The notes under the pieces were generated by a model. It saw nothing but the letters and a program-made list of their open reading frames with translations, made no database searches and was not told where the DNA came from. Below are positions 1-64,000 of a DNA stretch of 64,000 nt, piece by piece. The stretch is from Rhizobium sp. R635. Lineage in GTDB: Bacteria; Pseudomonadota; Alphaproteobacteria; Rhizobiales; Rhizobiaceae. The stretch spans positions 62,001 to 126,000 of the forward strand of contig NZ_LOKX01000002.1 in the NCBI RefSeq assembly GCF_002211285.1, given 5' to 3'. The stretch's first letter is position 1. Every line of letters begins with the position of its first letter. The position numbers and the translations under genes were made by a program.

Positions 1-809
1 TCGGGCGGCGAGATATAGAGGCTCTGCGCCACACGCTCGATTGGCCGCACCAGGCGGTCCGGCAGCACCATCCAGCCTATCCGCCAGCCGGTCATGCAAT
101 AATATTTGGAGAAGGAGTTGATGACGATCGCCTCGTCGGTCAGCTCCAGGGCGCTTGCCTCTTCTCCCGCGAAGGTCAGTCCATGGTAGATTTCATCCGA
201 GATGAAGGCGATGGAGTGGGCAGCGCAGTAGTCTGCAAGCGCCTTCAGCCCATCACGGCCGGTCACAGTGCCGGTAGGGTTGGCGGGGCTTGCGAGCAGC
301 ACGCCTTTCAGCCTGACACCGCTTTCCTTCTGTGCCGCCTCAAGGCTTTCAGGCGTCAGCGTGAAATGGGTGTCGGCCGTCACAGGCACTTCGACAACCT
401 TCAAGCCCAGCGCGCCGAGGATATTGCGGTAGGCGGGATAGCCGGGTCTTGCGATCGCCACGGCATCGCCGGCATCGAACAGCGTGAGGAAGGCGAGGTT
501 GAAACCGGCCGAGGAACCTGTGGTGACGGCGATACGCGTGGGATCAATCTCCAGGCCGTGCCGATCCCTGTAATGCCCGGCAAGCGCCGATTTCAGCCGC
601 GCCGTCCCCAGCGCATCGGTATAGCCGATCCTGCCTTCGGCAAGCGCTTCGCGGGCCGCCTTCAGGGCAGTCTCGGGGGCGGGATGGGAGGGTTGGCCGA
701 CGGCCATGGAGATCACGGGATGGCCGCCTGCCCGCCGCTTCGTCGCCTCCGCCAGGACATCCATGGCGTGAAAAGGCTCAACCTCGCTGCGTTTCGATAT
801 GGAAAACAA
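1..809 (-). CDS. Class I PLP-dependent aminotransferase (3' part outside window)
   Basis: This is a fold-type I aminotransferase of the aspartate aminotransferase superfamily, cut off at its C-terminus by the window edge. Reading the minus strand, the protein shows the N-terminal substrate-arm region with AVGQPSHPAP, the GYTDALG segment, the ASPANPTGTV motif, the SDEIYHGL aspartate/tyrosine motif and the PLP-lysine motif SFSKYYCMTGWR. The only plausible start is a TTG at 809 (protein begins MFSISKRSEVEP), because an in-frame TAA lies just upstream and the next ATG would remove conserved residues; a GAGCGAGAAG stretch could serve as ribosome binding site. The substrate cannot be inferred from the sequence. 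It is divergent from the DsbA-like gene. Confidence 0.85.
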   Translation of the reverse strand, partial: MFSISKRSEVEPFHAMDVLAEATKRRAGGHPVISMAVGQPSHPAPETALKAAREALAEGRIGYTDALGTARLKSALAGHYRDRHGLEIDPTRIAVTTGSSAGFNLAFLTLFDAGDAVAIARPGYPAYRNILGALGLKVVEVPVTADTHFTLTPESLEAAQKESGVRLKGVLLASPANPTGTVTGRDGLKALADYCAAHSIAFISDEIYHGLTFAGEEASALELTDEAIVINSFSKYYCMTGWRIGWMVLPDRLVRPIERVAQSLYISPP

Positions 810-1013
810 GTTTGCTTCTCGCTCGGCTTCTTCGATGACGGCCAGACAATTGCCGCATTAATCGGCTCATCACAATCCCGCGAGGGTCGCGCGGGGATGA
901 AAATTCCTGTTTGAGCAGAACCCGACGCGCCGTACCTTGACGCAACGCGTTCAAGTCCATAACCCGGCGACGGTCTTTGCGACCAGGACCGCACCGCCGA
1001 TGACGAGGATATC

Positions 1014-1772
1014 ATGGCCTACTTCTCGAAAACCTTCACCGCAGTGGCGCTTGCCGCTTCGATCGCCCTTCCCTTTCCGGCGGCAGCGCTCGACGACCAG
1101 CAGAAGAAGGAGTTCGGCGAGTTCATCAAGCAGTATCTGATCGAAAATCCCGAGATCATGCTCGATGTCCAGGATGCCCTGCAGAAGAAGCAGGAAGCCC
1201 AGCGCCTGGTGAAGGCCAATATGGCAATCGAAGAAAACAGCGCCGGCATCTTCGAATCGAAGGACGACGTCACGCTCGGCAATCCCAAGGGCGATGTCAC
1301 CGTCGTCGAGTTCTTCGATTATAATTGCAGCTATTGCCGTCATGCGCTTCCCGACATGCAGGCGATGCTGAAGAAGGACAAGAACGTCCGCTTCGTTCTC
1401 AAGGAATTCCCGATCCTAGGGCCGGATTCGGTCGCCGCCCACAAGGTCGCCGATGCCTTCCGCAAGCTTGCCCCCGAGAAATATGCCGATTTCCACGTCG
1501 CCCTTCTCAGCAGTGAAGGCCGCGCCTCGGAAGAAAGCGCGATCACGGTTGCAGGCTCTCTCGGCGTCAGCGAAGACAAGATCCGCGCCGAGATGGCAAA
1601 GAGCCCGAACGATGGGATCGTTCAGACGACCTACCAGCTCGCCTCCAGCCTCGGCATCAGCGGCACGCCGTCCTATGTGATCGGCAACGAACTGGTGCCG
1701 GGCGCCGTTGGGATCGATGACCTCGAAGCCAAGGTCAAGAACATGCGCAGTTGCGGCAAGACCGCCTGCTGA
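1014..1772 (+). CDS. DsbA/DsbG-family periplasmic thiol-disulfide oxidoreductase
   Basis: The 252-residue product starts with a Sec signal peptide (about residues 1-25, ending AAALDD) followed by a helical N-terminal extension and a thioredoxin-like DsbA fold. The redox centre is Cys105-Ser-Tyr-Cys108 in the FFDYNCSYCRH context and the cis-proline loop is GTP at 217-219. This class (ScsC/Com1-like) either forms or isomerises disulfides in exported proteins. An unusual detail is two further cysteines in the extreme C-terminus (Cys247 and Cys252, SCGKTAC), which could form a structural bridge. The ATG at 1014 directly precedes the signal peptide, so the start is secure. It stands alone between a divergent aminotransferase and aroQ. 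Confidence 0.9.
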   Translation: MAYFSKTFTAVALAASIALPFPAAALDDQQKKEFGEFIKQYLIENPEIMLDVQDALQKKQEAQRLVKANMAIEENSAGIFESKDDVTLGNPKGDVTVVEFFDYNCSYCRHALPDMQAMLKKDKNVRFVLKEFPILGPDSVAAHKVADAFRKLAPEKYADFHVALLSSEGRASEESAITVAGSLGVSEDKIRAEMAKSPNDGIVQTTYQLASSLGISGTPSYVIGNELVPGAVGIDDLEAKVKNMRSCGKTAC

Positions 1773-1931
1773 GCAAGCGGGCGCCGGACGGCCGCTCATC
1801 AAATCGACAAAATCAAAGCGTTTCAGCCATGTGGACAAATGTGGCGCGATTCCTGCTGGCCAGTCGTAAGGGCTTTCATTCGGCCGTCGCGGAGTCTATA
1901 GGTTGCCGTCGTGCATTTTACGGAACATTCG

Positions 1932-2369
1932 ATGACGCAAACGATTTTTGTCCTGAACGGCCCCAACCTGAACATGCTGGGTAAACGAGAGCCCGGCATT
2001 TATGGCGGCAAGACTCTCAAGGACATCGAGACGGACTGCAAGGCCGCCGGCCGCGAACTCGGCTTCGATATCGACTTCCGCCAGAGCAACCACGAAGGCA
2101 CGCTCGTGGACTGGTTCCATGAGGCGGACGAGAAGGCTGCCGGCGTTGCCATCAATGCGGGCGCCTATACGCATACATCGGTCGCGCTGCATGATGCGAT
2201 CCGCGCTATATCAATTCCCGTCGTCGAGCTCCACATATCCAACGTGCATGCACGGGAAGAATTCCGCCACAAGTCGATGATCGCGCCGGCATGCAAGGGC
2301 GTGATCTGCGGCTTCGGGCCTCACAGCTACATCCTGGCGCTCCACGCGCTGAAGAACATCACGGCATAA
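1932..2369 (+). CDS. aroQ: Type II 3-dehydroquinate dehydratase
   Basis: AroQ dehydrates 3-dehydroquinate to 3-dehydroshikimate in the shikimate pathway. The 145-residue length is typical of type II enzymes. The N-terminal NGPNLNMLGKRE and the flexible lid with Arg19 and catalytic Tyr24 (REPGIYG) are present, as are NAGAYTHTS and the catalytic His101 in VELHISN. The ATG at 1932 was chosen over an upstream in-frame codon at 1911 because the family begins a few residues before the NGPNLN motif. It is followed 20 bases later by accB, so aroQ, accB, accC and aat probably form one transcription unit; this arrangement is familiar from alphaproteobacteria. Confidence 0.96.
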   Translation: MTQTIFVLNGPNLNMLGKREPGIYGGKTLKDIETDCKAAGRELGFDIDFRQSNHEGTLVDWFHEADEKAAGVAINAGAYTHTSVALHDAIRAISIPVVELHISNVHAREEFRHKSMIAPACKGVICGFGPHSYILALHALKNITA

Positions 2370-2389
2370 GAAGAAGACAGGGCAACACC

Positions 2390-2860
2390 ATGGCTGAAAA
2401 GAAATCGGGTATCGATCAGGCACTGATCCGCGATCTCGCCAATATCCTCAACGACACGGATCTGACCGAGATCGAGGTCGAGCAGGACGACCTGCGCATC
2501 CGCGTATCCCGCGCCGGCACGCCGCAATATGTCCAGGCGCCGATCGCAGCACCGGCCTATGCCGCGCCCGCAGCCGCCGCTCCGGCGGCAGCAGCCGCCC
2601 CGGCCGCGGCTCCCGGCCGCAATCCGGCCAATGTCGTCAACGCGCCGATGGTCGGCACCGTCTACATGGCGCCGGCTCCCGGCGCACGTCCCTTCATCGA
2701 GGTCGGCGCGACCGTCAAGGAAGGCCAGACGCTCATCATCATCGAAGCGATGAAGACGATGAACCAGATCCCCTCGCCCAAGTCGGGCAAGGTGACCGAG
2801 ATCCTCGTCGATGACGGGCATCCCGTCGAATACGGCCAAGCCCTCGTCGTCATCGAATAG
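2390..2860 (+). CDS. accB: Acetyl-CoA carboxylase biotin carboxyl carrier protein
   Basis: AccB carries the biotin that shuttles carboxylate between biotin carboxylase and carboxyltransferase in the first step of fatty acid synthesis. The 156-residue protein has an N-terminal AccC-interaction domain (1-45), an Ala/Pro-rich flexible linker (about 46-80) and a C-terminal biotinyl domain (84-156). The biotinylated lysine is Lys122 in EAMKTMNQI; the usual Met after the lysine is Thr here, which is tolerated in the family. The protruding-thumb region APAPGARPF is present. Its stop is only 10 bases from the accC start, indicating co-transcription and probably translational coupling. Confidence 0.96.
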
Positions 2861-2870
2861 GCCGATGCCC

Positions 2871-4220
2871 ATGATTTCGAAAATCCTCATCGCCAATCGC
2901 GGGGAAATCGCCCTTCGCGTGCTCCGGGCCTGCAAGGAACTCGGCATCGCCTGCGTCGTGGTTCACTCCACCGCCGACGCCGATGCCATGCATGTGCGCC
3001 TTGCCGACGAAAGTGTCTGCATCGGCCCGCCCTCTTCGCGCGAGAGCTATCTCAACATTCACCAGATCGTCGCCGCCTGCGAGATCACCGGCGCCGACGC
3101 CGTGCATCCGGGCTACGGCTTCCTGTCCGAGAATGCCAAGTTCGCCGATATCCTCGAAGCCCATGGCATCACCTTCATCGGGCCGACGGCGGATCACATC
3201 CGCATCATGGGTGACAAGATCACCGCCAAGACGACAGCCCTGGAACTCGGCATTCCCGTCGTTCCGGGCTCGGACGGCGAAGTGAAGACCGAAGAGGATG
3301 CGCTCAGGACAGCCGCCGAAATCGGCTATCCCGTGCTGATCAAGGCGACGGCCGGCGGCGGCGGGCGCGGCATGAAGGTCGCCAAGAGCGAAGCCGACCT
3401 GATCGAAGCCTGGTCGACGGCGCGCACGGAAGCGGCAGCCGCCTTCGGCAATGACGCCGTCTACATGGAAAAATACCTCGGCAAGCCGCGCCATATCGAA
3501 ATCCAGGTGTTCGGCGACGGCGAAGGCAATGCCATCCATCTCGGCGAGCGCGACTGCTCGCTGCAGCGCCGCCACCAGAAGGTCTGGGAAGAGGCAAACT
3601 CGCCGGCGCTCAACGTCGAGCAGCGCATGAAGATCGGCCAGGTCTGCGCCGACGCCATGAAGAAGCTGAAATATCGCGGCGCCGGCACGATCGAATTCCT
3701 CTACGAGAACGGCGAGTTCTATTTCATCGAAATGAACACTCGCCTGCAGGTGGAGCATCCGATCACGGAAGCGATCACCGGCATCGACCTCGTGCACGAG
3801 CAGATCCGCGTCGCCTCCGGCGGCGGTCTCTCGGTGACGCAGGACGAGGTGCATTTCTCCGGCCATGCCATCGAATGCCGCATCAATGCCGAGGATCCGC
3901 GCACCTTCGTGCCCTCGCCCGGCACGATCACGCATTTCCATGCGCCGGGCGGCCTCGGCGTGCGCATCGATTCCGGCGCCTATCAGGGCTACAAGATCCC
4001 GCCCTATTACGACAGCCTCATCGGCAAGCTGATCGTGCACGGCCGCACCCGCGTCGAATGCATGATGCGCCTGCGCCGCGCGCTCGACGAATTCGTGGTC
4101 GACGGCATCAAGACGACGCTGCCGTTGTTCCAGGAACTCGTCTCCAACCAGGATATCGCCAATGGCGATTACGATATCCACTGGCTGGAACATCATCTCG
4201 CCAACACACCGGCGGCATAG
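2871..4220 (+). CDS. accC: Biotin carboxylase subunit of acetyl-CoA carboxylase
   Basis: AccC performs ATP-dependent carboxylation of the biotin on AccB. From the ATG at 2871 the protein is 449 residues, the same length as the E. coli enzyme, and begins [17 protein letters not shown] in register with it; an ATG two codons upstream (2865) is also possible. The ATP-grasp glycine loop [12 protein letters not shown], the [15 protein letters not shown] motif and the catalytic [14 protein letters not shown] segment are intact. It lies between accB and aat, with an 8-base gap to aat. Confidence 0.96.
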
Positions 4221-4227
4221 GACAGGA

Positions 4228-4842
4228 ATGGCAGGACCGCGCAGGAAGTCACCAGGCATTACCCCTGAAATCCTCCTGCGCGCCTATTCCATCGGCCTCT
4301 TCCCGATGGCCGAATCCGCAGACGACCCGGAGATCTTCTGGGTCGAACCGGAACTGCGCGGCGTGCTGCCGCTCGATCATTTCCATGTGTCGAAAAGCCT
4401 GGCCAAGACCGTGCGCAGGCAGCCCTTCGAGATCCGTTTCGACCACGACTTCGATGCGGTCATCGCGGCCTGCGCGGAAGAGACATCGGGTCGCCCGAGC
4501 ACCTGGATCAATAGTACGATCCGGTCGCTCTATTCGACGCTCTTCGACATGGGCCACGCCCATACCGTCGAGGCCTGGGACGGCGACGAATTGGTCGGCG
4601 GCCTCTACGGCGTCTCGCTCGGCTCGGCCTTCTTCGGCGAGAGCATGTTTTCGCGGCGGACGGACGCTTCGAAGATCTGCCTCGTGCATCTCGTCGGCCG
4701 GCTGCGGGAAAGGGGCTTCACCCTGCTCGACACGCAGTTCACCACCGAGCACCTGAAGACATTCGGGGCGATCGACGTTCCGAAGGCCGATTATGCCGTG
4801 ATGCTGGCGGCGGCGGCCGAATCACCACATCTTAAGTTTTAA
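4228..4842 (+). CDS. aat: Leucyl/phenylalanyl-tRNA-protein transferase
   Basis: Aat transfers Leu or Phe from charged tRNA to N-terminal Lys/Arg of proteins, marking them for ClpAPS degradation (bacterial N-end rule). The 204-residue protein carries the family motifs [32 protein letters not shown] and the core [20 protein letters not shown], then the [16 protein letters not shown] stretch. GAC AGG A just before the ATG at 4228 gives a reasonable ribosome binding site, and the gene follows accC by 7 bases. Its placement behind accBC appears to be a conserved alphaproteobacterial arrangement rather than a functional link. Confidence 0.95.
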
Positions 4843-4919
4843 ACACGATCGTTTCGCCCGTGCGTTGATTTTTCCAACCGATTTCAATAGGGGTCGAAAA
4901 TGCAACGGGGGATAGAATT

Positions 4920-5849
4920 TTGAAACGATATTTTGCCGCGGCGATCCTTCTCGCCTTGTTTACGGCTCAGGCCGACGCACGCCCTTACGAGGAGATGTTT
5001 GCAAACCGGACCGATTTTTCCGAGGCGGAAAAGCCATTGCTGGAAAAACTCGATTTTCAGCAGGGTGCGATCAAGCTGCCCGAAGCGAGGGCGACGTTGA
5101 ATGTGCCCGCCGACTTCTATTATCTCAATCCCGCCGACACGAAGAAGGTGCTCGTCGACATCTGGGGAAATCCGGCGGAAACGGCGGAAGGCACACTCGG
5201 GATGATTTTCCCGGCGAAATATGCGCCGACCGATGCGGAGTCCTGGGGTTCCATCGTGGGATACAGCGCCGACGGCTACGTCTCGGACGCCGACGCCGCC
5301 ACGACGGATTACGACGAACTGCTGCAGAGCATCAAGGATGCGATCCGGGAAAATAACGTCGAACGCGAGAAGCAGGGTTTCGAGAAGATCACGCTTGTCG
5401 GCTGGGCTTCGCCCCCGCATTACGACACATCTGCGCATGCATTGCATTGGGCCCGCGACCTGATGTTCGGTGACGATCCGAAGGTGCCGCACACGCTGAA
5501 CTATTCCGTGCGCGTGCTCGGCCGCGAGGGCGTTTTTCAATTCAATTTCGTTGCCGGGCTCGAGCAGCTGAACGAGATCAAGGACGTCATTCCCACCGTC
5601 ACGAAGCTCGTGCAGTTCGACAAGGGAGTGGCCTATACCGACTATGTCGAAGGCGACAAGATCGCCGCTTATGGCATGGCGGGAATGATTGCGGCCGGCG
5701 CGGGCGCCAAGGTTGCCGCGAAAGTCGGGCTACTGGCCCTTGCCCTCGCCTTCTTCAAAAAGGCCGGCATCCTCGTCTTCGTCGCGTTCGCCGCTGTGCT
5801 CCGTTTCGCCAAAGGCCTTTTCAACAGGAATAAAACACCCGCGGCATAG
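4920..5849 (+). CDS. DUF2167 family membrane-anchored protein
   Basis: The 309-residue product matches the DUF2167 (COG4714-type) family of exported proteins of unknown function. It begins with a signal peptide (about 1-20, ending AQADA), has a periplasmic domain containing the family features LDFQQGAIKLPEARATLNVP, VDIWGNPAE and GWASPPHYD, and ends with one or two hydrophobic segments (about 230-300) followed by basic residues. The start is a TTG at 4920 preceded by a strong GGGGGA ribosome binding site; there is no ATG that would keep the signal peptide. It is monocistronic and convergent with the DUF2155 gene. Confidence 0.85.
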   Translation: MKRYFAAAILLALFTAQADARPYEEMFANRTDFSEAEKPLLEKLDFQQGAIKLPEARATLNVPADFYYLNPADTKKVLVDIWGNPAETAEGTLGMIFPAKYAPTDAESWGSIVGYSADGYVSDADAATTDYDELLQSIKDAIRENNVEREKQGFEKITLVGWASPPHYDTSAHALHWARDLMFGDDPKVPHTLNYSVRVLGREGVFQFNFVAGLEQLNEIKDVIPTVTKLVQFDKGVAYTDYVEGDKIAAYGMAGMIAAGAGAKVAAKVGLLALALAFFKKAGILVFVAFAAVLRFAKGLFNRNKTPAA

Positions 5850-5962
5850 GCTCGCGGCCAAGCCGAGGCGCGTCGCACCGGTCAAGCTTAGTGCGCCGCG
5901 CTGCCAATATTGGCTGCATGCCTATCGTCGTGTCGATTCCGCGTCACCTTTGGGTGATGTGC

Positions 5963-6403
5963 TCAGCGGGCTGGCGCTTTGGCGCTACCTGGAGCCGGGA
6001 CGTCCGAGGTCGTCTTGCAATCCTTCAACCAGACGTCATAGATCGGGTGCTCGACGGCGTTGAGGCCGGGGCTGTCTGCGAACATCCAGCCGGTGAAGAT
6101 GCGGCGGATCTTGCGGTCGAGGGTAATTTCGTCGACCTCGACGAAACCGTCGATCTTCTGCGCTTCGGCCTGATCGCGGGAATAACAGGCCTTCGGCGTC
6201 ACCTGCAGCGCACCGAACTGGACCGTCTCGTTGACATAGACGTCGAAAGTGGTGATGCGGCCGGTGATCTTGTCGAGGCCGGAGAAGACGGCAACCGGAT
6301 TGTCGATGCGGGCGGCATTTGCCGAAACCATCGGAAGCAGGGCCGAGAGCGCCAGCAGCGATCCGGCGGCACGCAGGACCATGTTCCGCGTGAAGAGCTT
6401 CAT
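5963..6403 (-). CDS. DUF2155 domain-containing exported protein
   Basis: This 146-residue protein has a signal peptide (MKLFTRNMVLRAAGSLLALS, cleavage after SANA) and then the compact DUF2155 domain with VFSGLDKITGRITTFDVYV, two cysteines (ACYSR and LKDCK) likely to be disulfide-bonded, and IFTGWMFADSPGLNAVEHPIYDVWL. The domain is characteristic of alphaproteobacteria and has no established function. The ATG at 6403 was preferred over one at 6442 because it places the signal peptide at the N-terminus. The gene lies about 110 bases behind the NDUFA12 homologue on the same strand, so the two are probably co-transcribed. Confidence 0.88.
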   Translation of the reverse strand: MKLFTRNMVLRAAGSLLALSALLPMVSANAARIDNPVAVFSGLDKITGRITTFDVYVNETVQFGALQVTPKACYSRDQAEAQKIDGFVEVDEITLDRKIRRIFTGWMFADSPGLNAVEHPIYDVWLKDCKTTSDVPAPGSAKAPAR

Positions 6404-6513
6404 GTACCCGTCTCCAGAATTTTCAACTACGGCCGCGGTCAAGCGCGGCCAACCTGCGGGTAAAGGTCAATTGTGGCCAAAAGCCGGGCTTGGGATCACC
6501 CGGTCGAGCCGTC

Positions 6514-6912
6514 TCAGTTGCCCGGCGTCCAGGCGTCGTAATCGCCGGTAACACGCGGCCGCTCACCCGAAGCGGCAAGGGAGCCCGGCGGGCGGTAAGC
6601 CTGCGGCGAACCCGTGAGGTTGGGACGATGCGGCCTCTGCCATTCCTTGGCGGTGTAGTTTTCCTTGGACGGCGGAACATCGGTGCGGTGATGCATCCAG
6701 CCATGCCAGCCCGGCGGGATCGCGGAGGCCTCGGCATAACCCTTGTAGATCACCCAGCGCTTCGGCAGGCCGTAGGAAGACATGCCGCCTTCATAATAGA
6801 CGTTGCCGAATTCATCCTCGCCGACGCGCTTGCCAAAACGCCAGGTCGCAAAACGCGTGCCCATCGTCTGACTGTTCCACCAGGTGAAGGTTTGAACCAG
6901 AAGATTCCACAT
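6514..6912 (-). CDS. NDUFA12 (B17.2)-like NADH:ubiquinone oxidoreductase accessory subunit
   Basis: The 132-residue product resembles the supernumerary complex I subunit NDUFA12, one of the few accessory subunits already present in alphaproteobacteria. Characteristic parts are FTWWNSQTMGTRFATWRFGKRV near the N-terminus, DEFGNVYYEG, PKRWVIYKGYAEASAIPPGWHGWMHH, and the C-terminal proline-rich HRPNLTGSPQAYRPPGSL. The ATG at 6912 starts the protein right before the conserved WNLLVQ segment. Its job is thought to be stabilising the peripheral arm of complex I; the main nuo operon is not in this window. Confidence 0.92.
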   Translation of the reverse strand: MWNLLVQTFTWWNSQTMGTRFATWRFGKRVGEDEFGNVYYEGGMSSYGLPKRWVIYKGYAEASAIPPGWHGWMHHRTDVPPSKENYTAKEWQRPHRPNLTGSPQAYRPPGSLAASGERPRVTGDYDAWTPGN

Positions 6913-7015
6913 GTCTTTTCCTTGCGCTCGCCGGGACGCGAGCCAAACCACAATTCTTTCCCTGCTTATGCCGTCGCCAAGCCGAATTGTCCAGCGATTC
7001 CACGAGAAGAGCAGG

Positions 7016-7489
7016 TCATTTCAAAACCATCTTGAAGCCCAGATGCGAGGGCTTGAAGCCGAGCCTTTCATAGAAACGGTGGGCATCCTTGCGTACCGCA
7101 TTCGAGGTCAGCTGCAACAGCCGCGCACCGCGGCCTTTTGCCTCGGCAATGGCAAATTCGATCATCAGTGCGCCGATCCCCTGCCCGCGCATGTCGGCCC
7201 GGGTCTGCACGGCCTCGATGATCATCGCCGAGGAACCGCGGCCGGTCAGAGAGGTCGTCAGCATCGTCTGGAACGTGCCGACGACTTCGCCGCCGCGCTC
7301 TGCGACATAGAGCGTCTGCTCTGGCGAAGCCTCGATGACGGCGAAGGCTCTGGCATAATCGGAAAAAGCCCCGGCATCCGTCGTATCGCCGTGGCCGCCG
7401 AGCGCGTCGGCGGCAAACAACGCCACGAGGGCCTGCAGATCGTCTCTGCGCGCCTCGCGAATGAGAATATCAGGCAATTCGACCGTCAC
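7016..7489 (-). CDS. GNAT family N-acetyltransferase
   Basis: A 157-residue single-domain GNAT protein. The acetyl-CoA pyrophosphate-binding motif A is VQTRADMRGQGIGALMIEF and motif B is YERLGFKPSH; strand beta4 (MIIEAVQT) precedes it. The acyl acceptor cannot be predicted. It lies 4 bases downstream of another GNAT gene on the same strand, which in turn follows gatB, so three genes read as one operon gatB-GNAT-GNAT. Confidence 0.88.
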   Translation of the reverse strand: MTVELPDILIREARRDDLQALVALFAADALGGHGDTTDAGAFSDYARAFAVIEASPEQTLYVAERGGEVVGTFQTMLTTSLTGRGSSAMIIEAVQTRADMRGQGIGALMIEFAIAEAKGRGARLLQLTSNAVRKDAHRFYERLGFKPSHLGFKMVLK

Positions 7490-7493
7490 GACC

Positions 7494-7997
7494 TCAATGG
7501 CCTTCGAGCGGTTTCTCGAAAATCAGCGCCGGAATGCCGGATTGCCCGGGCGCGCTGTTTTCATTGCGGCCGACCTCGGTGAAACCATGCGCCTGATAGA
7601 AGGCTATCGCCGTCGAATTCCGCGGCTCGACCTCGAGACGCATGATCTCAGCATCGGGAAAGCAGGTTTCGAGTTCGGCGAAAATATCCCGGCCGATGCC
7701 CTGGCGCTGCAGCGCCGGGCTGACATAGAGCAGATGCAGCATGACGGTTTTCGTCAATTCCTGCGACCTCACCGCGTAGCCCATGCCGCCGATGTTGAGG
7801 CCGTCGTCAGCGACGAGAAATTCCGCATCCTTGCGCGCCAGCCGCGCCTTCAACGCCGCCGGCGACAGAAGATGGGCGATCAGTTCATCCACCCTGGCTT
7901 TGCCATGGAGACCGTCATAGGTGGCGTGAAAGCTCTCCACCAGAAGGGCGCGCACCTTCTCCAGGTCGCGCTCTCCGGCGGTGCGGACGAAATACAC
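7494..7997 (-). CDS. GNAT family N-acetyltransferase
   Basis: A 167-residue GNAT protein with the acetyl-CoA motif LLYVSPALQRQGIGRDIF and the C-terminal motif B FYQAHGFTEVGRN. The central MLHLLYV strand and the MRLEVEPRNSTAIAFY segment fit the RimI-like subgroup, but the substrate is unknown. It begins 4 bases after the gatB stop, so translation is likely coupled to gatB, and the next GNAT gene follows immediately. It is not closely similar to its neighbour, which argues against a recent tandem duplication. Confidence 0.9.
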   Translation of the reverse strand: MYFVRTAGERDLEKVRALLVESFHATYDGLHGKARVDELIAHLLSPAALKARLARKDAEFLVADDGLNIGGMGYAVRSQELTKTVMLHLLYVSPALQRQGIGRDIFAELETCFPDAEIMRLEVEPRNSTAIAFYQAHGFTEVGRNENSAPGQSGIPALIFEKPLEGH

Positions 7998-8000
7998 CGC

Positions 8001-9503
8001 TTACTCCTCGATGCCGAGCTTCGCCTTGACGAGCGCCTGGACAGCCTGCGGATTGGCCTTGCCGCCGGTCGCCTTCATCACCTGGCCGACGAACCATGCC
8101 GCCATGGTCGGCTTCGCCTTGACCTTTTCGACCTGTTCGGGATTGGCGGCGATGATCTCGTCCACGGCCTTTTCGATGGCGCCGGTATCCGTCACCTGCT
8201 TCATGCCGCGCGATTCGACGATCTCTGTGGGATCACCGCCCTCGGTCAGCACGATCTCGAAAAGATCCTTGGCGATCTTGCCGGAGATGGTCCCGGCCTT
8301 GATGAGGTCGATGATGGCGCCGAGCTGTGCCGGCGAGACCGGCGTCTGCTCGATATCCTTTCCGGTGCGGTTCAGCGCGCCGAGCAGGTCGTTGATCACC
8401 CAGTTTGCCGCCGTCTTCCCGTCGCGGCCCGCAGCCACGGCCTCGAAATAGTCGGCGATCGCCTTTTCGGAGACGAGCACGGAGGCATCGTAGACCGACA
8501 GGCCGAGTTCGCGCACGAAGCGTTCCTTCTTGTCATCAGGCAATTCCGGCAGATCGGCTTCGAGCGCCTTGATGAAGGCATCGTCGAATTCGAGCGGCAG
8601 CAGATCCGGATCGGGGAAGTAGCGATAGTCGTGCGCGTCTTCCTTGGAGCGCATGGAGCGCGTCTCGCCCTTGTTCGGATCGAAGAGGCGCGTCTCCTGC
8701 TCGATCTCGCCGCCATCTTCCAGAATGCCGATCTGGCGGCGGGCTTCGTATTCGATCGCCTGGCCGATGAAGCGGATCGAGTTGACGTTCTTGATCTCGC
8801 AGCGCGTGCCGAAACCTTCGCCCGGACGGCGAACGGAGACGTTGACGTCTGCGCGCATCGAGCCTTCGTCCATGTTGCCGTCGCAGGTGCCGAGATAGCG
8901 CACGATCGAACGCAGCTTGGTCATATAGGCCTTGGCTTCGTCGGACGAACGCATGTCGGGCTTGGAGACGATCTCCATCAGCGCGACGCCGGAACGGTTG
9001 AGGTCGACATAGGACATGGTCGGGTGCTGGTCGTGCATCGACTTGCCGGCATCCTGCTCCAGGTGCAGGCGCTCGATGCCGATCTCGATATCCTCGAACT
9101 GACCCTGGCGGTCCGGGCCGAGCGAAATGACGATCTTGCCTTCGCCGACGATCGGATCCTTGAACTGCGAGATCTGATAGCCCTGCGGCAGGTCGGGATA
9201 GAAATAGTTCTTGCGGTCGAAGAGCGAGCGCTTGTTGATCTGGGCTTTGAGGCCGAGACCGGTGCGCACGGCCTGCCTGACGCATTCCTCGTTGATGACG
9301 GGCAGCATGCCGGGCATGGCGGCATCGACGAGCGACACGTTCGAATTCTGCGGCTTGCCGAATTCCGTCGAGGCGCCGGAGAAGAGCTTCGAATTGGACA
9401 GGACCTGGGCATGGACTTCCATGCCGACGATGACTTCCCAGTCGCCGGTGGCGCCGGGGATGAAGCGTTTCGGATCGGGCGTGCGGACGTCGACAAGGGT
9501 CAT
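8001..9503 (-). CDS. gatB: Aspartyl/glutamyl-tRNA(Asn/Gln) amidotransferase subunit B
   Basis: GatB binds misacylated Glu-tRNA(Gln)/Asp-tRNA(Asn) and, with GatA and GatC, converts the amino acid to its amide. The 500-residue protein contains the GatB signature region [18 protein letters not shown], the [18 protein letters not shown] segment, [14 protein letters not shown], and the C-terminal YqeY-like tail domain ending in [11 protein letters not shown]. The ATG at 9503 (MTLVDVRTP) was chosen; upstream in-frame codons give a basic, non-conserved extension. Unlike the usual gatCAB operon, gatC and gatA lie 2.4 kb away beyond several unrelated genes. Confidence 0.96.
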
Positions 9504-9650
9504 CTGATGCTCTTTGCAGGCTGTTCTTTTCCACCCGTGAGGTAAAGGAAATGACGTGCCGGTGCAAGACTTTCGCCATGGGGTGCATCGCCGTTTGAGG
9601 CCTTCGGCAGCATTTGCCACCCGTTAACGCAGGCCCGATAGGGTTCGCGA

Positions 9651-9962
9651 ATGACGACGCTTGGTATAATCACATTGGCCGCGCTGTTTCTGGCGCTGAA
9701 TCTTTTCGTTTTTTCCATCTACTTCCTCGACAAGCAGGCGGCGCGCGACGGCCGGCGGCGCATCAGCGAGCGCACGCTTCTGACACTTGCGCTGGTGGGC
9801 GGCAGCCTCGGCGCGGTGGCGGCACAGCAGATCCTGCGGCACAAGACGAGAAAGGAGCCTTTCCGGTCAATCCTGGCGGGGATACTGGTTCTGCACGGCG
9901 CATTGGCCGCAGTGCTGGCATTCGCGCCGCAATGGAGCCTGCACCTCCTTCAGGAATTCTGA
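9651..9962 (+). CDS. DUF1294 small integral membrane protein
   Basis: This 103-residue protein matches the DUF1294 family: an N-terminal transmembrane helix (about 5-25) ends in YFLDKQAA, followed by the conserved basic loop RRRISERTLL, a glycine-rich second helix (VGGSLGAVAAQ), the RHKTRKEPF motif, and a third hydrophobic helix (about 76-95). Function is unknown; in other bacteria the domain is sometimes fused to a cold-shock domain. It is a single gene on the plus strand, divergent from gatB and convergent with a GNAT gene, the two stop codons being 4 bases apart. Confidence 0.88.
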   Translation: MTTLGIITLAALFLALNLFVFSIYFLDKQAARDGRRRISERTLLTLALVGGSLGAVAAQQILRHKTRKEPFRSILAGILVLHGALAAVLAFAPQWSLHLLQEF

Positions 9963-9966
9963 AAAG

Positions 9967-10500
9967 TCAGAACTCCTGCCCATATCCGCCTTGGCCGTCC
10001 GAAATGAGCTGTTTCGTCAGCCCGACCGAGGGCACGTCGCGATCGAGCTTCGGATTATAGGCGACCGAGAGCCAGTGGATGCCATAGCCGTGCCTGCGGA
10101 AGAAGCCGATCGCCTCGTTATTGCCGGAATGGGTCTGCATTGCCGCCTTCTCGAAGCCCTGTTCGGCGATATCCTTTTCGATGCGTTCGAGAAGAGCCGA
10201 ACCAAGCCCCTGGCGCGTAAAGATGGGATCGATCCAGAAGTCAGAGATGGTTTCATCCAATCCCTCGCGCGCCGCCCAGCCTGCGACCTGGCCGTTCTGC
10301 TCGATGACGGTGATGGTCAGCCAGTCATTTTCCACGAAGTTGCGAAAAGCGCTGCGCGCCGCGTCGATCATCGCGTCCGATTCGCCGATCGACGCCATCG
10401 CAATTTGCCAGGCCCTCAGCCCGATCTCGCTCAACAGTTCCGCTTCCCCGTCGCGGGCATTGCGAATGTGGATCAACGACACCTCCGCGTTACCCCTCAA
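9967..10500 (-). CDS. GNAT family N-acetyltransferase
   Basis: A 177-residue GNAT protein with the acetyl-CoA binding motif FWIDPIFTRQGLGSALLERIE and C-terminal FFRRHGYGIHWLS. The ATG at 10500 gives MRGNAEVSLIHIRNA; a GTG eight codons... further in (VSLIHIRNAR) would give a more standard N-terminus and cannot be excluded. It is divergent from the yjhX homologue with 288 bases between them. In E. coli the YjhX toxin is paired with the GNAT protein YjhQ, so this gene is a candidate partner, but that is inference from context. Confidence 0.85.
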   Translation of the reverse strand: MRGNAEVSLIHIRNARDGEAELLSEIGLRAWQIAMASIGESDAMIDAARSAFRNFVENDWLTITVIEQNGQVAGWAAREGLDETISDFWIDPIFTRQGLGSALLERIEKDIAEQGFEKAAMQTHSGNNEAIGFFRRHGYGIHWLSVAYNPKLDRDVPSVGLTKQLISDGQGGYGQEF

Positions 10501-10788
10501 CTAGACCATTGAGTCGCGGAATTTACCAGTGCCTCCAAAGGGATGATGGGCACGAAAGCGCGGTTTTCGACTGGTTTTGAGCGATAGCCACGCTCTTGAC
10601 CGCTTTTTCCGGGCTGAATAATAAGTCTTATCGAGGTGTTTTATGTTGAGCCTGCCTGAGACCCGGTAAAGGCCCTGCCCGCAAGTTTTCTTGCGCGCAC
10701 GGGCCCGAAAAAAACGAAGCCCTGACGTTCGAATGAGCGCCAGATCGTTTTTGTGCGCCCTGCCGGGCGCGATACCGGATCTCACAAC

Positions 10789-11046
10789 ATGGATATTTCC
10801 CGCACGGAGCAGCGCATCCTGCATCTCATGGCCCAAGGCGGCCGCATCGAAATTACCCGCGACGACAACAGAAAGATCGAGAACGTCAGTTGCTTCACCC
10901 GCGACGGCTGGCTCTATCCCGGCGTCGGCCTCGATCTCTTCCGCAGGCTGAAGCGCCTCAAGGCAATCAAGTCTTCCAGCGGCCAGCCCTACCGGATCAC
11001 CGAACGGGGGCTGAGGCTGGTCAGATCACAGCTGGACAACAGGTAG
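10789..11046 (+). CDS. YjhX/TopAI-family (UPF0386) protein
   Basis: The 85-residue protein belongs to the UPF0386/YjhX family. It follows the E. coli pattern closely: MDISRTEQRILHLMAQGG, the central CFTRDGWLYPG, and the C-terminal PYRITERGLRLVRSQLDNR, a winged-helix-like small basic protein. E. coli YjhX (TopAI) is a toxin that inhibits topoisomerase I and is neutralised by the GNAT-fold antitoxin YjhQ. Here there is no adjacent co-directional antitoxin; instead GNAT genes lie on both sides on the opposite strand. The ATG at 10789 gives the family-standard N-terminus. Whether this homologue is toxic is unknown. Confidence 0.9.
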   Translation: MDISRTEQRILHLMAQGGRIEITRDDNRKIENVSCFTRDGWLYPGVGLDLFRRLKRLKAIKSSSGQPYRITERGLRLVRSQLDNR

Positions 11047-11099
11047 TTCGGGCAACCAACCCTGATCGCGCGTTCAACCGGCGCGGTCGGGGCTCAGTC

Positions 11100-11375
11100 T
11101 CAAGCCTTTGCAGAAAGTTCCGGCCGCATCGCCGCCCACTCGTCGGCCATCGCGCCCGTGCCGCGCATCTTTCCGGCGCGGCGATACCAGTAGTCGGCAT
11201 TCCACTCGTCGCCCTCGATGCGGTGGCAGAGAGCGTGGCCCCAGTCGAACAGTTGCTCGCCTTCGTGGCGTTGACAGATGTCGTGAACCGCCTGCCAATC
11301 CGCCCCCATGGCAAAACCGCCGGCAGCAAGACGATCGATTGCCTCGATCAGCCGCATAAGATCATTGCTCGCCAT
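11100..11375 (-). CDS. Hypothetical protein, 91 residues
   Basis: I do not recognise a named family. The protein is small and acidic, begins MASNDLMRLIEAIDRLAAGG, and contains a WGHALCHRIEGDEWNADYWY stretch with aromatic and histidine residues, ending MRPELSAKA. The ATG at 11375 is favoured because it follows an excellent GAGGAGG ribosome binding site, whereas an ATG nine codons earlier has none. It is the last gene of the run gatC-gatA-GNAT on the minus strand, 27 bases behind the GNAT gene. Confidence 0.75.
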   Translation of the reverse strand: MASNDLMRLIEAIDRLAAGGFAMGADWQAVHDICQRHEGEQLFDWGHALCHRIEGDEWNADYWYRRAGKMRGTGAMADEWAAMRPELSAKA

Positions 11376-11402
11376 AAGCCCCTCCTCGGTTTCGGCGGCC
11401 AC

Positions 11403-11897
11403 TCAGCCGAGCCGCTTCTCCATATGCACCTTTTCGAGCGCGACGCCCATGCTCTTGGAGGATTCGATGCCGTGCCAGATGATGGTGAAGCCGCAGCGTT
11501 CGTAAAGCCGGATCGCACCCGCATTTCGCGCATGCGTGTCGAGCCGCACAGTCGCCAGCCCTTCGGCCGTCATCAACTCGCAGAAATGCAGCAATAGAGC
11601 CCGGCCGACACCCCTGCCCTGATGATCGGGATGCACCCAGAGGTCAGAGATATAATTTGCCTCGCCTTCACGCGCACCCCATCCCACGATCTCGCTGCCC
11701 AGTTCAGCAACGAAGATCTCGCCTTTCGTTTCTCCGGGAAAGATGGCGAACTCATGCTGCACTTTGGCAATCACATCGGGATCGCGATAGCTGTCCTCGA
11801 ACGCAGCGCCCGCGGCCCATGCGGCGAAGCCGACGGCGCCGACCGTTTGGTGGTCGGCGGACGTTGTCTTTCGGATCGCGAGGTCGGTTACCACCAC
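11403..11897 (-). CDS. GNAT family N-acetyltransferase
   Basis: A 164-residue GNAT protein with a clear motif [22 protein letters not shown], the [21 protein letters not shown] motif B, and an EIVGWGA strand. The start codon lies inside the last codons of gatA (10-base overlap), so its translation is almost certainly coupled to gatA. It is the fourth GNAT gene within 5 kb. The substrate is unknown; the coupling to gatA does not by itself imply a role in tRNA amidation. Confidence 0.9.
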
Positions 11898-13369
11898 TTG
11901 GCCGGCGTGAACTTGCCGGCGGCCTGCTCGATGACGTAAGCGGTCTTGAAGAGGGTTTCCTCGTCGAAGGCCTTGCCGATGAGCTGCAGGCCGAGCGGCA
12001 AGCCCTTCTGGTCGAGGCCGGCGGGCACGGCGATGCCGGGCAGGCCCGCCATGTTGACCGTCACCGTGAAGATGTCGTTCAGATACATCTTCACCGGATC
12101 GGCCGCGAGGTTCTCATCGGCGATGCCGAAGGCCGAGGACGGCGTGGCGGGCGTCAGGATGGCATCGACGCCGGCGTCGAAGGCGAGTTCGAAATCGCGC
12201 TTGATCAGCGTGCGGACCTTCTGGGCGCGGATGTAATAGGCGTCGTAATAGCCGGCCGACAGCACATAGGTGCCGATCATGATGCGGCGCTTGACTTCCT
12301 TGCCGAAGCCGGCGGCGCGCGTCTTCTCGTACATGTCGACGATATCCTTGCCGTCGACGCGCAGGCCGTAGCGCACGCCGTCGTAACGAGCGAGGTTCGA
12401 GGATGCCTCGGCCGGAGCGACGATATAATACGCCGGAAGAGCGTATTTCGTGTGCGGCAGCGAGATGTCGACGATTTCGGCGCCGGCATCCTTCAGCCAG
12501 GCAATGCCCTGGCGCCAGAGGGTTTCGATCTCCTCCGGCATGCCGTCGACGCGATATTCGTTCGGAATGCCGATCTTCATGCCCTTCAGCGACTGGCCGA
12601 GGACGGCCTCGTAATCCGGCACGGGCAGATCGACAGACGTCGTGTCCTTCGCATCGACGCTCGCCATCGACTTCAGAAGGATCGCGGCATCGCGCACGTC
12701 GCGGGCGATCGGGCCTGCCTGGTCGAGCGAGGAGGCGAAGGCAACGGTACCCCAGCGCGAGCAGCGGCCATAGGTCGGCTTGATGCCGACCGTGCCGGTG
12801 AAGGCGGCCGGCTGACGGATCGAGCCACCGGTATCGGTCGCCGTGGCGCCGGCGCAGAGATGCGCGGCAACGGCTGCGGCCGAGCCGCCGGAAGAGCCGC
12901 CCGGAACGAGCTGCTGGTTGGAGCCCCCTGCCCGCCAGGGATTGATCACCGGGCCATAATAGGAAGTCTCGTTGGAGGAGCCCATGGCGAACTCGTCCAT
13001 GTTGAGCTTGCCGAGCATGACGGCGCCGTCATCCCACAGGTTCTGCGTCACGGTCGATTCGTAACGCGGCTCGAAACCATCGAGAATGTGGCTGCAGGCC
13101 TGGGTGTGGACGCCGACGGTGGCGAAGAGATCCTTGATGCCGAGCGGAATGCCTTCGAGTTCGCCCGCCTTGCCGCTAGCGATGCGCTCGTCAGACTTCC
13201 GGGCCATGACGCGAGCAAGATCCGGCGTCGTCTTGATATAGGCGTTCAGCCGGTCATTGGCCGCATCGATCGCCGAAATATAGGCATCGGTCAGTTCGAT
13301 TGCGGTGATTTCCTTGGCGCGCAGCTTCCGGCGGGCTTCGGCAATGGTCAGGCTGGTGAGTTCGCTCAT
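11888..13369 (-). CDS. gatA: Glutamyl-tRNA(Gln)/aspartyl-tRNA(Asn) amidotransferase subunit A
   Basis: GatA is the amidase subunit that liberates ammonia from glutamine for transamidation. The 493-residue protein has the amidase signature with the Ser-cisSer-Lys triad: the lysine in [12 protein letters not shown], the cis-serine in [14 protein letters not shown] and the nucleophile region in [14 protein letters not shown]. It lies 59 bases downstream of gatC and overlaps the following GNAT gene. Because gatC, gatA and gatB are all present, indirect Gln-tRNA and/or Asn-tRNA synthesis is expected in this organism. Confidence 0.97.
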
Positions 13370-13428
13370 CGTGTTTTCGCTTCAGGTCTTTAAAATGGCA
13401 ACAGGGTCGGAAAGAGGCTTTCGAAGCC

Positions 13429-13716
13429 CTATTCGACGACTTTCGGCACCAGGAAGAAATTATGGTCGGTGACGGGCGCATTGGCGACGACGTCAGCCGC
13501 CTTGTTGCCGTCGTTCACCTCGTCGGTGCGCTTCTTCATCGCCATCGGCGTAACCGATGTCATCGCTTCGATGCCATCGACATTGACCTCGGAGAGCTGC
13601 TCGACGAAGCCGAGAATGCCGTTCAGCTCGCCGACCATGCGATTTGCCTCGTCCTCGGAGACGGCAATACGGGCAAGTTTGGCGACGCGCTTCACGGTGG
13701 CGAGATCGACGGACAT
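13429..13716 (-). CDS. gatC: Asp/Glu-tRNA amidotransferase subunit C
   Basis: GatC wraps around and stabilises the GatA-GatB complex. The 95-residue length and the motifs [38 protein letters not shown] and the C-terminal [10 protein letters not shown] are typical. It is the first gene of the gatCA-GNAT-hypothetical unit, and the AATG at 13716 is preceded by CCGGAGAA as ribosome binding site. Confidence 0.95.
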
Positions 13717-13785
13717 GGCATTCTCCGGGTGGGATTTTTCCTACCCGCTATAAAGGCCATGTCCGCCTGACGCAACGGGGTTTCG

Positions 13786-14490
13786 TCAGATCGACAGGCT
13801 CTCGGATGGCTTGAGCGGCTTCGCTTCCGTCTTCGATCCCTCCATGCCGACCACGAATTTATCGGCCGTCTGATCGATGATCGGGAAGGTGCCGAAGTGG
13901 CAGGGGATCGCGGTCTTGAAGTTGAAATAGCGCCGGCACGCCAGGGCCGCCACCGCGCCGCCCATGGTGAAGCGGTCGCCGACCGGCACGAGGCCGATGT
14001 CGGGCTGGTGCAATTCGTTGATCAGCGCCATGTCGGAGAAGATGTCGGTATCGCCCATGGCCAGAATCGAGGCCTCGTCTTCGAAATGCAGCATCAGACC
14101 GTTGGCGTTGCCGAGCGCATGCGAGACGCCGTCCTCGGTGATCTGGGCAGACGAATGCAGTGCATTGGTGAAGGTCGCCGAGAAGCTGCCGAGCGCAACC
14201 GTGCCGCCGGTATTGCCCATCTCGATCTTGTCGATGCCCTTGGAGCCGAGCCAGGCGGCGAGATCGGCATTGGCGAGAACGACAGCGCCGGTTTCCTTGG
14301 CAAGCGCCACGGTATCGCCGACATGGTCGCCATGGCCATGCGTCAGCAGGATGTGGGTGATGCCTGCCGAAACGTCCTTGATATCCTGGCCGGAAAAGGA
14401 GGCGTTATAGCTGAGGAAGGGATCGAGCAGGATCTTCGCCTTTCCGGTCTCGATGCGGAAGGCGGAATGGCCGAGCCAGGTGATCTTCAT
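13786..14490 (-). CDS. UPF0173 metal-dependent hydrolase (metallo-beta-lactamase fold)
   Basis: The 234-residue protein belongs to the UPF0173 family of metallo-beta-lactamase-fold hydrolases. It starts [15 protein letters not shown], carries the di-zinc motif [13 protein letters not shown] (HxHxDH), a further metal aspartate in [13 protein letters not shown], and the C-terminal histidine in [10 protein letters not shown]. The physiological substrate is not known. It is a single gene, divergent from ruvX and 69 bases beyond the gatC start on the same strand. Confidence 0.92.
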
Positions 14491-14607
14491 GAAATCTCTC
14501 CTTTATTACGTGATGCAAAAGCCGATATCGATGCTAAGGACATATCTCATGCGCCCGCAAAGGAAAGCGGCGGCGACTTCAATTTCTTTTGACGGGACGA
14601 AACGGCG

Positions 14608-15102
14608 ATGACGGTGCTGACGATCGAGGAAATGGCTGGGATGCTCCCCCCGGGACAGGCTATCGCCGGCCTCGATCTCGGCACCAAGACGATCGGGCTT
14701 TCCATGTCCGATCTCGGGCGGCGTTTCGCCACGCCGCGCCCGGTGATCCGCCGGGTCAAGTTCACCATCGATGCGCAGGCACTGCTGGATTTCGCCTCAG
14801 CCGAAAAGATTGCGGGCTTCGTCATCGGCCTGCCGATGAATATGGACGGATCGGCGGGTCCGCGTGTGCAGGCGACGCGCGCCTTCGTGCGCAACATGGA
14901 ACAGAAGACGGCGCTGCCCTTCGTTTACTGGGACGAGCGGCTTTCGACGGTTGCGGCGGAACGGGCGCTGCTGGAAATGGACGTCTCACGCGCCAAGCGG
15001 GCCGAACGGATCGATTCGGCCGCGGCAAGCTTCATCCTTCAGGGCGCCCTCGACAGGCTTTCCTTGCTGGCAAGGTCTGCTGGAGACGAGTTCAGCGCCT
15101 GA
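14608..15102 (+). CDS. ruvX: Putative Holliday junction resolvase / pre-16S rRNA nuclease YqgF
   Basis: RuvX/YqgF is an RNase H-fold nuclease implicated in 16S rRNA 5'-end maturation and possibly recombination. The 164-residue protein shows the first catalytic aspartate in [16 protein letters not shown], the second acidic site [28 protein letters not shown] and the last acidic residue in [16 protein letters not shown]. The C-terminus overlaps by 64 bases the 3' end of a convergent small membrane-protein gene. The ATG at 14608 fits the family; the sequence before GLDLG is about 20 residues longer than in E. coli, as often seen in rhizobia. Confidence 0.93.
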
Positions 15103-15371
15103 CGCGCCTTCCACCAGGCGATGATCGACTTGCGCTTCCTGAAGCCGAGAATGGCGAAGACGACGAGGCTGTCGACTGCGATGGCGCGGGCAACGAGCGG
15201 CGGAATCGTCTCCGGCGGAACGCCCAACGCCTCGCCATATAGCTGGAACGTCAGATCATGGACCTGTCGCGTCAGCATGAAGATGCCGAAGTTCATGTCG
15301 TAATAGGAAAGCCAGTACCATCCGCCCAGGAAGACGATGGGGCCGGCCCAGAAGATCAGAAACCACTTCAT
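15039..15371 (-). CDS. Small membrane protein (DUF6105-like), 110 residues
   Basis: The product starts [21 protein letters not shown], a transmembrane helix with many aromatics, continues with a conserved-looking [21 protein letters not shown] loop, and has a second helix ([15 protein letters not shown]) ending in RKRKSI. I recognise this as a rhizobial protein of unknown function, resembling DUF6105. The ATG at 15371 overlaps the TGA of the preceding small gene (ATGA, 4 bases), a clear translational-coupling arrangement, and rules against longer starts. Its 3' end overlaps ruvX by 64 bases on the opposite strand. Confidence 0.8.
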
Positions 15372-15550
15372 GCGGCCTCTCCTCCATGCTTGCGCACAAC
15401 GGGCAGATCGAAAGAGACCAACCGGGTCGACAACGCCATGATGCAAAGCACCAGCGTGGGAACCGCTATATCCAGCGCCAAGGCCGCGAAAAACATCATG
15501 GCCGTCACGAGCAACAAGGCTTTAGCGATTTTGGCTCCCATGGACGTCAA
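15368..15550 (-). CDS. Small hydrophobic membrane protein, 60 residues
   Basis: The protein consists essentially of two hydrophobic stretches (about 8-26 ALLLVTAMMFFAALALDIAV and 30-42) with a short polar C-terminus. No family is recognised. The evidence for it being real is the ATGA overlap with the following membrane-protein gene and the hydrophobicity pattern. An alternative ATG three codons later (15541) is possible. The pair may encode partners in the same membrane complex, which is inference only. Confidence 0.6.
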   Translation of the reverse strand: MTSMGAKIAKALLLVTAMMFFAALALDIAVPTLVLCIMALSTRLVSFDLPVVRKHGGEAA

Positions 15551-15671
15551 CTCGGGACTCTACTCGTATCATCTCTGCTGACATCGACACTGTCGGGTTA
15601 ACCAGATCCATGCAACGTAAACCATTCGTTAAGGTTAACGCCGGAGCCGCCTCCTGTGGATGAAGCAGATG

Positions 15672-16331
15672 TCAGCCGTAGACGCCGCGCACGATGCGCT
15701 TCAGCGCGGTTGCCGCCTTCTCCCAGTCCTTCGCCGTCTTCAGCGACAGGCCGGCACACTGCCCGCCTGCCGCGCCTGACAGCACGAGATGCTGGATCGC
15801 AGCAATGATGACGGCGTTGACGGCGGCTGCCTCCACGCCCTTCGGCGGCGCCAGCGAGCCGCGCATGCGCTCCAGCCAGAGAGCAAGGGCTTTCGAGCGC
15901 GCTTCGGAAAGCCGCCTCACCTGCTCGGTGTTCTCCGATACCTCCCAGGCGAGGATGCGGCGCATCAGCGAATCGTTTCTCAAGGCGTCGAGGAGAAGAA
16001 GCGCCAGCCGCTCCATCAAGTCGCCATAAGTGAGCAGGAACATGCCGCCGGTATCTTCCGGGATACGGTCCCTCACCCAGTTCCCGAGATCGGCGCCGAT
16101 CGCCTCGACCAGTCCGTCGAGCCCGCCATAATAACGATAGATCAACTGCTTGTCGCAGCCGGCGCGGCGGGCGACGGCATTGATGCCGAAGTTCTGGAAA
16201 CCCTCCTCGGCCAGCAGGTTCTTGGCGGCGGCCAGGATGGCGCGTTCGGTGGCGCCGCGATCACGCACGCGCCGTTCCGGTTCCGCGCCGGCCTCGGGCA
16301 AAATTTCAGTTTCTACGGCTTCATTCAGCAT
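15672..16331 (-). CDS. TetR-family transcriptional regulator
   Basis: The 219-residue protein has an N-terminal TetR helix-turn-helix (RGATERAILAAAKNLLAEEGFQNFGINAVARRAGCDKQLIYRYYGG, about residues 26-72) followed by an all-helical ligand-binding domain. The ATG at 16331 follows a GGGGAAGGG ribosome binding site; longer readings upstream lack one and give non-conserved sequence. A perfect-arm inverted repeat TCACC-N4-GGTGA lies 20 bases upstream, a good candidate for autoregulation. The ligand is unknown. It is divergent from map, with 248 bases between. Confidence 0.92.
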   Translation of the reverse strand: MLNEAVETEILPEAGAEPERRVRDRGATERAILAAAKNLLAEEGFQNFGINAVARRAGCDKQLIYRYYGGLDGLVEAIGADLGNWVRDRIPEDTGGMFLLTYGDLMERLALLLLDALRNDSLMRRILAWEVSENTEQVRRLSEARSKALALWLERMRGSLAPPKGVEAAAVNAVIIAAIQHLVLSGAAGGQCAGLSLKTAKDWEKAATALKRIVRGVYG

Positions 16332-16350
16332 GACCGACCCTTCCCCGCTG

Positions 16351-16364
16351 TCACCAATCGGTGA
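16351..16364. promoter_or_regulatory. Candidate TetR operator (TCACC-N4-GGTGA)
   Basis: A dyad with perfect 5-base arms and a 4-base spacer sits immediately upstream of the tetR ribosome binding site, between the regulator and the map promoter region. Position and symmetry suggest autoregulation by the TetR protein; this is inference from context. Confidence 0.4.
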
Positions 16365-16579
16365 GTATCTGGGGGATTTCATCCGATCAATCCTATCTCC
16401 TTGGGAAGATTGTGGATATTCGGCCCGGACCGCTGATTGGCCATACGCTGGCACGTGAAAACTACACATTCGACGGGTCGGACCCGTCCAGAAATGTCGT
16501 TGTTGCGGTTGATCACGATGGACGAACCCGGCATAGCTGCATTATGAACAAATCTAACAATCTCCGCTAAGGCCCTGCA

Positions 16580-17416
16580 ATGGTGAACTATATCGAAGCC
16601 TCTTCCGCGCCCCCGAAGAATACAGGCGCCATCCGGCTTTACGACTCGGAAGCATTCGAGGGCATGCGCAGGGCCTGCCAGTTGACCGCGCGCTGTCTCG
16701 ATGCGCTCGCCGCCATCGTCAAGCCGGGGCTGGTGACCGATGACATCGACCGGTTCGTCTTCGATTTCGGGATGGATCACGGCGCCCAACCGGCGACGCT
16801 GAATTATCGCGGCTACACCAAATCGACCTGCACCTCGATCAACCACGTCGTCTGCCACGGCATTCCGAACGACAAGCCGCTGCGCGAAGGCGATATCGTC
16901 AATATCGACGTCACCTTCGTGCTCGACGGCTGGCACGGCGATTCCAGCCGGATGTACCCTGTCGGCACGGTCAAGCGCGCCGCCGAGCGGCTGCTCGAAG
17001 TCACCTATGAGTCGCTGATGCGCGGCATCGCCGCCGTCCGGCCGGGTGCGCGCACCGGCGCGATCGGCGAGGCGATCCAGGCCTATGCGGAGGCCGAGCG
17101 CTGCTCGGTGGTTCGCGATTTCTGCGGCCATGGCGTCGGCCGGCTGTTCCACGATTCGCCTAATATCCTGCACTACGGCCGTGCCAATGAAGGGCCGGAG
17201 CTGCGTGAAGGCATGATCTTCACCATCGAGCCGATGATCAATCTCGGCCGGCCGCATGTGAAGGTGCTCGCCGACGGCTGGACGGCGGTCACCCGCGACC
17301 GCTCGCTTTCGGCCCAGTACGAACATACTGTCGGCGTCACCGCCAATGGCTGCGAGATCTTCACGCTCTCGCCTGATGGCCTCGACCGCCCCGGCCTGCC
17401 GCCGTTCAACGGGTGA
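16580..17416 (+). CDS. map: Type I methionine aminopeptidase
   Basis: Map removes the initiator methionine from nascent proteins. The 278-residue enzyme has all metal ligands of the class: Asp in [19 protein letters not shown] (two aspartates), His in [11 protein letters not shown], Glu in FTIEPMI and Glu in AQYEHTVGV, and the substrate-binding histidine in NHVVCHGIP. The ATG at 16580 follows a CCTGCA-rich leader. It is followed after 7 bases by radC, so the two are probably co-transcribed; this neighbourhood is common in rhizobia. Confidence 0.96.
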
Positions 17417-17423
17417 CGATCCG

Positions 17424-18236
17424 ATGGCGAAAGGGCCTGTTTCGAGATCGTCCGACAACGAACTGCCTTTCGAGGAACCTGTCGCCGCGGACGAACGCTC
17501 GTTCTTCGGCCAGCCTGGTAAATCATCCGCGCCCAGGACTGCCCTGCCCGCCTCGCTTGGGGTGCAGGAGCATTACCACGGCCATCGAGAGCGCTTGCGG
17601 GGCCGTTTTCGCGAGCACGGCGACACCGCCCTTGCCGATTACGAAATCCTCGAACTCCTGCTTTTCCGCCTGATTCCGCGGCGCGACACCAAGCCGATAG
17701 CCAAGGCGCTCATCGAACGGTTCGGCTCGCTCGCCGGCGTCTTCGGCGCGCCGGCGGCGCTGCTGACGGAGGTGAAGGGTGTCGGCGAGGCTGTGGCGCT
17801 CGACCTGAAGCTGATCTCCACCGTGGCCCACCGGACCCTGAAGAGCGAGCTCAGAAGCAAGCAGGTGCTCTCCTCCTGGTCATCGGTCATCCAATATTGC
17901 CATGCGGCGATGGCGCATGAGACACGCGAACAGTTCCGTATCCTCTTCCTCGACAAGCGCAACGTGCTGATCGCCGATGAGGTGCAGGGCCGCGGGACGG
18001 TGGACCACACGCCGGTCTATCCGCGCGAGGTGGTGAAACGGGCGCTCGAGCTTTCGGCAACGGCGATGATCCTCGTGCACAACCACCCCTCCGGCGACCC
18101 GACGCCATCGCGCGCCGATATCGAGATGACGAAGGTGATCATCGACGCGGCCAAGGCGCTCGACATCACCGTCCACGACCACGTCATCATCGGCAAGGAC
18201 GGCCATGTCAGCCTGAAGGGGCTGAAGCTGATCTGA
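17424..18236 (+). CDS. radC: RadC family JAB/MPN-domain protein
   Basis: The 270-residue protein has an N-terminal helix-hairpin-helix-like part ([16 protein letters not shown] and [14 protein letters not shown]) and a C-terminal JAMM/MPN domain with His219, His221 and Asp232 in [15 protein letters not shown]. Family members were once linked to DNA repair, but the biochemical role is unsettled. The ATG at 17424 lies 7 bases after map. The last 126 bases (18111-18236, coding from Arg230 to the stop) are repeated in degenerate form at 19590-19715, on the far side of the next gene, which suggests that the next gene was inserted or duplicated at the radC 3' end. Confidence 0.95.
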
Positions 18237-18391
18237 ACAGACAATGGGCTGATTGCCGACGAAGCATCAGAGGCAAGCGAAGACTGGGGAAAGCTGGAGT
18301 TGACAGCAGTCGCTGGCGCGGGATTCTATGTAATCCTGCGCCGCCACTCGCTGAATAATGCCCGCCCGAAATACCGAGAAGATAAAGCTTC

Positions 18392-19579
18392 ATGACGATC
18401 TCCAGCGGTAAGACTGATCGATCGAGCCGGCTCTGCCGCGATGTGCTCTGCCTCGATGATTTTGAAGTGAGGGCACGGCGACATTTGCCGAAGCCTCTGT
18501 TCGGTTATATCGCCGGCGCGACCGAGACCAATGCGTCGCTGCGGCATAACGCAGAGGCCTTCCAGGCCTTTGCCTTTCGGCCTCGTGTGCTTCGGGACGT
18601 CTCGAGGCGCAGTACCGAGACGAGCCTCTTCGGCAAGAGCCATGCCGCACCGTTCGGCATCGCGCCGATGGGGATCAGCGCGCTGATGGCCTATCGGGGG
18701 GACATCGTGCTCGCGCAAGGAGCCGATCAATCGGGAATCCCGATGATTATAAGCGGTTCGTCACTCATCCCCCTGGAAGAGATAGCTGCGGTTTCACCAC
18801 AAGCATGGTTTCAGGCCTATCTCCCCGGCGAACCCGACCGTATCGACGCTCTCATCGATCGGGTCGCTGCGGCCGGCATCGGTACACTTTTGCTGACCGT
18901 GGATACGGCCACGCTGCCCAATCGCGAAAATAATGTAAGGGCGGGATTTTCGACGCCTTTGCGTCCCGGGCTCCGCTTGGCATGGCAGGGCATCTCGCAT
19001 CCCCGCTGGACAACCGGTACATTCCTGCGCACGATCGCCCGGCACGGCATTCCGCATTTTGAAAATTCCTACGCCACAAGAGGCGCGCCGATCATCTCGT
19101 CCAACGTCACACGCGATTTCGGCAAGCGTGACCATCTCAACTGGAGCCATTTGGAGCGGATACGCAAGCGGTGGTCCGGCAAGCTCGTGGTCAAGGGGAT
19201 CATGCATCCCGAAGACGCGGCGCGGGCTGCAGATACCGGGGCGGATGGAGTGATCGTCTCCAATCATGGCGGCCGCCAGCTCGACGGCACCGCCTCTCCT
19301 CTTCAGGTCCTTCCGGAAATTGCGGCACGTGTTGGAGACAGCATTGCCGTCATGATCGACGGCGGCATCCGGCGCGGAACGGATATCATGAAGGCGCTCG
19401 CGCTTGGCGCCTGTTTCGTGTTCGTGGGCAGGCCGTTCCTTTATGCTGCGGCCGTCGCGGGACTACCGGGCGTGCTCAGAGCGGCGGATATCCTGAAGAC
19501 GGAACTGCATAGCAATATGGCGTTACTCGGCGTTACCAGAGTGACCGATATTTCCACGGACTACATCACTCGCGCATGA
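18392..19579 (+). CDS. FMN-dependent alpha-hydroxy-acid oxidase/dehydrogenase (L-lactate dehydrogenase-like)
   Basis: The 395-residue protein is a TIM-barrel FMN enzyme of the lactate oxidase / LldD / glycolate oxidase family, which oxidises L-2-hydroxyacids to 2-oxoacids. Features are the N-terminal [33 protein letters not shown], the FMN/active-site segment [23 protein letters not shown] (catalytic His and Arg) and the phosphate-binding [19 protein letters not shown]. The exact substrate (lactate, mandelate, other) cannot be set from sequence. It has its own 155-base leader and lies between radC and a duplicated radC 3' fragment, which marks it as a probable acquisition relative to the map-radC-sthA backbone. 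Its wording of codons is slightly less GC-biased than the neighbours by eye. Confidence 0.92.
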
Positions 19580-19589
19580 ACAACCGTCG

Positions 19590-19715
19590 CGCGCTGACAT
19601 CGATATGACGAAGGTGATCATCGACGCGGCCAAGGCACTTGATATCACTGCCTACGACCACATCAGCAGCAGCAAGGACGGCCATGTCAGCTTGAAAGGG
19701 CTGAAGCTGATCTGA
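19590..19715 (+). pseudogene. Duplicated 3' fragment of radC
   Basis: This 126-base stretch aligns without gaps to the last 126 bases of radC (18111-18236), with about 15 mismatches by hand count (roughly 88% identity). The frame is preserved through to the TGA stop, reading [20 protein letters not shown] then [20 protein letters not shown], but there is no start or JAMM histidines, so it is not a functional gene. Several changes are non-synonymous (VHDHVIIG to AYDHISSS), as expected for a relic or for DNA derived from another strain's radC. Together with the intact copy it brackets the oxidase gene as a direct repeat. Confidence 0.85.
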
Positions 19716-19829
19716 AAACCACACCTCGGCGGGATTCGGCGCTCGTAAAACAATCTGTAACATTGACCGGCTACCGATAGAGGAGCGACATTTTTGTCGC
19801 AAATGATTCCATTTCCAATTCGGGGCTTG

Positions 19830-21239
19830 ATGATGTTTCAGTACGATCTCGTTGTAGTGGGCAGCGGTCCCGCGGGGCGCCGCGGCGCGATCCAGGCTGC
19901 GAAACTCGGCAAGAAAGTGCTGGTCATCGAACAGGGCAAACGCGTCGGCGGCGTGTCCGTCCATACCGGCACCATTCCCTCGAAGACGCTGCGCGAGACA
20001 GCGCTCAATCTTTCCGGCTGGCGCGAGCGCGGCTTTTATGGCCGCAGCTACCGTGTGAAGCAGGAAATCAGCGCCGAAGACCTGCGTCGCCGCCTGCTGA
20101 TCACGCTCGACCATGAAGTGGAAGTGCTTGAACATCAGTTTGCCCGCAACCGCGTCCACCATGTCCGCGGCAAGGCGAGTTTCATCGATTCCACGACTTT
20201 GCAAGTCATCAAGGACGACGGCGAAGCCATGACGGTGAGCGGCGCGAGCATTCTGCTTGCGGTCGGCACCAAGCCTTTCCGGCCGGATTACATGCCCTTC
20301 GACGGCAAGAGCGTTCTCGACAGCGACGAATTGCTCGATATCGAGGAACTGCCGCGCACGATGGTCGTCATCGGCGCCGGCGTTATCGGCATCGAATATG
20401 CAACGATCTTTTCGGCGCTGGATACGGCCGTCACCGTCATCGATCCAAAGTCGACCATGCTTGACTTCATCGACAAGGAAATCGTCGAGGATTTCAGCTA
20501 TCAGCTGCGCGACCGCAACATGAAGCTGCTGCTGGGCACGAAGGCCGATAAGGTCGAGCGGCTGGATACCGGCAAGGTCCAGCTGACGCTCGACAACGGC
20601 CGCCATCTCGTGACCGACATGGTGCTTTTTGCCGCCGGGCGTATGGGCGCGACCGATACGCTCAACCTGCCGGCCATCGGCCTCGAGCCGGACAGCCGCG
20701 GCCGCCTCAAGGTCAATCCCGAGACCTTCCAGACCTCCGTACCCAATGTCTATGCCGCTGGCGACGTCGTCGGCTTTCCGAGCCTTGCCTCGACCTCGAT
20801 GGAACAGGGCCGCATCGCCGCGCGCGTCGCAATCGGCGCGGTCGCCAAGGAGCCGCAGAAATATTTCCCCTACGGCATCTATGCCGTGCCGGAGATTTCG
20901 ACCTGCGGCCTGACCGAAGAGGAAATGAAGGAGCGCGGCATTCCCTATGAATGCGGCATCGCCCGCTTCCGCGAGACGTCGCGCGGTCATATCATGGGGC
21001 TCGATACCGGGTTGCTGAAACTGATCTTCTCGCTGAAGACGCGGCGCCTGCTCGGCGTGCATATCGTCGGCGAAGGTGCGACCGAACTCGTGCATATCGG
21101 CCAGGCCGTGCTCAATCTCAAAGGGACGGTCGAATATTTCGTGGAAAATACGTTCAATTACCCGACGCTCGCCGAAGCCTACAAGATCGCCGGCCTCGAC
21201 GCATGGAACCGGATGGGCGACATCAAGTCGGAACTCTAA
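19830..21239 (+). CDS. sthA: Soluble pyridine nucleotide transhydrogenase (Si-specific NAD(P)+ transhydrogenase)
   Basis: SthA is a flavoprotein that moves hydride between NADPH and NAD+. The protein of about 469 residues has the FAD-binding GSGPAG near the N-terminus, the NAD(P)-binding GAGVIGIEYATIF, the second FAD motif VYAAGDVVGFPSLAS and a dimerisation domain ending with VENTFNYPTLAEAYKIA. The position of the redox disulfide of related reductases is occupied by GGVSVHTGTIPSKTLRE, with neither cysteine, which is the hallmark separating SthA from lipoamide dehydrogenase. Three starts are possible: ATG 19830 (chosen), ATG 19803, or TTG 19794, the last having the best-spaced GAGGAG site. Confidence 0.93.
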   Translation: MMFQYDLVVVGSGPAGRRGAIQAAKLGKKVLVIEQGKRVGGVSVHTGTIPSKTLRETALNLSGWRERGFYGRSYRVKQEISAEDLRRRLLITLDHEVEVLEHQFARNRVHHVRGKASFIDSTTLQVIKDDGEAMTVSGASILLAVGTKPFRPDYMPFDGKSVLDSDELLDIEELPRTMVVIGAGVIGIEYATIFSALDTAVTVIDPKSTMLDFIDKEIVEDFSYQLRDRNMKLLLGTKADKVERLDTGKVQLTLDNGRHLVTDMVLFAAGRMGATDTLNLPAIGLEPDSRGRLKVNPETFQTSVPNVYAAGDVVGFPSLASTSMEQGRIAARVAIGAVAKEPQKYFPYGIYAVPEISTCGLTEEEMKERGIPYECGIARFRETSRGHIMGLDTGLLKLIFSLKTRRLLGVHIVGEGATELVHIGQAVLNLKGTVEYFVENTFNYPTLAEAYKIAGLDAWNRMGDIKSEL

Positions 21240-21296
21240 ACCCGCCACGTGAGAGCTGTGGTTTAAATCCGCCCGCGAAAACGGAGCCGAACGACA

Positions 21297-22101
21297 TTGC
21301 GCATCATTTCGCTGAACGCATGGGGCGGCAGGCTGCATGAAGCCCTGATCGGCTATGTCAGCCAGGCCGATCCCGATGTGCTGTGCCTGCAGGAGGTGCT
21401 GCGGGCGCCGGGTGCGGCTCCGGGATGGTCGATCTATCGAGATGCGGGGCTGGAACTGCCGCAGCGCGCCAATCTCTTCGATGAGATCGGCGCCGCCCTG
21501 CCCGGCCATGACGGCGTCTTCTGCCCGACATCGAGAGGGCAGCTCTTCGACGGCGACACCGCCATTGCCGCCGAATTCGGCTTGGCGACCTTTGTGCGAA
21601 AATCACATTCCATCATCGCCCAGGGGCTGGACTTCGTGCACGGCCGCTTTTCGCCCGAGGGCTGGGGCGACCATCCGCGGCCGCGAAATGCCCATTGCAT
21701 CCACCTCTTTAGCCATGAACAGGCTTCCAGCGTGACCATCGCCCATATGCATGGCCTGCGTGGATCCCGCGGGCAAGGGCGACACAGCGGCACGCGAAGA
21801 ACAGGCCGAAGCGCTGGTCAGGCTGATCGAGCGCGTCTGGCCGGGCGACGAAGGGCTTGTCGTCTGCGGCGATTTCAACGTGCTGCCTGACAGCGCGACC
21901 TTCAGGATTCTCGCCAGATTAGGGCTTGCCGATCTCGTCACTGGAAACGGCCTTGTAGACACGCGAACCTCCTACTATCTGAAAGAGGGTCGATATGCCG
22001 ACTATATGCTTGTGACACCGGGGTTAAATATTGCCAAATTCGAGGTGGTCGCGGCGCCGGAGGTCTCCGACCACCGCGCATTGCTGCTCGATATCATGTA
22101 G
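21297..22101 (+). pseudogene. Endonuclease/exonuclease/phosphatase family gene, frameshifted
   Basis: The first part (21297 to about 21760) encodes MRIISLNAWGGRLHEALI, CLQEVL and ends in TIAHMHGL; the second part, in the next frame (about 21760-22101), continues DPAGKGDTAAREEQAEALV, VVCGDFNVLPDS and ends SDHRALLLDIM. Together they make one complete EEP-family hydrolase of about 267 residues with the active-site Asn, Glu, Asp-x-Asn and Asp-His. The frames meet at CCTGCGTGGATCCC around 21757-21767; dropping a single base (the T) would restore GLRDPAGKG. So the gene carries a +1 frameshift, either real or a sequencing error. The start is a TTG at 21297. Confidence 0.8.
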
Positions 22102-22260
22102 TATATTGATGGTTGAGAGCCTGCGTGGAGTATCCCGCCGGTGCTGATTTTTATGCCCGAGTTTGAAGCCCGGTAGTTCGCATCCTTACGACGTGCCTGA
22201 TATTTGCCTTCAACGCCATTTTGTCTCCAGGCAAAAGCTTCTAAAGAAAGATTGACACTC

Positions 22261-24036
22261 TTGTCCCATATCCCGGAAGCCGCGCGCAGACGTTTTCAGC
22301 TCATCCTGATCAAGCCGTCGCATTATGACGATGACGGCTACGTCATCCGCTGGTGGCGGGCGATGATCCCCTCCAATTCGCTCGCGGCTCTCTACGGCAT
22401 CGCCGCCGAATGCGCTGAGCGTAAAGTGCTCGGTCCCGATACGGCGATCGACATCACCGTGATCGACGAAACCAATACGCGGATCGATTTTGCCCGGCTG
22501 CTCGCCCAGTTCAAGCGTCACGACAATTTCGGCATGATCGCACTGGTCGGCGTCCAGTCCAACCAGTATCCGCGCGCGCTCGACATCGCCCGGCCCTTCC
22601 GCGATGCCGGCCTGCCGGTCTCGATGGGCGGCTTTCATGTTTCCGGCTGCCTGTCGATGCTCGACGGCAAGGCGGTCGGGCTCGACGCCTGCCGCGATAT
22701 GGGCATCTCGATGTTCGCCGGCGAGGCCGAGGGGCGGCTCGACATGGTGCTGCGCGATGCCGCCGCCGGCGAGCTGAAGCCGCTCTATAATTTCATGAAC
22801 GACCTTCCCGGCATCGGCGGCACGCCGGTTCCCTTCCTGCCGAAGGACAATATCCAGCGCACGCTCGGCCTCAGCACCAGCTTCGACGCCGGGCGCGGCT
22901 GTCCCTACCAGTGCTCCTTCTGCACCATCATCAACGTGCAGGGGCGCAAATCGCGCTTCCGCTCGGCCGACGACGTCGAGAGGCTCGTGCGGATGAACTG
23001 GGCGCAGGGCATCCACAAATTCTTCATCACCGACGACAATTTCGCCCGTAACAAGGATTGGGAAGCGATCTTCGACCGGCTGATCGAGCTCAAGGAACGG
23101 GACGGCATACCGCTCGGCCTGATGATCCAGGTCGATACGCTCTGCCACAAGATTCCGAATTTCATCGAGAAATCCAAGCGCGCCGGCGTCACCCGCGTCT
23201 TCATCGGTCTCGAAAACGTCAATCCCGACAATCTGACGGCCGCCAAGAAGAACCAGAACAAGATCACCGAATACCGCAAGATGCTGCTCGCCTGGAAGGC
23301 GCAGGGCATCATGACGCTTGCCGGCTATATCCTGGGCTTTCCGGCCGATACGCCGGAATCGATCCGCCGCGACATTGCCATCATCCAGGAAGAGCTGCCG
23401 CTCGACGTCATCGAATTCTTCATCCTGACGCCGCTTCCCGGCTCCGAGGACCATCAGGTTCTCTGGAAGAAGGGCGTCGAAATGAACGGCGACCTCAATA
23501 TCTATGATGTCGAGCATGTCTGCACCGCCCATCCCAAGATGAGCAAGCAGGAATGGGAAGACATCTACCATGAGGCCTGGTCGCTCTATTATTCGCCTGA
23601 TCATATGAAGACGCTGCTGCGCCGCGCCGTGGCGACCGGGGTGCCGCTGGCAAGGCTCGTCAAGGTTCTCGTCTCCTTCGCAACCACTGTGCCGCTGGAA
23701 AACGTGCATCCGCTGCAGAGCGGCCTCCTGCGCCTGAAGACGCCGTCGGAGCGGCGTCCGGAACTGCCGCGCGAACATCCGCTGCTCTTCTGGCCGCGCT
23801 TTGCCTGGGAAACCGTCCGCAAACATGCTTCCCTCGCCGGCACGATCATCGGGCTGACGATCTCGGCGTTCCTGATCTCAAGGGATGCGAAGACGAAAAC
23901 TTATATGGACCAGGCGCTGACGCCGGTCGCGGATGACGAAGAAGAGACGCTCAGCCTCTTCACCAAAACAGCAGGCGGAACCGCAGCCGTGAGCCATGTC
24001 AGGAAGGTCGCGGAACTGACACGGACCGCGCATTGA
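22261..24036 (+). CDS. B12-binding-domain radical SAM protein
   Basis: The protein of about 591 residues has an N-terminal cobalamin-binding-like Rossmann region (IALVGVQSNQYPRALDIARPF, GLPVSMGGFHVSG) and a central radical SAM domain with the 4Fe-4S motif Cys214-x3-Cys218-x2-Cys221 in RGCPYQCSFCTI. The barrel continues through FFITDDNFARN, VFIGLENVNPDNL and YILGFPADTPESI. A hydrophobic stretch near 540-560 (LAGTIIGLTISAFLIS) suggests membrane association. Members of this class act in hopanoid, lipid or cofactor modification, but the substrate here is not predictable. TTG at 22261 is chosen as start; TTG at 22252 is an alternative, since there is no suitable ATG. It stands alone. Confidence 0.85.
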   Translation: MSHIPEAARRRFQLILIKPSHYDDDGYVIRWWRAMIPSNSLAALYGIAAECAERKVLGPDTAIDITVIDETNTRIDFARLLAQFKRHDNFGMIALVGVQSNQYPRALDIARPFRDAGLPVSMGGFHVSGCLSMLDGKAVGLDACRDMGISMFAGEAEGRLDMVLRDAAAGELKPLYNFMNDLPGIGGTPVPFLPKDNIQRTLGLSTSFDAGRGCPYQCSFCTIINVQGRKSRFRSADDVERLVRMNWAQGIHKFFITDDNFARNKDWEAIFDRLIELKERDGIPLGLMIQVDTLCHKIPNFIEKSKRAGVTRVFIGLENVNPDNLTAAKKNQNKITEYRKMLLAWKAQGIMTLAGYILGFPADTPESIRRDIAIIQEELPLDVIEFFILTPLPGSEDHQVLWKKGVEMNGDLNIYDVEHVCTAHPKMSKQEWEDIYHEAWSLYYSPDHMKTLLRRAVATGVPLARLVKVLVSFATTVPLENVHPLQSGLLRLKTPSERRPELPREHPLLFWPRFAWETVRKHASLAGTIIGLTISAFLISRDAKTKTYMDQALTPVADDEEETLSLFTKTAGGTAAVSHVRKVAELTRTAH

Positions 24037-24090
24037 GCTGCAATTCCCGCGACGGCGGCTGATGCCTCTTGGGCGAAAGGACAGGGGCAT

Positions 24091-24120
24091 CAAAGTCGAA
24101 GCCTGGAGGCTCCGACTTTG
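24091..24120. terminator. Hairpin between convergent genes
   Basis: CAAAGTCG (24091-24098) pairs perfectly with CGACTTTG (24113-24120), and an inner AGCCT/AGGCT extends the stem. A second hairpin with GATGCC/GGCATC arms lies at 24061-24091. The hairpins sit between the convergent radical SAM and SnoaL-like genes. There is no clear U-run, so they may be a bidirectional terminator or simply an RNA-end stabiliser. Confidence 0.45.
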
Positions 24121-24128
24121 GCGGTCAT

Positions 24129-24551
24129 TCAGGCGATTTGGATCATCTTCGTCGTCTCGGCCACTTGCAGCGTGTCGACGAATTCGACGATCTTGACCGG
24201 TTTCCCATCCTTGAAATGGATCTTGTCGACGAACTCCGTATAGAAGCTCACACCCGATGGGATGTGCCTGACCTCGCCTTCGCGATGGGCGAAGACCATA
24301 TGCTCGTCCTCGTCCACATAGATGCCGGCTGTCTTGACGTTGGATAGATCCCACATCGTAATAAGCTGCGTTATCGCTTGGCGAAAGGCATGTCCGTCGG
24401 CTTCCGTCGTTAAAGGCTTCAGCCGTGTATTGCCGACCATTCGGAAAGTGCAATCGTCACCGATCAGCGCCAGCGTGCCCTCTATATCGCCGCGGTCACG
24501 CACAGCATAGATTTCCTCTACCAGCTTCTTCATGTCATGTTTCTCAGTCAT
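24129..24551 (-). CDS. SnoaL-like / NTF2-fold protein
   Basis: The 140-residue protein has the NTF2-like cone fold typical of SnoaL-like proteins: MKKLVEEIYAVRDRGDIEGTLALIGDDCTFRMVG at the N-terminus, FRQAITQLITMWDLS in the middle and DKIHFKDGKPVKIVEFVDTLQVAE at the end. Such proteins may be isomerases, hydrolases or simple ligand binders. The ATG at 24551 follows a very strong GGAGGAG site; two residues before it an ATG at 24569 is not needed. It is not part of an obvious operon, being convergent with the radical SAM gene. Confidence 0.85.
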   Translation of the reverse strand: MTEKHDMKKLVEEIYAVRDRGDIEGTLALIGDDCTFRMVGNTRLKPLTTEADGHAFRQAITQLITMWDLSNVKTAGIYVDEDEHMVFAHREGEVRHIPSGVSFYTEFVDKIHFKDGKPVKIVEFVDTLQVAETTKMIQIA

Positions 24552-24686
24552 ATTCAGCTCCTCCCACACCGAAGAAAATCTGCGCCGAATTATACTTTAA
24601 TTCAACTATTTGTTGCCGGAGATAAAGATGACACCACAACGAAGGCGGGCCTGAGAATGAACTGCCCAAATGACCCGAAAAAGAAA

Positions 24687-24710
24687 AGACCCCGCGCGAT
24701 GGCGGGGCCT
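24687..24710 (-). terminator. Rho-independent terminator of tig
   Basis: On the minus strand a GC-rich hairpin (arms 24702-24710 and 24687-24695, one mismatch) is followed by TTTTCTTTTT. It lies 27 bases past the tig stop codon. Confidence 0.85.
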
Positions 24711-24736
24711 TCCAAACTTTCAGAACGAGCGAGCGA

Positions 24737-26221
24737 TTACTCGGCGCTGTCCTCGGAAGCCTTCTTCTTCGGAGCGGCCTTCTTCTTCGGGGCAGCTTCC
24801 TCGCCTTCGCCGGCGTCGGCAGCTTCAGCCTTGGCGGCAGCCTTCTTCTTCGGAGCAGCCTTCTTGGTTTCAGCCTTGGCTTCGCCTTCTTCCTCGGCGA
24901 GCAGTTCTTCCTTCGTCACCTTCTTGTCGGTGACGTCGATTTCGGTCAGCAGATGGTCGATGACCTTCTCTTCGAAGATCGGCGCGCGGATCGAAGCGGC
25001 GGCGCCCGGCTGGCTGCGGAAGAATTCGAGGATCTGCTTTTCCTGGCCCGGATACTGACGCAGCTGATCGTAGATAGCGCGCTGCATTTCGTCTTCGGTG
25101 ACTTCGACGCCGGCCTTTTCGCCGATTTCGGAGAGAACGAGGCCGAGGCGGACGCGGCGCTCGGCGAGCGTCTTGTATTCCTCGCGTGCCTTCTCCTCAG
25201 TCGTGTCTTCGTCTTCGAAGGTCTTGCCGGACTGGGCGAGATCGTTGTTCACCTGGCTCCAGATGCCGTTGTACTCGGCATCGACGAGCGAAGCCGGGGT
25301 GTCGAACTTGTACATCTCGTCGAGCTGGTCGAGGATCTGGCGCTTCAGCTTCTGGCGGGTCAGCGAGCCGTACTGCGATTCGATCTGGCCACGGACGATC
25401 TCCTTCAGGCGGTCGGCGGATTCGATGCCGAGCTTGGAAGCGAGTTCGTCGTTGATCTCGACGGCGCCGGGGGCTGCAACATCCTTGACAGTGATGTCGA
25501 AGGTCGCTTCCTTGCCGGCAAGGTTCTTGGCCGGATAGTCGGCCGGGAAGGTCACGGTGATGGTCTTCTCTTCGCCGGCCTTGACGCCGACGAGCTGGTC
25601 TTCGAAGCCCGGAATGAAGCGGCCGGAGCCGATCACGAGCTCAGCGCCCTGATCGGTGCCGCCTTCGAAGGCTTCGCCGTCGACCTTGCCGACATAATCC
25701 ATGGTGATGCGGTCGCCGTTGGCGGCCTTGCCGGTCTTGCTCTCGTAGGAGCGGGCGCTTTCAGCGACCTTCAGGACCTGCTCGTTGACTTCGTCATCCG
25801 AGATGTCGATGACTTCGCGCGTGACCTTGATGCCCTTGACGGACTTCAGCTCGATCGGCGGCAGAACTTCGTAGGAGAGCGTGAATTCGAAATCCTGCTG
25901 GGCGGAGAGGATCTTGTCGGCTTCGTCCTTGTCCTCGGTCATGGCGATTTCCGGCTGGGTGGCCGACTTTTCGCCGCGGCTGGATAGGATGGCAGCCGGC
26001 TGCTCGCGGACGATCTCGTTGACGAGCTCGGCCATGATCGACTTGCCATAGACCTTCTTCAGGTGAGCAGCGGGGACCTTGCCCGGACGGAAGCCGTTGA
26101 TGCGGACCTTGTCCTTCACGTCGGCAAGACGCTCATTCATCTTGTCTTCCATGTCCTTGGCCGGGATAACGACCTTGATTTCGCGCTTCAGCCCTTCAGC
26201 GAGCGTTTCGATAACCTGCAT
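24737..26221 (-). CDS. tig: Trigger factor, ribosome-associated chaperone and peptidyl-prolyl isomerase
   Basis: Trigger factor binds the ribosomal exit tunnel and shields nascent chains. The 494-residue protein has the ribosome-binding signature [14 protein letters not shown] near residues 44-57, an FKBP-type isomerase domain (about 165-250, with [20 protein letters not shown]) and the C-terminal chaperone arms. The last ~50 residues form a low-complexity Lys/Ala/Pro tail with repeated APKKKAA units, absent from the E. coli protein, giving a histone H1-like basic end; the corresponding DNA is a degenerate tandem repeat (about 24740-24900). It is monocistronic, with its own terminator, and lies next to tRNA-Leu. 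Confidence 0.96.
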
Positions 26222-26423
26222 GTCTTCCTACCTTCATGTCGTGGCGGCCGTGCCCAGACGCCGTTCGTTTCTATGAGCACGACGCCGGCAGCGTGCCGCG
26301 CGTGGCTTTTCCCAATTCCTGCATCATTCCACCCAAGGGGGAACGGCACTCGCTTCCGGGTATCTGGCCAACCTTGCGGTCGTCCGGGACAACTAAATTC
26401 TTAGTCTCCCCCTGCAAACAGCC

Positions 26424-26508
<85 letters not shown>

Positions 26509-26649
26509 GTTCACAGAACCGCATGCCTATGCCTGCGCATGAGGCCTTCCGGAGCGCGGCGTCTCTATATCACCCGATTTGGTCGAGGCAAAGGAAAAAT
26601 GAACGTCCAATGACAGGGGAAAGCCGCCCTTCCCCAAAGGGTTCGAGGA

Positions 26650-27240
26650 TCAGTAAAGCGGCTCTTCGTAAACCGGCTTGCCGTCGACGAGCAGGCTGCG
26701 GATCTGTGCGCCTCCCGATGGCGAGACGCGCACTGATATGGCGACGTTGCCGTCATTGCGGGCCTCTTCGATCGGCTTTCCCTCGCCTTCCGGAACGTAG
26801 TAGCGCTCGATGCCGTATTCGACACGGATGCTGTCGATGGCGCTAGGTCCGCTGCTGTAGAACGGCAGGCTGCGCAGCACCACGGTCTCCGGCTGCGGCG
26901 GCAGCGCCTGGAAGGATGATTCGACGATCGTCCAGAAACCGTCCGGCTGCCTCTTCAGCCGGACCCACAGTGTAAGCTCGCCAGGCTCGGCCGGAATGCC
27001 GCCGGCAATGGTCTGCACCGGCACCGAAGATATGTCGTAGTTCAGGATGACATAATCACCGCGCAGAAAATCGCGCGGGTCGACGGGAGCCGTTTTCAGC
27101 AGCACCTCGGCGCCGTCACGCAGGATCGAAGCCCGGCTCTGAATGATCGTGCCGAGGATCAAGGTCTGCAGGCCGGCGACGATGATCGCCGAAATCAGAT
27201 AACCCTTGCCGGACTGAAGTCTTGCCACGAAGGAGGTCAT
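26650..27240 (-). CDS. GDYXXLXY-domain membrane protein
   Basis: The 196-residue protein begins with a single transmembrane helix (about 12-32, YLISAIIVAGLQTLILGTII) and has a periplasmic domain containing the family motif FLRGDYVILNYDIS, then an ERYYVPEGEGKPIEEAR segment and a C-terminal VDGKPVYEEPLY. Members are usually encoded next to DUF2157 proteins, as here, where the start ATG overlaps the stop of the DUF2157 gene by 4 bases. The pair probably forms one membrane complex; its role is unknown. Confidence 0.9.
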   Translation of the reverse strand: MTSFVARLQSGKGYLISAIIVAGLQTLILGTIIQSRASILRDGAEVLLKTAPVDPRDFLRGDYVILNYDISSVPVQTIAGGIPAEPGELTLWVRLKRQPDGFWTIVESSFQALPPQPETVVLRSLPFYSSGPSAIDSIRVEYGIERYYVPEGEGKPIEEARNDGNVAISVRVSPSGGAQIRSLLVDGKPVYEEPLY

Positions 27241-28340
27241 GCGCGCTCCTCCCGTGCATGAGCGGAAAAGCGCCGCTCGAGACGGATGACGATCCAGGCG
27301 ACCAGCGCCACCACGAGGCCGGAGAAGAGGAAGAGGCTCGACGTGCCGAGGATCGAGTCAATGGTGACGGAGGCAAGATAGAGCATCTCAGCTGCGAAGG
27401 TCAGATAGGCGAGATAACGGACAGCGCCGTTGTCTCTGCCATGCAGGACGATCGCCAGGACGGAAGCCGCAAGCGTCACCACACCGAGCACTGCCAGCCG
27501 CCAGCCGCTCTCGATTTCGATATGCAGCAACAGGAAGCCGATCGCGGCGATGAGGAAGCTGTAGAAGGCCGGAGCCGCGCCGGCGCTTCGGACGAGATAG
27601 GCAATCTGCGTCATCGGCGCCGCCGTCAGGACGACGCCCGCAATACCGCCGATCGCGAAGGCGAGCGCAACGGTGATTTCCTCATGAAGAGTATAGAGCC
27701 AGGCGAGCCAGCCGATCAGCAGCAGATAGGCGAGATGCCGGGCGCGCTCGGCGCCGGTGTAACGCACCAGCCCGATCACGATCGCCGCCATGACCGGCGC
27801 CATCCAGGGATCGAGCCCGATCCAATGATTGTCGTTACCCTCAAGATAGACGGCGAAGGACGCCCAGGAGAGGAAGCCGGCGACGACGACGACGGCGCCC
27901 GAACGGAACAGGATCGCCGAGACCGTCGCGATCGCAAACCAGAGATACATCACCGTCTGCTGGTCGCCGGAGAGGTGATACATCTGCCCGACTAACGAGA
28001 TGGCGCCGCCGAAGCTCAGCGCGCCGATGACCAGCAAGCCGCCCGCCGCCGCGGACGCGCCGCGGGCGAGCATCAAGGCGGCGGCGATGTGCACGGCCCA
28101 GATCAAAGCAAGGATGGCGCCCACGCGCACCAGACGAGGGATAGCCTCCCAGTTGGACGCGACGACCAGCAGGACGGCGGCCGCAAGCAGCACGGCCGCC
28201 AGCGCCATCAGCACCCGGCCGAGGCTGAAGCTCGCCGGACGGCTGTCATATTCGGCGAGAAGCTTGGCCGCCGTTTCCTCTCCGAGCAGGCCCTTGCCAA
28301 CCCAGAGCGAGAGATCCCGCTGCAATCTGCCGCGATACAT
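27237..28340 (-). CDS. DUF2157 polytopic membrane protein
   Basis: The 367-residue protein has a soluble N-terminal region typical of DUF2157 (RDLSLWVGKGLLGEETAAKLLAEY, residues 6-30) followed by about ten to eleven hydrophobic helices, including LVLVAS NWEAIPRLVRVG and GAISLVGQMYHLSGDQQTVMYLWF, the latter being the family's most recognisable stretch. The function is not known. It is the first gene of a two-gene operon with the GDYXXLXY protein. Confidence 0.9.
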   Translation of the reverse strand: MYRGRLQRDLSLWVGKGLLGEETAAKLLAEYDSRPASFSLGRVLMALAAVLLAAAVLLVVASNWEAIPRLVRVGAILALIWAVHIAAALMLARGASAAAGGLLVIGALSFGGAISLVGQMYHLSGDQQTVMYLWFAIATVSAILFRSGAVVVVAGFLSWASFAVYLEGNDNHWIGLDPWMAPVMAAIVIGLVRYTGAERARHLAYLLLIGWLAWLYTLHEEITVALAFAIGGIAGVVLTAAPMTQIAYLVRSAGAAPAFYSFLIAAIGFLLLHIEIESGWRLAVLGVVTLAASVLAIVLHGRDNGAVRYLAYLTFAAEMLYLASVTIDSILGTSSLFLFSGLVVALVAWIVIRLERRFSAHAREERA

Positions 28341-28660
28341 GTTCCACCCCTCATTTCCGCAACACTTGCACGGCGTTGCGGCTTCCGTCGTTATAGACGC
28401 AGCACAGGCCTTCGCAAACGCCCTCGCGACAAATATGCAAAATCCTCATTGGTCTAAATTGGGGCGAGTGTTAACCGGCCGCTAACGTCAGTATTGCTAA
28501 TATAGCTGCATGTCCGGAGAGGCATGCGCGTGACGCATACCCCTCATGAATTTATTGCACTGCAAAAAACTCATTAGTCATACTATTTATTGACTCACCA
28601 AAGCACGGGGATGGCGCCCCGGCCCGGCTCCGCCGGATGCCCGCGGATTTGGTTTCCGTG
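28341..28660. other. Intergenic region between DUF2157 gene and αr14-like sRNA
   Basis: No gene was found in this 320-base stretch. It must hold the divergent promoters of the DUF2157 gene (minus) and of the sRNA (plus). An AT-rich patch at about 28545-28600 contains TTGACTCACC, a possible promoter part, but I could not assign boxes securely. Confidence 0.5.
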
Positions 28661-28785
28661 ACGAGATTCGCAGCTGTGCACTCCTCCTCCCAAGCGCGCT
28701 GCGATAGACTGGCAACAACTCCTCCTCCCAGTTGCCAGTCACTTTAATGCGCCCGCCGGATCCTCCCCCGGCGGGCGTTTTATTT
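28661..28785 (+). ncRNA. αr14/NfeR1-like trans-acting sRNA with three anti-SD loops
   Basis: Three consecutive hairpins each expose a CU-rich anti-Shine-Dalgarno sequence. Hairpin 1 has arms TCGCAGC (28668-28674) and GCTGCGA (28698-28704) with CTCCTCCTCCCA in the loop. Hairpin 2 has a perfect 10-base stem, GACTGGCAAC (28707-28716) with GTTGCCAGTC (28731-28740), and the same CTCCTCCTCCCA in the loop. Hairpin 3 has a perfect 10-base GC stem (28750-28759/28768-28777) with ATCCTCCC in the loop and is followed by TTTTATTTGATT, making it a Rho-independent terminator. This architecture matches the alphaproteobacterial αr14 family (NfeR1 in Sinorhizobium meliloti), which represses mRNAs by pairing to ribosome binding sites. 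The 5' end is approximate. Confidence 0.85.
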
Positions 28786-29188
28786 GATTAACGCATTGGC
28801 CGTCCAAGGACTTTCGTCGCCTGACACAATCGCGCCACGGTAGCGACAACCCGAGCGGCCGATCGGCCGGACGAGCCCAGGCCAGAACGGAACGCGTTGT
28901 CCAGGTGATGGAGCAGCCGAAACGTCCCGAAAGGCGGGATTTCACGTAGAGACGCTCCGATGAGCACGTCGTCCAGTCGACTTCCCAGGAAACCATTCTG
29001 CCCATTCGTTGACCAGAAAGAGGTAAGACCGTGTCAAATATACCGAAAGCATTGCATACTTCGCATAGGTGATCTGAAAACTTGGCTGTTTTCCTCTTCC
29101 GCGCTGCAACATATATTCCAGTCATCAAATAGAGGTCAGCGCCGATGGGTGGCTGCTGGCAGATGAAACCCTCGGAAAGGGGCTCAAC
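28786..29188. other. Intergenic leader between the sRNA and the first DUF1127 gene
   Basis: About 400 bases without a convincing gene. A long minus-strand frame crosses it (28739-29305) but its translation has no recognisable features and it covers the sRNA terminator and the DUF1127 gene. The stretch presumably holds the DUF1127 promoter and 5' UTR; an AT-rich patch CAACATATATTCC lies at 29107-29119. GGAAAGGGG at 29175-29183 is the ribosome binding site of the DUF1127 gene. Confidence 0.5.
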
Positions 29189-29335
29189 ATGAACATCACT
29201 CGCTCTTTCAACAACTGGCGCAAGTATCGTCAGACCGTCACCGAACTCGGCCGCATGAGCAACCGCGAATTGCACGACCTCGGTATCGACCGTTCGGACA
29301 TCCATCGCGTCGCTCGCGAAGCTTCTTCGCGCTAA
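29189..29335 (+). CDS. DUF1127 (YjiS-like) arginine-rich micro-protein
   Basis: The 48-residue protein begins MNITRSFNNWRKYRQTVTEL and continues GRMSNRELHDLGIDRSDI, the DUF1127 signature (W-x2-YR..T..EL..LS...L.DIGi.R.dI), then VAREASSR. Such small basic proteins are abundant in alphaproteobacteria; in Agrobacterium they influence phosphate and carbon metabolism, and in Rhodobacter one acts as an RNA-binding factor linked to CU-rich sRNAs. The gene has a good GGAAAGGGG site and its own terminator. A hairpin with an anti-SD loop follows the stop codon. It lies 400 bases downstream of the αr14-like sRNA and 300 bases upstream of a second DUF1127 gene. Confidence 0.93.
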   Translation: MNITRSFNNWRKYRQTVTELGRMSNRELHDLGIDRSDIHRVAREASSR

Positions 29336-29342
29336 TTCAAGG

Positions 29343-29371
29343 CGATCGCTGCTTCCTCCCAGGCAGTATCG
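29343..29371 (+). promoter_or_regulatory. 3'-UTR hairpin with TTCCTCCCAG loop
   Basis: CGAT (29343-29346) pairs with ATCG (29368-29371) and CTGC (29349-29352) with GCAG (29363-29366), exposing TTCCTCCCAG, an anti-Shine-Dalgarno-like loop resembling those of the upstream sRNA. It is directly followed by the terminator hairpin, so the 3' UTR could act as, or be processed to, a small RNA. This is inference. Confidence 0.4.
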
Positions 29372-29381
29372 TCCTCGATCG

Positions 29382-29410
29382 AAACGCCCGCTGTATCCCA
29401 GCGGGCGTTT
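29382..29410 (+). terminator. Rho-independent terminator of first DUF1127 gene
   Basis: AAACGCCCGCTG (29382-29393) pairs perfectly with CAGCGGGCGTTT (29399-29410), followed by TCTTTTTG. Confidence 0.9.
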
Positions 29411-29634
29411 TCTTTTTGTCTGCGTGCAACCTCCAATAATTGCATGTTTTCCGGCTTCCTTAGCCCGCTCAAAAAATATTCACCGCTCATTTTGAGAGCA
29501 TCATCGTGCACAATTGCATGGCAGACGCCTTTTATTTGCACTGCACAATGGGGCTGAGATCGCCTATATAAACATCAACCGCAGAGAGATAGCGATCCCG
29601 CCATCCAGCGGACACTTGTTTGAGGAAAAAGACC

Positions 29635-29778
29635 ATGAACCCGATCCGCATTGCAAAAAGCTGGCTCAGCTACCGCCGTACGCTTACCGAACTCGGCAGC
29701 CTGTCCAACCAGACCCTGTCCGACATCGGCGTCAGCCGCTACGACATCCGCAATATCGCATCCCGCTCGTTCCGCTAA
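29635..29778 (+). CDS. DUF1127 (YjiS-like) arginine-rich micro-protein
   Basis: The 47-residue product, beginning MNPIRIAKSWLSYRRTLTEL and ending with IRNIASRSFR, shows the same DUF1127 pattern as its neighbour (LSNQTLSDIGVSRYDI). GAGGAAAAA lies before the ATG at 29635 as ribosome binding site, and TATATAA at about 29565-29571 may be part of the promoter. The two paralogues differ in most positions outside the signature, so the duplication is old. A terminator follows 35 bases after the stop. Confidence 0.92.
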   Translation: MNPIRIAKSWLSYRRTLTELGSLSNQTLSDIGVSRYDIRNIASRSFR

Positions 29779-29812
29779 TAGCGGGCGTTAATACGAGCGC
29801 GATGCTTCCAAG

Positions 29813-29832
29813 ACGGCGCCATGAGGCGCCGT
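29813..29832 (+). terminator. Rho-independent terminator of second DUF1127 gene
   Basis: ACGGCGCC (29813-29820) pairs with GGCGCCGT (29825-29832) around an ATGA loop, followed by a T-run (TTTTGATT). Confidence 0.85.
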
Positions 29833-29882
29833 TTTTGATTCCAGGTGTTGGATCACATCTGCCGACATGATATCAGCCCGGG

Positions 29883-31316
29883 ATGAACACGATCTCCTCC
29901 TATTCTCCCATTCATGTCGTCGGCGGCGGGCTTGCCGGTTCGGAAGCCGCCTGGCAGATCGCCAGTTCCGGCGTCCCGGTCATCCTGCATGAAATGCGCG
30001 GTGTGCGCGGCACGGATGCGCACAAGACCGATGGCCTGGCCGAACTGGTCTGCTCCAATTCCTTCCGCTCCGACGATGCGACCAGCAATGCGGTCGGTGT
30101 CATCCACGCCGAGATGCGCATGGCGGGCTCGCTGATCATGGCCGCGGCCGATCGGCATCAGGTGCCCGCGGGCGGCGCGCTCGCCGTCGATCGCGACGGC
30201 TTCTCCGAGGCCGTCACTAAGGCAATCCACGACCATCCTCTCATCACCGTCGTACGAGAAGAGATCACCGGCTTGCCGCCGCGCGACTGGGATCTTGCCA
30301 TCGTCGCCACCGGACCTCTGACGGCGCCGTCGCTCGCAAGCGCCATCCAGGCGGAGACCGGTAAAGAGTCTCTCGCCTTCTTCGACGCCATTGCGCCGAT
30401 CGTCTATCGCGAGAGCATCGACATGGATATCTGCTGGTATCAGTCGCGCTACGACAAGGTCGGCCCCGGCGGCACCGGCAAGGATTACATCAACTGCCCG
30501 ATGGATGAGGCGCAATACAATGCCTTCGTCGATGCGTTGATCGCAGGCGACACTGTCGGCTTCAAGGAATGGGAAGGCACGCCCTATTTCGACGGCTGCC
30601 TGCCGATCGAGGTGATGGCCGAACGCGGCCGCGAGACGCTGCGCCACGGCCCGATGAAGCCGATGGGGCTGACGAATGCGCATAACCCGACGGTCAAGGC
30701 CTATGCCGTCGTGCAGCTGCGGCAGGACAATGCGCTCGGCACGCTCTACAATATGGTCGGTTTCCAGACGAAGCTAAAATATGGCGCGCAGGCTGAGATC
30801 TTCCGGCTGATCCCTGGCTTGGAAAATGCCGAATTTGCCCGTCTCGGCGGCCTGCACCGCAATACCTACATCAATTCCCCCACCCTGCTCGATCCGTCGC
30901 TGACGCTGAAATCGCGCCCAGGCCTACGTTTCGCCGGCCAGATCACCGGTTGCGAGGGTTATGTGGAAAGCGCCAGCGTCGGGCTGCTGGCCGGTCGTTT
31001 CGCCGCCGCCGAACGCAAGGGTGAGGCGGTCTCGCTGCCGCCGGCAACGACGGCGCTCGGCTCGCTGCTCGGCCATATCACCGGCGGACACATCGTCACC
31101 GACGAGGAGCCGGGCAAGCGTTCGTTCCAGCCGATGAACATCAATTTCGGGCTGTTTCCGGAGCTTCAGCCCGGTTCGATCGTCAAGCCCGAGGGCGTCA
31201 AGCGCTTCCGCGGCAAGGATAAGACGATCATGAAGCGGCAGTTGATCGCGCGCCGCGCGCTTGCCGACTGCGCTGCCTGGCTCGGCCAGAATTCGCCGCT
31301 TGCCGAAAGCGCCTGA
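29883..31316 (+). CDS. trmFO: Folate/FAD-dependent tRNA (uracil-54-C5) methyltransferase
   Basis: TrmFO makes ribothymidine at position 54 of tRNA using methylenetetrahydrofolate and FADH2. The 477-residue protein opens with the FAD dinucleotide motif [17 protein letters not shown], and includes [40 protein letters not shown], the [19 protein letters not shown]-like [15 protein letters not shown] segment and the C-terminal [17 protein letters not shown]-type motif ([15 protein letters not shown]). The ATG at 29883 lies shortly before the FAD motif as expected. It is convergent with a hypothetical gene. Confidence 0.95.
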
Positions 31317-31325
31317 GCAGCCGCT

Positions 31326-31793
31326 CTACTGTTTGTTGGCCGCGGAAATATGGCCGGATGGCAGGTCCTTATCCGGCTCGGCGATGTAATTGCCGAGCAG
31401 CCAGAGCGCAACTTCCGAGGCCTCCTTGGCGGAAGCGAACTCGAAATCGCCGTTATGATGGGCCGCATCGAGGAAATCGATCACCAGCCCCCTGCCCGTC
31501 TTCGAGCTGACGACGCGCACGCGGCCGGGCTCGATCAGATGGCATGCGAAATGGCGTGACATATTGCGCATGACGCCCGCCTTGTTGTCATGCAGGCGCA
31601 CGAAGATCGCCTGGCCGTTTTCCGTCGCCTGCAACTGGCGGATCGCCTCGTTCGGAAAGGCGCGGCCGAATTCGATGATGGCGAGGCCCGTGTCGTGCAG
31701 GCCGTCTTCCTTGTTTTGCGCGGCCATGCGCGTCACCACGAAGGCAAAGAAAATGACGATGGCGAAAAGAACACACCAGACGATAATGCCCAC
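31326..31793 (-). CDS. Membrane-anchored hypothetical protein, 155 residues
   Basis: An N-terminal transmembrane helix (about 2-21, IIVWCVLFAIVIFFAFVVT) is followed by a soluble domain with HDTGLAIIEFGRAFPNEAIRQL, IFVRLHDNKAGVMRNMSRHFACHLIEPGRVRV and LVIDFLDAAHHNGDFEFAS. I recognise no characterised family; proteins like this occur in rhizobia. It ends close to trmFO (stops 9 bases apart, convergent) and lies 72 bases downstream of the NDUFAF6-like gene on the same strand, of which it could be a last operon member. Confidence 0.75.
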   Translation of the reverse strand: MGIIVWCVLFAIVIFFAFVVTRMAAQNKEDGLHDTGLAIIEFGRAFPNEAIRQLQATENGQAIFVRLHDNKAGVMRNMSRHFACHLIEPGRVRVVSSKTGRGLVIDFLDAAHHNGDFEFASAKEASEVALWLLGNYIAEPDKDLPSGHISAANKQ

Positions 31794-31865
31794 GCCGAGT
31801 CTCCGTTCATAAGGGTAGCGGTTCCAGCCTTGTAACGCGCGAGACTTGCGCGAGTTTGACCGGTG

Positions 31866-32723
31866 TCAGATTTTTCTGCGGGCTGCAGAGAGCGCCATGC
31901 GGAGCTGGCGGCGCCATTGCGGCGGCTGCAGCGGCCGGTCGAACAGCAAGTGCCCCCGCTTCTGGGCCTTCAGGAGCACCGGTTCGGCAAGCGTTGCCGG
32001 CAGGAAGGCTGGAAAAACGGCCGGCGCGATCGGCCCCGCTCCCCTCGCCTTTACCAGATGCTCCCGGCCGAGGCCGGCAAAGGCTTCGATGGCGGCAGAG
32101 ATACGCGGCTTGTCTTGCCCGGCGAGAAAGGCATCGCGGTCGAGACCGGTCGCCGAGAGGATCTGCAGCGGAATATAAACCTGGCCACGGCGGCGATGCA
32201 GCGGCATCAGCAGCAACAGGCCCGCAACCGCCTGGGCGACGCCGGCATGGCCGGCGGCAGTGGCCGATCGGGCGGCCTCCTCCGGCGAGAGCACGAGGCT
32301 TGCGAGCTGGATCAGGGCGGATGCCGTCTCGCCGGCGTAGCCTTCGAGCGAAAGGCGCGTTTCCATCGGATCGTCGTAGAGATCGAAGGTGCGAGCCTCG
32401 ATCATGTCGATCAGCGTCTTGCGCGGCAGGCGATGGGTTTCGATCGCCGTCAGAAGTCCGGCGGCGACCGGATTTGCCGCCGTCGAGCCATGCGCGCTGC
32501 CTTCCAGCAGATCGCGCCAATATTGCATGCGCACCTCTCCGGGCAACGGCTCATGCACGAGATCGCGGACACGGGCAAGCTCAGCATTGAAGGCGTAAAG
32601 GGCGGCAAGCGCGCCGCGCTTTTCCTCCGGTGAGAGAAGGCAGGCGAGATAGCGGTCGCGATCATTGTCGCGCAGCATCGCCAGGCAGATGTCCTGGTTC
32701 GTCGCAATAGCGGCTTCCGTCAT
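31866..32723 (-). CDS. Squalene/phytoene synthase-family protein, NDUFAF6-like
   Basis: The 285-residue protein has the all-helical trans-isoprenyl diphosphate synthase (head-to-head) fold: YLACLLSPEEKRGALAALYAFNAELARVRDLV, YWRDLLEG and DLYDDPMETRLSLEGYAGETA. The first Asp-rich motif of true squalene/phytoene synthases is replaced by ARVRDLV, so catalysis is doubtful. The sequence is closer to the group containing the mitochondrial complex I assembly factor NDUFAF6. It directly follows the Mth938/NDUFAF3-like gene (stop of one 2 bases from the start of the next), which strengthens that reading over carotenoid or hopanoid synthesis. Confidence 0.82.
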   Translation of the reverse strand: MTEAAIATNQDICLAMLRDNDRDRYLACLLSPEEKRGALAALYAFNAELARVRDLVHEPLPGEVRMQYWRDLLEGSAHGSTAANPVAAGLLTAIETHRLPRKTLIDMIEARTFDLYDDPMETRLSLEGYAGETASALIQLASLVLSPEEAARSATAAGHAGVAQAVAGLLLLMPLHRRRGQVYIPLQILSATGLDRDAFLAGQDKPRISAAIEAFAGLGREHLVKARGAGPIAPAVFPAFLPATLAEPVLLKAQKRGHLLFDRPLQPPQWRRQLRMALSAARRKI

Positions 32724-32725
32724 CG

Positions 32726-33112
32726 TCAGACCGCAATCAATGCCGCTGCAACGGCGCGCTGCTCCGCGAGCATGATGTTGAAGGTGCGCACCGCTGCACC
32801 CGTGCTCATCGGATCGGAGGCGATGCCGCGCGCCTTCAGCGCCTGCTTCAACTCCTCCGGCAGACGACGGAGCTCCGTTCCGGTGCCGACGAGCAGAACC
32901 TCGATATCATCAGCCTCATCCAGCACGCGGCGGAAATTTTCGGCCGAAAGCGGCTTCGACATATCCATATCCCAGCCGTGAATGCCGGAGGGCAGGCAGA
33001 GGATCGAGCCGCGATGCGACATGTCGGCAAAGCGGAAGCCGCCATTGCCGTAGGTATCGATCGGGGCGCGGCCGGGAAAATGCGCCGCGCGGATTTCTAT
33101 GCCTTTTGCCAT
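32726..33112 (-). CDS. Mth938-like (DUF498, NDUFAF3-like) protein
   Basis: The 128-residue protein is a Mth938-domain member: GNGGFRFADMSHRGSILCLPSGIHGWDM, EVLLVGTGTELRRLPEELKQAL and STGAAVRTFNIMLAEQRAVAAALI. The human homologue NDUFAF3 is needed for complex I assembly; bacterial members have no assigned activity. It is sandwiched between secDF upstream (4-base gap) and the NDUFAF6-like gene downstream, so the protein is likely made together with the membrane insertion machinery. Confidence 0.9.
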   Translation of the reverse strand: MAKGIEIRAAHFPGRAPIDTYGNGGFRFADMSHRGSILCLPSGIHGWDMDMSKPLSAENFRRVLDEADDIEVLLVGTGTELRRLPEELKQALKARGIASDPMSTGAAVRTFNIMLAEQRAVAAALIAV

Positions 33113-33116
33113 ATTT

Positions 33117-35657
33117 TTAAACCACCGTGCCGGATCTTACACCAGCATCCGTCTTGTTGCTCTCTTCTCCATCCGGAGCCTCCGGCCGCAGCCGGAAGAC
33201 GATCAATACAGGAGCGGCGATATAGATCGAAGAGAAGGTGCCGAGCGCAACGCCGAAAAGCATCGCAAAGGAGAAGGAGCGGATGACTTCGCCGCCGAAG
33301 AGACACAGCGCCAGCAAGGCGAGCAGCGTGGTCGCCGCAGTCAGGATGGTGCGCGACAGCGTCTGATTGATCGAGGCATCGATCAGGATCGGCAGCGGCA
33401 TCTTCCTGTATCGCTGGAGATTTTCGCGCATACGGTCATAGACCACGACAGTGTCGTTGAGGGAATAACCGACGACGGTGAGCACGGCGGCGATGCTCGT
33501 CAGGTTGAACTCGATGCCGGTGAGCACGAAGAGACCGAGCATGATGATGACGTCATGCAGCGTGGCAATGATGGCGCCGACCGCGAACTGCCATTCGAAG
33601 CGAATCCAGATGTAGACCAAAATCGCCGCAAGGGCTGCCAGCACGCCGAGCGTCGCCATCAGCGTCAGCTCGCCCGAAATGGAGGGGCCGACGACCTCGA
33701 CGCGACGGAAATCATAATCGCTCTCGAGCTCGCCGCGCACCAGCGTCGCCGCCGACTGCTCGGCATTCTCACCACCGCCCTGGGAGGCGATGCGGATTCG
33801 CGCATTCGACGGCCCGCCCGTGGGCTCGACCCTGACATCGCCGAGATTGAGGTCGTTGAGGCGCGAACTGAGATCGGCGATGTCGGCATTGCCCTGCTTC
33901 GCCGTGACCTCGATGAGCGAGCCGCCGGTGAAATCGATGCCGAGATGCAGGCCGACGGTGGCAAAAGCTGCCATGGCGATCAGCGAGACGACCGCCGACG
34001 TCGTAAAGACATAGCGGCGTATCCCCATGAAGCGAATATTGGCGTGTTCGAAAAGATGCGTCAGGACGCTCTTCGGCAGATGCCGGGGATGGCGCCGCCG
34101 CAGCCAGACGGCGACGATCGAGCGTGTCAGCGTGAAGGCCGTGAAGACGGTCGTCAGGATACCGACCGCCAGCGTTACCGCGAAACCGCGGATGGATTCG
34201 CTGCCGAGGAAGAAGAGGATGACCGCGGCGATGAAGATGGTGACATTCGCATCGACGATGGTTGCGAATGCGCGCGAAAAACCACGGTTGACGGCCTCGG
34301 CAAAGGAATGGGTAGCCTTTTCCTCTTCCCGAATGCGCTCGTAGATCAGCACGTTCGAATCCACCGCCATGCCGACGATCAGCACGATGCCGGCAATGCC
34401 GGGCAAGGTGAGCGTCGCGCCGGCAAGGCTGAGCGCCGCCACGATGAGGATCAGGTTGAAGAAGAGCGAGACCACGGCGATGGCGCCGAGGATGCGATAG
34501 AGCGTGATCATCAATGCTGCGACCAGCACGACGGCGACGAGACCGGCAACGAGACCGGAGAAGATGGATTCTCCGCCAAAGCTCGGGCTGACGCTGCGCT
34601 CCTCGACGCTCGTCAGCGTCGCCGGCAAGGCCCCGGCGCGCAGCATCACCGCAAGGTCGCGAACGCCATCCTCGGAGAAATTCGCCAAAATCCGGCCCTC
34701 GCCACCGGTAATCGGCGCTTCGATGCTTGGCGCCGACATCACCTGGTCGTCGAAGACGATGGCCAGGTGTTTGCCGACATTCCGCCCCGTCACCTCAGCC
34801 AGCCGCCCTGTGCCTTCCGCGTCGAGACGATACGCGATCGACGTGTCCTGCGTCTGCGGATCGATGACCGGCTCGATATGCACCATGTTGCCGGCCGTGG
34901 CGAAAGCGGTGCGGTCGACGAGATAGGGAACCGGCGGATCGTCCAGCGAATAGAGGACCTCAGAGGTCACCGGCCAGCGGCCGTTCAGCGCCTCCTGTCC
35001 GGACATACTTTCATCGATCAGATGAAAGGAAAGCTTGGCCGGCTGGTTGAGAAGATTCTTCAATCGCTCCGGATCGACCGCTCCCAGCACCTGCACGACG
35101 ATCCGGTCGGCGCCATCGGGACGGACGATGAAATTGTCATAGCCGAAGCCCGCGATGCGGCGGCTGACGATATCGAGCGAACGGGTCTGGGCGGAGGCGA
35201 TGTCGGCGGCAATGCCTGCATCGGAAATCTGTAGCGAAAGCTGCCCGTCCGCGCCCTGCTGAAGCGCCATGTCCGGTCCCGAATGCCCATCGGGTGCCGT
35301 CAGAGGCTTCAGGAGGTCGACCGCCTTCTGCGTCTCGGCCGGATCGGTGATCCGCACCGTGACGGTCTGGTCGTTGCCGGTCAGCCCGGTATAGCGGATG
35401 CCCGCGCCGCGCAGTGCGTTGCGCACATTTGCGACGGCCTCTTCCAGCCGGTCCTTGACGATATCGGACCGCTCGACCTTCAGAACGATATGCGAGCCGC
35501 CCTGAAGGTCGAGGCCGAGCGTCATACGGTCATGCCGCAGCAGGGCCGGCATAGAGGCGCGCTGCGCCTCAGTCAGCAGATTGGGCGCAGCAACGATGAT
35601 CGCCGCAAACGCGACCAGCCAGATCAGAAGTGTTTTCCAACGGGAAAAATGCAACAT
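33117..35657 (-). CDS. secDF: SecD-SecF fusion, protein translocase auxiliary subunit
   Basis: SecDF uses the proton-motive force to pull exported proteins through SecYEG. The 846-residue protein joins SecD (about 1-515; first helix 8-25, large periplasmic P1 domain with LGLDLQGGSHIVLKV, then LPGIAGIVLIVGMAVDSNVLIYERIREE) and SecF (about 545-835; GIDFTGGSLIEV, DVIIMLGLF and NDTVVVYDRMRENL). A fused form is common in rhizobia and firmicutes. yajC lies 45 bases upstream and the Mth938-like gene 4 bases downstream. Confidence 0.96.
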   Translation of the reverse strand: MLHFSRWKTLLIWLVAFAAIIVAAPNLLTEAQRASMPALLRHDRMTLGLDLQGGSHIVLKVERSDIVKDRLEEAVANVRNALRGAGIRYTGLTGNDQTVTVRITDPAETQKAVDLLKPLTAPDGHSGPDMALQQGADGQLSLQISDAGIAADIASAQTRSLDIVSRRIAGFGYDNFIVRPDGADRIVVQVLGAVDPERLKNLLNQPAKLSFHLIDESMSGQEALNGRWPVTSEVLYSLDDPPVPYLVDRTAFATAGNMVHIEPVIDPQTQDTSIAYRLDAEGTGRLAEVTGRNVGKHLAIVFDDQVMSAPSIEAPITGGEGRILANFSEDGVRDLAVMLRAGALPATLTSVEERSVSPSFGGESIFSGLVAGLVAVVLVAALMITLYRILGAIAVVSLFFNLILIVAALSLAGATLTLPGIAGIVLIVGMAVDSNVLIYERIREEEKATHSFAEAVNRGFSRAFATIVDANVTIFIAAVILFFLGSESIRGFAVTLAVGILTTVFTAFTLTRSIVAVWLRRRHPRHLPKSVLTHLFEHANIRFMGIRRYVFTTSAVVSLIAMAAFATVGLHLGIDFTGGSLIEVTAKQGNADIADLSSRLNDLNLGDVRVEPTGGPSNARIRIASQGGGENAEQSAATLVRGELESDYDFRRVEVVGPSISGELTLMATLGVLAALAAILVYIWIRFEWQFAVGAIIATLHDVIIMLGLFVLTGIEFNLTSIAAVLTVVGYSLNDTVVVYDRMRENLQRYRKMPLPILIDASINQTLSRTILTAATTLLALLALCLFGGEVIRSFSFAMLFGVALGTFSSIYIAAPVLIVFRLRPEAPDGEESNKTDAGVRSGTVV

Positions 35658-35702
35658 TCTCTCGACGATCTTCCGATCCGGCGGTCCTGCCGTTATCGCT
35701 TA

Positions 35703-36050
35703 TTATGCCGCGTCGGCCTTAACAGGTTCACCCTTGACGCGAACATCGGAAATGCCGCTGCGGACGATGCGCACGCGAACGCCTTCTGCGATCTCGACTT
35801 CCAGTTCCTTGTCGTCGACGACCTTGGTGACCTTGCCGACGAGGCCGCCGCCGGTCACGACCTGATCGCCACGACGGATCGCCTTCAGGGTTTCTTCACG
35901 CTTCTTGGCCTGGGCGCGCTGCGGGCGGATCAGCAGGAAGTACCAGACGACCATCAGCGGCACGAACAGGATGATCATTTCGAAACCGGAGCCGCCGAAT
36001 GCCGATGTGGTGTCGGTCGCGCTCTGCGCGAATGCCGGGGTGATGAACAT
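35703..36050 (-). CDS. yajC: Preprotein translocase subunit YajC
   Basis: The 115-residue YajC associates with SecDF. It has a short N-terminal segment FITPAFAQS, one transmembrane helix (about 24-42, MIILFVPLMVVWYFLLIRPQ) ending in the hallmark FLLIRPQRAQAKKREE, and a small cytoplasmic beta domain (GDQVVTGGGLVGKVTKVVDD). It is the first gene of the yajC-secDF-Mth938-NDUFAF6-like unit. Confidence 0.95.
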   Translation of the reverse strand: MFITPAFAQSATDTTSAFGGSGFEMIILFVPLMVVWYFLLIRPQRAQAKKREETLKAIRRGDQVVTGGGLVGKVTKVVDDKELEVEIAEGVRVRIVRSGISDVRVKGEPVKADAA

Positions 36051-36255
36051 GCTAAACTCCTCAGGCTTGGGCGGCGGAACTCCGCCTCTCTTTTCAGGTT
36101 GCCGGACTATAGTTACGGCTTCGATGAATGCAACAGAAACAGCCGGAAACCGTACCGATTCCGCTGCCTCATAACCTTTCCGGCTTTAAAACGCCATGCT
36201 AGGCCGCACGGAAAGACCAAAGTGGATTGCCGCAGCGAAAAACAGGAGGCTTGCG

Positions 36256-37128
36256 ATGACCGAGGAAATCAACACCGTCCTGCTTGCCGAAATCAAACGG
36301 CTGGCCGACGCGGTCGAGCGTCTTGCCGGACCGGCGCCAGCCGTCAACGACTGGGATGCCGCCGACTGTTTCGTCTGGGCGCCGCTGCGCCAGCATCTGC
36401 AGCCGGTCAAGCGGCCCAACCGGGTGGCGCTGAAGCTCATCCGCGGCGTCGATCACGTGCGCGATATCCTGCATGAGAATACGGTGCGTTTCGCCGAAGG
36501 CTATGCCGCCAACAACGTGCTGCTCTGGGGCGCGCGCGGCATGGGAAAATCCTCACTTGTCAAAGCCGTGCATGAGGATGTCAGGGGCGAAAGCGGTGTT
36601 GCGCTGAAGTTGGTGGAAGTTCATCGCGAGGATATAGCGAGCCTCCCCACCCTGCTCGATCTCCTGAAGGACACGCCCTACCGCGTCATCGTCTTCTGCG
36701 ACGACCTCTCCTTCGATCACGACGACACCGCTTACAAGTCGCTGAAGGCAGCGCTCGACGGCGGCGTCGAAGGACGGCCGGACAATGTGCTCTTTTACGC
36801 CACTTCAAACCGGCGCCATCTCCTGCCGCGCCACATGATGGAAAACGAGCAGTCGACGGCGATCAATCCGTCGGAGGCCGTGGAGGAGAAGGTTTCGCTG
36901 TCCGACCGCTTCGGCCTCTGGCTCGGCTTCCACAAATGCAGCCAGGAGGATTATCTTGGCATGATCGACGGCTATGCCGATCACTTCAAGCTCGGGCTCG
37001 AACGCGACAAGATGCATGCCGAGGCGCTGGAATGGGCGACGACGCGCGGCGCGCGCTCCGGCCGCGTCGCCTGGCAGTATATCCAGGACCTGGCCGGGCG
37101 CATGCGCGTCCATATCGACAGGGCCTGA
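36256..37128 (+). CDS. DUF815 family P-loop ATPase
   Basis: The 290-residue protein is an AAA-like ATPase of the DUF815 family. It carries a Walker A motif GARGMGKSSLVKA, a Walker B-like VIVFCDDLSF and sensor-like YATSNRRHLLPRHM, and shows the family's WAPLRQHLQPVKRPNRVALKLIRGVDHVRDIL. The ATG at 36256 is preferred over an ATG at 36196, which is not conserved. Function is unknown. It is divergent from yajC (205 bases), an arrangement seen in related genomes. Confidence 0.92.
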   Translation: MTEEINTVLLAEIKRLADAVERLAGPAPAVNDWDAADCFVWAPLRQHLQPVKRPNRVALKLIRGVDHVRDILHENTVRFAEGYAANNVLLWGARGMGKSSLVKAVHEDVRGESGVALKLVEVHREDIASLPTLLDLLKDTPYRVIVFCDDLSFDHDDTAYKSLKAALDGGVEGRPDNVLFYATSNRRHLLPRHMMENEQSTAINPSEAVEEKVSLSDRFGLWLGFHKCSQEDYLGMIDGYADHFKLGLERDKMHAEALEWATTRGARSGRVAWQYIQDLAGRMRVHIDRA

Positions 37129-37252
37129 AAGCCGAAGCGCGCCGCATGAACAAGGTTCGCTGCGACGCGCTTCAGCCGTACTCAAGGCCTCGGGCATTGC
37201 AAGCAACACCCGAAGGCCGGAATGATCAGCGTTTATTCAACGCCGCCATGTT

Positions 37253-40228
37253 TTACTCTCCCGCCGGTCCGTAGAGCGCAAGCCGCTCGAGAAGGACTCG
37301 CTGCCGGCCAGCGCTTTCGACCAGCAGACCGGTGTAGCGGTCGACGATCCGGTCGCGGTGGTTCGGGTCGGAGACGGCGGAGAGCGCGCCGATAATGGCC
37401 GCGACCTTTTCAGATGTCTGCCGCAATTCGTCGAGCAGTGCAGACTTGTCGCCGATCTCGCCCACCACTCGCTTCGTCACCTTGCCGATTCCGGCTGGCG
37501 TGCGCCCGCCTACCGAGACGTACCCCTCGGGCAGATCGCCCTTGAGATTGGTGACGGACTTGAAGCGGATGACATCGAAGATCTGGTCGACCGCCTGCTT
37601 GGCGCCGGTCACACGCGAGGGATGATCGGTATCGGCGGCGGCGTGCGGCAGCAGTTCCAGCTTGCCCTTGTGGCGCTCTTCGAGCGGCAGATAGGGCAGC
37701 ATCGGTCCGCTGAGCTTGCCCGTCGCGGCATCCTTGAAGAGGTCGGCGTCGATCGCTGCATGGGCGATCTTGCCGGAAGAAAGCGCTGCGTCGAGCGCAC
37801 CGGCATCGACGACTTCGCCGCGGTCGTAATTGACCAGCACGGCGCCGTCCTTCATGGCGCCGAGAACCTTCGCATCGACGGTGCCGGCATTGGAGTAGAT
37901 GCCGGTCGATGCGTCCAGCCGGCCGAGACCGATATGAACGGAGAGCACATCGGCACCGGTCGCTGCTTCGACGGGGCTTGCGGCATAGTCAAAACCTTCC
38001 GCCTGGATCCAGCGCTGGTGATGCTGGCGGGCGTAGATTGCCACCTTCATGCCGAAGGCCTTGGCGAGCTTGGCGACTTCGCGGCCGATATTGCCGTAGC
38101 CGAGGACGGCGATTTTCCGGCCCTCAAGCTTGGCGGTCGGGAAATCCTTGAGCTGGCGACCGGTATCGAAATCGCCACCGGCAACCATCTGATGCAGCCT
38201 GTCGACCGGCAGGTCGGGAACGACCTTGAGGATCGCCTTCACAGCCATCTGGGCGGTTGCCCGGCTGTTGATGCCGGGGGTGTTCATCAGCGGTGCCTCA
38301 CCGCCTTCGCCGTTGCCTCCGCCCCAGGAGGCCGAACCCATGTTGCCGGTTCCCGCGCCGATACGCACGCCGCCGAGCGAGAAGACGGAAGCCTTCGGGA
38401 TGAAGGTCGCCGCCGCGATCAAGGCGTCATACTGGCCCTTGTCCGTCTGCGGCAGGATTTCCGCCTCGGTGCTGAGATCGGGCTGATAGAAGAAATGGAT
38501 GAGGCCCTTCTCCAGCGCCGAACCGTCGCCGATCGGGCCGACATGGAAGACACCACCCTTTTCCTCGATGTAGGCCCGGATTTCGCTGTGGTCGGGCTTG
38601 CCGTCCGCGCCGAGGCGCAGGCCGACCAGATCGGCGATCAGCACCTTGTAGGCGCGTTGCGCATCGTCCTTGCGGACCGCTGTTCCGGCGTTGCCGGGTG
38701 CGTCAAACGTGACGCCCTCTTTCGCAAGTTCCTCTTCGAGAACGACGATCTTGGCTCTGAGATAGGCATATTGCAGGTTTTCCAACAGCGCCACGACATC
38801 TGCCGGCTCGCGGATGCCGCCGACCCAGGCACGGTAGTCGCCAGGCGTTCCCGGGAACGCATTGACGTAGCGCGCCGCGTCGAGACCGGGCTCGAATTCG
38901 CCGTTCGGATGGGTGATGCCCTCGTAGCCGAGCAACTGCTTCGAGCGCGCAATGATGCGGGCGTGGATGGCGGGATCGGTGATGTCGGCATCCTCGATCT
39001 TCAGAAGCGTCACCGCAGCACCGCGCCGCTCGGCATCGGTAACGGTCAGCGACAGCAGCGGATGCGACTTCACCCACTCGTCGATCACCGCCCGATTGGC
39101 GGCGGAGCGCCGGTTGAGCTCGACAACCGAGCCGACCCGCGCTTCTGACTGCAGCAGGCCAAACGTGGTCTCGGCAAAGGCGAGCGCGCTGTAGGTGTTG
39201 ATGACGCCGCCGAGCATACGGTCTTCCCCGGCATCGTAGAACGGCCCGGCATCCACGGAGCGTTTGGCTGAAAGCGGCTGGCGCGCATCGATCGGCGGCG
39301 CGATCTTCAGCTGGCGCGGGATCGCCCAGGCTGGGTCCTGCTGGTTCTTCTCGACAAGCGCCAGGGCATGCGGCGTGAAGGAGGCGACGAAATATCCGGA
39401 GATCCCACCGATCGCCTTCTGGAACGGCATGAACAGGCAGCATTTTGCCATTACCGCATCGACCAGCTCGGGCTCCCAGGGCATGGCGCCGAGCATCGAC
39501 GTGGCGTCGAATACCGCATGGTGGTTTGCCGGATCGCGGTCGATCCAGTTCAGCAGCTCGTGGATTTCGCGGCTCGTATACGCATTGGCGCCGGTGGTCT
39601 CGTGGCCGACGCCGACGAAGATCGACACGCCGAGATCGGAGAGCTCGGCCGCCGTCGGGATCACACCTTCGGAGGCAGCAAAATGGATACGGCTTTCGCA
39701 GCCTTTTTCGGCGAAGCGCTGCATCTCGATCAGCTGCGTGGCCCAGGACTGACGGAAGAAGCCGGCCGCCCGGGACGGATCGCTTTCCGGGCGCGGCGTA
39801 TCGACATAGACGCGCTGGTTGGCGTCGTTGGCATTCATCAGATGCTGGACGCAGACCGTATAGCCGCTGTGGCCGCCGCCGAGCCCCACCGCCATGCGGT
39901 TCGTCTTCGGGAAATGGAAGTAAGTGTGGATCGCCCGCATCATGTCGGTCAGGATTTTATCCGCCGGATAGCCGCGATGCATGCTGCGGGAAATCTCGGC
40001 GGTGGTGAATCCGCCGATATCGTTGCCCTTGTCGTCGAACTTGCGATAGGTCTTTTCGATCCAGGCATCGAAGGCGAGGCGCCGCAGCCGGCTGTCCACT
40101 TCGTCAGTGGTCGCATCCGTGATCGGGCCGACGCCGAAAAACGGGTTGGACGGCAGCTCAGGCGCACCCGAATTCGTCAGTCGGAGTGCTTCGAGACGCT
40201 GTTCCTGCATCTGGGCGATATTCGTCAT
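37253..40228 (-). CDS. Fusion of SerC-like class V aminotransferase and SerA-like 2-hydroxyacid dehydrogenase, 991 residues
   Basis: Residues 1 to about 490 look like a class V PLP aminotransferase: SGYTVCVQHL, FVGVGHETTGANAYTSREIHELL, the PLP-binding aspartate Asp241 (VFDATSMLGA) and the Schiff-base lysine Lys271 (PFQKAIGG). Residues about 520-990 look like a D-2-hydroxyacid dehydrogenase: NTPGINSRATAQMAVKAIL, the NAD motif GYGNIG (710-715), the catalytic arginine Arg803 (VNYDRGEVVD) and the catalytic histidine His862 (LLPHAAADTD). The catalytic glutamate region is divergent. In serine synthesis SerA and SerC act consecutively (3-phosphoglycerate to phosphohydroxypyruvate to phosphoserine), so the fusion would channel this intermediate, but the substrate may differ. 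The frame is continuous with no sign of error. Confidence 0.8.
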   Translation of the reverse strand: MTNIAQMQEQRLEALRLTNSGAPELPSNPFFGVGPITDATTDEVDSRLRRLAFDAWIEKTYRKFDDKGNDIGGFTTAEISRSMHRGYPADKILTDMMRAIHTYFHFPKTNRMAVGLGGGHSGYTVCVQHLMNANDANQRVYVDTPRPESDPSRAAGFFRQSWATQLIEMQRFAEKGCESRIHFAASEGVIPTAAELSDLGVSIFVGVGHETTGANAYTSREIHELLNWIDRDPANHHAVFDATSMLGAMPWEPELVDAVMAKCCLFMPFQKAIGGISGYFVASFTPHALALVEKNQQDPAWAIPRQLKIAPPIDARQPLSAKRSVDAGPFYDAGEDRMLGGVINTYSALAFAETTFGLLQSEARVGSVVELNRRSAANRAVIDEWVKSHPLLSLTVTDAERRGAAVTLLKIEDADITDPAIHARIIARSKQLLGYEGITHPNGEFEPGLDAARYVNAFPGTPGDYRAWVGGIREPADVVALLENLQYAYLRAKIVVLEEELAKEGVTFDAPGNAGTAVRKDDAQRAYKVLIADLVGLRLGADGKPDHSEIRAYIEEKGGVFHVGPIGDGSALEKGLIHFFYQPDLSTEAEILPQTDKGQYDALIAAATFIPKASVFSLGGVRIGAGTGNMGSASWGGGNGEGGEAPLMNTPGINSRATAQMAVKAILKVVPDLPVDRLHQMVAGGDFDTGRQLKDFPTAKLEGRKIAVLGYGNIGREVAKLAKAFGMKVAIYARQHHQRWIQAEGFDYAASPVEAATGADVLSVHIGLGRLDASTGIYSNAGTVDAKVLGAMKDGAVLVNYDRGEVVDAGALDAALSSGKIAHAAIDADLFKDAATGKLSGPMLPYLPLEERHKGKLELLPHAAADTDHPSRVTGAKQAVDQIFDVIRFKSVTNLKGDLPEGYVSVGGRTPAGIGKVTKRVVGEIGDKSALLDELRQTSEKVAAIIGALSAVSDPNHRDRIVDRYTGLLVESAGRQRVLLERLALYGPAGE

Positions 40229-40386
40229 GGGCTGCCTATCCGTTTTTAAAAAGGTCTAGGCATAGTGAATTGAACTTTTGGGAATGTAGACATCATATGC
40301 GCCGAACGTCAGGCAGAATGCGTCATCGGCCTCTTCCCAATGCCCGCAATGGGCGGATGCGACCGAAATTGCACTTCCCCAAATGA

Positions 40387-40415
40387 CAAAAGCCCGGCGG
40401 ATGGCCGGGCTTTTG
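40387..40415 (-). terminator. Rho-independent terminator of the NlpD-like gene
   Basis: A 12-base perfect stem, CAAAAGCCCGGC (40387-40398) with GCCGGGCTTTTG (40404-40415), lies 20 bases past the NlpD-like stop. A-rich and T-rich flanks make it potentially bidirectional. Confidence 0.85.
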
Positions 40416-40435
40416 CGCTTCCTGGTACGCTATAC

Positions 40436-42037
40436 CTACTCCAGGAAAGTCATCGGATTGACCGGGGACGCGTCCTTGCGCACCTCGAAATGGACCTGTG
40501 GCTGCTTGACGTCGCCGCTCATGCCGGAGACGGCGACGGTCTGGCCGCGCTGGATCTTCTGGCCGCGGGCAACGCTCAGCGTATCGGCATTGCCGTAGAC
40601 GGTGACGGTGCCGTCGTCGTGGCGGACGAGAACCGTATTGCCCAGTTCCTTCAAGCCGTTGCCGGCATAGATGACGACGCCGTTTTCGGCGGCCTTGATC
40701 GGCGTGCCCTGCGGCACCGAGATATCGATGCCGTCATTGCGGTTGCCGTTGACGTTGGCGCCATAGGCGGCAATCACCTGGCCGCGGACCGGCCAGCGGT
40801 ATTTGCCGATGCCGGTCGATTCCGGGGCCGCGGAGCTCACGTCAGACTTCTTCTCGACATCGTCGACGGTCTGGGTGGCAGCCGGAGCCTTGTAAGGCGC
40901 GGGCTGAACGGAAGCCGTCTCCTGCTGGGCAGGCGTTGGCTGAGCCGGCTTCGCATCAACCTTCCCAGCCGGGATCGAAGCGGTCTTCATATTGTCGGCT
41001 GTGGCCGTCGGAATCTTCAGAGCCTGGCCGACGCGAAGCGAATTGGCCGACAGATTGTTGGCAGCCTTGAGATCATCGATATTGGTGCCGGTCGCCTTGG
41101 CGATCCTTGCCAGCGAATCCCCCTGCTTGACGACATAGCTGCCGGCAGGCGCCTTCGGATCCTTGCCGGCGCCGGCTGGAATCTTGCCGGTCGGATCGGC
41201 GCTCGCCATGGTCTTGTCGCGGGCGGAATTGGCGCCGGGAACGACGGCGACCTTCTGCTCCGGCGCCTTGGCAGGCTCCGGCATCTGGCCGGGCTTGGAA
41301 AGATCGGCTGCCTGCGACGCCGCCTTGGCGGCATTGCCGCCGTTGAGGGTCGGTATCAGGATCGCCTGACCAGGCTGGGCGGCAGATGCCGTCTTCAAGC
41401 CGTTGACGCGCAGGATTTCCTTTTCCGGAACACCGTAGCGTCTGGCGAGAGTAGCTGTGCTTTCACCCGGACGCAGCGTCACGGACGGGGCGTTTGTCCC
41501 CGACCAGCCGGAAACCTTCGGCGTCGTGCCCGTCGTCAGAGTATCAGGCGTTCCTTTCGGAGCGGCCGGAGCCACGAGGCGATGCTTTTCGGGCTGCGGA
41601 GAAGCCGGGAAAGGCTGGGCGAGCGCCACTTCCTTCTCCCGCTGGCGGGACGGCGCAACAGCCGTCGGGGCAGCAAGCTCGGACCGCTGCACCGAGACCG
41701 GCGCGGAAGCCATCCGTGCGCTTGAGTTCGACGTACGGATCGGATCGTAGCTCGGACGTGATGGATAAGACTGGCTCATCGCATCATTGCCGCCACCATA
41801 GCCCGGCTGGCTCGCAACGGCGGAGCCGCCGAGATCGGCGCGCGGCACCGGATCGCCCTGCGAGCCGCCGCTGCGCGGAATGGAACTGGTGGTGATCTGA
41901 TCCTGCCCTGAGGAGGAAAACAAGCCGCCAAACCGTGTCACATCGGAACTGCAGCCTGTTGCGGCACTTGCAAGCAAGCCAACAACCAGAAGATTACTGG
42001 CCGACTTCCCGAACTTCGGCGAAAGACTGAAACGCAT
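40436..42037 (-). CDS. NlpD-like LysM lipoprotein with degenerate M23 peptidase domain
   Basis: The 533-residue protein has a lipoprotein signal peptide with the lipobox ending at Cys29 (ASAATGC), a long Ser/Pro-rich region, two LysM peptidoglycan-binding repeats (near 175-220 and 290-335; the second reads YVVKQGDSLARIAKATGTN) and a C-terminal LytM/M23 domain. In that domain the first zinc motif H-x3-D is NDGIDIS, with Asn replacing the histidine, and the later HxH motif is VHF; so it is probably not a peptidase but an amidase activator like NlpD or EnvC in cell division. It closes the surE-pcm neighbourhood, as nlpD does in many proteobacteria, but here a palindromic element separates them. 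Confidence 0.9.
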   Translation of the reverse strand: MRFSLSPKFGKSASNLLVVGLLASAATGCSSDVTRFGGLFSSSGQDQITTSSIPRSGGSQGDPVPRADLGGSAVASQPGYGGGNDAMSQSYPSRPSYDPIRTSNSSARMASAPVSVQRSELAAPTAVAPSRQREKEVALAQPFPASPQPEKHRLVAPAAPKGTPDTLTTGTTPKVSGWSGTNAPSVTLRPGESTATLARRYGVPEKEILRVNGLKTASAAQPGQAILIPTLNGGNAAKAASQAADLSKPGQMPEPAKAPEQKVAVVPGANSARDKTMASADPTGKIPAGAGKDPKAPAGSYVVKQGDSLARIAKATGTNIDDLKAANNLSANSLRVGQALKIPTATADNMKTASIPAGKVDAKPAQPTPAQQETASVQPAPYKAPAATQTVDDVEKKSDVSSAAPESTGIGKYRWPVRGQVIAAYGANVNGNRNDGIDISVPQGTPIKAAENGVVIYAGNGLKELGNTVLVRHDDGTVTVYGNADTLSVARGQKIQRGQTVAVSGMSGDVKQPQVHFEVRKDASPVNPMTFLE

Positions 42038-42175
42038 GACTCGACCCACTGAGAACGCAACCATTTGTGAGTCTATTAAAGCGCGTTAGTGTTACCACGC
42101 AGTTAAGATGCTGGAATCAGTGCGATATTTTTGAGAAGTTGCTAACCATAGCTTACGGGTAAAAAATCGCAGTGC

Positions 42176-42209
42176 TTAGAGCCTTTCCGGGTTAGATTGC
42201 ACCATTCTG
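42176..42209 (+). repeat. Left 34-bp terminal inverted repeat
   Basis: It starts TTAGAGCCTTTCCGGG and is an exact reverse complement of 42501-42534. Confidence 0.95.
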
Positions 42210-42500
42210 CCGGAGCAGGTTTTCGTCAGGGCAAAGGCGATTGGCGAAGGGCATACCTCCTGGTACGTCCGAGCCGATCGCCTTTGATCCTGGCGGAAAC
42301 ATGCCCGGCCCACCGGCCGCACCGCTTCGCCGTGGCGAAGCGATAAGTGCGTCCGGCGATTTTAGAGTCTTGCAGATTTGCCAGGCAAATCTGCGGGAGG
42401 GTTGGCTGAAACGGGTCGGCTGATCGGCCGGCCGGCTTGGCCGTAGATCTGGGCGACGACGCGCGCCGGCCGGTCGACCATCCGACTCCGTTTGAGCCAA

Positions 42501-42534
42501 CAGAATGGTGCAATCTAACCCGGAAAGGCTCTAA
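42501..42534 (-). repeat. Right 34-bp terminal inverted repeat
   Basis: It starts CAGAATGGTGCAATC and ends CTCTAA; the CTA at 42531-42533 is the TAG stop codon of pcm on the minus strand. Confidence 0.95.
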
Positions 42535-43184
42535 AGCAGCGAGGCAAGGCGCGGAACGATCGGCAGATAAGGGGCTTCGAACAATTCCTCGCGTTCGAAC
42601 CGGCTGCCGGTTTTCGTCAGCCGCACCATGCGGCACTCGTTTTCGGAAATCATCAGCGGCGCGATCATCGAACCGCCGGAAACGAGCTGATCGGTATAAA
42701 AGCGCGGCATAGAATTGAAGGCCGCCGTCACCAGAATGCGGTCGAAGGTGCCCTCCCCCTGCATGCCGGCGCTCCCGTCGGCATGGCGGATGACGACGTT
42801 GCGCAGGCTGAGCGATTCCATGCGCCGTTGCGCGGCTGATGTCAGCGTCTTGTAACGGTCGATGGACAGGACGCGCTCGGCGAGCCGGCCCATGACGGCG
42901 GCGGTGAAGCCGCTTCCGGTGCCGACTTCCAGGACACGCTGGCCCGGCTTGAGTTTCAGGTGATGCAGAATGCGGACGGCAAAATCGATGCCTTCGAGGA
43001 AGGAGCCGCATTCGATCGGTATCGTCCGGCTCGAATAGGCATCGTCGGAAAATTGCGCCGGCACGAAGAGCGAGCGCTGCGTCTGCTCGACCGCCGTCAG
43101 CAGGTCGAGGTCGGAGATGCCTTCGGCACGCAATCTGAGGACGAGCGCCGCAAAGCCCTCCTTCTCCGCCAGTCTTGCCGTCAA
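42531..43184 (-). CDS. pcm: Protein-L-isoaspartate O-methyltransferase
   Basis: Pcm methylates isoaspartyl residues to start repair of aged proteins. The 217-residue protein has the SAM-binding motif [18 protein letters not shown], the [14 protein letters not shown] substrate segment, [14 protein letters not shown], and [10 protein letters not shown]. The C-terminus [12 protein letters not shown] ends exactly where the 34-bp inverted repeat of the palindromic element begins, so the original 3' end may have been altered. The ATG overlaps the surE stop by 4 bases, showing translational coupling. Confidence 0.93.
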
Positions 43185-43954
43185 ACCTGTGCTCCGTATC
43201 CCAATGCCCGCGCCACGCGGTCCGTCACGGAATAATCGGTCAGATCCAGTTTCAAAGGCGTTACCGAAATCTTGTTATGCTTCAAGGCGTGAATATCGGT
43301 GCCCTCGATAAAGGCGCCGGCGCGTTCGCCGAACTTCAGCCAGTAGTAAGGGAAACCCCGGCCATCGGAGCGGGCGTCGACCTGCAGATTGAAGGCAAGC
43401 TTGCCCTGCATGGTCACTTCGGCGCCATCGACGTCCTCGGGACGGCAGTTCGGGAAGTTCAGATTGAGGAAGGTGCCCTCCGGCAGGTCGAGCACCATCA
43501 GCTTTTCCAAAAGGGCCGGCGCATGCGTCTCGCAGACCTCCCACGGCACGATGCGCGCACCATCCTCGTAGAGATAGGCCTGGCTCAGCGCGAAGGAGCG
43601 CACGCCCTGCATCGTGCCCTCGATGGCGCCGGCGATCGTTCCGGAATAGGTCACGTCGTCGGCAACGTTCGAGCCGGAATTGACGCCGGAGAGAACGAGA
43701 TCAGGCTTGATGTCCATCACCTGCTTGATGCCCATGATGACGCAATCGGTCGGCGTACCGCGCAAGGCGAAATGCTTGTCGGAAACCTTGCGCAGCCGAA
43801 GGGGCTCGGAAAGGCTCAGCGAATGAGCAAGGCCGCTCTGGTCGGTCTCGGGCGCAACGATCCAGACGTCGTCGGACAGTGTGCGCGCGATCCGCTCCAG
43901 CGCGGCGAGGCCTTCGGCATGAATGCCGTCGTCATTCGTAAGCAGGATGCGCAT
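43181..43954 (-). CDS. surE: 5'/3'-nucleotidase SurE
   Basis: SurE is a metal-dependent nucleoside monophosphate phosphatase of the stationary-phase survival group. The 257-residue protein begins [16 protein letters not shown] with the metal-binding Asp pair, and has the [25 protein letters not shown] core and NLNFPNC. It lies 4 bases upstream of serS's stop on one side (gap to serS 4 bases) and overlaps pcm on the other, forming a tight serS-surE-pcm unit. Confidence 0.96.
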
Positions 43955-43958
43955 AACC

Positions 43959-45242
43959 TCAGGCCGCCCGTTCGATTCTGGTCAATCCGCCCATATAAGG
44001 CAGCAAAACGTCCGGAATCGTGACGGAACCATCCTCATTCAGATAATTTTCGAGGACGGCGATCAGGCAGCGGCCGACGGCGGTGCCGGAACCGTTCAGC
44101 GTGTGGACGAATTTATTGTTCTTGTCGTCCTTGCCGCGGTAGCGCGCATTCATCCGCCGGGCCTGGAAATCACCGCAGACCGAGCAGGAAGAGATTTCAC
44201 GGAAGGCGTTCTGTCCCGGCAGCCAGACTTCGAGATCGTAGGTCTTGCGCGAGCCGAAGCCCATGTCGCCGGTGCAAAGGGTCATGGTGCGGAAATGCAG
44301 GCCGAGGCGCTTCAGCACCTCCTCGGCGCAGGCGGTCATGCGCTCATGCTCGGCAATGGCGCTTTCCGCATCGGTAATCGAGACGAGCTCGCACTTCCAG
44401 AACTGGTGCTGGCGGAGCATGCCGCGGGTGTCGCGGCCGGCGGAACCTGCTTCCGAGCGGAAGGACGGCGTCAAAGCCGTGAAACGCAGCGGCAGTTTCT
44501 CCTGATCGAGGATTTCCTCGCGCACCAGATTGGTGAGCGTCACCTCGGCCGTCGGAATGAGATAACGGCCATCCGTGGTCTTGAAGAGATCCTCTTCGAA
44601 CTTCGGCAGATTACCGGTTCCAAACAGCGCCTCGGCGCGCACCATCAGCGGCGAACTGACTTCGGTATAGCCGTGTTCGCTGGTGTGGAGATCGATCATG
44701 AACTGGCCGAGAGCACGCTCAAGTCTGGCGATCTGTGCGGTCAGAACCGTGAAGCGCGAGCCGGAAAGCTTGGCGGCGCGCTCGAAATCCATGTAGCCGA
44801 GCGCCTCGCCGATTTCGAAGTGCTCTTTCGGCGTATGGTTCCAGCGCGGCTTTTCGCCGACGATGCGGGTAACGACATTGCCGTGCTCGTCCTTGCCGAC
44901 CGGAACGTCGTCCAAGGGCACGTTCGGGATGCGCGAGAGTGCGTCGTTGAGCTCGGCAGAGAGCGCGCGCTCCTCCTCCTCGGCGGCCGGCAGCGTCTCC
45001 TTGATATCGGCGACCTCGGCCTTCAGCTTTTCGGCAAGCTCGGTGTTCTTCTGCGCCATGGCCGCGCCGATCTCCTTGGAGGCGGCGTTGCGGCGGGAGA
45101 GCAGATCCTGCGCCTTCTGCACGGCGGAGCGGCGCTTTTCATCGAGGGTGACGAGACTCTTGGCCAGAGGCTCCGCACCGCGCTTGGCAAGGGCGGCATC
45201 GAGCGCTTCGGGATTCTCACGGATCCATTTAATATCGAGCAT
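43959..45242 (-). CDS. serS: Seryl-tRNA synthetase
   Basis: SerS charges tRNA-Ser (and tRNA-Sec). The 427-residue class II enzyme has an N-terminal coiled-coil arm (about residues 28-100), motif 2 in [21 protein letters not shown], and motif 3 in [19 protein letters not shown]. The ATG at 45242 ([14 protein letters not shown]) is conserved in the family; an ATG seven codons upstream was rejected. tatC lies 89 bases upstream. Confidence 0.96.
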
Positions 45243-45331
45243 CGTCGTTCCAACTCGTTGCAATAGAAATGACCGGCCGGAGAAACCGGCCGGACAGGAA
45301 ACGGCAGACCTCAGGGAAAGTCCGGAACCGA

Positions 45332-46159
45332 TCAGACACTGTCCGTCTTGGCGACGTCGGAGGAAGCCGAAGCCTCGTCAAGTGCCTGTTGGGAACGCTG
45401 ACGCTCCACGAGTCGTGCCGCGTAGATGGAAATCTCGTAGAGAAGGATCGTCGGTATCGCAAGGCCGATCTGGGACATCGGATCGGGCGGTGTCAGGACC
45501 GCGGCCACGACGAAGGCGAGCACGATGGCGAATTTGCGCTTTTCGGCGAGCCATTGCGACGTGAGCAACCCGACGCGGGCAAGAAGCGTGGTGATCACGG
45601 GAAGCTGGAAGACGAGGCCGAAGGAAAAGACCAGCGTCATGATCAGGCTCAGATATTCCGAAACCTTCGGCAGGAGCGAGATTGCTACCTCATCATGGCC
45701 CGGCGCCTGCTGCATCGACAGGAAGAACCACATGACCATCGGCGTGAAGAAGAAATAGACGAGCGCCGCGCCCAGGAGGAACAAAATCGGGGAAGCGATC
45801 AGGAACGGCAGGAAGGCCGCCCGTTCATTCTTATAGAGGCCTGGGGCGACGAACTTGTAGATTTGCGCGGCGATGATCGGGAAAGCGATGACAAGGCCGC
45901 CGAACATCGCAACCTTCACCTGCGTGAAGAAGAATTCCTGCGGCGCGGTGTAGATGAGCTGCGCCTTCTCGACATCGAGATTGGCCCAGCTGACGGCCAG
46001 CTTGTAGGGATAGACCAGGTAATTGAAGATGTGCTTGGCGAAAAAGAAGCACACGATAAAGGCGATGAAGAACGCCCCGATCGACCACATCAGCCGCGTG
46101 CGCAGCTCCATCAGGTGCTCGATCAACGGCTGCGGCTTGTCTTCGATATCACCGCTCAT
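45332..46159 (-). CDS. tatC: Sec-independent protein translocase TatC
   Basis: TatC is the receptor for twin-arginine signal peptides. The 275-residue protein has six predicted helices and the family motifs [37 protein letters not shown], and FGLVFQLPV. It has a hydrophilic C-terminal tail (about 250-275). The start overlaps tatB's stop by 4 bases (ATGA), showing coupling. Confidence 0.96.
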
Positions 46160-46761
46160 GCCTCGTCCTTCTTCTCAGTCTGCGCCGGCGTCTTCGGCGT
46201 TGCGGGCTTCCTGGCCGCCGTCGTGCGTTTCGGCTTTTCCACGGGCACGGCAACCGCGGCAGCGGCATCGGCCTTATCGGCAGCCTTGGCGCGCGGCTTG
46301 CGCTGCGCCTTCGGCTTGGCGGCAACCGTATCGGCCTGGACGGCCGCTGCGGCGACGGGTTCCGGCGCCTGCACCAGCGGCGGCGTTTCCGGCAGGCTCA
46401 TCGACGGCGTCGGAGCGGAAACGGCGGACGGCGGCACTTCGGTCTTGTTGTCAGGAGGCGTACTCGCCTTCTGCAGGTCCGCCTTGATCTCGTTGCCCAT
46501 CTGGCGAAGGGGATTCATCGCCTCGCGCAGACTGTTGACCGGATTGAGCCTCTGGGCGTCACTGATCGTCTGGCGGACATCGTCAAGTTCGGCCTCGCGC
46601 AGCGCTTCGTCGAACTGCGCACGGAATTCACCCGCCACCTTGCGGGCACGCTGCGTCATCTTGCCGAAAGCGCGCAGCATCGGCGGCAAATCCTTGGGAC
46701 CGACAACCACGATCAGTACGACCGCGATGACCAAAAGCTCGGTCCAGCCAATATCGAACAT
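46156..46761 (-). CDS. tatB: Sec-independent protein translocase TatB
   Basis: TatB partners TatC in recognising Tat substrates. The 201-residue protein has the N-terminal helix MFDIGWTELLVIAVVLIVVVGPKDLP and an amphipathic helix to about residue 65. The rest is a long low-complexity tail (about 100-201) rich in Ala, Pro and Lys, longer than in E. coli TatB (171 residues) and of unknown use. It lies 50 bases downstream of tatA. Confidence 0.95.
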   Translation of the reverse strand: MFDIGWTELLVIAVVLIVVVGPKDLPPMLRAFGKMTQRARKVAGEFRAQFDEALREAELDDVRQTISDAQRLNPVNSLREAMNPLRQMGNEIKADLQKASTPPDNKTEVPPSAVSAPTPSMSLPETPPLVQAPEPVAAAAVQADTVAAKPKAQRKPRAKAADKADAAAAVAVPVEKPKRTTAARKPATPKTPAQTEKKDEA

Positions 46762-46811
46762 GCAAGGCTCCTGGACGGGAAGCGCGGGGGCTGCGCTTTT
46801 CCCGGACTTGG

Positions 46812-47003
46812 TTACTTCGTTTCGTCGGCCTTGTGATCGACGGTCTTCGCCGTATCAGGCGCATCTTCGTCCGTCATGCCCTTCTTGAAGCTCTTGATGC
46901 CCTTGGCGACGTCGCCCATCAGTTCCGGGATCTTGCCGCGACCGAACAACAACAGCACGATGACCAGAACGATCAGCCAGTGCCACATGCTAAAAGAACC
47001 CAT
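46812..47003 (-). CDS. tatA: Sec-independent protein translocase TatA
   Basis: TatA multimers form the Tat pore. The 63-residue protein has a short transmembrane helix [23 protein letters not shown] with the FGRGK hinge, then the amphipathic helix [13 protein letters not shown]. It is the first gene of tatABC on the minus strand. ScpB starts the next unit upstream. Confidence 0.96.
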
Positions 47004-47184
47004 TACGCTAACTCCCTGTTGTGATGTTCCCTAATGTAAGAATTTCCCACACCGTTTCCAACATCAAGCCCTTTGAACTGAGCTTAATGTCACGGTATCG
47101 CCCTTTGTGACAAGCCACAGACCCGCCGAAAAATGGTGAGCACCATTGTTTTCGCCATGCATGGCAAAAGCAAGACGAAGTCCT

Positions 47185-47889
47185 TCAATCTTCGGAGGTA
47201 GAGCGCGGGGCGAGCAACCCGAGTTCTTCGAGATCCATCTGGGTGATCGGGTCCTCGTCCTCGGTCAGCTCGTCGTTCATCAATGGCGAGGGAATATTGA
47301 AATTCGCCGGAATGCGGCCGGACAGCAGCCCCGCGCCCTTCAACTCTTCGAGACCGGGCAGATCGCGCAGCTCCTCGAGGCCGAAATGGTCGAGAAAGTC
47401 GCGCGTCGTGCCCAATGTCACCGGCCGGCCCGGCGTGCGCCTGCGGCCGCGAAAACGCACCCAGCCGGCTTCCATCAGCACGTCGAGCGTACCCCGCGAG
47501 GTCTGGACGCCGCGGATGTCCTCGATTTCGGCACGCGTCACCGGCTGGTGATAGGCGATGATCGCCAGCACTTCCAATGCCGCGCGCGAAAGCTTCTTCA
47601 CTTCATTGTCGTCACGGCGGATAACGAAGGAAAGATCGGCGGCGGTGCGGAAGGCCCAGGCGCCCTCGACCTGGACGAGATTGACGCCACGCGGGGCATA
47701 TTGCTCCTTCAGGCGCAGCATGATCGCGCGCACGTCCGCGCCCCTTGGCAGGCGCTCGGCGAGGAAGGCTTCGGAAACCGGCTGCGAAGAGGCGAAGACC
47801 AGCGCCTCGGCCGTGCGCTCGGCCTCGATCTCGGCCTGCAAGTCGCGGTATTCCCCTTCGAAATCCTCTTCGCTTTTCGGATCGATCAA
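47185..47889 (-). CDS. scpB: Segregation and condensation protein B
   Basis: ScpB is the winged-helix kite subunit of the SMC condensin-like complex. The 234-residue protein has EALVFASSQPVSEAFLAERLP, LEVLAIIAYHQPVTRAEIEDIRGVQTSRGTLDVLMEAGWVRFRGRR and the LGTTRDFLDHFGLEELRDLPGLEEL motif. Its start overlaps the scpA stop by 4 bases. Confidence 0.95.
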   Translation of the reverse strand: MIDPKSEEDFEGEYRDLQAEIEAERTAEALVFASSQPVSEAFLAERLPRGADVRAIMLRLKEQYAPRGVNLVQVEGAWAFRTAADLSFVIRRDDNEVKKLSRAALEVLAIIAYHQPVTRAEIEDIRGVQTSRGTLDVLMEAGWVRFRGRRRTPGRPVTLGTTRDFLDHFGLEELRDLPGLEELKGAGLLSGRIPANFNIPSPLMNDELTEDEDPITQMDLEELGLLAPRSTSED

Positions 47890-48743
47890 GCCGGCCGCTC
47901 CTGTTCAACCACCTGCAGCGTGGCGTGCTTGGGGCCGCGACGCATGAAAATAGGCTGAAACGCCCCATCCTGGCGGATTTCCAGCTTGCCCTCCCGCACC
48001 AGCTCCAGCGAGGCGGCAAAGGCGCTGGCGATCGCCGTGACGCGTTCCTCCGGCCCTGCGAGATAACGCAGCAGATAATGCTCCATTGCCGTCCAGTCGC
48101 CGATCTCACCGATCATCTGGGTCAGCAATTCGCGGGCATCGGTCAACGACCAGACGTTGCGCCGCTCGATCGTCACCTGGGTGACAGCGTGACGCTGGCG
48201 CAGCGCCGCATAGGCGGTCAGGAGATCGTAGAGGCTCGCCGCGTAGGCGGATTGCTGCCGGTCGGGAATATGCTCCGGTGCGCCGCGGGCAAAGATATCG
48301 CGGCCGAGGCGGTTGCGGTTGACGAGACCTTCCGCCGCCTGGCGCATGGCTTCGAGGCGTTTCAGGCGAAAGGCGAGCGTTGCCGCCATTTCCTCGCCGG
48401 AAGGGCCGTCGTCCTTGATCTGCTGGGGTATCAGCAGGCGCGACTTGAGATAGGCAAGCCAGGCCGCCATGACGAGATAATCGGCGGCAAGCTCGATGCG
48501 GATGCGCCGGGCGCTTTCGACGAACTGCAGATATTGCTCGGCGAGCGCCAGCACCGAAATGCGCGACAGGTCGACCTTCTGGTTGCGGGCAAGATAGAGC
48601 AACAGATCGAGCGGGCCTTCGAAGCCGGCGACGTCGATCACCAGCGCCGGCTCGTGGCTGGCGCGCTCGGTGCCGTTATCCTGCCACAGCTTGTCCATCG
48701 GCGTTGCCGCCTGCGGACGTTCCGTGCCCTTGACCGTGTTCAC
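47886..48743 (-). CDS. scpA: Segregation and condensation protein A
   Basis: ScpA is the kleisin of the SMC-ScpAB complex needed for chromosome segregation. The 285-residue protein has FEGPLDLLLYLARNQKVDLSRISVLALAEQYLQFV near residue 45 and the AADYLVMAAWLAYLKSRLLIP motif, and ends with a winged-helix-type C-terminus. The first 30 residues are poorly conserved, so translation may begin later. nagZ lies 18 bases upstream. Confidence 0.94.
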   Translation of the reverse strand: MNTVKGTERPQAATPMDKLWQDNGTERASHEPALVIDVAGFEGPLDLLLYLARNQKVDLSRISVLALAEQYLQFVESARRIRIELAADYLVMAAWLAYLKSRLLIPQQIKDDGPSGEEMAATLAFRLKRLEAMRQAAEGLVNRNRLGRDIFARGAPEHIPDRQQSAYAASLYDLLTAYAALRQRHAVTQVTIERRNVWSLTDARELLTQMIGEIGDWTAMEHYLLRYLAGPEERVTAIASAFAASLELVREGKLEIRQDGAFQPIFMRRGPKHATLQVVEQERPA

Positions 48744-48761
48744 TCAACTGCTCCCTTACGA

Positions 48762-49775
48762 TCAGACCGTCGCAAACATCGCCTCGAACTCCGCCCTCGT
48801 TTCCGCTTCATCCGTCCCATCCGGCGCCGTGAAGCCTGCCTCCACCGCCTTTGCGCGGGCAAGCGACTGGCCAGCGAGTGGCGGAACATTTGCCACGACT
48901 TCCAGCATCTCGTCCATCTTGCCATTGCAATGCAGCACGATATCGCATCCGCCTGCAATAATATTCGCCGCACGTTGACCGATCGTGCCCGAAAGTGCGT
49001 TCATCGAACTGTCGTCGGAAAGCAGCAGACCGTCGAAACCGATATGCTCGCGGATGACGCCGTCGACGACCTTGCGTGAGGTCGTCGCCGGATTATCCGG
49101 ATCGATAGCGGTAAAGACGAGATGGCAGGTCATCGCCATCAGCTCGTCCTTCATCGCGATGAAGGGCGGAAAATCGTGGGCCTCCAGCTCATCGCGCGAG
49201 ACCGTGACGACGGGCAGTTCCAGATGCGAATCCGCAAAGCCGCGACCGTGGCCGGGCATATGCTTCATCACAGGCAGCAGGCCGCCTGCCTTCAGCCCTT
49301 CGGCGGCCGCGCGGCCCATGGCGATAACAATCCCGGGATCGCCGCCATAGGCGCGGTCGCCGATGACGTTACTGCTGCCCTCGACCGGCACATCGAGCAC
49401 CGGCAGGCAATCGACATTGATGCCGAGGTTCAAAAGGTCGAAAGCGTGCAGGCGCGACATCAACCAGGCGGCGCGAAGCCCGAGCGCCGGATCGCGGCGA
49501 TAGAGATCGCCGAGCGCCTGGCCGGAAGGATAACGGGAGAGAATGGGCGGGCGGATGCGCTGGACGCGACCGCCCTCCTGGTCGATCAGCACCGGTGCAT
49601 GCCAGCCGACGCTGTCGCGCAGTTCGGCGACAAGATCGGAAATCTGCCCCGCTTCGGAGATGTTGCGCCCGAAGAGGATGAAGCCCCAGGGGCGCTCGCC
49701 CCGGTAAAGGGCTTTCTCTTCGGATGTGAGGGCAAGGCCGCTGCAGCCAAGGATCATCGCTTTTGATTCGGTCAT
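48762..49775 (-). CDS. nagZ: Beta-N-acetylglucosaminidase, glycoside hydrolase family 3
   Basis: NagZ removes GlcNAc from anhydromuropeptides during peptidoglycan recycling. The 337-residue protein shows LIDQEGGRVQRIRPP, NVDCLPVLDVPV, the acid/base loop KHMPGHGRGFADSHLELP (catalytic His-Asp dyad) and the nucleophile aspartate in GLLLSDDSSMNALSG. The ATG at 49775 starts MTESKAMILGCSG; an upstream ATG is not conserved. It precedes scpA and scpB, an arrangement common in alphaproteobacteria, together with the SPOR protein and argS. Confidence 0.95.
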   Translation of the reverse strand: MTESKAMILGCSGLALTSEEKALYRGERPWGFILFGRNISEAGQISDLVAELRDSVGWHAPVLIDQEGGRVQRIRPPILSRYPSGQALGDLYRRDPALGLRAAWLMSRLHAFDLLNLGINVDCLPVLDVPVEGSSNVIGDRAYGGDPGIVIAMGRAAAEGLKAGGLLPVMKHMPGHGRGFADSHLELPVVTVSRDELEAHDFPPFIAMKDELMAMTCHLVFTAIDPDNPATTSRKVVDGVIREHIGFDGLLLSDDSSMNALSGTIGQRAANIIAGGCDIVLHCNGKMDEMLEVVANVPPLAGQSLARAKAVEAGFTAPDGTDEAETRAEFEAMFATV

Positions 49776-49837
49776 GTGAGAATCATAGACCCGGTCCCGC
49801 CAAATGCGAGCAAGGTCACGCGCGATGCACAAAAAAG

Positions 49838-49864
49838 AGCGGCGGACCAATCCGGTCCGCCGCT
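49838..49864 (-). terminator. Rho-independent terminator of the SPOR-domain gene
   Basis: AGCGGCGGACC (49838-49848) pairs with GGTCCGCCGCT (49854-49864), with A- and T-runs on the two sides, so it can act in both directions. It lies 22 bases past the SPOR-protein stop. Confidence 0.9.
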
Positions 49865-49886
49865 TTTTTTGTTCAATGATCTACTG

Positions 49887-52800
49887 TTACTTGGAGATCA
49901 GGCAGCTTCCGCCAGCCGCGCGATATTGTTCGCAGAGTGCCGCGGCCTCATCCTTGGAGCCGGCCGGGATGCGGACACGGTAGAAAGTGCCCTTGCCGGC
50001 GATATCGGCCTTGCGGATCTCATGAGCGCGGCCACCAAGCACGCCGGCGAACTTCTTCGACAGGCTGGCATAGGATTTGTTCGCTTCGTCTTCCGATGGC
50101 AGCGAGGCGATCTGGATGCCGTAGCCGCCGGCGGACGCCGCCTGCTGCGGCTTTGCGGCAGCCGGTGTAGCGGCCGCGACCTCAGTCGTCTTCGGCTGCT
50201 GTGCGGACGGGCGGACGTTGCCCTTCTCGGTCACGGTGCCGACGATGTTGACAGGCTGTTCGGCCGGGCGGGCGATCGGAACCGGAGCGGTATCGGTGAT
50301 CTCAGTGGTCTTGACCGGACGGACAGGCGCATCGGCCGGGGCAGCATTTGCCGCCGCCGTGTCGACCGTTGCTACGGGCGTCGGCTGTGCCGGCGCGGCT
50401 TCGGCAGGTGCCGCGGAACGAGCATCGGCGGAAGCAACCTCGGCGCTTGCCGGGAAGCTTGCGGCCGATCCGCCGACCGGAGGCACGGCCGGAACCGACG
50501 GCGCAGCCGGGGTCGACTGGGCGGCCAAGGCCGGCTGAGCCTGCGGTGTCGCCTGGGCGGGCTGCGTCGGCTGATCGGCGGGCGCCAGTTCCTCGCGGGC
50601 AACCAACGTACCGTCCGGCTTGACGATCATCGTGCGGACCTTGCGCGGCGAAACCGACGGCGCCTTGTCGGCATCGCTTGCGGAACCGCTGTCGGCGCTG
50701 TCCTGGTTCGGCAGCAGACGCGGATCCTCCGTCTCGCCGACTGCGGTCGGCGTGATCTGATCGTTGGCGCCGGCGTTCTCGTCGTCCTCCGGCAGCGCTT
50801 CCGGTGTCAGCGTGCGCTGGACGACATCGACGGGCGCTTCATCGGAGGAAACGAGCGCTTTCTGCTTCGGCTCCTCGGCAGAACCCGCAACGCGGTCGTA
50901 GACGGCCTTGTCCTGGTTCGGCACGGTCTTGCCACCCGGGTTTTCCGGAACGACCTTGACCGGCTCCTTATCGGCAACGATCACGCGCGGTTCGCCCGAT
51001 GCGACGATGCCGAGCCCTTCCCCGTTCCAGACGGAGGAATAGACGCCATAACCGACACCAGCGAAGACCACGAGCACGACGGCGCCGGCAAGCAGGCGGC
51101 GCATCGAACGGGCGCGGCTGAAATCAGCGGCCTGGCTTGCCGATTCGATGTGGACTTCGGAAACATTCTCACGACGCTCGACGGGTTCGCGCACGCTGCG
51201 GCGGAAATCCTCCTCCAGCGCCCGCTCGAAATCATCGAGGCCATCGGCGATGGTGGGCTTGACCGGCTTTGCCGCGGCGGCGGCCGTATCGCGGACCGGC
51301 GCCGACGTTTCGCGCGGCTTGGCGGGTTCGAAAAAGCTCGCGATTTCCGCATCGAGATCGAAGTCGAAATCCGCGGTTTTCGCAACAGGCGCAGGCTGCT
51401 CGACCGGCGGCAAGGCCGGCACGTGCATGTCGTCGACGGTCTCGGGACGATCCTCCGGATCGGAGATCATCGCCGGATCGAACGGCAGGTCTTCGGTCGT
51501 ATCGGCAACCGGCGCCGCCCAGTTGAAGGCCGGAGCCGGAGCTGGAGCCGGCGGCTCCGGATTGAAGACCGGCGCGGGCTGCGCAGACGCGGCAGCAGCC
51601 TGCGGGCGCGTGATCGGCTGGGGCGCAGGAGTTGCCGGCTGCACCACAGGGGCGACCGCCTGCGGCTGCGGCGCTGTCACCAACGCCTGAGGTTCTGGCT
51701 GCGGCGCGGGCTCGACCGGCTCGGAAAAATCGAGATCGGAGAGTTCCAGTTCGATGCCGGCAAGATCCAGCTCGAAATCATGGCCGGCGAAGGGATCGTC
51801 GGCTTCCTGTACCGGCTGCGGCGCGCGGGAATAGACAGGCGCGGCAGGCTGCTGCGGAGCGACCTCGGCAAGCTGCGGCGCAATAGGCCTCGGGGCTTCA
51901 GCAACATAGGCTGGAGGCGGCTCGACCGGAGCAAACGCGATCGGCTCGGCCTCAACAGGTGCGGCGGCGACAACGGGCGCAGCCTCGATCGGCGCCGGCT
52001 GCGGCGCAACCGCCACCGGATTGGCACGCTTCATTACCGGGTTCGGCACGGGATAGCGCGAAACGTCGGCGAGCAGATCGTCAAGATCGAAAGTGCCGGC
52101 AGTGTGCGGCACTTCGGGAACGACTTCCGTCAGCGCGGCATCGGCCTGGATCTCGCCTTCGACGGCAGCGGCTATCAAATCGAAACCGGCATCGGATTCG
52201 AAATCCTGAAGTTCTTCCTCGATCTCGACGAATTCCTCGGCCTCGTCGGTCACTTCCGGCGCAGCCATCTCTTCATGGCGATCGAGCTCGGCGGGAAAGC
52301 CGAGCGACGGAGCCGCGGATTCGAATTCCTCGGAGGGCTCGACAGCGGCGACGGGCGCCGGCTGCTCGATTACGGGCTGCGGCTCGACCTCGGGAAGATC
52401 GGCGAGCGACGCCTCGGCCACGGGCTCGACTTCCGGTTCGGCCGCCGGCTCCGGCTGAACGACCGGTTCCTCGCGTTTGGCCGCATGGAAATTGGCAAGC
52501 GGCAGCCTGATGCTGGCGGCCGACCATTGCGGTGCCTTGGTAGGCTGCGGCACTGACGAAACGGGGGCTGCGCCGATCGACAGCTCGAGCTCCTCGATCA
52601 GGTCGCGTGCACCGCCGAAGGCCGATTGCACAGGCGCTTCGAAAGCGGGATCGACGGCAAGCTGCTGCGGACCGGTTGCCCAATCGACAGCCTGCTCGTC
52701 CCAGCCCTGTGCGGCGGGTGCCGCCTCTTCGACGGAAGCGACGGAAACCGGCTCGGGAGCCGGTGCGATTTCAGCAACAGGGGCCGTGTCGAGAACGGGC

Positions 52801-53072
52801 TCGACATAATCCTCAGGCTCGACATCTCCAGCGACCGGCTCAGCCGGCCGGTCGAGTTCGCCAAGCGGACGCGGCGAATCGTAACGGTCGAACTCGCGCA
52901 CAAGCTCGTCCTCGAGATCGAGGGCAGGCTCGCGCCGAGTGGCCTCGGTCACCGTATTCGCTGCAACACGAGGTTCGAAACCGACGATACGGGCAAGTTC
53001 GGCCAACGGATCGTCGTCAGCAAACAGATCGTCTTTTCCGCGCGTATCATACGCAAGTTGTTTCTCAGCCAT
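49887..53072 (-). CDS. Large SPOR-domain membrane protein, 1061 residues
   Basis: The protein has an acidic, Ala/Pro/Glu-rich cytoplasmic region of about 650 residues, one transmembrane helix (about 657-678, LLAGAVVLVVFAGVGYGVY), a Pro/Ala-rich periplasmic linker, and a C-terminal SPOR domain (about 985-1061, GYGIQIASLPSEDEANKSYASL to the end) that binds denuded septal glycan. The topology is that of FtsN/DamX-like division proteins, but the cytoplasmic part is far longer. A short DUF-like conserved N-terminus MAEKQLAYDTRGKDDLFADDDPLAEL precedes the low-complexity part. The ATG at 53072 is favoured over 53096. It lies between argS and nagZ. Confidence 0.9.
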   Translation of the reverse strand: MAEKQLAYDTRGKDDLFADDDPLAELARIVGFEPRVAANTVTEATRREPALDLEDELVREFDRYDSPRPLGELDRPAEPVAGDVEPEDYVEPVLDTAPVAEIAPAPEPVSVASVEEAAPAAQGWDEQAVDWATGPQQLAVDPAFEAPVQSAFGGARDLIEELELSIGAAPVSSVPQPTKAPQWSAASIRLPLANFHAAKREEPVVQPEPAAEPEVEPVAEASLADLPEVEPQPVIEQPAPVAAVEPSEEFESAAPSLGFPAELDRHEEMAAPEVTDEAEEFVEIEEELQDFESDAGFDLIAAAVEGEIQADAALTEVVPEVPHTAGTFDLDDLLADVSRYPVPNPVMKRANPVAVAPQPAPIEAAPVVAAAPVEAEPIAFAPVEPPPAYVAEAPRPIAPQLAEVAPQQPAAPVYSRAPQPVQEADDPFAGHDFELDLAGIELELSDLDFSEPVEPAPQPEPQALVTAPQPQAVAPVVQPATPAPQPITRPQAAAASAQPAPVFNPEPPAPAPAPAFNWAAPVADTTEDLPFDPAMISDPEDRPETVDDMHVPALPPVEQPAPVAKTADFDFDLDAEIASFFEPAKPRETSAPVRDTAAAAAKPVKPTIADGLDDFERALEEDFRRSVREPVERRENVSEVHIESASQAADFSRARSMRRLLAGAVVLVVFAGVGYGVYSSVWNGEGLGIVASGEPRVIVADKEPVKVVPENPGGKTVPNQDKAVYDRVAGSAEEPKQKALVSSDEAPVDVVQRTLTPEALPEDDENAGANDQITPTAVGETEDPRLLPNQDSADSGSASDADKAPSVSPRKVRTMIVKPDGTLVAREELAPADQPTQPAQATPQAQPALAAQSTPAAPSVPAVPPVGGSAASFPASAEVASADARSAAPAEAAPAQPTPVATVDTAAANAAPADAPVRPVKTTEITDTAPVPIARPAEQPVNIVGTVTEKGNVRPSAQQPKTTEVAAATPAAAKPQQAASAGGYGIQIASLPSEDEANKSYASLSKKFAGVLGGRAHEIRKADIAGKGTFYRVRIPAGSKDEAAALCEQYRAAGGSCLISK

Positions 53073-53133
53073 GCCTATCCCACTCGCAAACGCCAACGCT
53101 CAAATGCCAGCGCATTGTGGGGAAATGGTGACG

Positions 53134-54891
53134 TTATCGCATTTCGTCAGGTGCGGCAGTGCCTGTAATGGCGAGTCCCGACTTCAAAACCGACGCGACG
53201 GCGTACACCAGCCCAAGTCTGGCAATACTTGATTCTCGGTTTTTATCATTAACAAATCGTAATTCCGGCTGATCTTTACCTTTGTTCCAGTGCGCGTGGA
53301 ACGAACTGGCGAGGTCGTAGAGGTAAAAAGCGAGGCGATGCGGCTCCTGCGACTGGGCCGCCGCCTCGACCACACGCGGGAATTCGGCAAGCTTGGCAAC
53401 AAGCTGCAATTCGGCCGGATCACCAATGCCAGCAACGGTTTTCGCGAGATCTTCGGGCGAAACATCGAGGTCCGGAAAAGCCTCCCTCGCCTGCCGGAAG
53501 ACCGACATGCAGCGGGCGTGCGCGTACTGCACGTAGAAGACGGGATTGTCCTTCGACTGTTCCGTCACTTTGGCGAAATCGAAGTCGAGCGGTTCGGAAT
53601 TCTTGCGATAAAGCATCATGAAGCGGACCGAATCACGGCCGACTTCCTCGACGACGTCCCGAAGCGTGACGAAATCGCCGGAGCGCTTCGACATCTTCAC
53701 GGGCTCGCCATTGCGATAGAGCTTGACGAGCTGGCAGAGCAGCACCGTCAGCTTCGCCTTACCCTCCGAGACGCCGCGTGCAACCGCTTCCAGGCGCTTG
53801 ACGTAACCGCCATGGTCGGCGCCGAGCACATAGATCATCTCGTCGAAACCGCGGTCGAACTTGTTCTTGAAGTAGGCGACGTCGGCGGCGAAATAGGTGT
53901 AGGAGCCGTCCGACTTGATCAGCGGCCGGTCCATGTCATCGCCTACCTCGGTCGAGCGGAACAGCGTCTGCTCGCGGTCTTCCCAGTCTTCGGGAAGCTG
54001 CCCCTTCGGCGGCGGCAGCGTGCCCTTGTAGACGTAACCCTTGAAGGTCAGGTCGTTGATCGCCGTGCGGATGGCCGCCGCTCCATTGGCATGCAGGGTG
54101 CGCTCGGAAAAGAAGATGTCGTGATGGACGTTCAGCGCCGCCAGATCCTCGCGGATCATGACCATCATCGCATCGATCGTGCGGTCCTTGACGATCGGCA
54201 TCCATTGGTCTTCCGGCATGTTGTGCAGCCGCACGCCGTAATCGGCGGCCAGCGACTGGCCAACCGGCACGAGATAGTCACCCGGGTAAAGACCGGAAGG
54301 GATCTCGCCGATCCTTTCCCCGAGCGCTTCGCGATAACGCAGGAAGACGGAACGGGCGAGCACGTCGATCTGCGAGCCCGCATCGTTGATGTAATATTCC
54401 TTCTCGACGTCGTAGCCGGCAAAAGCGAGCAGGTTGGCGAGCGCGTCGCCGACGACAGCGCCGCGGCAATGGCCGACATGCATCGGGCCGGTCGGATTGG
54501 CCGAGACATATTCGACATTGACCTTGCGGCCCTCGCCGAGCGTCGAACGGCCGTAATCCGTGCCGGCGCCGATCATCGAGGCAAGGACCCGCTGCCAGTA
54601 GCCGACGGAGAGACGGATATTGATGAAACCGGGGCCCGCGACCGAGACATCGGCGACGTCGGCATCCTCTTTCAGCTTGGCAATGATGACGTCGGCCAGC
54701 GCGCGCGGATTGCTTCCGAGCGGTTTTGCCAGCACCATCGCGGCATTGGTCGCAACGTCGCCGTGGCTCGCATCGCGCGGCGGCTCGACGGTGATGCGGC
54801 CGAAATCGAGCTCGGATCGCTTTTCCCTGACCAGATCGATCTGTTCAAGGGCGGTTTTGATCCTGGCTTCGAAGTCGGTAAAAAGGTTCAT
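53134..54891 (-). CDS. argS: Arginyl-tRNA synthetase
   Basis: ArgS charges tRNA-Arg. The 585-residue class I enzyme has the HIGH-like HVGH motif in [35 protein letters not shown], the KMSK motif in [14 protein letters not shown], and a C-terminal DALR anticodon-binding domain. The N-terminal Add-1 domain (about 1-100) is present. dgt lies 64 bases upstream. Confidence 0.96.
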
Positions 54892-54955
54892 CGCACTCTT
54901 CCATGCATAGGCTGTGCCAAAGGCTCAAATCGGCCCTCGGCGGGGCGACCGCTGC

Positions 54956-56173
54956 CTATCGCAAATCCGGAGTGTGGTCAAACAATCGCCTGTGGGCGCT
55001 GATCGCATAGGTATCCGTCATGCCGGCCAAATAGTCGCCGACATGACGGGCTTTCGGCGCGTCGGAGAGACCGGCGATATGATCGACCCAGTAATGGCTC
55101 TGCATCTCCTTCGGGTTGGCCATGTAGGCGGCAAAGAGATCAGTGACGATCTGGGCCGCACCCGCGCGGATGCGCATGATGTCTGGATTGCGGTAGATGC
55201 GCTTGAAGAGCATCGCCTTGATTTGCTTGTCGGTTTCGGCCATCCCCTCGGAAAAGGTGGCGATGACCCGGTCGGCCGCGCGGATGTCGCCTGCGCTCTG
55301 CGGGCGGATCAGGGAAAGGCGCTGCTGCGCGACGCCGATCACGTCTTCGACCATGCGGGTGATCTGGCGGCGCATGATTTCATGGGTGAAGCGGCTCGGC
55401 TCCAGATGGGGATATCGCTCCCTCACCTCGGCCATCAGCCCGGCAAGGAACGGAATTTCCTCCAGCATGTCGAAATTCAGGTAGCCCGAGCGCAGGCCGT
55501 CGTCGATATCGTGAGTGTTATAAGCGATGTCGTCGGCGATCGCCGCGACCTGGGCTTCCAGGCTGGCATAAGTCGCGAGTTCGAGATCGTGCAATTCGCA
55601 ATAATCGAGGATAGGCTGCGGAACGGGGCCGCGCGTGCCTGCCCCTTCCGCCGTCAGCAGCGGACCATTGTGCTTGACGAGGCCTTCGAGGCTTTCCCAT
55701 GTCAGGTTGATGCCGTCGAATTCGGCATAACGCCGCTCCAGCTTGGTCACGATGCGCAGCGATTGGGCATTGTGGTCGAAGCCGCCATAGGGCAGCAGAA
55801 CCTCGTGCAGCGCATCCTCACCCGTATGACCGAACGGCGTATGGCCGAAATCATGGACGAGCGCCACGCCCTCGGCCAGATCCTCGTCGAGCTTCAGGGC
55901 GCGGGCAAGCGCGCGGGCGATCTGCGCCACCTCGATCGTATGCGTCAGGCGGGTTCGGTAGTGATCGCCGTCCTGGGCGATGAAGACCTGAGTCTTGTGC
56001 TTGAGCCTGCGGAAGGCGGTGGTGTGGACGATGCGGTCGCGGTCGCGCTGGAAATCCGAACGCGTCGGACTTCCATCCTCATGGTAGAAGCGCCCGCGCG
56101 TCGTCCAGGGATCCGCCGCATAGACCGCCCGCTCGCTACCGCCGAAACCCAAAGCACGTCTGTCAATCGTCAT
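54956..56173 (-). CDS. dgt: Deoxyguanosinetriphosphate triphosphohydrolase-like protein
   Basis: The 405-residue HD-domain protein belongs to the dGTPase type 2 group, hydrolysing dNTPs to nucleoside and triphosphate. Motifs include the arginine-rich [13 protein letters not shown], the HD metal site [19 protein letters not shown] with [17 protein letters not shown], and the later aspartate in [18 protein letters not shown]. It is divergent from erpA, with 222 bases between. Its position beside argS and the SPOR gene is typical for rhizobia. Confidence 0.94.
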
Positions 56174-56395
56174 TCTTCACCGTCATTCTGTCTGTTGCCG
56201 CATCTGCCCATTGACGCCGCTTTGCGCTCTTCATACCTATAGCCCGATGAAACGGCAAAGAGGCGTGTTCCCAACCGCTTCGGCGCATCATGGCCTTTTA
56301 ACGAAGATCATGGTAAGTTCCTTTGATATCAGGCATTTGAACATTCGAGTGCCGAAACCCATTCTCTCCGGATCTTGACCCCGGCAGGAGGAAAC

Positions 56396-56728
56396 ATGAC
56401 GGATACGAGTGTAACCCTTTCAGATGCCGCAGCAAAGCGCATCGCTGCGATCGTCGGCGCCGAGGCCGGCAAGAGCGCCCTGCGCGTTTCCGTCGAAGGC
56501 GGCGGCTGTTCGGGTTTTTCCTATAAGTTCGACCTTGCCGACGGCGCCGGTGACGACGACGTCGTCGTCGAAAAGAACGATGCCAAAGTGCTGATCGACA
56601 GCCTGTCGCTCGTCTACATGGCGGGTTCGGAGATCGACTTCGTCGATAATCTGCTCGGCCAATCTTTCCAGATCAAGAACCCGAACGCGGTGGCAAGCTG
56701 CGGCTGCGGCACCAGCTTCTCGATCTGA
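56396..56728 (+). CDS. erpA: Iron-sulfur cluster insertion protein ErpA (A-type carrier)
   Basis: The 110-residue protein is an A-type Fe-S carrier with the three conserved cysteines in GGGCSGFSYKF and ASCGCGTSFSI. It delivers 4Fe-4S or 2Fe-2S clusters to apo-proteins. The ATG at 56396 follows an excellent AGGAGGAA site. A GC-rich hairpin lies downstream. Assignment to ErpA rather than IscA is by the sequence SVEGGGCSGF and the C-terminus, and is less certain than the family. Confidence 0.93.
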   Translation: MTDTSVTLSDAAAKRIAAIVGAEAGKSALRVSVEGGGCSGFSYKFDLADGAGDDDVVVEKNDAKVLIDSLSLVYMAGSEIDFVDNLLGQSFQIKNPNAVASCGCGTSFSI

Positions 56729-56757
56729 GCTTCCAACCCATTGCATTGTCCCCATCG

Positions 56758-56787
56758 AACCGGCCGAAGAATTGCTTCCGGCCGGTT
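56758..56787 (+). terminator. Hairpin terminator of erpA
   Basis: AACCGGCCG (56758-56766) pairs with CGGCCGGTT (56779-56787); the T-run after it is weak (TATCGTCTTGT). Confidence 0.6.
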
Positions 56788-56959
56788 TATCGTCTTGTCC
56801 GCCGGTGAAAGACCGCGATAAAAGAAGCGCGCTAAAACGCGTCGCGATCTTTCAGATTCGCTTGGCCTGCGGTTTAGCTCCTTGGTTTTGCGGCATGTCG
56901 TCATCGCAAAACCGCGGCACACTTTTGCGCGACATGCTGAGAGCCAACAGGACGAAGAG

Positions 56960-57751
56960 ATGAAGATCGCGACTTGGAACATCAACGGCGTCAAGGCGCG
57001 CATCGACAATCTCACGCAATGGCTCAAGGATTCCGATCCCGATATCGTCTGCCTGCAGGAGATCAAGACGGTCGACGAGGGTTTTCCGCGGCTGGAGATC
57101 GAGGCGCTCGGCTATCACGTCGAAACATACGGCCAGAAAGGCTTCAACGGCGTCGCGATCCTCTCCAAGAGTTCGCCTTTCGAAGTCAATCGCGGCCTGC
57201 CCGGCGATCCGCTGGACGAACAGGCGCGCTTCCTCGAAGCGGTGTTCACGCTCGCCGATATGCGCATCCTGCGCGTCTGCTGCCTCTACCTGCCGAACGG
57301 CAACCCTGTCGACACCGAGAAATATCCCTACAAGCTCGCCTGGATGGAACGTCTGCGGGCCTTTGCCGCCGAACGGCTCGCCTATGAGGAGATGCTGATC
57401 CTTGCCGGCGACTACAACGTCATCCCCGAACCGCACGACTGCTTCGATCCGAAGGTCTGGGAAAATGACGCGCTGTTTCTGCCGCAGACGCGAGAGGCGT
57501 TCCGCAGGCTCGAAAATCTCGGCCTGACCGATGCTGTGCGGGCGACGACGGATGCGACGCAGCTCTATTCCTTCTGGGATTATCAGGCCGGAGCATGGCC
57601 GAAGAACAACGGCATCCGGATCGACCACCTGCTGCTGTCACCGGAAGCGGCCGACCGGATGACGTCGGCTGCGGTGGAAAAACATGTGCGGGCCTGGGAG
57701 AAGCCGTCGGACCACGTGCCGGTGATCGCCTATTTCGATTTCGCGGCCTGA
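56960..57751 (+). CDS. xthA: Exodeoxyribonuclease III (AP endonuclease)
   Basis: XthA is an AP endonuclease and 3'-5' exonuclease in base excision repair. The 263-residue protein has ATWNINGVKARIDN, DIVCLQEIKTVDEGF, the LAGDYNVIPEPHD segment (Asp and Asn of the active site), GIRIDHLLLSP and KPSDHVPVIAYFDF. The ATG at 56960 follows GACGAAGAG and begins MKIATWNING, as in the family. It is convergent with exoR. Confidence 0.96.
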   Translation: MKIATWNINGVKARIDNLTQWLKDSDPDIVCLQEIKTVDEGFPRLEIEALGYHVETYGQKGFNGVAILSKSSPFEVNRGLPGDPLDEQARFLEAVFTLADMRILRVCCLYLPNGNPVDTEKYPYKLAWMERLRAFAAERLAYEEMLILAGDYNVIPEPHDCFDPKVWENDALFLPQTREAFRRLENLGLTDAVRATTDATQLYSFWDYQAGAWPKNNGIRIDHLLLSPEAADRMTSAAVEKHVRAWEKPSDHVPVIAYFDFAA

Positions 57752-57760
57752 GGCTTTACC

Positions 57761-58564
57761 TCAATCGTCGGAACCGCTTGCGATGCTGTGCGACAGCGAT
57801 ACCGCAGTGCGCCGATCGGCTTCGTTGGCAACCGAGAAAGCCTGCTCCTGCAGCGCTTCCATCCAGTTGCAATCCTTCGGCTTGCAGCGGTCGAGCGCCG
57901 CCGTCATCAGGGCCAGGCCACGGGCCGTCTGGCCTTCGTCGAAAAGAATATTGCCGAAGACGGCCATGGCGCCGGGATGGCCGCTCTTGCGGGCCTGGTT
58001 CAGCCATTTCTTCGCCTGCTGCGGGCTGGCGCTGCCGCCCTCGCCGGCCAGCATCATCTGCGCCAGCTGGAACTGCGCCTCGGGAACGCCGAAGGTGGAG
58101 GCCACCTGGAAATAGAGCTGACGCGCCTGGGTCAGGTCGATCTTGACGGGGCTGCCCGATATGCCGTGCTTGTAATAGTTGGCGAGCGAAAGCAGCGCGT
58201 TGACGAAGAAGCCGGTATCTTCAGATCCGGGTTCCACGCCCTGCTGAGCGATCTCGCTATAGATCTTGAAGGCCTCGAAATCATCCTGCGTGACGCCGTC
58301 GCCATCGGCATACATGTTGGCGAGCGCCCAGCGCGAACCGGTATGGCCTTTTTCGGCGGCGTATTTATAGGCCTCGACCGCCTCTTCCTTCTGTCCGTTC
58401 TTATAGGCCTTGAAGCCGAACTTGAAGAGATCGAAAGGACCGGATTCCTTGCTGACGCCGGCCTTGATGTCGAAGGCGCGGGCCGGACACGTCATGGCCA
58501 GCGCAACGGCCACCGACATGCCCATCAGCATGAATTTGAACAGTTTGAACTCGGACGTCACCAT
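57761..58564 (-). CDS. exoR: Periplasmic exopolysaccharide regulator ExoR (Sel1-repeat protein)
   Basis: ExoR is a periplasmic repressor that binds the sensor kinase ExoS and thereby controls succinoglycan, flagella and symbiosis genes. The 267-residue protein has a signal peptide (about 1-30, ending CPARA) and several Sel1-like TPR repeats (GFKAYKNGQKEEAVEAYKYAAEKGHTGSRWALANMYADGDGVTQDDFEAF and following). It resembles Sinorhizobium meliloti ExoR along most of its length as I remember it, including the FDIKAGVSKESGPFDLFKFGFKAY region. It is convergent with xthA (stop codons 9 bases apart) and has a 700-base gene-free stretch upstream. Confidence 0.93.
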   Translation of the reverse strand: MVTSEFKLFKFMLMGMSVAVALAMTCPARAFDIKAGVSKESGPFDLFKFGFKAYKNGQKEEAVEAYKYAAEKGHTGSRWALANMYADGDGVTQDDFEAFKIYSEIAQQGVEPGSEDTGFFVNALLSLANYYKHGISGSPVKIDLTQARQLYFQVASTFGVPEAQFQLAQMMLAGEGGSASPQQAKKWLNQARKSGHPGAMAVFGNILFDEGQTARGLALMTAALDRCKPKDCNWMEALQEQAFSVANEADRRTAVSLSHSIASGSDD

Positions 58565-59281
58565 TTCAACCGATTTCTCTCGTTCATCCCTGGCAGGTGA
58601 CGGCGCTCAGGCCGTGCATCCCGCGGATGTATCCCGTCGAGGCGAGCGATCCCGCGGCGAGCTCCATGGCTCCTTTGCCCGCGTCGCATCCAGCCCACTG
58701 GCCTTTTTTCAAAGGCCGAATTTTCAGCGCATCATTCAGGACCACCCGGCTTGCGGCACGGCCCGACTGCAATCTTCCCGGCACTCTTGCGGCGGGCGCG
58801 GCATCCGCCTTCCCGCCTTTATCGCATTCGTAAATAGCAAATGTGACCAAACCGGTATCGACAGCTCCGGTGAAGCTCGCTTGCCTATGCGAACGGGCAA
58901 AAAACGACGACGTTGAATGAATCGACGGCATGATCGTGAGATCGAATTTACGGCCGGAACAGCCCTGCCCGGAAAGAGAAACGGGCGCAATCAGGCGGCT
59001 GTCGCCAATTGCGCCGTACGATCTGCTGTTACCGGAAAAAAATCGACCCATGCTACTGATTACACGCACCGTAAGTCTGCCATCACCTCGCCCGCAAATA
59101 TCGGTGCGCTCTCTTTGTGGCGGGAAATGGACAAATTCGCCCCATCGCCACCATACGCCATCCGTCGTAAAAAAGTGTTGCTGAATCGTCACAAAACGGG
59201 GCCAGGAAATGACATGATTAACGGGCGCGCATAAAGAAGAGCCCGGCAGTGCCGGGCTCCTCAATTCTTCAGATCGTGGAA
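58565..59281. other. 717-base region without a confident gene, upstream of exoR
   Basis: No protein here has recognisable features. A 226-codon minus-strand frame (58584-59264) is open, and from an internal ATG (58931) it would give a 115-residue Ala/Gly/Arg-rich product, but it has no clear ribosome binding site. The stretch includes the exoR promoter and the terminator of the fadL-like gene. A regulatory role is possible since exoR is feedback controlled, but I see no specific site. Confidence 0.5.
59239..59259 (-). terminator. Rho-independent terminator of the FadL-like gene
   Basis: GAGCCCGGC (59239-59247) pairs with GCCGGGCTC (59251-59259); on the minus strand the stem is followed by TTCTTTAT. 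Confidence 0.85.
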
Positions 59282-60562
59282 TTAGAACTTGATCTTTATG
59301 CTTGTCGACAGTGCAGCGATCAGATCGTTATCAAAGGAATAGGAGACATCATCTCCGTAGGTGATCCCATTCTGGGTCACAGCGCCAGACGAACCACTCG
59401 TCAACACGCCCACGGCACCGGCAAAACGCCATTCGATATGTTCGGTCGGCGTGTAGGCTGCACCGAGGCCCACCGTCCAGCTATCGGTCTGCGCGCCGTA
59501 GCCGTGACTGGTGCCGCGGTCCCATGTCAGACTAACCGCACCGGCCCATTGATCGTTGAACTTGTGGCCGACACCGCCGCTGATCGTCCAGCCGTCACGA
59601 TAAAGAAGATCGAGCGAGGTCAGCTCCGTGGCGCCGCCGGATCTGCAGGCGACGAGGCCCTTCGTCGACGTCGGGCAGAAAGGCACAGACTGGAGGACAC
59701 TCCAGTTCGTCCACTTGACCGATCCGAAGGCGAGCCAATCCGGAGCAATGCCGCTTTGCAGCTTCAGCTCCAGCGAATCCGGCGCTTCGGCCGAGCCGAA
59801 AACCGACGTGACCCTTCCGTAAGGCGCGCCATTCAGCGGTGCGAACGGTGCAGTCACCTGCGTCAGATCGACCGTACCTGTGAGATTGTCGTATTTTACG
59901 CGGCTGTTATAGACGAGGCTCGCCCGCATCGCATATTCCGGGATCTCATAGGCGAGACCGGCGCGCCAGCCCCAACCGCTGTCTTCGAGATCCAGGCGAC
60001 CGACGCCGGTTCCGGTACCGATCAGAAGCGGAACCGTTGAAACCAGACGTTCCTTGAAGCCCTCGACTTCCTGATAGAAGGCGCCGCCAATGAAGCGAAG
60101 CTGCCCAGGGCCGACGTCGAAACGATAGGAGCAGGTGCCGCCATAGTTGCGGGTCTTGATCTCCGTCTCGATGTTGTTGTTGGCGCCAGCCCAGTTCAGC
60201 CCGGGGTCGGTATGCCCGCCGAAGGGCTCCGAATAGTCGACGAGGCAGTCGATCGTGTCGGCGAAACCGGCCTTAAAGCCGATATAGGGGATGGTGTAAT
60301 TCGAGGTATCGTCAGCCGTGTCTGGACGGCTGTTCAGATTGCCGCCGCCTGGAGCTGCCGACGTATCCGTGTCTCGGACGTCCTTCAGCTTGCGCTGCGG
60401 CGTGACGTAGATCACACCAGACTGAAACGAGAAAGGCGACGTGTCGAACAGCTGATCGATATTGTATCCGCCACGCTCCAGGCCACCAGCAAAGGACGGC
60501 GAGGCAAGCGACGAAAGAAGAACGAGCGACGTTACGCCCTTGGAAAACATACGCGGTGCCAT
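59282..60562 (-). CDS. FadL/OmpP1/TodX-family outer membrane transport protein
   Basis: The 426-residue protein has a signal peptide (about 1-25, ending PSFAG), an N-terminal hatch-like part starting GGLERGGYNIDQLFD, and a beta-barrel of alternating aromatic strands ending with the outer membrane insertion signal F (SIKIKF). GWGWRAGLAYEIPEYAMRASLVYNS is a typical FadL barrel segment. Family members import long-chain fatty acids or hydrophobic aromatics; the ligand here is not known. It has its own terminator and a 400-base upstream region. Confidence 0.9.
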   Translation of the reverse strand: MAPRMFSKGVTSLVLLSSLASPSFAGGLERGGYNIDQLFDTSPFSFQSGVIYVTPQRKLKDVRDTDTSAAPGGGNLNSRPDTADDTSNYTIPYIGFKAGFADTIDCLVDYSEPFGGHTDPGLNWAGANNNIETEIKTRNYGGTCSYRFDVGPGQLRFIGGAFYQEVEGFKERLVSTVPLLIGTGTGVGRLDLEDSGWGWRAGLAYEIPEYAMRASLVYNSRVKYDNLTGTVDLTQVTAPFAPLNGAPYGRVTSVFGSAEAPDSLELKLQSGIAPDWLAFGSVKWTNWSVLQSVPFCPTSTKGLVACRSGGATELTSLDLLYRDGWTISGGVGHKFNDQWAGAVSLTWDRGTSHGYGAQTDSWTVGLGAAYTPTEHIEWRFAGAVGVLTSGSSGAVTQNGITYGDDVSYSFDNDLIAALSTSIKIKF

Positions 60563-60961
60563 TGTGTCTCCCCCACTCCAGCAATTGATGTGGCGACACT
60601 GTGTAAGTGTTCGCCGGAAATGGCAACGCGCCCAACGGCGGCGCCTCCAGTCATTGCAACGGCTAATTTACGTAAAGAAATTGACGGACACGTCAAAAAA
60701 TCTGGTTAATAAAATTTTATTCCGCCGATGGCGCCATTTTAGTGCGCTTTTGGGGCATTCATTCCAAACATTGTGAAAGCTGTATCAATCCGACAACAGT
60801 TCGAGTTTTCGCCTGCGGCATGCCCATACAGACACAATCCACAGGGCAGAAGCCGGAAATTGGCCACTTTCAAGGCCGAATCGCACGCAAGCCAGCGGGC
60901 AAAAAAGACGCGCCCGCGAGGACGCGTCTTTGAAATATCTTGCCAAAATGACTGCTGAAAC
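60563..60961. other. Gene-free 399 bases between FadL-like gene and valS
   Basis: No gene is supported. It holds the promoter of the FadL-like gene in an AT-rich patch near 60690-60730 (GGTTAATAAAATTTTATTCC), and the valS terminator at its left... right end (60904-60931). Confidence 0.5.
60904..60931 (-). terminator. Rho-independent terminator of valS
   Basis: AAAGACGCG (60904-60912) pairs with CGCGTCTTT (60923-60931); on the minus strand it is followed by a T-run. It lies 31 bases past the valS stop. Confidence 0.85.
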
Positions 60962-63805
<2,844 letters not shown>

Positions 63806-63873
63806 TTTCTGGCCAATTTCGAGGTTCGAGGATGGGGTTTTGTAAATAGGATGGGCACGGCCAAGTCAATAAA

Positions 63874-63902
63874 AAAGCCGCCCCGGAGACCGGAGCGGCT
63901 TT
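63874..63902 (-). terminator. Terminator of the popZ-like gene
   Basis: AAAGCCGC (63874-63881) pairs with GCGGCTTT (63895-63902), with an inner CCGG/CCGG stem; on the minus strand a T-run follows. It lies 20 bases past the popZ-like stop, so valS has its own promoter. Confidence 0.8.
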
Positions 63903-63921
63903 TCAGGAAAAAGCAATCCGA

Positions 63922-64000
63922 TCAGCGGCGCGGGCCGCGCGCCACGCGCTCGATTTCCTCACGCACCAGCCGTTCGACCAGCGTCGGCAGATTATCGTCC
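63922..64000 (-). CDS. PopZ-like (DUF2497) cell-pole organizing protein, C-terminal end only
   Basis: Only the last 25 codons are in the window: DDNLPTLVERLVREEIERVARGPRR. This matches the conserved C-terminal helix of the DUF2497/PopZ family, which forms polar scaffolds for ParB and signalling proteins in alphaproteobacteria. The neighbourhood, just upstream of valS, agrees with this: popZ sits in the same place in other alphaproteobacteria. The N-terminal part is outside the window. Confidence 0.82.
   Translation of the reverse strand, partial: DDNLPTLVERLVREEIERVARGPRR

Follow-up and report, generated by a model that had tools for sequence, protein, structure and literature searches.

A SerC-fold aminotransferase joined to a D-2-hydroxyacid dehydrogenase in Rhizobium sp. 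R635: a candidate serine-to-glycerate enzyme

Introduction

Fusions between a 2-hydroxyacid dehydrogenase and an aminotransferase of serine metabolism are described for eukaryotes: PGDH-PSAT proteins occur in oomycetes, brown algae and Thecamonas (PMC5715807; for oomycetes also PMC2705460), with the PGDH at the N terminus and the PSAT at the C terminus (PMC5715807). The cited accounts place both halves in the phosphorylated serine pathway and give P. infestans as lacking another PSAT gene, and every stramenopile PSAT is reported to belong to the serC_2 type, TIGR01365 (PMC5715807). A second point of comparison is the serine cycle of Methylobacterium, in which serine-glyoxylate aminotransferase, hydroxypyruvate reductase and glycerate kinase follow one another, the aminotransferase and the reductase being listed as separate enzymes (PMC2948502).

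Here we describe a gene of Rhizobium sp. R635, located within a window of 64,000 nucleotides (the whole stretch of DNA analysed), in which 991 codons encode a SerC-fold aminotransferase (N half) followed by a D-2-hydroxyacid dehydrogenase (C half). Like the eukaryotic fusions, it combines a dehydrogenase with an aminotransferase for which the serC_2 type is the closest relative; unlike them, it has the reversed order, its halves miss the SerC and PGDH cut-offs, and its genome holds separate, full serA and serC genes. With the serine cycle it would share both proposed reactions, with glycerate kinase acting next, and Mtk and Mcl genes lie near it in some hosts. An initial annotation, made from the sequence alone, regarded the architecture as not typically annotated. 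This fits the bacterial records examined, since plasmid records label the protein “NAD(P)-dependent oxidoreductase” or give it no name, and no report of the bacterial family was found among the PMC papers listed as literature matches; it does not hold for eukaryotes, where fusions of the opposite order are known (PMC5715807, PMC2705460).

Architecture of the fusion protein

The gene is a single uninterrupted ORF without internal stop, and the same architecture is found at related loci. Its parts and diagnostic residues are as follows.

37253..40228, minus strand: whole fusion gene, 991 aa, stop codon included
38744..40228, minus strand: N half, residues 1-495, fold-type I PLP aminotransferase, closest to serC_2-type phosphoserine aminotransferase
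39974..39979, minus strand: His84-Arg85, aligned with the PSAT phosphate-site His-Arg pair, identical in 32/32
39506..39508, minus strand: PLP aspartate Asp241, from hhalign to the genome's own SerC, identical in 32/32
39416..39418, minus strand: PLP lysine Lys271, following Gln270 and opposite the corresponding lysine of the genome's SerC, identical in 32/32
37529..38665, minus strand: C half, residues 522-900, D-2-hydroxyacid dehydrogenase
38084..38101, minus strand: NAD(P)-binding GYGNIG, residues 710-715 (Gly710, 712, 715)
38027..38032, minus strand: Ala733-Arg734, at the position of the NAD-type Asp of the own PGDH
37820..37822, minus strand: catalytic Arg803
37742..37750, minus strand: Asp827-Ala828-Asp829, two-residue insertion in the catalytic-Glu segment of PGDH, Asp829 invariant
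37643..37645, minus strand: catalytic His862
37256..37528, minus strand: C-terminal tail, residues 901-991, largely helical, ACT domain not found

The ORF, profile searches, hhalign and an AlphaFold2 model, in which each half has its fold, all support the initial reading of a SerC-like and a SerA-like fold in one 991-residue protein, corresponding to consecutive steps in reversed order. The main catalytic residues then proposed (Lys271, Asp241, GxGxxG, Arg803 and His862) are in place and are identical in 32/32 aligned relatives. The list of fold matches is dominated by one domain, and absence from it carries no meaning.

The N half has no Pfam match above cut-off, and a PDB search with its profile returned just two chance matches (E 0.3 and 0.36). 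It does match the NCBIfam phosphoserine transaminase model NF002841 (E 5.9e-16, under the model's curated cut-off), aligns with the genome's own SerC at an hhalign probability of 96.8% across 373 columns, and superimposes as an AlphaFold2 model on M. tuberculosis SerC (Z 25.4, rmsd 3.0, 348 aligned); the fold is also shared with human AGT (5ofy; Z 24.0, rmsd 3.2, 343 aligned). The SerC fold, the PLP Lys and Asp and the Gln ahead of the Lys are all present. What it shares with serC_2 enzymes is this fold, the PLP residues and a His-Arg pair, and yet the fusion scores 39.9 bits on TIGR01365 against an equivalog cut-off of 448.2. In PSAT, His-Arg pairs near the N terminus and near the C terminus bind phosphoserine (PMC10049462); His84-Arg85 aligns with the first, and the second (C-terminal) pair has no clear counterpart in the alignment of the N half to the own SerC. 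An SgaA-type identity was rejected on an hhalign probability of 0.7% over 21 columns with the one SgaA-type sequence compared.

The C half is recognised as a D-2-hydroxyacid dehydrogenase by Pfam 2-Hacid_dh_C (PF02826, 98 bits, gathering cut-off 25.1) together with its GxGxxG motif and catalytic Arg and His. Overall similarity was dropped as arbiter of its identity within that superfamily, because the genome's own SerA and its glyoxylate-reductase-like protein score alike (hhalign 98.7% to both; E 1.9e-16 and 3.2e-16). The top NCBIfam models are also tied, at 73.5 bits for PGDH, 72.8 for 2-hydroxyacid dehydrogenase and 72.2 for glyoxylate reductase, and neither equivalog is reached: the fusion gives 71.5 bits in one scan and 73.8 in another on the PGDH model TIGR01327 (cut-off 454) and 72.2 bits on the glyoxylate/hydroxypyruvate reductase model PRK13243 (cut-off 455). 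Folds match those of PGDH (Z 26.3) and of P. furiosus 5aov (Z 25.9, rmsd 3.9, 304 aligned, 22% identity in the aligned part).

The Arg of the IRS motif in the PGDH substrate domain, which we take to be the phosphate-binding residue, aligns with Ala605, and A, V or T stands there in 25/25 rows of one alignment and 32/32 rows of another. The NAD-type Asp of PGDH is replaced by Ala-Arg in 25/25 rows, which suggests NADP(H) as the cofactor. The own glyoxylate-reductase-like protein carries the same Ala-Arg, and 3wnv, too, has an Arg ending the second Rossmann strand; the sign is not exclusive, since 3gg9, a PDB chain named PGDH, has an Arg there as well. The catalytic-glutamate region had been noted as divergent, and it is: hhalign reveals the two-residue insertion and places Ala834 opposite the Glu of the Arg-Glu-His set, in an unconserved column (A, P, Q, S, D, E or L) where just 1/25 rows has E. 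The invariant Asp829 may stand in for the missing Glu. The Asp-Ala-Asp insertion, the unconserved Glu column and the long helical tail set the C half apart from glyoxylate/hydroxypyruvate reductases (5aov, 3wnv), with which it has the fold in common. A C-terminal ACT domain is a feature of SerA; none was matched in the fusion protein at E 0.1.

Distribution and evolution

The fusion is found again among alphaproteobacteria, as well as in MAGs whose titles name SAR324, Deltaproteobacteria or Gammaproteobacteria. Comparison drew on the 80 best of 176 related stretches, 78 of which match from residue 7 or earlier through residue 986 or later, the other two (L045 and L097) starting at a contig end; with near-full-length matches in so many of these relatives, the fusion is not a chance joining. 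It is an accessory gene, and 15/15 other congeners examined have nothing at its site.

That the N half occurs alone was considered and rejected: a survey of 297 genomes of the order (E 1e-8, at most five candidates scored per genome) gave 27 matches, all in frames of at least 839 aa except one at a contig edge. A 582-aa frame comprising the N half and just the start of the dehydrogenase is present in a plasmid record of Ensifer adhaerens, and two further records give the same partial match. The dehydrogenase is also found as a stand-alone gene. In a tree of dehydrogenase halves (66 rows, quick method, very long outgroup), which took in 46 of 97 fused frames from a picked set of loci, some stand-alone copies are basal and others are nested among fused ones, with at least four label changes. 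Because of this partial nesting, it is likely that fusion was followed by losses of the N half, although the root of the tree is unsure.

Gene neighbourhoods and host genome

Two kinds of linkage connect the family with glycerate and serine metabolism. The first concerns glycerate 2-kinase, which lies directly downstream of a stand-alone dehydrogenase in L102 and L139 (clusters of a single kind, in Aminobacter and Paracoccus). In two Pseudochrobactrum records (L101, L144) it is fused in frame to the dehydrogenase, the joint frame having about 830 codons. Counted over distinct stand-alone dehydrogenase genes, the kinase is adjacent or fused in just 3/19; for the two-domain fusion itself the linkage is confined to L038, where a glycerate kinase begins just past the stop codon, and L032, where a broken kinase remnant occupies the same place. 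The second linkage is to serine-cycle genes. In eight Sinorhizobium/Ensifer loci, counted as one lineage, sgaA-mcl-mtkA-mtkB flank the fusion (sgaA is truncated by the locus end in five), a ninth locus, L040, has mtkA-mtkB nearby, and the deltaproteobacterial MAG L089 has a divergent mcl-mtkA-mtkB near the fusion, its MtkA passing the malate-CoA ligase model with 690 bits (cut-off 604). Mcl-type genes are present in 17/29 fusion genomes versus 81/368 others (Fisher p 5e-5, uncorrected for kinship). Of 28 fusion genomes, 21 have a separate SgaA-type gene when the limit is set at E 1e-25, which is loose enough to admit distant class V paralogues; the hosts of L066, L089 and L092 appear to have Mcl but lack SgaA.

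A BCCT-family transporter gene lies near the fusion in Sinorhizobium/Ensifer loci and also in L088, and L100 has a dimethylglycine-dehydrogenase-like gene. In two Shinella plasmids a C-P lyase operon is found a few genes away from a stand-alone dehydrogenase gene. An unnamed gene downstream of the fusion in some MAGs gave a predicted model with a mean pLDDT of 45.5. Across the flanks of 32 representative loci, L038 not among them, a Pfam scan limited to ORFs 140-620 aa long and to three per side found no family shared by more than 4 of 133 ORFs. Only four ORF clusters other than the fusion recur in at least three representatives. The simple ORF caller used, which recovered the fusion frame in 74/80 loci, takes antisense frames for genes, so that shared partners are undercounted.

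Elsewhere in the R635 genome, a complete serC (705 bits, cut-off 448) directly adjoins a complete serA (674 bits, cut-off 454), which answers the question, raised by the initial annotation, of whether separate copies exist; the same models give the fusion 40 and 74 bits. Genes for a glycerate 2-kinase and for a BhcA/SgaA-like protein are present too.

Proposed function and alternatives

We infer that the fusion is a bifunctional enzyme converting L-serine to hydroxypyruvate in its N half and hydroxypyruvate to D-glycerate in its C half, thereby directing carbon towards glycolysis, a reading to which we assign a probability of roughly 0.57. The N half would transfer the amino group of L-serine to a 2-oxo acid, glyoxylate or pyruvate, and the C half, as a separate D-2-hydroxyacid dehydrogenase subfamily, would reduce the resulting hydroxypyruvate, probably with NADPH. 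Glycerate 2-kinase, encoded by its own gene in the R635 genome and adjacent or dehydrogenase-fused in some relatives, would then yield 2-phosphoglycerate. Where the host has malate thiokinase and malyl-CoA lyase, these would be two steps of the serine cycle, and in hosts without them, such as R635, a serine-to-glycerate bypass. The proposed role of the C half as a hydroxypyruvate reductase is supported only by the linkage and fusion of its family with glycerate 2-kinase in some relatives, a kinase for which a 3-phosphoglycerate product would have no use. The serine-cycle neighbours, the frequency of Mcl-type genes in fusion genomes, the replaced phosphate-site Arg and NAD-type Asp, and the nearby BCCT-family transporter and dimethylglycine-dehydrogenase-like genes also speak for the model as a whole. 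We speculate that hydroxypyruvate is handed from one half to the other. The earlier suggestion that the substrate may be new agrees with this reading.

Among the alternatives, the one that survives best, though we think it unlikely, is a different triplet of amino acid, 2-oxo acid and D-hydroxy acid, such as one based on a serine analogue bearing a phosphonate or sulfonate group, or one belonging to vitamin B6 or betaine metabolism. A substrate region and catalytic-Glu segment that are unusual yet strongly conserved, the retained PSAT-type His-Arg pair and the proximity to C-P lyase genes in Shinella would suit it; it leaves unexplained why this dehydrogenase is also joined in frame to glycerate kinase.

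Rather doubtful is a true SerC-SerA fusion, running from 3-phosphoglycerate through phosphohydroxypyruvate to phosphoserine, as a second copy of the phosphorylated pathway that, because the ACT domain is missing, might be free of serine feedback. The serC_2-like N half with His84-Arg85, the PGDH model that leads the tied scores of the C half, the fold match to PGDH and the precedent of oomycete fusions (PMC5715807, PMC2705460) are in its favour. The phosphorylated-pathway role considered initially was nevertheless demoted, given the full serA and serC side by side elsewhere in the genome, a C half that has lost the aligned phosphate-site Arg and NAD-type Asp of PGDH and has no ACT domain, and the linkage of the dehydrogenase family to glycerate 2-kinase. 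Improbable, finally, is the reverse direction, a non-phosphorylated route from D-glycerate via hydroxypyruvate to L-serine, for although both reactions are reversible in principle and a linkage to glycerate metabolism is neutral as to direction, kinase partners would drain the glycerate, and both the NADP(H)-type site and the serine-cycle genes nearby speak for reduction.

Several observations sit against the serine-to-glycerate model itself. The N half is SerC-like by sequence and keeps the PSAT phosphate-site His-Arg in 32/32 relatives, and the top single NCBIfam model of the C half is PGDH, albeit tied. The R635 genome has no Mcl at E 1e-80, and no metabolic neighbour of the fusion gene was recognised within the window. 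The SgaA-type gene of the Sinorhizobium cluster and the BhcA/SgaA-like gene of R635 would make the N half redundant there. The small share of stand-alone dehydrogenase genes with a kinase partner, the kinase linkage of the fusion itself through L038 and a remnant, and the want of a recurrent Pfam family in the flanks weigh against the model as well.

Significance

With the serine-to-glycerate reading, a conserved protein of about 990 residues, which the plasmid records examined annotate as no more than an oxidoreductase or leave unnamed, acquires a function that can be put to the test. Tentatively, it can be extended to a SerC-related aminotransferase recruited as an L-serine transaminase and joined to an undescribed, probably NADPH-dependent hydroxypyruvate reductase, forming a mobile one-gene module that would hand over hydroxypyruvate and perform two steps in a variant of the serine cycle that draws on betaine, sarcosine or glycine. 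If the serine-to-glycerate reading is true, this would be a third joining of neighbours on the serine/glycerate route, after the eukaryotic PGDH-PSAT proteins and the Pseudochrobactrum dehydrogenase-kinase frame, and a two-in-one enzyme for engineering C1 assimilation. A single gene could then carry two central steps of the serine cycle between rhizobia, Paracoccus, Kiloniella and SAR324 bacteria, with a bearing on how the hosts of the fusion assimilate methyl groups and glycine.

Architecture and fold of the fusion

The fusion of an aminotransferase with a D-2-hydroxyacid dehydrogenase is encoded in one frame:

37253-40228, minus strand, fusion ORF of 991 residues, no stop inside

The initial annotation had described SerC-like and SerA-like halves in a single protein, and this is borne out for the C half by the Pfam model PF02826 (98 bits, cut-off 25.1) and for both folds by structural matches of an AlphaFold2 model built from 32 sequences (mean pLDDT 79.8, pTM 0.60). 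A Pfam scan of the N half gave nothing above any cut-off, and its scores of 58 and 40 bits against two NCBIfam phosphoserine-transaminase models lie far below the respective cut-offs of 477 and 448. Structure prediction, a check named beforehand, recovers both expected folds: model residues 21-492 match Mycobacterium tuberculosis SerC (2fyf; Z 25.4, rmsd 3.0, 348 aligned, 18% identity), with human alanine-glyoxylate aminotransferase also matched by the N half (5ofy; Z 24.0, rmsd 3.2, 343 aligned, 13% identity), and residues 525-905 match both Entamoeba phosphoglycerate dehydrogenase (4njo; Z 26.3, rmsd 2.7, 289 aligned) and Pyrococcus glyoxylate/hydroxypyruvate reductase (5aov; Z 25.9, rmsd 3.9, 304 aligned). 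Since matches less than 1 apart in Z are counted as ties, the fold cannot pick the substrate.

Catalytic residues of the two halves

In the N half, Gly34-Pro35, His84-Arg85, Trp162, Asp241, Gln270-Lys271, Thr345 and Arg466 are invariant in 32/32 aligned fusions and line up with their counterparts in the genome's own SerC (hhalign), so that the PLP lysine and aspartate first noticed by eye (Lys271, Asp241) are indeed kept. The same comparison gives a probability of 96.8% (E 2.7e-10, 373 columns, 25% identity), while the N-half profile does not match the one SgaA-type serine-glyoxylate aminotransferase compared (0.7%); the N half is therefore, as judged from sequence profiles, related to SerC and not to SgaA. 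For phosphoserine aminotransferase (PSAT), PMC10049462 describes His45-Arg46 (yeast numbering) as making up the phosphate site, with another His-Arg pair contributing to phosphoserine binding. The first pair is retained in the fusion and the second lacks a clear match in the hhalign alignment; given the retained pair, phosphoserine stays a possible substrate of the N half.

The GxGxxG motif, Arg803 and His862 of the C half, all previously pointed out, are likewise invariant (32/32), and the segment of the catalytic glutamate proved as divergent as had been suspected, with an insertion carrying an invariant Asp829 and a glutamate in only 1/25 rows of the aligned column. In this dehydrogenase superfamily the IRS arginine binds phosphate, and use of NAD is associated with an Asp at this strand end, use of NADP with an Arg. 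Compared with the genome's own phosphoglycerate dehydrogenase (PGDH), the C halves of this family have Ala, Val or Thr in place of the IRS arginine and Ala733-Arg734 in place of the NAD-type Asp; Ala-Arg also occurs in the genome's own glyoxylate-reductase-like protein, and the Arg in 3gg9, a PDB chain named PGDH. Overall similarity is neutral between SerA and the glyoxylate-reductase-like protein (hhalign, 98.7% to each).

Linkage to glycerate 2-kinase

Three neighbour linkages were found (kinase, serine-cycle and betaine-type), the strongest being that to glycerate 2-kinase, recognised as DUF4147 plus MOFRL. Stand-alone dehydrogenases, 50-74% identical to the C half, are directly followed by this kinase in Aminobacter and Paracoccus plasmids (L102 and L139, same cluster; L numbers denote fetched related loci), and in Pseudochrobactrum algeriensis and Pseudochrobactrum sp. 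XF203 the two share one frame of ~830 codons:

L101:8986-11466, dehydrogenase-glycerate 2-kinase continuous frame, Pseudochrobactrum
L144:4013-6469, dehydrogenase-glycerate 2-kinase continuous frame, Pseudochrobactrum

Of this frame, only the kinase portion appears in the gene table of the Pseudochrobactrum record, a deliberately incomplete table. In L038 a kinase frame begins just past the end of a complete fusion, and L032 has a broken kinase remnant in the corresponding position. Among 19 distinct stand-alone genes (a set that leaves out L144), the kinase is adjacent or fused in three, ~7 kb off in one (L125) and absent from the fetched stretch in 15.

As the dehydrogenase is physically joined to a glycerate kinase, its product is most simply glycerate; the 2-oxo substrate would then be hydroxypyruvate, and serine the amino acid used by the fused aminotransferase.

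Five metagenome-assembled genomes (MAGs), three titled SAR324, one Deltaproteobacteria and one Nitrosomonas, have another gene downstream of the fusion:

L089:6269-7576, gene downstream of fusion
L092:3989-5410, gene downstream of fusion
L093:3152-4567, gene downstream of fusion
L094:4514-5821, gene downstream of fusion
L097:3037-4344, gene downstream of fusion

It lies 45-160 bp from the fusion in L089, L092 and L093, and its product has ~436-474 aa. Most of the five proteins carry HNEVKPANVG, then FDFDN, which we take to resemble the active-site motifs of aminoglycoside-phosphotransferase-like kinases. A Pfam scan of two of them (L089, L092) gave nothing over cut-off, and the AlphaFold2 model was poor (mean pLDDT 45.5); from its motifs, the protein could be an unrecognised glycerate kinase.

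Proposed function and metabolic setting

The folds, conserved residues and gene linkages of the fusion are computational observations. On the proposed route, the N half would convert serine and a 2-oxo acid to hydroxypyruvate and an amino acid, the C half would reduce hydroxypyruvate with NAD(P)H to D-glycerate, and a separate kinase would phosphorylate D-glycerate with ATP to 2-phosphoglycerate. Substrates, cofactor and direction of this route are inferred, and channelling between the two halves would be speculative. The window's genome encodes a glycerate 2-kinase ~32 kb from the fusion. The alternative, the phosphorylated serine pathway, has its own enzymes in this genome: the suggested search for separate genes found serC (705 bits) and serA (674 bits), both far above cut-offs, side by side on its contig C13. 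Bifunctional PGDH-PSAT proteins, dehydrogenase first, are described in PMC5715807 (oomycetes, brown algae, Thecamonas) and PMC2705460 (oomycetes), and the serine-cycle enzymes Sga, Hpr and Gck are listed as separate in PMC2948502. The PMC listings searched, a scope with few subscription papers, contained no paper on the bacterial fusion.

Returning to the serine-to-glycerate route, eight Sinorhizobium/Ensifer loci carry the serine-cycle genes sgaA, mcl (malyl-CoA lyase), mtkA and mtkB (malate thiokinase) upstream of the fusion, although in five of them sgaA is truncated where the locus ends. The pair mtkA-mtkB is also present in a ninth such locus, and mcl-mtkA-mtkB stands divergent to the fusion in the deltaproteobacterial MAG locus L089. 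Within the order, 17/29 fusion genomes and 81/368 others have Mcl-type genes (Fisher p 5e-5, uncorrected for kinship), and 21/28 fusion genomes have an SgaA-type gene at the loose threshold of E <=1e-25. In hosts with SgaA, the N half would duplicate the SgaA reaction unless the amino acceptor differs. The seven fusion genomes with no SgaA-type gene at E 1e-25 include three with Mcl, G769 (L089), G772 (L092) and G757 (L066), although these three are MAGs; the window's genome has an SgaA/BhcA-like gene (632 bits, slightly below the BhcA cut-off of 650) and no Mcl found at E 1e-80.

Betaine-type neighbours comprise a BCCT-family transporter (Sinorhizobium/Ensifer loci and L088) and, upstream of the fusion in Paracoccus aminovorans (L100), a dimethylglycine-dehydrogenase-like gene (DAO + GCV_T). 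GlxA/GbdR-type AraC proteins are regulators of betaine metabolism; look-alikes were seen by eye near the fusion (L055:12280-13308; L070:4725-5696), and a scan of flanking ORFs found DJ-1_PfpI and AraC-type domains in 3/133 each. Two Shinella plasmids (L140:10894-19348; L143:16932-19191) have a C-P lyase (phn) operon at a distance of a few genes from the stand-alone dehydrogenase. The lack of a common partner in most fusion neighbourhoods examined counts against the proposed route, as do the failure to find Mcl in the window's genome at E 1e-80, the overlap with SgaA and the retained His-Arg pair of the N half.

Distribution and insertion site

Nearly the whole fusion is present in 78 of the best 80 relatives retained from 176 related stretches, the remaining two starting at contig ends. 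By record title, hosts include Rhizobium, Sinorhizobium/Ensifer, Mesorhizobium, Shinella, Paracoccus, Labrys, Kiloniella and others, together with MAGs titled SAR324, Deltaproteobacteria, Gammaproteobacteria and Nitrosomonas. In 397 genomes of the order, surveyed with two candidates scored per genome, so that extra copies may be missed, both halves share one frame in 28 (some incomplete) and are split over two contigs in one more; the dehydrogenase half stands alone in nine others (one with an internal TGA) and as a fragment in one. A search of 297 order genomes for an N half on its own found none, apart from a single frame that lies where a contig ends. A draw of 398 genomes from the phylum gave eight matches, all from the window's own family, four of which carry the fusion.

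Plasmid records number 58, with most of the fusion in 31, a shortened N part in three and the dehydrogenase part in 24, ten of whose loci were retrieved; plasmid pRL9 carries the gene in Rhizobium johnstonii 3841. On plasmid p1 of Ensifer adhaerens the frame (L146:3998-5746) is shortened to 582 aa: it retains the aminotransferase half, but no more than the beginning of the dehydrogenase.

The window's fusion is flanked by nlpD on one side and a DUF815 ATPase gene on the other (annotated by eye):

37128-40436, nlpD-fusion-DUF815 ATPase site, compared with L019 and L148-L162

Rhizobium esperanzae (L019) has the same arrangement, and in 15/15 other congeners (L148-L162) the fusion is absent from this site, where the two genes adjoin. 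The fusion is thus an accessory gene, and it probably moves horizontally.
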